IMG/VR virus record: IMGVR_UViG_3300023445_000002
Span: 1 to 26,473 of that record
Direction: 5' to 3' (one strand)
Origin: a virus
DNA length: 26,473 nucleotides
Below, one piece after another: positions 1-26,473 of this stretch. The position numbers and the translations under genes are program-made. Under the pieces are notes generated by a model. The model was not told where the DNA came from. It did not search any database and saw only the letters and a program-made list of their open reading frames with translations. How positions within the stretch are numbered: the first letter of the stretch is position 1; the number at the start of each line of letters is the position of its first letter.

Positions 1-1
1 T

Positions 2-1417
2 CCTAAAGGTACAGAATTTTCTGTTTCTTTGGATGGTAATTCATACCCGTTTGTAACCACTCAATCATATCAGCTTCAGGATAAAATTGGTAATGGTGTT
101 TATATTGGTGATGTTGAATCTATCCAAGGTAAACTCATGTATGAAGAATGGGTTTATGATGCAACAGACCCAACTCAAAAATTTGTTATTTTAAATAAAC
201 AGATTGACCCATCTACATTACAGATAAACATCCAACATAATATTACAGGTGGTACTATCGAAGCTTGGTCTTTGGCTGATAATATCATTAGTTTGGATAG
301 AACAAGTAAGTCGTATTTCATTCAAGAAACTTCAAATGGTTCTGTTGAAGTTTATTTCGGTGATGATATTATCGGCGCTAAACCAATCCACGATAACTTG
401 ATTAAAGTATCATATATCGCTACTGATGGCATATTGGGTAATAATATGCATCTGTTTTCTTTGGTTGGTTCTATTGATGGATATTCACCTGAGCAATTTG
501 CTTTGAGTGTGGCTTCAGCGTCAGGTGGCGGTGGCGAAAAAGAAACAATAGAATCTATTAAGATTTCAGCTCCACTATCATATGCAACACAATCAAGAGC
601 GGTCGTGCCTAGTGATTATCGTTCATTGGTTAAATCAAAATTTGGTTTCCTTGAATCAATATCTGTATGGGGCGGCGAAGATAATAACCCACCTCAATAT
701 GGTAAGGTTTTCTTGGCGGCAAAACCAACATATGGTAATGTGTTATCTAATGTGACCAAAACAGAAATCACAAAATACTTGAAATCCCTAAACATTGTTG
801 GTATTAGACCCGACGTTATTGATGCTGATTTCGTGTATGTTAATGTGGTGTCTGATGTCGAGTTCCAAGAAACGTTGACCACGGATAGAGCAAGCGACAT
901 TTCAACTAAGGTTTCAAACGCTGTTATATCATTTTTTGACTCTGATGTTGTGTCGTTCGGTTCAGAATTGATTTATTCTAGCTTGGTGTCTATTATTAAT
1001 AGTGCGTCAAGTGCCATCAAAGGCAACCTAACGCACCTTTACCTATCAAGACACTTCACTCCATCGGATACTGACTTAACTTCCGTGTCGTTGGATTATG
1101 CTAATGCTGTTTTAGAAAATACGGTGTTTAGTAGCACTTGGTTATTTGGTGGTGATAGTTATAAGATTGTTGATGATGGCTTAGGCAACCTTCATGAGTA
1201 TAAAAATGATATAAAAAGTGGTCTACTTGGTGCTATCGGTTCTGTTGATTATGAAACGGGTGTAGTCAATATCCTAGCTTATCAGTTTAATATTTCACCA
1301 AATACTCAAATTGACTTTAAAGTAACACCAACTAAGAATAATGTTCTGTCGACGCGAAACATTTTGATTCGCTTGGATGTTACATCGCCTGTTATTAATG
1401 CAGTTGGATTGAAATAA
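2..1417 (+). CDS. gp6: Baseplate wedge protein, T4 gp6-like (5'-truncated by window edge)
   Basis: The reading frame is open to the left edge (codons from base 2), so the true start lies upstream; the TTG at 29 is internal. At least 471 residues are visible, against roughly 660 for T4 gp6 (from memory). The segment APLSYATQSRAVVPSDY at 569-619, followed by a 'YRSLVKSKFGFLESISVWGGEDN' type stretch, is the signature of gp6/baseplate J proteins ('APL.fAtqgRAVt..DY..Lv'). gp6 dimers form the ring that links the six baseplate wedges and drives the sheath-contraction switch. The neighbour three bases downstream is gp7-like, matching T4 order. What is seen is the motif and the order; the function follows from the family. 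Confidence 0.88.
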   Translation, partial: PKGTEFSVSLDGNSYPFVTTQSYQLQDKIGNGVYIGDVESIQGKLMYEEWVYDATDPTQKFVILNKQIDPSTLQINIQHNITGGTIEAWSLADNIISLDRTSKSYFIQETSNGSVEVYFGDDIIGAKPIHDNLIKVSYIATDGILGNNMHLFSLVGSIDGYSPEQFALSVASASGGGGEKETIESIKISAPLSYATQSRAVVPSDYRSLVKSKFGFLESISVWGGEDNNPPQYGKVFLAAKPTYGNVLSNVTKTEITKYLKSLNIVGIRPDVIDADFVYVNVVSDVEFQETLTTDRASDISTKVSNAVISFFDSDVVSFGSELIYSSLVSIINSASSAIKGNLTHLYLSRHFTPSDTDLTSVSLDYANAVLENTVFSSTWLFGGDSYKIVDDGLGNLHEYKNDIKSGLLGAIGSVDYETGVVNILAYQFNISPNTQIDFKVTPTKNNVLSTRNILIRLDVTSPVINAVGLK

Positions 1418-1420
1418 GCC

Positions 1421-2650
1421 ATGGCTGATGTCAACGTAAAGAAAGTATCCACCTTAGTAGGTAGAATGATACCGCCACATATTGTTGAGCAATATCCAAC
1501 ATATGTTAGATTCATCCAAGCCTATTTCGAGTATACAGAAAGACAATACGGCGAATATGATATGATTGCTAATATCTTAGGATATGGCGACATTGATAAT
1601 GCTTCTCAGATTCCTGCTTATTTTGCTGAATATAAGAAACAGTATTTAAGTGTGATGCCAGGAAATATGGCTACTGATTCGCTTATACTCATAAAGAACA
1701 TACGAGATTTTTATAGAACCAAAGGTACGGAAGAATCATTTAAAATTCTGTTTAGAGCAATCTACGATAAGGATGTTGATTTCTATTACCCTAGTGTCGA
1801 TATTCTTCGTGTTTCTGACGGTAAATGGACACAGCCTACATACCTTATTCCTATTGAGCAGTCAACCGATGTTTTGAATAAGTGGGTTGGTGTTCAGTAT
1901 AAGAATGAGACTAATACGGCATATGGTATTATTGAGCATATCTTCTTAATTGATGATACAGCCAATGCAGGTAGTAAAATTTATGCGATGTTGGTTTCAT
2001 CTAACCAAGGTGGGTTCGAGTTAGGCGATGCTATCCTTTCTGTTGGTGCGTCACTACCAAGCATGACAACAAGACGATTTGAGGTGCATGACGGCTATTG
2101 GCAGGGTGATGATGGTAAGTTGAGTTCTGTTAAAAAGGTTCAGGATAGTTTCTATTATCAAGATTTCTCATATGAAATTTTATGCGAATTGTCGATTATT
2201 GAATATGCTGATTTGATTAAGCGCGTTCTCCATCCTGCAGGCATGGCTATGTTTGGTAAGTTTACTACGTTTGATGGTACTCTTGTTGATGTGAGTCAAA
2301 ATATTGGTGCTATTTGGTTATTATTATTGAGTCAGGACACAAGTGTTCGTGAAGGCGTGATTCGTGATACCGAAAATGTGTTTATTGGTCATGGTAAGAA
2401 TGTTCCTATGGATACATGGACATTTGGTTATATTGATGCCAATAGAGAAAATAATATTATCCTTAATAGATTCCCCACCGCTGGTTCTTTCGATTACTTA
2501 CCAATAACTGCATTTTTAGACCCACTTAAAGCAAGCAATATCTGGCCAGCCACAGACATATCACCCAATACTGTAGCTACTTTAGCCACAGAGTTGGGCG
2601 ATATTATAATACTAGAAGATGGTTTGTATGAACTATTCATACCGATTTAA
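1421..2650 (+). CDS. gp7: Baseplate wedge protein, short gp7-like
   Basis: This 409-residue protein resembles the C-terminal third of T4 gp7 (about 1030 residues, from memory). The matching parts are an N-terminal 'PTYVRFIQAYFEYTERQYG' helix, the DFYRTKGTEESFK...LFRAIY segment at residues 96-115, and a late VLHPAGMAMFG motif near residue 270 (T4: a 'FVHPVGFGF'-type motif). gp7 sits at the periphery of each wedge and contacts gp8, gp10 and gp6. The large N-terminal region of T4 gp7 is absent; the upstream gene ends only three bases before this start, so it is not encoded just before. The ATG at 1421 has no clear Shine-Dalgarno, which fits coupling to gp6. The family call rests on motif memory and gene order, so it is less certain than gp6 or gp8. 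Confidence 0.72.
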   Translation: MADVNVKKVSTLVGRMIPPHIVEQYPTYVRFIQAYFEYTERQYGEYDMIANILGYGDIDNASQIPAYFAEYKKQYLSVMPGNMATDSLILIKNIRDFYRTKGTEESFKILFRAIYDKDVDFYYPSVDILRVSDGKWTQPTYLIPIEQSTDVLNKWVGVQYKNETNTAYGIIEHIFLIDDTANAGSKIYAMLVSSNQGGFELGDAILSVGASLPSMTTRRFEVHDGYWQGDDGKLSSVKKVQDSFYYQDFSYEILCELSIIEYADLIKRVLHPAGMAMFGKFTTFDGTLVDVSQNIGAIWLLLLSQDTSVREGVIRDTENVFIGHGKNVPMDTWTFGYIDANRENNIILNRFPTAGSFDYLPITAFLDPLKASNIWPATDISPNTVATLATELGDIIILEDGLYELFIPI

Positions 2651-2665
2651 TATGTATGGTTTCGC

Positions 2666-2673
2666 GATAAATA
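2666..2673 (+). promoter_or_regulatory. T4-type late promoter, GATAAATA
   Basis: This is a 7/8 match to the T4 late consensus TATAAATA in the gp7-fibre intergenic space. With T4 geometry (octamer at -13 to -6), transcription would begin near 2679, leaving a leader of about 31 bases with GGAG at 2698-2701 before the ATG at 2710. It marks the left border of the fibre cassette. Confidence 0.65.
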
Positions 2674-2709
2674 ACTATACAACAAATATTCGTCAATGGA
2701 GTCGATAGC

Positions 2710-3993
2710 ATGGCACAAATAAAATTATCACAATTACCTTCAAGTGTTGCTCCTAGTTCGAGTGCTGAAGTTTTTGTTGTTGATGGTGGCGTATCCTATA
2801 AAACTAGCATCCTGAATATCATTAAGCAAGTAAGGAATATTGACCCACTTGTTCACATCCCATTCAAACGGCAGGATGATGAAGTTGCATTGAGTGGCAT
2901 GCAGACGTTCACACGCTTAGACACTCCAGACCCAGTTGACCCTACTTTATCGAAAGCAGTAACATATATTGACCCACTAACTAACCTAGTTACTAGAGCG
3001 GCTTTAGGCGCACCACGCTTTGAACGCATGGCAGATGGTGGCACAGGTATATTGTTGGAGGGGGCTAGTACGAATCTTTGCACTAACTCCGAAGTGGGAG
3101 TTAGAGCGCACGCGGTGGCGCGTGCGCTAGGTATTGCCCCTGATGGAACATTTACGGCAGAGAATTTTGTTAAAACGGCAGTAACTAGCGCTATGAATAT
3201 AGGACATTTCACCCTCGGCACACCAGCCGCTGTTGGCACTGTAATGACTGTATCATTATACATGAAACCCATTGGTAATGGTGCTTCCTACGGGATACAA
3301 AGTCCTATGTTTGGGTTTATCAACATGCCAAAACCTGAACTAGACCCTAATGCGGTTTACAACCCTGTTACAGGGTACTATCGTGTACAGGCTCAAGTGA
3401 CTTCCACGGGCAATGTTGGCAACCTGCGAATATATCATAACAGCTTTTCGACTTCCGCAGGGAATGGTATTGACGGAAACTACGTTTGGGGCGCACAAGT
3501 AGAAGCCCTCCCCTTCGCCTCATCATATATCCCCACAACCACTGCGGCGGTTACTAGGGCGGCTGACAAATTGAGTCTTGCTTTATCGGGCAATATGAGT
3601 TTAATGCACAATGTGTCGGTAATTGCTGATTGTGATTTCTTCAACATCGCATCACTTCAATACCAAGGCATATTAGATAGTGGTGGGGGCAACAGGTTTG
3701 TCTTTCATACTTTAGCTAATGGTACATTCCAGAATTATGCGGGACAATCATCATGGGGTGGGTCTATCTCCCCCGACACAGTTACTAGACTGGCTATTTC
3801 AAACGACACTACCAAGCGTAGCTACCAAGACGGGGTATTAGTCACTTCTATCTCAAATCAAAATACATATGAACCAAACAACCCTCTACTAATAGGCAGG
3901 TTTTTCAACAATACATTCCCAATGTACGGTCACATCCGCAACTTCCGCATATACGACCAAGCACTCACTTCAGTAGAAATAGCAGCGGCATAA
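2710..3993 (+). CDS. Tail fibre / receptor-binding protein with C-terminal LamG-like domain
   Basis: 427 residues. The N-terminus (MAQIKLSQLPSSVAPSSSAE...VDGG) is the short virion-anchor type found on many phage fibres ('ikiSqLPaat...e...vvqgG'). The middle 'PRFERMADGGTGILLEGAST' plus NLC is the 'PRfd...g.giLiE.a.TNL' signature that precedes a carbohydrate-binding-like domain. The C-terminal ~115 residues, ending GHIRNFRIYDQALTSVEIA, look like a LamG/concanavalin-type beta-sandwich (Laminin_G_3). GGAG at 2698-2701 sets the ATG. Base composition rises after about 2860 (38% GC in 2761-2820; 52% in 2881-2940; 58% in 3061-3120), which suggests a chimera of a native anchor and an acquired tip. Two abutting perfect palindromes lie in frame at 3083-3128. 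The likely role is host adhesion. Confidence 0.82.
   Translation: MAQIKLSQLPSSVAPSSSAEVFVVDGGVSYKTSILNIIKQVRNIDPLVHIPFKRQDDEVALSGMQTFTRLDTPDPVDPTLSKAVTYIDPLTNLVTRAALGAPRFERMADGGTGILLEGASTNLCTNSEVGVRAHAVARALGIAPDGTFTAENFVKTAVTSAMNIGHFTLGTPAAVGTVMTVSLYMKPIGNGASYGIQSPMFGFINMPKPELDPNAVYNPVTGYYRVQAQVTSTGNVGNLRIYHNSFSTSAGNGIDGNYVWGAQVEALPFASSYIPTTTAAVTRAADKLSLALSGNMSLMHNVSVIADCDFFNIASLQYQGILDSGGGNRFVFHTLANGTFQNYAGQSSWGGSISPDTVTRLAISNDTTKRSYQDGVLVTSISNQNTYEPNNPLLIGRFFNNTFPMYGHIRNFRIYDQALTSVEIAAA
3083..3128. repeat. Two abutting perfect palindromes inside fibre gene
   Basis: First hairpin: CTAACTCC (3083-3090), loop GAAGTG, GGAGTTAG (3097-3104). Second, starting at the next base: AGCGCACGCG (3105-3114), loop GTGG, CGCGTGCGCT (3119-3128). 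Both stems are perfect. They lie between the TNLC and APDGTFTAENF parts of the fibre, a place where related proteins vary. The second stem is 90% G+C in an AT-rich phage. Confidence 0.9.
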
Positions 3994-4002
3994 GGAGACA
4001 CT

Positions 4003-4383
4003 ATGAAAGACTTAATCACATACTCAAAAGACGTAACACTATTGCTTGCAGAAGTGGAAGCTAAGCTACCTGACTATCTCATTAAAGATGAGCAGGATAA
4101 GCCCATAGGCTTTGCTATTACTAAAACACCCACAGTCCGCAAAGGCAATAAAACGCTGTCCATTGTGCGCTGTACAGTCGATGAAGTGGCATTGATTAAG
4201 ACCTTAACTACCATGACTATCCTTTCAGAAGTAGCCATGGGTGGTGACTTGCTCAAAGCAATGACAAAAGCTAAGCGAAAGCTATATGACACTGTACATG
4301 ACCAGACACCACAAACAATCACAATGGAAGATGGCTCAACTCACACTTACACTCCGCCTGCGCTAATAGGAGCGTTTGCATAA
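4003..4383 (+). CDS. Small tail-fibre-associated protein, unknown function
   Basis: 126 residues with no motif I can tie to an activity. It is mixed alpha/beta by appearance, with a charged central part and a C-terminal TMEDGSTHTYTPPALIGAFA tail. The start is clear: AAGGAG at 3992-3997 overlaps the stop of the fibre gene. It ends TAATG, so translation is coupled to the next fibre gene. The location between two fibre-like genes suggests a structural or chaperone role, but this is position only. Proteins of this look occur beside tail fibres in phages and prophages, as far as I recall. Confidence 0.7.
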   Translation: MKDLITYSKDVTLLLAEVEAKLPDYLIKDEQDKPIGFAITKTPTVRKGNKTLSIVRCTVDEVALIKTLTTMTILSEVAMGGDLLKAMTKAKRKLYDTVHDQTPQTITMEDGSTHTYTPPALIGAFA

Positions 4384-5171
4384 TGGCACAGTTAAAGAGT
4401 AGTTCTCAAACAAGGATTGATGAAGGTAATGCCATAGCCACAGCAGCCCTAGCAGCATCAGATGCAGTAGCCGCCGCAGATGCAGTAGCCGCCGCAGATG
4501 CAGCAGTCGAAGTAACAGCAGGGCGCACGAACAGTGTGAGGCGTGCGGATGGTACTTGGTCAGCAAAGGCTAGACGGCTTCCTGATAATTATGCTCTACA
4601 AACATGGGGTGACGATTTAGCTACAGGTGCTTATGATGTTTATCTAACAGTAGCCCAAAACGGATTACCCACGGGTTGGTGGTATATCGAAGTCATGCGG
4701 CATGTTAACGATTTATCTAGTAATCAATATAGATACTTAAGAGCCACCCCACTGACTTCAACACTAGCCGCACAGCCCGTCCATCATTGCAGTGTTAGAG
4801 CTGGTGCATGGTCAGCTTGGACTCCTGTAGGTGATAATCCTCTCACTTGGTACACACCTACGTTTTTGAATAGTTGGGCTGATTTCGGGGGGAATTTGAG
4901 CGCTCGATATACCAAGGATTTAACAAACGGCATAGTGTACATAAAAGGTGCTGTTAAAGGCGGTTCAAACACAGCAATAACATATATGTTTACGCTTCCT
5001 GTTGGTATGCGCCCATCTTCCAATATTCTAACGTCCCAAGTAACATTTGGCGGAAGTGGCAGGGTTGACATATACTCTACAGGTGAAGTGGTGTTTGTTG
5101 CTGCTATTCCTCACACGGGCGACGCATTCTCATATTTATCAATTAGCGCAACGTTCAAGGCGGAGCAGTAA
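4383..5171 (+). CDS. Tail fibre-like protein with Ala-rich repeat stem
   Basis: 262 residues. The N-terminus (about 15-45) is an alanine-rich, probably helical stem (DAVAAADAVAAADAA) encoded by tandem 18-bp repeats. The middle, RLPDNYALQTWGDDLATGAYDVY...GWWYIEVMRH, resembles the pyocin-knob-type domain of phage fibres ('lptGwyyvev..h'). The C-terminal ~110 residues (TWYTPTFLNSWADFGG...TLPVGMRPS) look like a beta-rich fibre tip ('lP.GyRP'). Translation is coupled by TAATG, with AGGAG at 4368-4372. It is probably a second receptor-binding fibre, or the distal part of a fibre assembled with the upstream protein. Confidence 0.78.
   Translation: MAQLKSSSQTRIDEGNAIATAALAASDAVAAADAVAAADAAVEVTAGRTNSVRRADGTWSAKARRLPDNYALQTWGDDLATGAYDVYLTVAQNGLPTGWWYIEVMRHVNDLSSNQYRYLRATPLTSTLAAQPVHHCSVRAGAWSAWTPVGDNPLTWYTPTFLNSWADFGGNLSARYTKDLTNGIVYIKGAVKGGSNTAITYMFTLPVGMRPSSNILTSQVTFGGSGRVDIYSTGEVVFVAAIPHTGDAFSYLSISATFKAEQ
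4461..4496 (+). repeat. Tandem 18-bp repeat encoding DAVAAA
   Basis: Two exact copies (4461-4478 and 4479-4496) of an 18-base unit, followed by the start of a diverging third (GATGCAGCAG from 4497). It encodes the alanine-rich stem of the fibre protein. Exact identity suggests recent slippage or expansion. Confidence 0.93.
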
Positions 5172-5174
5172 AAC

Positions 5175-5531
5175 ATGAAACTTATACATAAATACGACTC
5201 TAAAACCAAGCTGTACACAGAAGACGAACTACTTAGTTCAGATGTGGATTCTACAACAGCTAAAACATACACTATCCCACCTAATGCCACTGACATTCAG
5301 CCCGTAGGCTTCCATGTACCAAAGTGGGGTGGTAAGGCATGGGTAGAAGGCGATGTGCCTGCAAGGGACACGTTCAAGTCAGGAATTATAGCTACACAAT
5401 ATCAGCGTGATAGAGTGTACCCAACTATACAAGAACAGCTTGATATGCAATACCATGATATGGTGAATGGCACGACAACATGGAAAGATACTATCTTAGC
5501 TATTAAAGCTAAATACCCTAAACCAGTGTAA
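5175..5531 (+). CDS. XkdW-like phage tail protein
   Basis: 118 residues. The C-terminal half (YPTIQEQLDMQYHDMVNGTT followed by TWKDTILAIKAKYPKP) matches the pattern 'YP...eqLDmlY.d..ng...W...I..iK.kYPKP' of XkdW-like and related tail-fibre-adjacent proteins. The N-terminal half contains a 'PPNATDIQPVGFHVPKW' segment like the 'T.ipPp......P.fdg..W' of fibre assembly proteins. These are usually encoded just after a tail fibre and are thought to act as fibre chaperones or tail accessories. Its position right after a fibre gene agrees. GGAG at 5162-5165 serves the ATG. A second gene with a similar C-terminal pattern lies at 18758. Confidence 0.75.
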   Translation: MKLIHKYDSKTKLYTEDELLSSDVDSTTAKTYTIPPNATDIQPVGFHVPKWGGKAWVEGDVPARDTFKSGIIATQYQRDRVYPTIQEQLDMQYHDMVNGTTTWKDTILAIKAKYPKPV

Positions 5532-5854
5532 TGCGTATTATCAAACGGAGCGGCTTTCCGATTCCTAGAGGTATGGATGCAATTACAATCGGTAGTTGGA
5601 TATTCATTCGTCCTGATGCTGGGGTGAGTGTTCTGCCCCATGAGATTGTGCATGTTGAACAGTTTCAGAGCGACTGGCTATTCCCTATCAAGTACATTTT
5701 TAAGCGCGAGTACAGGTACAAGGCGGAGATAGAAGCTTATAAAGTTTCAATACAAACTGGATTAAATCTACATGATGCAGTTTATTATTTATTGCATAAC
5801 TATGGTTTTCATAAAACAGAAGAAGAAATAAAGGTAGACTTGGAAGAACTATGA
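5531..5854 (+). CDS. HExxH metallopeptidase-like small protein
   Basis: 107 residues. The motif L-P-H-E-I-V-H-V-E-Q places an HExxH zinc site at residues 37-41. A candidate third ligand, glutamate 66 or 68, lies in the downstream segment YRYKAEIEAY, the usual spacing for small gluzincin-like folds. No signal peptide or membrane helix is seen. The start overlaps the upstream stop (TAATG), and the end overlaps the next start (ATGA). Part of it is AT-rich (14 G+C in 60 bases at 5761-5820), unlike the fibre genes before it. Activity is inferred from the motif only; the substrate could be a virion protein or cell wall, or the protein may be inactive. Confidence 0.68.
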   Translation: MRIIKRSGFPIPRGMDAITIGSWIFIRPDAGVSVLPHEIVHVEQFQSDWLFPIKYIFKREYRYKAEIEAYKVSIQTGLNLHDAVYYLLHNYGFHKTEEEIKVDLEEL

Positions 5855-6180
5855 CAGAACTAAATCGACGAGCCGAAGATATTAAGATTGCACAGCTTTC
5901 ATCTATGACTCAAACGCATCATGGCAAGATTGCTGAAATTGAAAGGACTTTAGGCAAAACCCCAGACCCTAAAACATTAAGGTACATGGAACACGTCATT
6001 ACAGAACTACCGTCAACCGATGACCTTAAAGAGTGCGTAAAAGCCCGTAGTGAACGTAGTGCGATGTTCAAGCGTGTAGCTTGGGGTGTCATGGGGACAG
6101 TGTTCGGCACTATAGCCTTAGCTACAATGGCGCTGGTCTGGCAGGGCATTGCACTAGCCATGCAAGGAGGCACAAAATGA
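5851..6180 (+). CDS. Membrane-anchored small protein (holin- or XhlA-like topology)
   Basis: 109 residues. The N-terminal ~70 are charged and helix-prone (RRAEDIKIAQLSSMTQTHHGKIAEIERTLG), followed by one clear membrane segment (VAWGVMGTVFGTIALATMALVWQGIALAM, about residues 74-102). This soluble helix plus single C-terminal membrane anchor is the layout of XhlA-type and some class III holin-associated proteins. The start overlaps the HExxH gene (ATGA), and the end overlaps the next membrane-protein gene. A lysis role is plausible from topology and neighbours but is not shown by sequence. Confidence 0.65.
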   Translation: MTELNRRAEDIKIAQLSSMTQTHHGKIAEIERTLGKTPDPKTLRYMEHVITELPSTDDLKECVKARSERSAMFKRVAWGVMGTVFGTIALATMALVWQGIALAMQGGTK

Positions 6181-6536
6181 TGTACTTAATTGATGCAGGA
6201 AGGGTTACGCTATTCTCTATCTTCCTTGTTGCGACACTTAGATTCTTCTATTTAGCATGGCAAACGCACAATGCACATTCAGATGATGCTGTTGTGCAAC
6301 AACACTTTCTTGAGCATGCCGTAGCTTCATCGTTTGCATTCATAGGGTCGCTGATTGGTGTTCTATACTCAATCGTACATTTATTCAGCGCAGAGCAAGG
6401 CACAATGCCAGAAATACCTTTCACAGTGGCGCTATTTTTCCTACTCGTAAGCGGCATTGCATTTATGGTGCATATGATAAAAGAGCAGTCCCCAAGTCAT
6501 CCGTTTTATGTCAGGGAGCATGGCGAAGATGAGTAG
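6177..6536 (+). CDS. Three-helix membrane protein, possible holin
   Basis: 119 residues from ATG 6177. The frame is open from further upstream, but AAGGAGG at 6164-6170, six bases before this ATG, decides the start. Three hydrophobic segments are visible: about residues 9-28 (VTLFSIFLVATLRFFYLAW), 49-70 (SSFAFIGSLIGVLYSIVHLF) and 80-100 (FTVALFFLLVSGIAFMVHMI). The C-terminus is charged (VREHGEDE). Three helices, small size and a charged tail fit class I holins, but many small phage membrane proteins share this. It follows another membrane protein with a 4-base overlap and ends the cassette. Confidence 0.66.
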   Translation: MMYLIDAGRVTLFSIFLVATLRFFYLAWQTHNAHSDDAVVQQHFLEHAVASSFAFIGSLIGVLYSIVHLFSAEQGTMPEIPFTVALFFLLVSGIAFMVHMIKEQSPSHPFYVREHGEDE

Positions 6537-6594
6537 CTAGTATAGCTATGAAAGTCGGCACGCTTACACCGCCAGCTTTAGAATCGACGCATTT

Positions 6595-6608
6595 GCTTAA
6601 TTTTAAGC
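6595..6608. repeat. Short perfect palindrome in the cassette-gp8 gap
   Basis: GCTTAA (6595-6600), loop TT, TTAAGC (6603-6608), just upstream of the late promoter at 6612. There is no T-run after it, so it is a weak terminator candidate. The 102-base gap 6537-6638 otherwise shows only the promoter and a GAGGA Shine-Dalgarno at 6626-6630. Confidence 0.7.
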
Positions 6609-6611
6609 ACG

Positions 6612-6619
6612 AATAAATA
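6612..6619 (+). promoter_or_regulatory. T4-type late promoter, AATAAATA
   Basis: 7/8 match to TATAAATA upstream of gp8. The expected start near 6625 lies directly before GAGGA at 6626-6630 and 14 bases before the ATG at 6639. The 13 bases from 6612 (AATAAATAACAAT) recur exactly at 21325. Confidence 0.62.
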
Positions 6620-6638
6620 ACAATAGAGGAATTTTGAT

Positions 6639-7469
6639 ATGCCTACCATCGTAACAAGAAAATATAGAACAGACCAAGTAAAAGAAACACTTAATAAGTA
6701 TAGTCGCTTAGATAGTGGCGGTTTACCGACAGATTACCTATATATGTTGTTTGGTAAGTCTTCTGCGTGGGCTAACGAAGCTTTACCCGATGCTCCTATC
6801 GATAGTGCTGATTATCATGCATCAACATGGGCTGATGCTATTGCTTTGAGTCGAGTTTCTACTTCTGAAATTAGTCCAGTGGTTCGTCGTGTTAATTGGT
6901 CTAATACGAACATATTTGTTACTCTTGATGCGGCGAGTGGTATAGCATACGAAAGCGATTTCTATTGCATCAACTCCGTTCATGATGTATTTTTATGTAC
7001 GGCTACATCAGGCGCTGCACCAACGGTTGAGCCTATCTATGATGGCACGAACTTGACATACACTGACGGTGGATATACATGGAAATATTTGTATAGTTTA
7101 TCAACGGCTGATGCTGCAAAATTCTTAAGTCCTTTATGGATGCCTGTTAATTATAATACAACACTTAAAGTTAATGAGAATATCAAATCATTAGATTTAT
7201 TAGGTGCTTCTGATGTGATGGTGTATCGTTTGATTGATGCTGCAGCGCCTTTTGACAATATGGTTGCATTCCCTTCATATCGTCAAGTTTCTTTGTGTCG
7301 GAATCCTCTTGATAATGGCGGTCTTGGAATCATCGTGGTATTAAATGAGTTGCTTTCAAATACACCAAACACTGCAAATACAGGCGAACTATCGTATATT
7401 GAAAATAGGACTGTTGTTTATAGAAATGTTGGACAAAGTGAAGAAATCAGACTTGTTCTAGCATTTTAA
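6639..7469 (+). CDS. gp8: Baseplate wedge subunit, T4 gp8-like
   Basis: 276 residues, against 334 in T4 gp8. The conserved centre is visible: DGGYTWKYLYSLSTADAAKFLSP at 7060-7130, followed by LWMPVNY, matching the gp8 pattern 'dGy.WkymY.i...da.kFlt..WmPv'. The N-terminal DYLYMLFGKSSAW also fits ('..y.yiGr...W'). gp8 forms a dimer in each wedge and connects to gp7 and gp10. The gene has its own late promoter at 6612 and GAGGA at 6626-6630. In T4 it follows gene 7 directly; here about 4 kb of fibre cassette intervenes. Confidence 0.88.
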   Translation: MPTIVTRKYRTDQVKETLNKYSRLDSGGLPTDYLYMLFGKSSAWANEALPDAPIDSADYHASTWADAIALSRVSTSEISPVVRRVNWSNTNIFVTLDAASGIAYESDFYCINSVHDVFLCTATSGAAPTVEPIYDGTNLTYTDGGYTWKYLYSLSTADAAKFLSPLWMPVNYNTTLKVNENIKSLDLLGASDVMVYRLIDAAAPFDNMVAFPSYRQVSLCRNPLDNGGLGIIVVLNELLSNTPNTANTGELSYIENRTVVYRNVGQSEEIRLVLAF

Positions 7470-7475
7470 ATTTAG

Positions 7476-7483
7476 TATAAATA
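7476..7483 (+). promoter_or_regulatory. T4-type late promoter, perfect TATAAATA
   Basis: An exact T4 late consensus between gp8 and the 1701-residue gene. The predicted start is near 7489, giving a leader of about 26 bases with AAAGAGGA at 7499-7506 ahead of the ATG at 7515. Confidence 0.78.
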
Positions 7484-7514
7484 TGGGTATACATTTATAA
7501 AGAGGAAATAGCAC

Positions 7515-10500
7515 ATGATTAAAGATACATCAACTGCACCATACTTCGATGATTTTACTGAACATAAAAACTTTCTTCGTGTGTTATTTAGACCATCAAA
7601 GGCTGTTCAGGCTAGGGAATTAACCCAAGCACAGACAATTTTACAAAACCAAATTCAGCATTTGGGTGATAGTGTCTTTATTGATAATAGTAGAGTTCTT
7701 GGCGCTAAAACATCTGTTAACTTCTCAAAACATACCCTTGTTGTTACTCAAGATTCAAATGCCAATCTTATTACAGATTTAAGCATCTTCTTGGGTGCTT
7801 CTATTACCGACGTTGCAACAGGAACTAATGTTCTTGCTACGGTGACTTCAATCGACCAAACAAATAATGCATTATTGTTGACTTATAATGGCGGTATTTT
7901 TGTACCTACAGACACCTTCAAAATTGTTGGTAATGCTGTTGAGTACGTGATTGATTCAACACATAATTCAATCACTGCATCATGTGATAATGGTTTGATT
8001 TACACTGATGGGTTCTTCGTGCATGTATTCAGCGATGAAATTATTGTTGATTCAAGCGCAACTGCTCAAACATCAAAACATCATATTGGATTCACTATTG
8101 ATGATGTCTTGGTTGACGAGAATGCTGATACGTCATTAACCGATAATGCTTTGGGGTCGTATAACTTCAATGCTCCTGGTGCTCATCGACTTAAGCGCGA
8201 TTTGATTCTATCTAGCTACCTTGATGGTAATACGATTCCTACAGGGTTCTTAGCGTCTATCATTATATCCAATGGCACTATCGTTACGGACATCATGAAA
8301 GAGATTAAATACTCTGACATCCTTGATGTGATGGCAAGAAGAACTTATGATGAATCGGGTAACTATGTGACAGAAGAATTTGATATTATTCCTCAAGTTA
8401 CCCAAAATGGAAATGCGTCGACTCAACTTGATTTAGAAGTCAGTTCAGGTAAAGCTTATGTATTTGGTTATGAGTCGTCTAATGATTCTCCAAAATTGGT
8501 GACGATTGATAAATCGCAGTCAACTAAAATTGAAACAAATTCAACCGTATATACAACGTCTGGTCCGTTTTTTGATATTGCTAAAACTGCGGGTGTTGAT
8601 GAAATTGTCGGCACATTTGATGTTGAAAACCAAGAACAAATTTTGTTCTATACATCATCTGCTAATGCTTCTGCTGATGTGGGTGCAAATTCTCCTGATA
8701 TTTCAGTTGCAGGAACTACACCTAAACTAGCGTCCATGACTAGAAATTCTCTTGGTGAGGTTAGATTATTCACCGTTGATACCCAAGGCTTATCATCACA
8801 GTTCAATGGCGTTAGAGCCATCCGTGGTGTTACGTCGGGTGCTATTGCGACTATTGAGTTGTATAATAATGGTCTTCCTGTGTTGGGCGGCACTACCGAT
8901 ACATCTATGCTTTTTCCTGTGCAAGAAGAATTTATTTCTGATATTCCTCTTGCGTCAATTTCTTATGATGTAACAAAATCTTTCGTTAATCAAACTTCTA
9001 TTGTTGGTAATGTTGTTACCATCGCTCAAACTAATGCTGCTACTGATTCTTTCTATGATGGTAGTGGTAAGGTTGTTTATGTTCGAGTGAACGGAACAAC
9101 TATAGCCGAAGGTGCTTCGGGTTGGTCTGTTGATGTTGGTGCTACAATTCCTTCCTCTTTGGTTCTTGATTTGACTGCTTGGGCTATCGCTAATGCATTA
9201 ACGGTGAATACCGTAGATGTTACTATCGTATGCCAAAGAACATTGAATGAGAGAACAAAAACATTAGTTGACAATTCTACAGGCGATGTTATTACGACAC
9301 CTGCAACACCAATCTTGACTTTGACTGGATATGATGTTACTGATGTGTATGAAGTTAGTGTTGTAGGTCATAGCACTATTCCTGATGGAATTTTACCTAT
9401 TTCAGAGTATGCTTGGGGTACGGGTCAAACAGATTCTAGTTATGATGCAGGTTCTGTTCTGTTGTCTTCTTCTACTCATGATGTTTTGGCTACATATACT
9501 GTTAAATATAAGCACTTTTCTCATTCTGCTACAGGTGACTATTTCACTGTAAATTCGTACGCAGGTATCCCATGGGAAGATATACAACCATATACAACAA
9601 CATCATTTGGTGATGTATTACCATTAACTGACGTATTCGATTTCAGAAAATCTGTTGGTAGTTTGGGTTCATATCCAACAGGCGAAACTTATATTAATTT
9701 CGATTTTTCGTTCTATCTATCTCGTATTGACAAATTGTATATTGATAGGTATGGTAACTTCGGAACTATTACTGGTCTTCCTGCTAAAACTCCTTTGATT
9801 CCAGCTGATAAGTCTGACGTTATGACTTTATCTACAATTAATCTTCATGCGCAGACGGGTGTGGTGGATGAAGTTTCTATTGATAGTGCGTCTGATAAAG
9901 GCTATACTATGGAAGATATTAAGGAGCTTGAGGGTCGTATTGCATCATTGGAATACTATTCTTCTTTGAATTTATTGGAGCAGGGCGCTAAAGACTTATT
10001 GGTTAGTGACGGATATGGTAACAATAGATTCAAAAATGGTATTTTTGTAGACGGTTTCTCGTCTCATGAATTTGGTGATACAGATAATCCTGATTATAAT
10101 TGCTCTATGGACACAGATAATGAATTTGTCCATTCTCAATTTAGTGTGAAGAATCACACTATGAAAACATCATTGTTGGGTGATTCTGTGGGTCAAGTTT
10201 CTGCTAATGTTGCAATCTCTGATGATAAAATCATAGATTCATCATCTGGCGTTTGTACTTTGGATTATACAACTGAATCATTTATTTCTCAGAACAAAGC
10301 ATCCAATAAGGTTAATGTTAACCCATATGCCGTATTCGCGTGGAATCAGGGTCAAGTAACATTATCGCCTACATCAGATTTTTGGTATGATGATGTGTCT
10401 CTACCAATCATTCGCAAAACAACTGGGTCTTATGCTGGTGTCGGTACAAGATTTAGTGTATGGTCTAGTTGGAATAGTGGTTGGTGGGGCGGATGGCGTT

Positions 10501-12620
10501 CTGGTGGACGCGGATGGCGTTCTGGTGGACGCGGATGGCGTTCTGGTGGACGCAGGGGTAGTACTACTGTACGTACAACAATTCGTACGATACCAACCTT
10601 AACCACTAAGATTAATGATAAAGTTGTTGATAGGTCTGCTATCCACCTTATGCGCTCTCGTCCTGTTTTGTTTTGGGGTAAGAATTTTAGACCAAATACA
10701 ACAATAAAGGTATTCTTTGATGATGTTGATGTAACGTCATATTGCACATCACCATCAGGATTAAAAACTGATAGTGCAGGTAATATTGATTCTAAGACAT
10801 CACCTGGAATATTTTTAATCCCTGCTGGTCAATTTAAAACTGGAACTAAGCAAATTATTCTGAAAGATGCTGCAGAAACGACAGAAGGAATTGCATCATT
10901 TAGTTCTACTGGAATCTTGCGTAAGAATCAAAGAACCATCACGTCTATTCGTGGAGTTCGTACTATTGTGTCTAGGTCATCATCATTTCGTCGTCGTTGG
11001 GGTGACCCAATCGCAGAATCTTTCTTAATTGAGAAAGAAGGTGGAATTTTTGTTTCGTCAATTGATTTATTCTTTGCTAGTAAGGATGATACACTGCCTA
11101 TATCTTGTGAAATTGTTGAAATGCTTGCAGGTCAACCTACACAGAACACTATTCCTTTAAGCTATAAGGTTGTTGAAAGTGTTAATGTCCAAGTGTCGAA
11201 TGACTCTAGCCTACCTACTACATTTGAATTTGATTCGCCTATATATTTACAGGACGCTACTTCATATGCATTCGTGGTTAAGACCAATAGTGTTAAGTAT
11301 GAGATGTTTTATGCTAAAATGACAGAACCTGAATTGGTAGTTGGTGATAATATATTCACTAATGTTAGGTCTGGTCAGGGTATTTCTAAACAGCCTTATG
11401 CTGGTGTTATGTTTAAATCACAGAACGCCGAAACGTGGAGCGAAGACCAAAACTCTGATGTTAAATTTGTAGTGAATAGATGTGTTTTTGATACAAATTC
11501 AAATGGTGTTGTTGAATTTAATATTGAGCCTAATACTGCCATGGACTTAACATTATTCAGCTCTAACATTCATAACATTACGTATCAGGATACTGTATTA
11601 TCATTTGATTATAAATTCTTGAATGCTGTTGGATATACACCAATCACAGACTCAGAAGACGTTGCATTGTTGTCTGAGAAGGTTATTGCGGCTAGTCCAT
11701 CAAATCCTATGACTGTAAGAGCGACATTATCATCAACAAAAGATAATGTTTCTCCTATAGTTGATATTACTCGTGCATCTATTACGGAGGTACTTAATAT
11801 CATCGGTCCAGTCGTGGATAATAACAATGTTAAGCATGCTGGCGTTTATGTTAGTAAATCGACATCGCTTATTACACCTGCCGAAGATATTAAGGTTATT
11901 TTTGATGCTAAGACACCAGGAGGCTCGTCAGTCAATGTTTACTTCAAAACCACACCTTATGTTGCTCGCCATGCTACAATGGATGCCTTGGCTACCCTAG
12001 CAGCTTCTAGGTATGATTTATTGGCTAATCGTAATGTGAATATATATTGGCGTGATAATGTTAATGCTGTGGCGAAGAAAGGCGGCTTCATTCCAACTAA
12101 GATTGGTGTGACTGATACCGTAGTTAATACTTCTGTTTGGATTAAGGATATTGTTTATTCCGAAGATTTGAATATTGCTAGTGCTGCCGCTATTGCCGCA
12201 AATGTCACTAAGATATTTGCTGTAGAAGGTACTTTGCTTGATACTATTATCCCTGACTGGGCTGCAGGCACGTTTGCCTTTGGTGATACAGTATTCAATG
12301 CAGGTGGTTTGTGGAGTGTGTCTAATGTGGCAGGAACATCAACAGAACCCGTTGGTCAACCTGCAGATTGGGATTTGATTCCTCATATTGCTATCACAAG
12401 TGCAATCACTAAAGACCCTGAAACTACATGGCGCGCCATGAAGCTTGATAATCAACCAAGTGTTGGTGCAAATCTCACTGTGTATAATGAATATACTTAT
12501 GTGCCTGATGCCACACCAGATGAATCGTTTAAATCCTTTGCTGTGAAAGTTGAAATGGTCTCTAATAATGCTGCTCAAGTCCCCGAAGTGTCGAAACTTC
12601 GTGTTCTAGCAGTGACATAA
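7515..12620 (+). CDS. Giant baseplate/tail structural protein, DUF4815-type
   Basis: 1701 residues. The N-terminus FDDFTEHKNFLRVLFRPSKA, then VQARELTQAQTILQNQIQHL, is the DUF4815 signature of large T4-like baseplate proteins. A Gly/Trp/Arg linker of three exact GWRSGGR units lies at about 993-1013. It is followed by RPVLFWGKNFRPNTTIKVFF (about 1046-1065) and DPIAESFLIEKEGGIFVSSI (about 1164-1183), both typical of this family. Near the C-terminus, FAFGDTVFNAGGLW...QPADW resembles a CBM5/12-type carbohydrate-binding motif. The end, FKSFAVKVEMVSNNAAQVPEV, fits the usual 'FksFavKivm.S.n...vP.v' closure. It probably attaches fibres to the wedge periphery, as gp10 does in T4; that equivalence is inference. 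Confidence 0.82.
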   Translation: MIKDTSTAPYFDDFTEHKNFLRVLFRPSKAVQARELTQAQTILQNQIQHLGDSVFIDNSRVLGAKTSVNFSKHTLVVTQDSNANLITDLSIFLGASITDVATGTNVLATVTSIDQTNNALLLTYNGGIFVPTDTFKIVGNAVEYVIDSTHNSITASCDNGLIYTDGFFVHVFSDEIIVDSSATAQTSKHHIGFTIDDVLVDENADTSLTDNALGSYNFNAPGAHRLKRDLILSSYLDGNTIPTGFLASIIISNGTIVTDIMKEIKYSDILDVMARRTYDESGNYVTEEFDIIPQVTQNGNASTQLDLEVSSGKAYVFGYESSNDSPKLVTIDKSQSTKIETNSTVYTTSGPFFDIAKTAGVDEIVGTFDVENQEQILFYTSSANASADVGANSPDISVAGTTPKLASMTRNSLGEVRLFTVDTQGLSSQFNGVRAIRGVTSGAIATIELYNNGLPVLGGTTDTSMLFPVQEEFISDIPLASISYDVTKSFVNQTSIVGNVVTIAQTNAATDSFYDGSGKVVYVRVNGTTIAEGASGWSVDVGATIPSSLVLDLTAWAIANALTVNTVDVTIVCQRTLNERTKTLVDNSTGDVITTPATPILTLTGYDVTDVYEVSVVGHSTIPDGILPISEYAWGTGQTDSSYDAGSVLLSSSTHDVLATYTVKYKHFSHSATGDYFTVNSYAGIPWEDIQPYTTTSFGDVLPLTDVFDFRKSVGSLGSYPTGETYINFDFSFYLSRIDKLYIDRYGNFGTITGLPAKTPLIPADKSDVMTLSTINLHAQTGVVDEVSIDSASDKGYTMEDIKELEGRIASLEYYSSLNLLEQGAKDLLVSDGYGNNRFKNGIFVDGFSSHEFGDTDNPDYNCSMDTDNEFVHSQFSVKNHTMKTSLLGDSVGQVSANVAISDDKIIDSSSGVCTLDYTTESFISQNKASNKVNVNPYAVFAWNQGQVTLSPTSDFWYDDVSLPIIRKTTGSYAGVGTRFSVWSSWNSGWWGGWRSGGRGWRSGGRGWRSGGRRGSTTVRTTIRTIPTLTTKINDKVVDRSAIHLMRSRPVLFWGKNFRPNTTIKVFFDDVDVTSYCTSPSGLKTDSAGNIDSKTSPGIFLIPAGQFKTGTKQIILKDAAETTEGIASFSSTGILRKNQRTITSIRGVRTIVSRSSSFRRRWGDPIAESFLIEKEGGIFVSSIDLFFASKDDTLPISCEIVEMLAGQPTQNTIPLSYKVVESVNVQVSNDSSLPTTFEFDSPIYLQDATSYAFVVKTNSVKYEMFYAKMTEPELVVGDNIFTNVRSGQGISKQPYAGVMFKSQNAETWSEDQNSDVKFVVNRCVFDTNSNGVVEFNIEPNTAMDLTLFSSNIHNITYQDTVLSFDYKFLNAVGYTPITDSEDVALLSEKVIAASPSNPMTVRATLSSTKDNVSPIVDITRASITEVLNIIGPVVDNNNVKHAGVYVSKSTSLITPAEDIKVIFDAKTPGGSSVNVYFKTTPYVARHATMDALATLAASRYDLLANRNVNIYWRDNVNAVAKKGGFIPTKIGVTDTVVNTSVWIKDIVYSEDLNIASAAAIAANVTKIFAVEGTLLDTIIPDWAAGTFAFGDTVFNAGGLWSVSNVAGTSTEPVGQPADWDLIPHIAITSAITKDPETTWRAMKLDNQPSVGANLTVYNEYTYVPDATPDESFKSFAVKVEMVSNNAAQVPEVSKLRVLAVT
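10491..10553 (+). repeat. Three exact tandem 21-bp repeats (GWRSGGR)x3
   Basis: Copies at 10491-10511, 10512-10532 and 10533-10553 are identical and in frame, each encoding GWRSGGR. They are flanked by WNSGWWG before and RGSTT after. G+C is much higher than in the surrounding gene. Perfect identity suggests recent expansion. Confidence 0.96.
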
Positions 12621-12623
12621 ATA
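12616..12623 (+). promoter_or_regulatory. Possible late promoter, CATAAATA
   Basis: 7/8 match to TATAAATA that overlaps the stop codon of the DUF4815 gene (TAA at 12618-12620). The predicted transcription start (12629) is one base before the ATG at 12630, so a transcript would be essentially leaderless for that gene. It could equally serve the fibre gene at 12864. Confidence 0.5.
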
Positions 12624-12629
12624 ATAGAT

Positions 12630-12860
12630 ATGAAGCCAATTAAAACTATTAAAGGGTCATCCGATGTTCGAGACGGTGCTACAAGTGCCGTCTTGAACAC
12701 TGATACCATCGCACATAGTAACCGTTTAGCAGAAAAGAATAAGAATGATGATAATAGAAGCATGACTCAGAAAATATTAAGGTTGGAGATTCAGGTAGTT
12801 AGACTCAGCCTTAAGTTAGAAGCTTTATCAAAACAATTATCAAACAAGTCTAAGGATTAA
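12630..12860 (+). CDS. Small coiled-coil protein, unknown function
   Basis: 76 residues, not recognised. The N-terminal half is polar (KTIKGSSDVRDGATSAVLNT). The C-terminal half (about 45-73) has a heptad-like leucine/isoleucine pattern (QKILRLEIQVVRLSLKLEAL) predicting a coiled coil. There is no Shine-Dalgarno before the ATG, only the late-promoter-like CATAAATA six bases upstream. It stops three bases before the big fibre gene, so it could be an assembly partner or trimerisation helper for it. That role is inferred from position. Confidence 0.68.
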   Translation: MKPIKTIKGSSDVRDGATSAVLNTDTIAHSNRLAEKNKNDDNRSMTQKILRLEIQVVRLSLKLEALSKQLSNKSKD

Positions 12861-12863
12861 ACC

Positions 12864-15800
12864 ATGCCAGCTATTACACCTGTATTAGAATCTAGTACGT
12901 TTCTTGATTGGAGAAACAAAACAAATGATTTAATCGACACTTTCAACATGCCTACGGTAGGCGCAATCGCGCAATTAGGGTCACGTGTAGATACATTTAA
13001 CATCACAGAGTCTGCAGGTGTTCATATTGGGTGTGCTGTTACTGATAATGGTGATGGTACTGTTAATATATCAGCAGGTGAAGCTATCCTTAGAACATCC
13101 AACTCATCTTCTGCGCCTTTAGTGTCCGTTGAGTTCCCTGCTGTTAATAATTTGATTTTGAATGATACAACTAATAACTTCATTTTTGCTAATTACAATG
13201 CAGGAACACCTGCTATTCAATTTTCTACTCTATCTAGTGATGTGAATGATACTGATAGAGGTATGGTTGCAGTTGTTCAGAAAAATGGTCTTAATTTGAC
13301 CATACTTCAACTTGCTGGTGATGCAGGTGACTTTGAACGCCGCATCACGCATCGCCTACGCGCCGCAGAAGGGTTTTCTAAGGCTTCGGGTGCTGATATG
13401 TCAGAACCATCACCATTACGTCTTAATATGGCTTCTGGTGAGTTCTATTATGGTGTATCAGAATTTATCACACCAAATATCAATACGGCTACTGTTGGTG
13501 CTGCTATAGGTACTTCTACAGGCGGTTCTACCACATCGCTTATCGACACAACCAAAAACTTCGTAACAGAAGGTGTTGTCGTCGGTGACCAAGTTTGGAA
13601 TACAACAAATACAGAAAAGGGATTCGTTACAAGTATCACCACAACAACAAATCCAAATGATACTTTGAATTTTGCTGCAGTTGCTACCACCATGGCAGCC
13701 AAAAATTATGATGTTACTCATAGCGACTTTGAATATTATCATAATAGTAATTTGGGTTGGATTGAAACAGGCTCAAACGCAATTGATAATGCATCATTCA
13801 ATACATTTGGTGTTGGTCTTACTGCTCATACTGCAGGTTATTTTAAAGCTGACTGGGTTTACCTTAAGATTGGTACAAATCAGGTTACTCCTTACATCCT
13901 TAGAGGTACTGCAGAGTATTCATCTTTGGCTTCTGCGCAAGGCGAAACAGCACCACAGACTAAACCATATCCATTGAAAGATTTAGGTGTTCTTGTGGGT
14001 CGTTTAATCACTCAACAAGGCAACCCAAACATTGTTTCGGTAGATAACCTTTTAAACTCTCAAAACTTCGCTTCTGCAGGCTCTACCGAATTTGCTGATG
14101 ATGTTTTTCGCGTTACTGATAATGCGGACTCATCTAAAAAAGTTGGGTTTGAATTATCAGGTCTTACTACAGGCACTGAACGTGTTCTTGAAGTTCCAAA
14201 TAAAAATGGTCGCCTTGCTATGTATGAAGACGTTTTTCGTCGTCATGATGAAGTTTATAAAGGTGCTGCTATGGGTGCGCTATCCAAGCGTGTAGTTCCA
14301 TACAACATGACCGTATCATATGGTACATACGAGAATGGAACTAACATTTCAGTCAACGGTAAAACTGCTTTAAGTGGACTTGCTGAAGATGTTGTTGGTA
14401 CATTGCCTTTGCTACAAGGCGACTTAATTGAAGCTAATAAGCCTATTGCCGTTAAAGATTTGGCTGATGGTAATGTTATTGCGCCTTTATCTAGTGTTGG
14501 CGAGCATTTTTGGTTTCCTACTAATCGAGCTGGTCCGCATGAAGTAACTATTTACGCACCATATTATGATGTTGATATCATTTACTTAACTGATACCAAC
14601 TTTACTGTATCTGAAAATGTGTGGGATGTTGTAGTAGGCGGTGGCGGCGAAACAAATATTATTAAAATCAAGAAAGGTACTGTTAAATCTTTCTATGTAC
14701 AATATGACCCAGCTTCAACTGCAGGTGTTATACCCCCTTCTGCTAATCCTGTTAGTGAGGTCGGTGACCACTATATCCATACAAACGGTCCAGTTGTTGT
14801 TACAAAAGAAGGTCAGGGGTATGACCATTTCTTGGTAATGCCAATGTCAAGAGAAATCTTGCACCCGTCAGGTACTTCGGGTGGTGCGAATTATGTTAAG
14901 TCTTTCACAGGAGTCACACCTACTCATGTTGGTAATGGCTACTACATCGCTGATGACCAATTCCAAACTTGTTCTATTGCTGATGGTGCTGGTGGTAGTG
15001 GTCATACAGGTATTCCATACTCTATGTGCGGCGATACATACATGATTGAGCATGATATTGCAGGCTATCAGATTTGTGTTATTGAGCCTTGCGATATTCG
15101 CGTTATTTGTGCTGATACTCATTATGCTGAAATTGATGCACAATTAGCATCAAGAACAAACCCATTGTATTTTAATGTAGGTAATGGTATGAACGGCGTT
15201 CTTAATGCACCTTCATTATTGCCAAGCGTTGGATACATTGATTTTGATATGTTTACTGCTACAGGTACACTTAATGTCGGTGATACGCTAACGCAAGCTG
15301 TTACAGGGGCTATAGCAACCGTTAATGTGGTATATAATGATAGATTGATTCTTAAATCTATTGTTGGTGCGTTTGATGCCACTAACCTAGTAACGTCATC
15401 GACTGGAGCAACCTTTACGATTACGAAAGTGCCATATCGCACGTGGAAATTTGTTGCTACTGCTCCTTTTGCATTGCGTACTAATGACCCACATGATGAT
15501 GAGTATATCACTGTTGGCTATCGTCGCGCTTTTAGAAGTGATTCGTATGACCAAACAACACAGCTTAATCAAAATATTCACACACTAACCGATGAGATTC
15601 AAGAGCGTTCTGACTTCATATCAACTTTTGATGTGGATTTGGATTATGAGTGGGAAAATGTTGCAGGTGTAGGAACAATCGTTAATATTGACTCTGATAC
15701 AGTTCCAAATTCATCAGGCGCAAATGTGCGCTCTGTTCATGGCTTTAGAACCGATATGTATAGTGAGAAAGCGCCATATCAAAGTGACACCTTATATAAG

Positions 15801-16322
15801 GTATCCGCTAAGGTTAGATTGGCAACTGCGCCTACGGCAGTCGGTAATGGGTTTATTTCTATTGGGGTTGCAGGTCTATCTAGTAATGGTATTACATATG
15901 TGAATGCGTCGGGAATAAATTCTAAAACTGGTCAGTTCAATTTGGCTACACTTGATTTAGAAACTGTTGCATTAAATACATGGGTAACCATTGAAGGATT
16001 CTTCAAAGGTCATGGTGCTTATGTTCCTGATGTGACTACAGAATACTTTCCAAGTGCTCTTCATAATAATGTCAGATTCATCAAACCATTTATTTCGGCT
16101 AATGGTGGTGCAGGTGATGGTGTTACGGAATTGGATTGGATTAAAGTTGAACGTGTTTTAGATAGCGGTGCTACCAATGGCGTGTTCTTCGAGAATGATA
16201 ATGTCATCAATAAGAGTTACACAATTCCTGTTGGTAAGAATGCTATGACGGCTGGACCAGTAACAGTAGCCGACGGTGTTGTTATCACAGTACCTAATGG
16301 TTCTGTTTGGACGGTTCTATAA
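12864..16322 (+). CDS. Large fibre/adhesin-like virion protein with carbohydrate-binding-like modules
   Basis: 1152 residues. The N-terminus (TFLDWRNKTNDLIDTFN) is of the type found on T4-like fibre and baseplate proteins ('f.eWr.ktN.li'). The segment around 15620-16170 (SDTLYKVSAKVRL...NTWVTIEGFFKGHG...TELDWIKVERV) has the layout of a CBM4/9-like beta-sandwich ('Y.vsa.vr...W.t..g.f...lD.i.v'). The extreme C-terminus, SYTIPVGKNAMTAGPVTVAD followed by GVVITVPNGSVWTVL, is a widespread fibre tail ('tIp.gkNamsaGPvtiadGvtVtVp.Gs.W.v'). It is therefore probably a long or side fibre with glycan-binding parts. The precise T4 counterpart is not clear. Confidence 0.78.
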   Translation: MPAITPVLESSTFLDWRNKTNDLIDTFNMPTVGAIAQLGSRVDTFNITESAGVHIGCAVTDNGDGTVNISAGEAILRTSNSSSAPLVSVEFPAVNNLILNDTTNNFIFANYNAGTPAIQFSTLSSDVNDTDRGMVAVVQKNGLNLTILQLAGDAGDFERRITHRLRAAEGFSKASGADMSEPSPLRLNMASGEFYYGVSEFITPNINTATVGAAIGTSTGGSTTSLIDTTKNFVTEGVVVGDQVWNTTNTEKGFVTSITTTTNPNDTLNFAAVATTMAAKNYDVTHSDFEYYHNSNLGWIETGSNAIDNASFNTFGVGLTAHTAGYFKADWVYLKIGTNQVTPYILRGTAEYSSLASAQGETAPQTKPYPLKDLGVLVGRLITQQGNPNIVSVDNLLNSQNFASAGSTEFADDVFRVTDNADSSKKVGFELSGLTTGTERVLEVPNKNGRLAMYEDVFRRHDEVYKGAAMGALSKRVVPYNMTVSYGTYENGTNISVNGKTALSGLAEDVVGTLPLLQGDLIEANKPIAVKDLADGNVIAPLSSVGEHFWFPTNRAGPHEVTIYAPYYDVDIIYLTDTNFTVSENVWDVVVGGGGETNIIKIKKGTVKSFYVQYDPASTAGVIPPSANPVSEVGDHYIHTNGPVVVTKEGQGYDHFLVMPMSREILHPSGTSGGANYVKSFTGVTPTHVGNGYYIADDQFQTCSIADGAGGSGHTGIPYSMCGDTYMIEHDIAGYQICVIEPCDIRVICADTHYAEIDAQLASRTNPLYFNVGNGMNGVLNAPSLLPSVGYIDFDMFTATGTLNVGDTLTQAVTGAIATVNVVYNDRLILKSIVGAFDATNLVTSSTGATFTITKVPYRTWKFVATAPFALRTNDPHDDEYITVGYRRAFRSDSYDQTTQLNQNIHTLTDEIQERSDFISTFDVDLDYEWENVAGVGTIVNIDSDTVPNSSGANVRSVHGFRTDMYSEKAPYQSDTLYKVSAKVRLATAPTAVGNGFISIGVAGLSSNGITYVNASGINSKTGQFNLATLDLETVALNTWVTIEGFFKGHGAYVPDVTTEYFPSALHNNVRFIKPFISANGGAGDGVTELDWIKVERVLDSGATNGVFFENDNVINKSYTIPVGKNAMTAGPVTVADGVVITVPNGSVWTVL

Positions 16323-16325
16323 ACC

Positions 16326-16691
16326 ATGGCTATTAGAACAGATAGACTCATCACCGATGATGATAAGTATAGCGCATCACTTCAATCTATTATTTTAGGT
16401 GGTTGTAGTGCGCGTGTTTCTTTTGATGTCGTTGGTGGGTTCAAAATCAAAAGTGCTGTTGAAGTTATTGGCGTTGTTGATAAAGGTATTGGCAAATACG
16501 AAGTAACAACAACACTAGAAACCGATGATGCTCAACGGGCTATGTTTGCCAATTCTGAAAATGGTGAAAACGGTGATGTAACCCATACCGATTGTTGTCC
16601 AATATCAAAGAATAAATTTTTGATTAGAAATCAGAATAAAGATGGCGAATGGTGCGACTCTAAATCATATTCTGCCTTCGTTTACGGATAG
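16326..16691 (+). CDS. Single-domain fibre-tip-like protein
   Basis: 121 residues. 'SARVSFDVVGGFKIKSAVEV' plus 'IGVVDKGIGKYEV' matches the phage fibre module 'aRvwv.Fn..g.tI..s.NVssvt..GtG.Y.v', and the end (KFLIRNQNKDGEWCDSKSYS then AFVYG) matches its usual closure 'F.i.t.n..G...D...isv.VfG'. In other phages this module sits at the end of long fibres; here it is a separate gene directly after the 1152-residue fibre (3-base gap). It could be a detached distal tip or a decorating subunit. No clear Shine-Dalgarno is visible before the ATG. Confidence 0.68.
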   Translation: MAIRTDRLITDDDKYSASLQSIILGGCSARVSFDVVGGFKIKSAVEVIGVVDKGIGKYEVTTTLETDDAQRAMFANSENGENGDVTHTDCCPISKNKFLIRNQNKDGEWCDSKSYSAFVYG

Positions 16692-16699
16692 GATAAATA
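16692..16699 (+). promoter_or_regulatory. T4-type late promoter, GATAAATA
   Basis: 7/8 match beginning one base after the upstream stop codon. By T4 geometry the transcription start would fall at 16705, which is the A of the next ATG. Confidence 0.55.
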
Positions 16700-16704
16700 G
16701 TTAC

Positions 16705-17151
16705 ATGAAGTGTATCGTTTATAACGACCCAGCAACCTCCGTTATGTGTATTGTTGCGCCTAATTTAGGGTATAGTATTGATGATGTTATCAAGTACTGT
16801 GTTCCTTACGGTGAACAATATGCTGTTGTAAACGATACTGATATTCCTAGCAACAGAACATTTAGAGACTTTTGGGCTTATGATTTTAGTAAGAATAAGA
16901 TTAAAACCAAACTTAAAGGTGCTAAGGGTTTAGCCCATATAATGCGTAGAAAGGCTAGAGCAAAAATCTTTGTTGGTTTGGATGCTCTTTCAATGAATCC
17001 ATCAACAAGAGATTCAGCGGAATTTGATAGATATGAAGTCAGAGAATGTGATGCTGTATATCAATCCAAAATCGAATCATGTAAAACAGAAAAATCATTG
17101 ATTAATATCGTGTCTAAGATGCACACTAAATCAAAAGGTGGTAAGAAATAA
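16705..17151 (+). CDS. Small tail-associated protein, unknown function
   Basis: 148 residues from ATG 16705. The open frame extends to an ATG at 16642, but that start would overlap the upstream gene by 50 bases and lacks support. The N-terminal part (MKCIVYNDPATSVMCIVAPN, then VPYGEQYAVVNDTDIPSNRT and FRDFWAYD) follows a pattern common in small proteins beside phage fibres ('mriiy.np.g.v.vi.P......vp.g..y.ivd.sdiP.DR.FRnAW'). The C-terminus is lysine-rich. It is coupled by TAATG to the first jelly-roll gene. An accessory or chaperone role for the downstream proteins is a positional guess. AGGA at 16690-16693 is a weak, distant Shine-Dalgarno. Confidence 0.7.
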   Translation: MKCIVYNDPATSVMCIVAPNLGYSIDDVIKYCVPYGEQYAVVNDTDIPSNRTFRDFWAYDFSKNKIKTKLKGAKGLAHIMRRKARAKIFVGLDALSMNPSTRDSAEFDRYEVRECDAVYQSKIESCKTEKSLINIVSKMHTKSKGGKK

Positions 17152-17687
17152 TGCCTACGAAAATTGATGGTATAGATGAGTTTGATACGATTGGCGGAAG
17201 TGATATATGCGCTCAAACCATATCCATGCAGACTTCTATTCAGGGTGTACAAACAATAACATCGCAGGTTGACACCGTGATTGGCTCTATTGGTGAGTTC
17301 TCTATGATAATCACGCCTAAGTTTACTGGTAGTAGATTCTTAATCGAAGCCTTATGGCAGGGTGAAGTAGCACTTGGTTGGAATGTGGTGTTTAATGTTC
17401 ATCGTGACGGTGCTCGTATTAACGTTAATAGTAATAATCATTGGGAAGGTCTTTCTAGTTTAGGTTCGTCTTATGCTTATCAGAATGACTCATCGACAAT
17501 TGACTCTATTAACATTAATACCTTAGATACTATAGGCTCTTCTGTGGGCGTTCCTATCACATTTGATATAGTTGCTGCATCGAATGCTGCACGTACAATG
17601 TGGACTAATAGATGTTTTGCAGGCGTGTCTAATGCATCATGGGAAACAGGCGTGTCCTTTATGCGTGTTACGGAGTATAAGCTATGA
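17151..17687 (+). CDS. Jelly-roll-like virion/receptor protein, paralogue 1 of 3
   Basis: 178 residues, beta-rich. Shared landmarks with the next two genes are an N-terminal 'FDTIGG', 'IITPKFTGSRFLIEALWQGE' at about 53-72, the motif HRDGARIN at 84-91, 'TNRCFAG' near 155, and the ending VTEYKL. The pattern 'p..sgSkf.I...w.GE...n..fnvhRdG.rin' occurs in marine-phage fibre and spike proteins, as far as I recall; the fold is probably a TNF/C1q-like jelly roll. TAATG couples it to the upstream gene. The likely role is an exposed fibre tip or decoration; receptor binding is inference. Confidence 0.72.
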   Translation: MPTKIDGIDEFDTIGGSDICAQTISMQTSIQGVQTITSQVDTVIGSIGEFSMIITPKFTGSRFLIEALWQGEVALGWNVVFNVHRDGARINVNSNNHWEGLSSLGSSYAYQNDSSTIDSININTLDTIGSSVGVPITFDIVAASNAARTMWTNRCFAGVSNASWETGVSFMRVTEYKL

Positions 17688-18229
17688 GTGTTGTAATTAG
17701 AGGTTCTGACAACCTAGATACGAATAATGGCGCAAAATCAACTAGATGTATTCAAATCATCAATAAGTTGATTTCTACTCAATCATTAACAACAACTATT
17801 GGTCAATATACCGATAAAAGAATAGCAGCAGACTACTTTTTGGATATTGTTCCAAAGGGTCGTAATAGTAGATTTAAGATTCAGCTTCGTTGGACAGGCG
17901 AAATAAGAGATAGAGCCGATACGATGTTCAATATTCATCGTAATGGTGCTCGTATCAATAATGGTGCAGAAGTTGAAGGTAATGGTTTTGGGTTGGGTGC
18001 GGCTACAGGAACATATACTCAAGCTGATAAGTCATCGACCCCTGAATATGCTTATATTTTAGCCTTTGACGAAGGTTTTGAATCGGAGCCAGGAGTGCCT
18101 ATCCATTACGAGATGATGTTTAGTAGTTATACTGCATATGATGTTAGAAATAATAGATGTTTTACTGCTGTTGGTTCGGCGTATGAAATTGGCGTTTCTG
18201 AAATAATTATTACGGAGTATTCTAACTAA
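17684..18229 (+). CDS. Jelly-roll-like virion/receptor protein, paralogue 2 of 3
   Basis: 181 residues. It shares with its neighbours 'LDTNNGA' near the start, 'DIVPKGRNSRFKIQLRWTGE' in the middle, HRNGARIN, 'NNRCFTA' and the ending ITEYSN. Spacing between landmarks is nearly unchanged, while the residues between have diverged strongly, as expected for old duplicates with exchanged binding loops. The start overlaps the upstream stop (ATGA) and the end overlaps the next start (TAATG), so the three are co-translated, perhaps in matched amounts. Confidence 0.72.
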   Translation: MSVVIRGSDNLDTNNGAKSTRCIQIINKLISTQSLTTTIGQYTDKRIAADYFLDIVPKGRNSRFKIQLRWTGEIRDRADTMFNIHRNGARINNGAEVEGNGFGLGAATGTYTQADKSSTPEYAYILAFDEGFESEPGVPIHYEMMFSSYTAYDVRNNRCFTAVGSAYEIGVSEIIITEYSN

Positions 18230-18756
18230 TGGTTACTAAATTTAGAGGCGACGATAATTATGACTCCGTAGGTGGAGCAATTCTTCAACTCAAAACAAAA
18301 CTGATTCTGAATCAATCGTATATTTTATCTACTGCTTCTGTAGATAATAACGTACCGAATGTATTTATTGATTTTGTTCCATTATCAGTGAATAGTAAAA
18401 TTCATATTGAACTTAGATGGTTTGGCGAAACTAACCATGACTGTATGTTTAATCTTCATCGTGACGGTGTTAGAGTCAACGGCGGTGTTAATAATACGGC
18501 AGGTCACGGCATCGCATCACTATCGTCTAGTTATATTAATGTGGCTGTTATGGATACCAATTCAACACCTGATAACTGTTGGTTGACAACAACAGACACA
18601 ACACCAAACGTGGTTGGTCAAAGTATTAGGTATCAATTTGTTCATATACCATACGTTGCAAGATGGATTTCAACTAATCGGTGTGCTGGGTATAATCAAA
18701 CCGATAACTACGAGCATGGCTCAACCCAATTTATTGTAACAGAATACGGAGCATAA
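18229..18756 (+). CDS. Jelly-roll-like virion/receptor protein, paralogue 3 of 3
   Basis: 175 residues. The landmarks are 'YDSVGGA', 'DFVPLSVNSKIHIELRWFGE', HRDGVRVN, 'TNRCAGY' and the ending VTEYGA. It is the shortest of the three, with changed loops between HRDG and NRC. It ends one base before the chaperone-like gene at 18758. Either the three form a hetero-oligomer or they are separate adhesins; the sequence does not decide. Confidence 0.72.
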   Translation: MVTKFRGDDNYDSVGGAILQLKTKLILNQSYILSTASVDNNVPNVFIDFVPLSVNSKIHIELRWFGETNHDCMFNLHRDGVRVNGGVNNTAGHGIASLSSSYINVAVMDTNSTPDNCWLTTTDTTPNVVGQSIRYQFVHIPYVARWISTNRCAGYNQTDNYEHGSTQFIVTEYGA

Positions 18757-18757
18757 A

Positions 18758-19069
18758 ATGAAATTAACCGCAGCATCAAGATTGTTTAACACTAACTGTT
18801 CTTTCGATGGAAAGGATATATCAATCGAAGATTCAAAAACAGGCGAAATGCGTAAATTGACAGCTAAAGAAAAGAAAGCTGTTAATGCAGAAGTTTTAGT
18901 CATAGAAGCTGAAATTAAAGCTCAAGCATACAAAGCCAAACGAGCCGCTGAATATCCACCTATGCATGAATATTTGGATGCAATCGTGAATAGTGATTTA
19001 CAAGCGCAAAATGATTATATTATGAAGTGTAAAGCGGTGAAGTTGAAGTATCCAAAAGTTACTCCATGA
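18758..19069 (+). CDS. Tail assembly chaperone-like small protein
   Basis: 103 residues. The charged, helical middle (TAKEKKAVNAEVLVIEAEIKA) is followed by AAEYPPMHEYLDAIVNSDLQ and MKCKAVKLKYPK, the same 'YP...eyLDa......i...K.kYPK' scheme seen in the protein at 5175. Such proteins normally follow the last fibre or adhesin gene, as here after the jelly-roll triplet. GGAG precedes the ATG. It probably assists folding or assembly of the adjacent fibre proteins, by analogy only. Confidence 0.66.
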   Translation: MKLTAASRLFNTNCSFDGKDISIEDSKTGEMRKLTAKEKKAVNAEVLVIEAEIKAQAYKAKRAAEYPPMHEYLDAIVNSDLQAQNDYIMKCKAVKLKYPKVTP

Positions 19070-19428
19070 GCACTTTTATAACGTCATTAGTATACACGAA
19101 AGTTTCTGAATCTTTATACGAGATTGATGAGTCGTTCGAGTATCATATTGGAAGTTACCCAAACGAATTGAAGGTTTTTGTTCCTGTTGCTTTTCGCACT
19201 GACTTAACAAGCATACCTAAAATCTTACGTAGGTGGCTTCCCGTTGATGGTGTGTACGCTAAAGCTGCCGTATTACATGACTATTGTTATACGTTTTCTA
19301 TAGGGAATAAGTCGCTTGCTGATTCTATTTTCCTTGATGCTTTAACTACACTAAAGCTTCCTTATTTGCTTCGATATAGCTTTTATTTTGGTGTTGTATT
19401 GGTAGGCAGAGGGAACTATTCAAAATAA
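19066..19428 (+). CDS. DUF1353 family protein
   Basis: 120 residues. The family signature is clear: FRTDLTSIP at residues 43-51, LPVDGVYAKAAVLHDYCY at 58-75 (histidine 71 and aspartate 72 in LHDYCY), matching 'F.TDlaSvP......P.dG.Y..AavlHDylY'. DUF1353 proteins are common in phages close to lysis or tail genes; their biochemical role is unknown. The start overlaps the upstream stop (ATGA). A hydrophobic C-terminal stretch (LPYLLRYSFYFGVVLVG) could associate with membrane. Confidence 0.85.
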   Translation: MSTFITSLVYTKVSESLYEIDESFEYHIGSYPNELKVFVPVAFRTDLTSIPKILRRWLPVDGVYAKAAVLHDYCYTFSIGNKSLADSIFLDALTTLKLPYLLRYSFYFGVVLVGRGNYSK

Positions 19429-19435
19429 TAGAATG

Positions 19436-19443
19436 GATAAATT
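19436..19443 (+). promoter_or_regulatory. Weak late-promoter-like site, GATAAATT
   Basis: 6/8 match to TATAAATA in the 34-base gap before the amidase. The predicted start near 19449 would sit just ahead of AAAGGTG (19451-19457) and the ATG at 19463. It is the weakest member of the series. Confidence 0.35.
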
Positions 19444-19462
19444 TATGAAGAAAGGTGATTAA

Positions 19463-20053
19463 ATGAAGACTATCGTATTAAGTGCTGGTCATCACGCAGC
19501 TAGACAAGGTGCATCAAATAAAAATTACAACTTAACTGAATATGTGTGCGCCAGTGAAGTGGTTCTATTGGCATCTAAGAAGCTTATTGATGATAATGTA
19601 TGCGAAGTTCATATTGTCGATGGTACATTAAGCCATAAAGTTAAATATATTAATGAGTATAAATTCGACCTTGCTTTAGATTATCACTTTAACGCTGACG
19701 CTGACCATTTAGACCCTGATGATAATGATGATAGTCGTGGTCGTGGTTGTATGGTTATGTATGTGCCAAATAACAGCACTAGGAAGCATCAGGCAGCATC
19801 TTTCTCGTCTAGCATGGTCAATAGTCTATCCACGATAGATAAGGGTGCTAGAGAGGGTTGGTATTGGGGTGGCGATAATCCTGGTACGATTAAGGATTAT
19901 TTCTTAAGAAAAACCAAATGTCCAGCGTTCATTCCAGAGGCAGGTTATATTGACAATAATGGTTTTGCTAAAGAGTTTTTGTTGACCGATGATGGATACG
20001 AAAGATTAGCTGATGCTTTGGTTGATGCAATCAAAGAATTTCTATCATGCTAA
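19463..20053 (+). CDS. N-acetylmuramoyl-L-alanine amidase endolysin (Amidase_3-like)
   Basis: 196 residues. Amidase_3 hallmarks are in order: SAGHH with zinc-ligand histidine 10 (or 11), a glutamate candidate at 26 or 32, DYHFNA with histidine 75 ('.iHfNa'), and the catalytic-type glutamate 159 in FIPEAGYIDN followed by FA ('v.vE.gFisN'). It would cut the amide bond between muramic acid and the stem peptide. There is no signal peptide and no separate wall-binding domain, so it would need a holin; small membrane proteins follow at once. AAAGGTG at 19451-19457 serves the start. The end overlaps the next gene by seven bases. Confidence 0.85.
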   Translation: MKTIVLSAGHHAARQGASNKNYNLTEYVCASEVVLLASKKLIDDNVCEVHIVDGTLSHKVKYINEYKFDLALDYHFNADADHLDPDDNDDSRGRGCMVMYVPNNSTRKHQAASFSSSMVNSLSTIDKGAREGWYWGGDNPGTIKDYFLRKTKCPAFIPEAGYIDNNGFAKEFLLTDDGYERLADALVDAIKEFLSC

Positions 20054-20262
20054 AGATTTTCAGAGAATGGAGAATATTCACTCTATCATGCTTAGTGTTT
20101 ATGGGTTATATGTCTTTAGTGATTACCGATTGGTTTATGGGTTTGGATAATCCTACTAATTCACAGGGCGCATTTGCATCCGCTATTGTATTAGCTTCTG
20201 TTGGCGCGATTAAGTTCTATATGGAAACTAAGCATAATAATAACTCAGATTCTAACCGATAA
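20047..20262 (+). CDS. Two-helix small membrane protein, holin candidate
   Basis: 71 residues with two hydrophobic segments: about 10-32 (IFTLSCLVFMGYMSLVITDWF) and 43-58 (FASAIVLASVGAIKFY), and a polar C-terminal tail (KHNNNSDSNR). The two-helix layout, small size and 7-base overlap with the endolysin gene suit a class II holin. No family signature is recognised. A late-promoter-like GATAAATA overlaps its stop codon. Confidence 0.66.
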   Translation: MLKIFREWRIFTLSCLVFMGYMSLVITDWFMGLDNPTNSQGAFASAIVLASVGAIKFYMETKHNNNSDSNR

Positions 20263-20265
20263 ATA
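20258..20265 (+). promoter_or_regulatory. T4-type late promoter, GATAAATA
   Basis: 7/8 match that overlaps the TAA stop (20260-20262) of the holin candidate. The predicted start is near 20271, followed by GGAG at 20277-20280 and ATG 20288. It would give extra expression of the second membrane protein and the spanins. Confidence 0.55.
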
Positions 20266-20287
20266 GTCATTGTTGCGGAGAATATAC

Positions 20288-20512
20288 ATGAACGAATTTA
20301 AACATATCATAACAAAAGCGCATAAATCAAAAACACTAATTATTGCTCACTTGATTACTATTTTAGGTTTTCTTCAAGTCAATCAACAATTGTTTACTAA
20401 TGTATTGACTAGCGAACAAATGGGATATTTTATTTTTGGTGTCGGCATCCTTATGGCTGTTCTTCGCGCTACAACAACTAAATCACTTGATGAAAAGGAT
20501 TCTCTAAAATGA
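20288..20512 (+). CDS. Small membrane protein, second holin-like candidate
   Basis: 74 residues from ATG 20288. GGAG at 20277-20280 fixes this start rather than the in-frame TTG at 20270. The sequence KSKTLIIAHLITILGFLQVN ... MGYFIFGVGILMAVLRATTTKSL matches a recurrent phage type ('KSKTiw.n.i.gilg.lq......g......g..n..LR..TT.pl') often annotated as holin-like. Two membrane segments are visible (about 15-31 and 47-63). It lies between the holin candidate and the spanins and overlaps the latter by four bases. A lysis function is inferred. Confidence 0.68.
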   Translation: MNEFKHIITKAHKSKTLIIAHLITILGFLQVNQQLFTNVLTSEQMGYFIFGVGILMAVLRATTTKSLDEKDSLK

Positions 20513-20850
20513 AAAAATATATAACTTGGTTCAAGACATATAGCGTTCAAATTGGTGTGCTTTTATTGGGTCTTGTCGCTGCTATTCTTGGTGCTCAGAA
20601 ATTGGCTTCTAATCAGGGTAGAAAAGCTGCGGAACTTGATGCTGACATTCAGAAAGATGTATTCGATAAGGCGGCAGCACACGACACTTTGGTTGTGGAA
20701 GTAGGTAAGGCTAAGGTAGCTGCAGAAAAAGCCTCTAACAGCCGAATTAAGGTGCTCGAAGAAAGAAATAAACTCGTAGCCGACCTCAAAGAAGGAACTA
20801 AGGGTAAGAAGAAGGCTGATATATTAGAATATATCAACAGAGTTGAGTGA
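20509..20850 (+). CDS. i-spanin-like (Rz-type) protein
   Basis: 113 residues. One N-terminal membrane segment (about 12-29, SVQIGVLLLGLVAAILGA) is followed by a long charged, alanine-rich helical region (31-110) with coiled-coil character (VEVGKAKVAAEKASNSRIKV, LEERNKLVADL). This is the architecture of Rz-type inner-membrane spanins. The next gene, overlapping by four bases (GTGA), begins with a lipoprotein signal, the expected o-spanin partner. Spanins fuse inner and outer membranes at the end of lysis in Gram-negative hosts. The identification rests on architecture and context, since spanin sequences are poorly conserved. Confidence 0.72.
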   Translation: MKKYITWFKTYSVQIGVLLLGLVAAILGAQKLASNQGRKAAELDADIQKDVFDKAAAHDTLVVEVGKAKVAAEKASNSRIKVLEERNKLVADLKEGTKGKKKADILEYINRVE

Positions 20851-21299
20851 TACACTACGGTAAATATGTCATTGTTCTAGGCATTTTATTTTTGGTTAGT
20901 GGTTGCGCTACCAGTGGTAGTATGATGGAAGAAATGAATGCGTTGAATAATCGACCATTTGTTGCTGATACATTACCACAACAAAAGCATGAAACTTTGG
21001 TTCTTCCTGCATTGAGTAAATCAACCACAGAGTATGATTCACTTATTGCCATGGACAAAGAGCGTAGAAGCTATCGCAAGATGCTTAAACTAAGTGACCA
21101 AGAAATCGATGCTAATGTTATGGTGACGAATAGCCTACTAAGAGCATTGAAAGCATCGGAAATGGAACAACGTGCCACAGAACGCATGGCAATCAGGTAT
21201 AAATATGAGTTAGAAAGTCAAAAGAAATCAGCTTTTTGGAATGATATTGGTCATAGATTAGCTGAATTTGTTTTGTTTGGTATGTTTGTTATTAAGTAG
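20847..21299 (+). CDS. Lipoprotein, o-spanin candidate (Rz1-like)
   Basis: 150 residues from GTG 20847, overlapping the upstream stop. This start is chosen because it yields a full lipoprotein signal: MIHYGK, a hydrophobic stretch, then the lipobox V17-S18-G19-C20, with alanine at +2 (outer-membrane type). The mature part is charged and helical (KASEMEQRATERMAIRYKYE). It is long for an Rz1 protein and not proline-rich. It ends in a short hydrophobic stretch (AEFVLFGMFVIK), which recalls u-spanins, that have a lipobox plus a C-terminal membrane helix. The o-spanin role is inferred from position after the i-spanin-like gene. Confidence 0.68.
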   Translation: MIHYGKYVIVLGILFLVSGCATSGSMMEEMNALNNRPFVADTLPQQKHETLVLPALSKSTTEYDSLIAMDKERRSYRKMLKLSDQEIDANVMVTNSLLRALKASEMEQRATERMAIRYKYELESQKKSAFWNDIGHRLAEFVLFGMFVIK

Positions 21300-21314
21300 G
21301 AAACTTACTATTAG

Positions 21315-21322
21315 TATAAATA
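21315..21322 (+). promoter_or_regulatory. T4-type late promoter, perfect TATAAATA
   Basis: Exact consensus upstream of the virion protein at 21356. The predicted start is near 21328. A second, imperfect copy follows three bases later at 21325. Confidence 0.75.
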
Positions 21323-21324
21323 GC

Positions 21325-21332
21325 AATAAATA
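21325..21332 (+). promoter_or_regulatory. Second, tandem late-promoter-like site, AATAAATA
   Basis: 7/8 match, overlapping the predicted start of the first site. Its own start would be near 21338, ahead of GGAG at 21345-21348. AATAAATAACAAT here is identical to 6612-6624. Confidence 0.5.
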
Positions 21333-21355
21333 ACAATTTTTTATGGAGAATTATA

Positions 21356-21775
21356 ATGCCTTTACAATATTCAGTTGCGGTTAGAAACGCACAATTGAAC
21401 GCATGGGAAACCGCAATTGGCGTATCGCCAATTTTACATCTATATGATGGGGTTAACCCAGCAAACTGTGGTTTAGGTGCTACAGCAAATATTATCGCTT
21501 CGGCTACATTGCCTGTTGATTGGTCTGGCGCTGCTGCTGGTGGAGTTAAAGCAATCATCAATTCGCCATTTACGGTTACTGGTGTAGCTGCTGCTGGTGC
21601 TGGTACTGCTGTGTTGGCTTATCGTATTATGGATTCAACTAATACAACTTGTCACGAACAAGGTAGTGTTACTATAACAGGCGGCGGCGGTGATATGACG
21701 CTTGATAATACATCTGTAGCAGACCTACAGGTTATTAGTATCAACACAATGTCGCGTACTTCGGGTAATGCTTAA
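21356..21775 (+). CDS. Small virion protein of a repeated phage family, copy 1
   Basis: 139 residues. It begins MPLQYSVAVRNAQLNAWETA and continues with 'ILHLYDGVNPANC', 'IIASATLPVDW', 'TCHEQGSVTITGGGGDMTLD' and NTSVADLQVISI. This matches a phage family I recognise by pattern ('ar.a.lda....g.s..L.irtG..Pa......g..la...l......a....G......a....aGta...R..ds...t...qG.v....g.dm.ldn..i..Gq.v.v.sf'). It is probably a small structural or decoration protein. Two late promoters upstream and GGAG at 21345-21348 suggest strong late expression. The gene at 21877 is a diverged copy. Confidence 0.75.
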   Translation: MPLQYSVAVRNAQLNAWETAIGVSPILHLYDGVNPANCGLGATANIIASATLPVDWSGAAAGGVKAIINSPFTVTGVAAAGAGTAVLAYRIMDSTNTTCHEQGSVTITGGGGDMTLDNTSVADLQVISINTMSRTSGNA

Positions 21776-21797
21776 TTACTACACCTAATCGTTAGTG

Positions 21798-21805
21798 TAT
21801 AAATA
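21798..21805 (+). promoter_or_regulatory. T4-type late promoter, perfect TATAAATA
   Basis: Exact consensus. The predicted start is near 21811, which lies inside the left arm of the terminator hairpin at 21805-21838. Confidence 0.75.
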
Positions 21806-21838
21806 AGAGGGTGTGGTATTAATTTATCGCACCCTTTT
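21805..21838 (+). terminator. Rho-independent-like terminator interlocked with late promoter
   Basis: The left arm AAGAGGGTG (21805-21813) pairs with CACCCTTTT (21830-21838): nine pairs including one G-U, with a 16-base loop. The 3' arm itself supplies the T-run. It would stop transcripts coming from copy 1. The last base of the late promoter is the first base of the stem. Confidence 0.65.
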
Positions 21839-21876
21839 AGTTATTGTTATTATTGTATATGTGAGGATTGACAAAT

Positions 21877-22266
21877 ATGCCTTTTAGAAAAGCCGACGCG
21901 ACGAGAAACGCCAAACTCCAAGCTTTAGTATCATTGATGGATGGTGGCACTATCGAATGGAGAACAGGGGCTATTCCTGCCACACCTGCTGTAGCTGATT
22001 CAGGTGTTCTTCTTGCAACGAATACCATGGGTGCTACTGCGTTCACAGCGCCCGTAGCAGGCGTTTCAACCTATAATGTAGATACACCAAACAATCAAGT
22101 CGCTATAGGCGATATTGGTCATGCTCGTATCAAGACATCTGGCGGTATTGTTGTTGCTGATGTTGATGTTGGTTTAGTAGGTACTGTAATTATCGTTGAT
22201 AGAATCGCTGTTACCACAGGCGAGAAAGTCAACATCCAGTCTTTTAGTATCACAGAGCCTATGTAA
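21877..22266 (+). CDS. Small virion protein of a repeated phage family, copy 2
   Basis: 129 residues from ATG 21877. GAGG at 21863-21866 supports this start over the in-frame TTG at 21868. The pattern follows the same family as the gene at 21356: 'MPFRKADATRNAKLQALVSL', 'IEWRTGAIPATPAVADSGVL', 'IGDIGHARIKTSGGIVVADV' and a VNIQSFSITEP ending ('GhaRikdsaG..v.d..vg......v....i..G..v.i.sfti.ep'). It is probably virion surface or decoration. The end is coupled by TAATG to a 29-codon ORF. Confidence 0.75.
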   Translation: MPFRKADATRNAKLQALVSLMDGGTIEWRTGAIPATPAVADSGVLLATNTMGATAFTAPVAGVSTYNVDTPNNQVAIGDIGHARIKTSGGIVVADVDVGLVGTVIIVDRIAVTTGEKVNIQSFSITEPM

Positions 22267-22355
22267 TGAATGAATCTGATATTCTTAACCACCCTAACTT
22301 TAAACAACTAAAAACTAAACGAATTTTAGTTAATACTTTTGCGGTGACATTATGA
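22266..22355 (+). CDS. 29-residue micro-ORF coupled at both ends
   Basis: The ATG overlaps the stop of the virion protein (TAATG), and its TGA (22353-22355) overlaps the ATG of the sulfotransferase gene (ATGA). The product starts MNESDILNHPNFKQLKTKR and ends ILVNTFAVTL. The sequence fills the whole gap without waste, typical of phage coupling. It may be a real small protein, or a translated leader that carries ribosomes to the sulfotransferase start, which has only a weak Shine-Dalgarno (GGTG). No family is recognised. Confidence 0.5.
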   Translation: MNESDILNHPNFKQLKTKRILVNTFAVTL

Positions 22356-23878
22356 GTGAAGTATCGCTTCAACCTTCGGATGAAGTCCATGTAGAAAGTG
22401 CTGATATGTACCTAGAGCAAAATGAGTTCTTGGCTGCGGAACAGGGTTATAAAATAGCCTTGGGTATGAACCCCGTAAATAAGGATGCACTTTTGGGCTT
22501 GGCACACATTGCTAGTTTGGGCGGACACCCTTCTGCACTTCTTGAATATGCTGATATGCTTCTTGAACATCATTCTGATGACCCTTTTGTGGTTGCATCT
22601 GTTGCAAACATCAAAGAAGATACAACATTGTTTGCAAGGGCTTACTCAATGAACCCTTTGGATGCGCATATATCTATGCTTTATGCAAAGAACCTGATTA
22701 AAAATAATAACGTAATTGATGCGGCTCTTGTATTGAAGGCGATTACCTGCGGAAAAAACTTAGAGATTAAATTAGCAGTTTCGGAACTACTCATTGAGTG
22801 TTCGGAAGTTGAATTATCTTGTGTATATTTGGAGGACATCCTAAAAGAACGTCCTGATTCATGGTTGGCTTATTGTCATGCCCTTCCTCTATTTGACCAC
22901 AAGAAATCAAAAGCATGTGACCCTGAAAAGGTCAAAGAAATTATTTCAAATTTATCCACACCTGCCGATAAGGTTGCCTTACTGCAAAATGGTTTGGGTA
23001 AGTTGTTAGAGAAACGTGGTAATCATAAAGAATCGTGGGAAGCGTATCAGGCATCTAATGATATTGTGTCAAAGATTAGGTACAACTATGCTGATTATGC
23101 GGCGGTAGAAAAACGATACGAAGAACAGTTCACTAAGGATTTCTTTGATGGTATTCCTGAATCAAAAGAAAGTCCTTTTATATTTGTGTTTGGTATGCCT
23201 AGAAGCGGCACAACATTAACAGAACAAATCTTAGGAAAACATAGTGACATTACTGCTTTGGGTGAGTTGATGGCTGTGCCTGATTCAGCTAAAGATTTTA
23301 GTGTCCTATTTTCAAGCGGTTCTAATCTACCGAACAACCCTGATGAATTGGCAGATGAATATTTGGCGGAACGTGTTAGGACGTTTGATACGCGATATTG
23401 TGTTGATAAAATGCCTTCCAACTATAAGTTTATACCTCTGATTTATGCAATGTTCCCAACAGCTAAATTTGTGTATTGTAAACGTAATGCGTTGGATAAT
23501 TGTTTTTCTTGTCTCACAACATTGTTTGCTAAAAGGCATGATTACTCTTTCGACCAAGTTGAAATGGGTAAAGAATATAATCATCATATGCGATTGATGG
23601 AGTTATGGAACGACATCTTACCGTCGGGGACTATTCATCAAGTCGATTATGAGGATATGGTTAAAGACCAAGAAGGCACAACCAAAGAATTGTTGGATTA
23701 TATTGGATTAGATTATCAGGTTGGATGTAAGGACTTTCATACATTGAAACGTAATGTTAAGACTGCATCGCTTGCCCAAGTAGTTAAGCCTATGTACACC
23801 ACAAGTGTTAGTAGAGCAACACCTTATTTGGAGAATTTAGAACCGCTAATACAGGAGCTTCAAGATGGCAGTAAGTAG
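22352..23878 (+). CDS. TPR-sulfotransferase fusion protein
   Basis: 508 residues. The N-terminal ~240 look like tetratricopeptide repeats (FLAAEQGYKIALGMNPVNKD at 26-45; LGKLLEKRGNHKESWEAYQA at 215-234). The C-terminal ~230 are a Sulfotransfer_3-type domain: the 5'-phosphosulfate loop FGMPRSGTT (280-288), a GEL with candidate catalytic-base glutamate 305, VDKMPSNY (351-358), and the 3'-phosphate site YCKRNALDNCFS (375-386, arginine 378 and serine 386). Such enzymes move sulfate from PAPS to a hydroxyl or tyrosine; the GE and DKMP features recall tyrosylprotein sulfotransferases. All key residues seem present, so activity is likely. It sits between structural genes. The target is unknown: virion protein, host surface sugar or metabolite. 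Confidence 0.85.
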   Translation: MSEVSLQPSDEVHVESADMYLEQNEFLAAEQGYKIALGMNPVNKDALLGLAHIASLGGHPSALLEYADMLLEHHSDDPFVVASVANIKEDTTLFARAYSMNPLDAHISMLYAKNLIKNNNVIDAALVLKAITCGKNLEIKLAVSELLIECSEVELSCVYLEDILKERPDSWLAYCHALPLFDHKKSKACDPEKVKEIISNLSTPADKVALLQNGLGKLLEKRGNHKESWEAYQASNDIVSKIRYNYADYAAVEKRYEEQFTKDFFDGIPESKESPFIFVFGMPRSGTTLTEQILGKHSDITALGELMAVPDSAKDFSVLFSSGSNLPNNPDELADEYLAERVRTFDTRYCVDKMPSNYKFIPLIYAMFPTAKFVYCKRNALDNCFSCLTTLFAKRHDYSFDQVEMGKEYNHHMRLMELWNDILPSGTIHQVDYEDMVKDQEGTTKELLDYIGLDYQVGCKDFHTLKRNVKTASLAQVVKPMYTTSVSRATPYLENLEPLIQELQDGSK

Positions 23879-24215
23879 ATTCAGAGATAGGGGTGAAGTT
23901 CGTGTAGCGTATCCATTGGCATCATTGTTTGATGATTTGATTGTCTATGTACAAAACTCCACGTTAGAAGGCGCAAAGTCTGTAACAGTCACTAAGCTTG
24001 AATTAGAAAATTTTGTTGTTTCTGCAAAAAGGTATGCTTTAGGTACACCAAGAGGAACATCCGACAGATATGACGTGTTCTCTATTTTATTTAAAGAGAT
24101 AGATAAATGCACCAATGGTAAACCCCAGAATGGTGTTAGTAGTGCTATCAACACATGGGCGCTAGACGAACGAGAGGTGTTGTACATGTTTAGTTCTTAT
24201 TACGGAGGTTCATAA
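23865..24215 (+). CDS. Small protein after sulfotransferase, unknown function
   Basis: 116 residues, not recognised. It has no membrane segment or signal; the composition is mixed, with a polar middle (KRYALGTPRGTSDRYDVFSI) and a tyrosine/glycine-rich end (YMFSSYYGGS). AGGAG at 23853-23857 serves the ATG, which lies 14 bases inside the sulfotransferase gene. It ends TAATG into the next structural gene. The overlap suggests that it is made with the sulfotransferase; partner or substrate status is only a possibility. Confidence 0.68.
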   Translation: MAVSRFRDRGEVRVAYPLASLFDDLIVYVQNSTLEGAKSVTVTKLELENFVVSAKRYALGTPRGTSDRYDVFSILFKEIDKCTNGKPQNGVSSAINTWALDEREVLYMFSSYYGGS

Positions 24216-25567
24216 TGTCTAAGTATTTTGGAATTGTAGGTGTAGCTGCAGTTACATTGATGCCAGGGTATGTAACCCCAGGCTCTGCGGCTAATAAAGC
24301 AGCAAATACAGCATTGACTAAAAATGCGGCATGGAAAGACCATTTGATTCTTGCACCTGTACAGAACACGGCATTGACAGCCCCATCTAGTACTGCTGGG
24401 GGTATGGAGATAGCATCCGTCACGCAACTTATGAATGCTGTGACTAGCCAAACAACTTTTGCGTCTATCGGCTCATTCTGCTTAGGTGCTGCTTACACTA
24501 AGGCAACCAAGGTACGGATTGATAAATTTCGCGGTTCTCTTAAACGCTCCACTACTCACAAGTATTTTGTAGATGCGTATTCTGTTAATGGTGCAGGTAC
24601 AGCAAGTACAAGGGTTGCTTCGGTTCAACTAGGTACTTATGCTGGCTTTGCAGGTGGTTGGTTCAACCCTTCTGCAACATTTACAACAGGTGCAAGTAAA
24701 ACCGTTACTGTTCCTGCTGGTGGGCATTTAGTTATGCGTGCTGTTGGTAATGGTGGGACATCCTCGGGTATTAAATTAACCACAGGTTGGAAGGCAGGCG
24801 CTATATCATCGGCTTTCATTCTAATTACAACAGAGTCTCCTGCCATACCAGTCGCTAGTGTCGAGAACAGAGAAAGATTTAATGACTCTACGGGTAACCC
24901 ATTACCAGATGGCACTAAGGTTTATGAGTATGATGCTTCGACTATGGCATATACAGGTATAGTTGGTTTGATTGGTGGTGCTGCTGTTGGTTCTGGTGCT
25001 GCAGAAGTTGGTGTATTGCCTGCCGCAGTGGGTGTGGGGGAAGTAGTATTCACTCGCGTCAATGCGGATGTTGGCGAATACTTCTATATTATCCCTGACC
25101 CAGCATCTGGGAATGTTTGGACATTGAATAGCTTGACTGCACTAGGCGCTAAAATTAATCCGTCTAGTTTGGCTAAATTGGTAGCTGAATGTACAACTGC
25201 AGGAACAACGGGTGCAACAGAACCTTTATGGGATACATTATCTTTGGTTAAAGGGTCTACCGTCGTTGATGGTACGGCTACTTGGACTATGGTTGAAGTT
25301 GAAACTCTTTGTACTGGTGCGGTGACAGGATACCAATTAGGTCATTGGTCTGCTAATATGGCAGGTGTTATTTCCGCCGCTGGACCGCCAGTCGTATCTG
25401 CAACGATTGTAGCCCCATCTGATGCAACCGCAAATCAACATGCGGTTTGTACGACGGCAGGTGTTGCAGGTGCAATAGCGCCAATTTGGACAGGTTTAGC
25501 TGTAGGGGCAACTGTAGTCGATGGTACTATAACTTGGACTATCACTGCTGATGCGGTATACGACTAA
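24215..25567 (+). CDS. Virion surface/fibre-like protein with two TTAGTTG modules
   Basis: 450 residues, rich in alanine, glycine and threonine. Two copies of a well-known phage fibre module ('.a.TaGtTGatePlW....g.tv.DGtvtWt') are visible at about 325-360 (CTTAGTTGATEPLW ... VDGTATWT) and 410-444 (CTTAGVAGAIAPIW ... VDGTITWT). The N-terminal ~200 residues are beta-rich and resemble no family I can name; the start FGIVGVAAVTLMPGYV is hydrophobic but lacks a convincing signal peptide. GGAGG lies just before the TAATG junction. It is probably exposed on the virion, and its tyrosines and serines could be modified by the nearby enzyme (speculation). Confidence 0.72.
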   Translation: MSKYFGIVGVAAVTLMPGYVTPGSAANKAANTALTKNAAWKDHLILAPVQNTALTAPSSTAGGMEIASVTQLMNAVTSQTTFASIGSFCLGAAYTKATKVRIDKFRGSLKRSTTHKYFVDAYSVNGAGTASTRVASVQLGTYAGFAGGWFNPSATFTTGASKTVTVPAGGHLVMRAVGNGGTSSGIKLTTGWKAGAISSAFILITTESPAIPVASVENRERFNDSTGNPLPDGTKVYEYDASTMAYTGIVGLIGGAAVGSGAAEVGVLPAAVGVGEVVFTRVNADVGEYFYIIPDPASGNVWTLNSLTALGAKINPSSLAKLVAECTTAGTTGATEPLWDTLSLVKGSTVVDGTATWTMVEVETLCTGAVTGYQLGHWSANMAGVISAAGPPVVSATIVAPSDATANQHAVCTTAGVAGAIAPIWTGLAVGATVVDGTITWTITADAVYD

Positions 25568-25986
25568 TGGCAACTTGGTTTGGTCGTAATGTAGTTAATG
25601 TTGGCGGTGGTTGGTCTACAGCCAACCAAACTACTCAAGCTATTACTGGACCAGTGGCTACTGTTGCATATACAGAGCCACCCGAAACGGTAGCAGCTTC
25701 GGTGTTGGTACAGAAAGATTTGATAACTCATGTATTCAAGGATACTGCAGGGAACGTTCTGTCTGATGGAATCAATGTTGTGGCTTTTATTGCCAGCACC
25801 ATGGCTAATGCAAACCCTACTATAGCAGGTAGTGGTTTGGTTGGTAATGTGAATGTTGGTGTTGGAGAAGTGCAGATAATTGTTGCAGATTCATCTAGTA
25901 TTATATTGATTCCTGACCATGCTCATGCTTCTTTTCCGACTGGCGAAGTTGGTCATAGTCCACCTATCGTTCCTGCTGTAGTGTAA
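25567..25986 (+). CDS. Small beta-rich virion-like protein
   Basis: 139 residues. It begins MATWFGRNVVNVGGGWSTAN and continues beta-rich; the centre HVFKDTAGNVLSDGINVVAF looks like one Ig-like or bacterial beta-sandwich domain. The first gene of this group (24215) contains a comparable stretch (RERFNDSTGNPLPDGTKVYE), so the two may share a domain. TAATG couples it to the upstream gene. The role is unknown, probably structural. Confidence 0.65.
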   Translation: MATWFGRNVVNVGGGWSTANQTTQAITGPVATVAYTEPPETVAASVLVQKDLITHVFKDTAGNVLSDGINVVAFIASTMANANPTIAGSGLVGNVNVGVGEVQIIVADSSSIILIPDHAHASFPTGEVGHSPPIVPAVV

Positions 25987-25992
25987 TATACC

Positions 25993-26473
25993 ATGGCTAT
26001 TAGTTTTACTAAAAATACAGGCAGTGCAGCATCATCAACTACATTTGACCCTACTACTAATACAGCGTCAGGTGTTGTAAATGGTGTTGTTGATAGTGTT
26101 CAAGACTCACAGACAAGCCTATCCATTGGTGTTGCTATTGTATTGGGAAGTATTGTTGCTTCTCAAGTTGGCGATATTACTTCGTCCGAAGCATCTAACG
26201 CAGTCAATGCATCAATAACAAGCGTCCAAGTTGATGATAATACTTCGTCAACTGTAGGTAATGTTCATGTTGGTGTTAATTCATCTTCCCAACAATCAAA
26301 TAATACCTCAAGTATTGTTGGTGTTTCTCTAGGGAATGGCTTAATAGCGTCTCTACGGCAAAGTGATTCAGGTAGCCTACAAGCAACCATATCAAGCAAT
26401 ATTGCTATTGATTCTGTTCAGGGTAATGATGTAACCACAGAGGGTGGTGTTGTCATCATCAATAGTAGCATCA
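25993..26473 (+). CDS. Ser/Asn/Val-rich repetitive protein, start of gene (3'-truncated)
   Basis: This frame opens with ATG at 25993 (context ccATGGCT, as for several genes here) and stays open for 160 codons to the right edge. The product starts MAISFTKNTGSAASSTTFDP. It then has imperfect short repeats of alternating hydrophobic/polar type (GVVDSVQDSQTSLSIGVAIV, VDDNTSSTVGNVHVGV, NNTSSIVGVSLG, SSNIAIDSVQG) that suggest a beta-solenoid or stacked beta-sheet. There are no cysteines or charged clusters. It probably encodes a virion surface or fibre protein like its neighbours. The true length is unknown. Confidence 0.68.
   Translation, partial: MAISFTKNTGSAASSTTFDPTTNTASGVVNGVVDSVQDSQTSLSIGVAIVLGSIVASQVGDITSSEASNAVNASITSVQVDDNTSSTVGNVHVGVNSSSQQSNNTSSIVGVSLGNGLIASLRQSDSGSLQATISSNIAIDSVQGNDVTTEGGVVIINSSI

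Follow-up and report, generated by a model that had tools for sequence, protein, structure and literature searches.

The 508-amino-acid protein encoded at positions 22352-23878 of the window (by which we mean the whole 26,473-base IMG/VR phage record, probably a fragment) has the fold and active site of a PAPS-dependent sulfotransferase, is under purifying selection and belongs to a cassette of overlapping genes that also encodes surface-type proteins. Since the gene is locked in a block with proteins of the particle surface, the enzyme probably sulfates the virus particle, and we give a probability of roughly 0.52 to the reading that it is a PAPS-dependent protein sulfotransferase acting on surface or fibre proteins of the phage itself. 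The enzyme family is known; its conserved phage setting is new. Phage sulfotransferases have already been reported, with their function called unclear (PMC10580990). In the literature searched, which left out most subscription journals, we found no report of a phage sulfating its own particle and none joining sulfotransferases with phage tail fibres.

Gene setting in the window

The window encodes baseplate wedge proteins matching phrog_219, phrog_438 and phrog_17744, which identifies it as a contractile-tail contig, and a 1701-aa protein with numerous relatives in named phages. Lysis and tail-associated genes lie downstream of these. The sulfotransferase is part of a dense plus-strand unit, listed here together with the gene upstream of it:

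21356-21775, +: virion structural protein, 139 aa (phrog_3758, E = 5e-17), 68-72% identical to the copies in the cassettes of relatives
21804-21839, +: intrinsic-terminator-like hairpin with a 15-pair stem and a T-rich tail, between the upstream gene and the sulfotransferase unit
21868-22266, +: second phrog_3758-type virion structural protein (E = 5e-15), 132 aa from a TTG start or 129 aa from the in-frame ATG at 21877
22266-22355, +: 29-aa micro-ORF joining the structural gene to the sulfotransferase gene, specific to the window
22352-23878, +: TPR-sulfotransferase, 508 aa, with TPRs at residues ~10-266 and the sulfotransferase domain at 275-508
23865-24215, +: 116-aa protein whose ATG start codon lies within the sulfotransferase gene
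24215-25567, +: 450-aa beta-rich protein of surface/decoration type, candidate acceptor (phrog_20658, head decoration; weak match, E = 1.5e-10)
25567-25986, +: small protein encoded after the decoration gene, with one Tyr among its 139 residues
25993-26473, +: start of a Ser/Thr-rich, stalk-like repeat protein that is truncated where the contig stops

The hairpin comes from a consensus scan only, which found 7 such structures in the region against 4.9 expected. The stop of the 116-aa gene overlaps the start of the decoration gene. A virion location for the 450-aa decoration protein is proposed from its weak PHROG similarity; an AlphaFold model of this protein was unusable (pLDDT 34), and an alignment of its homologues showed that Y94 and Y122 are invariant. 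The 160 residues present of the repeat protein are 31% Ser plus Thr and contain no Tyr.

Domains, active site and predicted fold of the enzyme

The sulfotransferase gene is a single uninterrupted ATG-to-stop frame. A Pfam search clearly matched residues 275-456 of its product to Sulfotransfer_3 (PF13469), with an E-value of 4.9e-39, a score of 135 bits against a cut-off of 27 and coverage of positions 1-215 of the 216-position profile. Sulfotransfer_1 also matched (E = 1.6e-11), as did TPR_16 at residues 17-77 (E = 3.1e-7), while the PHROG profile search yielded no family describing the protein (best E = 0.002). The preliminary description, made from the sequence alone, had reported an apparently intact enzyme with legible PAPS-binding features, namely the FGMPRSGTT loop, R378 and S386 of the 3'-phosphate site and the GE pair ending at E305. 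All of these lie at the positions given for them. Across 51 phage and bacterial homologues P283-R284-S285-G286, E305, K353, N357, R378, Y433, E434 and S473 do not vary, and S386 is kept in 47 of the 51. Taken together, the complete set of PAPS and catalytic residues, the profile match and the modelled fold confirm, as far as such comparisons reach, that the product is an intact PAPS sulfotransferase, far beyond a chance match, and we expect it to be catalytically active.

The AlphaFold2 model of the protein is confident (mean pLDDT 91.7). In a Foldseek comparison with the PDB its best matches were human TPST1 and TPST2 with PAP bound, headed by 5wrj_C, which also holds a gastrin peptide (TM-score 0.69 normalised by target, E = 5e-8). 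The nearest solved fold is that of a protein-tyrosine sulfotransferase in complex with PAP and peptide, which bears out the resemblance to TPSTs suggested initially and is in keeping with a PAPS pocket. Identity to the TPSTs is ~20%, the PRSGTT loop, the position of the Glu base and a Lys being held in common. E305 aligns (phmmer) with the second Glu of the TPST GEE motif, which we take to be the catalytic base. R101 and R105 of TPST, presumably the two arginines in contact with acidic peptide residues, are not kept; the window enzyme has M307 and D311 at these positions, which are variable across the family. A further difference is found at the N-terminus: TPST carries a Golgi type II membrane anchor, whereas the model of the window enzyme has a TPR domain there.

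After the TPSTs, the Foldseek matches were TPR proteins that align with the TPR half, including OGT and SPINDLY. In these enzymes a TPR superhelix feeds protein to a transferase domain, an arrangement that the window enzyme resembles, but they move sugar rather than sulfate, and their catalytic domain is unrelated to that of the window enzyme. Judged from the model, the TPR half thus appears to be of the protein-binding kind, in agreement with the docking role first suggested for it. The phage sulfotransferases of phrog_27463 and of phage S-SCSM1 share the sulfotransferase fold but do not have a TPR half; that of S-SCSM1 is ~22% identical to the window enzyme, and its gene lies among replication genes.

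Conservation of the cassette in related phages

A single-sequence scan of IMG/VR found no relatives; those described here came from an alignment-based scan. Six further viral records encode a sulfotransferase of the window's phage clade, with identities to the window enzyme of 61-65% (L012, L013, L014, L015) or 31-37% (L016, L017). Among named phages there was no full-length homologue of the sulfotransferase and none of the decoration protein. In a tree of 92 sulfotransferase domains, the window enzyme and those of L012, L013, L014, L016 and L017 formed a phage clade of their own (98*). The dN/dS ratio between the close relatives L012 and L013 is 0.04; the sulfotransferase is under strong purifying selection and is evolutionarily maintained.

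The neighbourhood is conserved along with the enzyme. In L012-L014 and L016 the order is a phrog_3758-type gene, the sulfotransferase, a gene for 105-120 aa, the decoration gene and a long repeat protein, the last being preceded by a short gene in L012-L014. In all five uncut relatives (L012, L013, L014, L016 and L017) the sulfotransferase gene overlaps the 105-120-aa gene, with the decoration gene directly next, and in four of the five the block continues with the long Ser/Thr-rich repeat protein; overlap with the next gene was seen at each of the six loci inspected. Every complete relative has a 105-120-aa protein in the place of the 116-aa one, the similarity being weak in L016 and L017. 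L017 begins with the sulfotransferase, followed by 113-aa and 218-aa proteins that resemble those of the window (the small one weakly), and the L015 record breaks off inside the sulfotransferase gene. An F5/8 type C domain occurs in the 1370-aa repeat protein of L012, which fits a surface fibre. The setting among virion surface genes that had been described for the window is therefore kept in the phage clade down to 31-37% identity. The coupling described for the gene is conserved in part: the overlap with the 116-aa gene recurs, while the micro-ORF is missing from L012-L014; there the sulfotransferase start is overlapped directly by the upstream structural gene, whose product in L012 and L013 is 30% identical to that of 21868-22266 in the window. 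We thus do not count the micro-ORF as a conserved part of the block.

Used as queries against IMG/VR, the 116-aa protein and the decoration protein each matched only sulfotransferase-bearing loci, and broader searches for the cassette gave no additional members. The cassette is known here from few phages, some five distinct ones besides the window, and every record is a fragment. These phages differ in their surrounding genes. Siphovirus-type portal, tail tube and tape measure proteins are encoded in the L012 record, and its capsid protein is 51-58% identical to those of Stenotrophomonas and Vibrio siphoviruses; tape measure and capsid-type genes matching these are found in the L014 record. 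The window's baseplate genes were not found in the L012 and L014 records, both fragments. Moreover, the window has an endolysin gene upstream of the block, and L012 and L014 have it downstream. Since both tail types carry the block, with the endolysin on opposite sides, the block is preserved as a unit in differing surroundings. The genes 2710-3993, 4003-4383 and 4383-5171, towards the opposite end of the window, match L013 as well, which makes it unlikely that the window was assembled as a chimera.

The remaining phage homologues (L018, L019, L022, L026, L027-L029 and L031) belong to separate lineages in the tree, some of them in other contexts: the genes of L019, L022 and L027-L029 sit after glycine-rich tail-fibre-like genes, and that of L026 is near terminase-like and portal-like genes, as read by eye. 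In a second phage lineage, with L019, L022 and L028, a short sulfotransferase follows a conserved gene for 394-398 aa (phrog_1458/phrog_36869 in L019) near the glycine-rich tail-fibre-like genes. A match assigned to cyanophage AS-1 (L008, DQ115829.1, 'contig_22') was left out as a phage relative because it looks like a bacterial fragment: this GC-rich piece, apparently contamination, has a sulfotransferase frame open at the record end beside a 2OG-oxygenase-like frame.

Bacterial TPR-sulfotransferases and autotransporters

Homologues on plasmids and in bacterial genomes are TPR-sulfotransferases, mostly from Proteobacteria with a few from elsewhere, of the kind annotated as 'tetratricopeptide repeat-containing sulfotransferase family protein'. 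They share the domain architecture and active site of the window enzyme, with identities of up to ~40% over the catalytic part, but they are encoded by hosts and in many cases have additional TPRs and lie close to autotransporters, whereas the phage members form their own clade. The literature searched (without most subscription journals) gave no experimental function for these enzymes and no paper that joins them with autotransporters. Of nine bacterial plasmid loci inspected, three have an autotransporter beside or near the gene, and in a fourth the gene for a giant protein with cadherin domains precedes TolC/ABC secretion genes. Among 77 genome loci, 16 have an autotransporter barrel within three genes of the TPR-sulfotransferase, compared to none of 527 genes further away (Fisher 1e-6); the autotransporter profile was seeded from near genes, and all four of its non-seed matches also lie within three genes. 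Ruegeria is over-represented, which leaves ~9 separate lineages by tree. Pfam confirmed the barrel in all five autotransporters tested.

Several bacterial loci encode, alongside, an extra TPR protein with a weak GT9 match (over the cut-off in L051 and L052), so that glycan sulfation is possible in the bacterial case. Operon-like sets of an autotransporter adhesin, a TPR-sulfotransferase and a TPR/weak-GT9 protein occur among the 79 bacterial loci L042-L120, for example at L051:5414-12383 and L089:1793-12828, and look like an undescribed surface-protein modification system. L057, L066 and L101 encode double TPR-sulfotransferases of ~1700 aa with two catalytic domains per chain. A suspected sulfotransferase-glycosyltransferase fusion in L010 was not borne out by Pfam, and a plasmid protein labelled 'glycosyl transferase family 8' beside an Enterobacter gene turned out to contain TPRs only.

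Proposed mechanism and alternative explanations

We propose that the TPR superhelix would bind a newly made, still extended virion surface protein translated from the same mRNA, the likeliest acceptor being the decoration protein (24215-25567) or the repeat fibre starting at 25993. The C-terminal domain would then sulfate the acceptor on hydroxyl side chains, with host PAPS as the donor, before or during assembly and before the particle exits the cell, and the sulfated surface may alter particle charge, adsorption or stability. Activity, acceptor and benefit are inferred here. The evidence does not require tyrosine to be the acceptor; for the repeat protein tyrosine is not favoured, since the TPST arginines are not kept and the part present has no Tyr. 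Should this be confirmed, phages would modify their own particles by sulfation as well as by glycosylation, with effects on adsorption, particle charge and the evolution of host range. The role is directly testable, because the gene order of the cassette fixes specific candidate acceptors.

Sulfation of a glycan instead, whether the sugars of a glycosylated surface protein or lipopolysaccharide or capsule of the host, would alter receptor use and could serve superinfection exclusion or masking. Many Sulfotransfer_3 enzymes act on sugars, and the GT9-like TPR proteins of the bacterial loci point the same way. We nevertheless consider this explanation doubtful: the gene lies within a structural cassette and the TPR half is of the protein-binding kind, and the absence of GT1, GT2 and GT9 from the eight phage records searched counts mildly against it, these records being fragments.

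The enzyme might also modify a host protein or small molecule during infection, in a metabolic or regulatory role, with the structural operon providing only late expression. Phage sulfotransferases have been listed among auxiliary metabolic genes (PMC8290583), and they occur in varied contexts, such as the replication region of S-SCSM1; non-structural locations of this kind (L026, S-SCSM1) also count against sulfation of the particle. The window enzyme is of a host-type family, yet its gene belongs to a phage clade and a structural cassette, and its linkage to the overlapping 105-120-aa gene and the decoration gene is kept to ~31-37% identity and across tail types, which makes this explanation rather improbable. 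It is very hard to see the gene as passenger host DNA, intact through recent arrival and functionless for the phage: the family is widespread in Proteobacteria, but the distinct phage clade, the dN/dS of 0.04, the active site kept throughout and the gene order common to several phages already contradict such an origin. Modification of the phage's own surface proteins hence remains our preferred reading.

A second sulfotransferase and a possible PAPS supply

The L012, L014 and L015 records encode a second sulfotransferase, of ~270 aa and devoid of TPRs (phrog_27463), directly after a protein of ~1060 aa with YadA head repeats (weak YadA match); in L014 a 106-aa gene lies between the two. As the second enzyme adjoins a YadA-like fibre, two different sulfotransferases are each found beside a surface-type gene. 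We tentatively suggest, at somewhat less than even odds, that the block is a horizontally mobile, self-contained cassette whose dedicated TPR-sulfotransferase acts on the decoration or fibre protein of the particle, that in phages with two enzymes each serves a different surface protein, and that bacterial TPR-sulfotransferases act likewise on autotransporter adhesins, the whole constituting a general system of surface-protein sulfation. The bacterial link to autotransporters would in that case suggest a wider, unrecognised adhesin-sulfating system.

The replication region of the L014 record, from a phage with two sulfotransferases, encodes a 126-aa APS-kinase-like protein (L121:1396-1776, minus strand; Pfam E = 1.6e-10), which might raise the supply of PAPS. 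The gene was seen in this record only and was not found in the L012 record, though the neighbouring helicase is present there, so we leave it out of the general account. A DnaB-like helicase in the L012 record (L126:1-2202) has an intein-like insert in its P-loop, which its homologue in L121 does not have.
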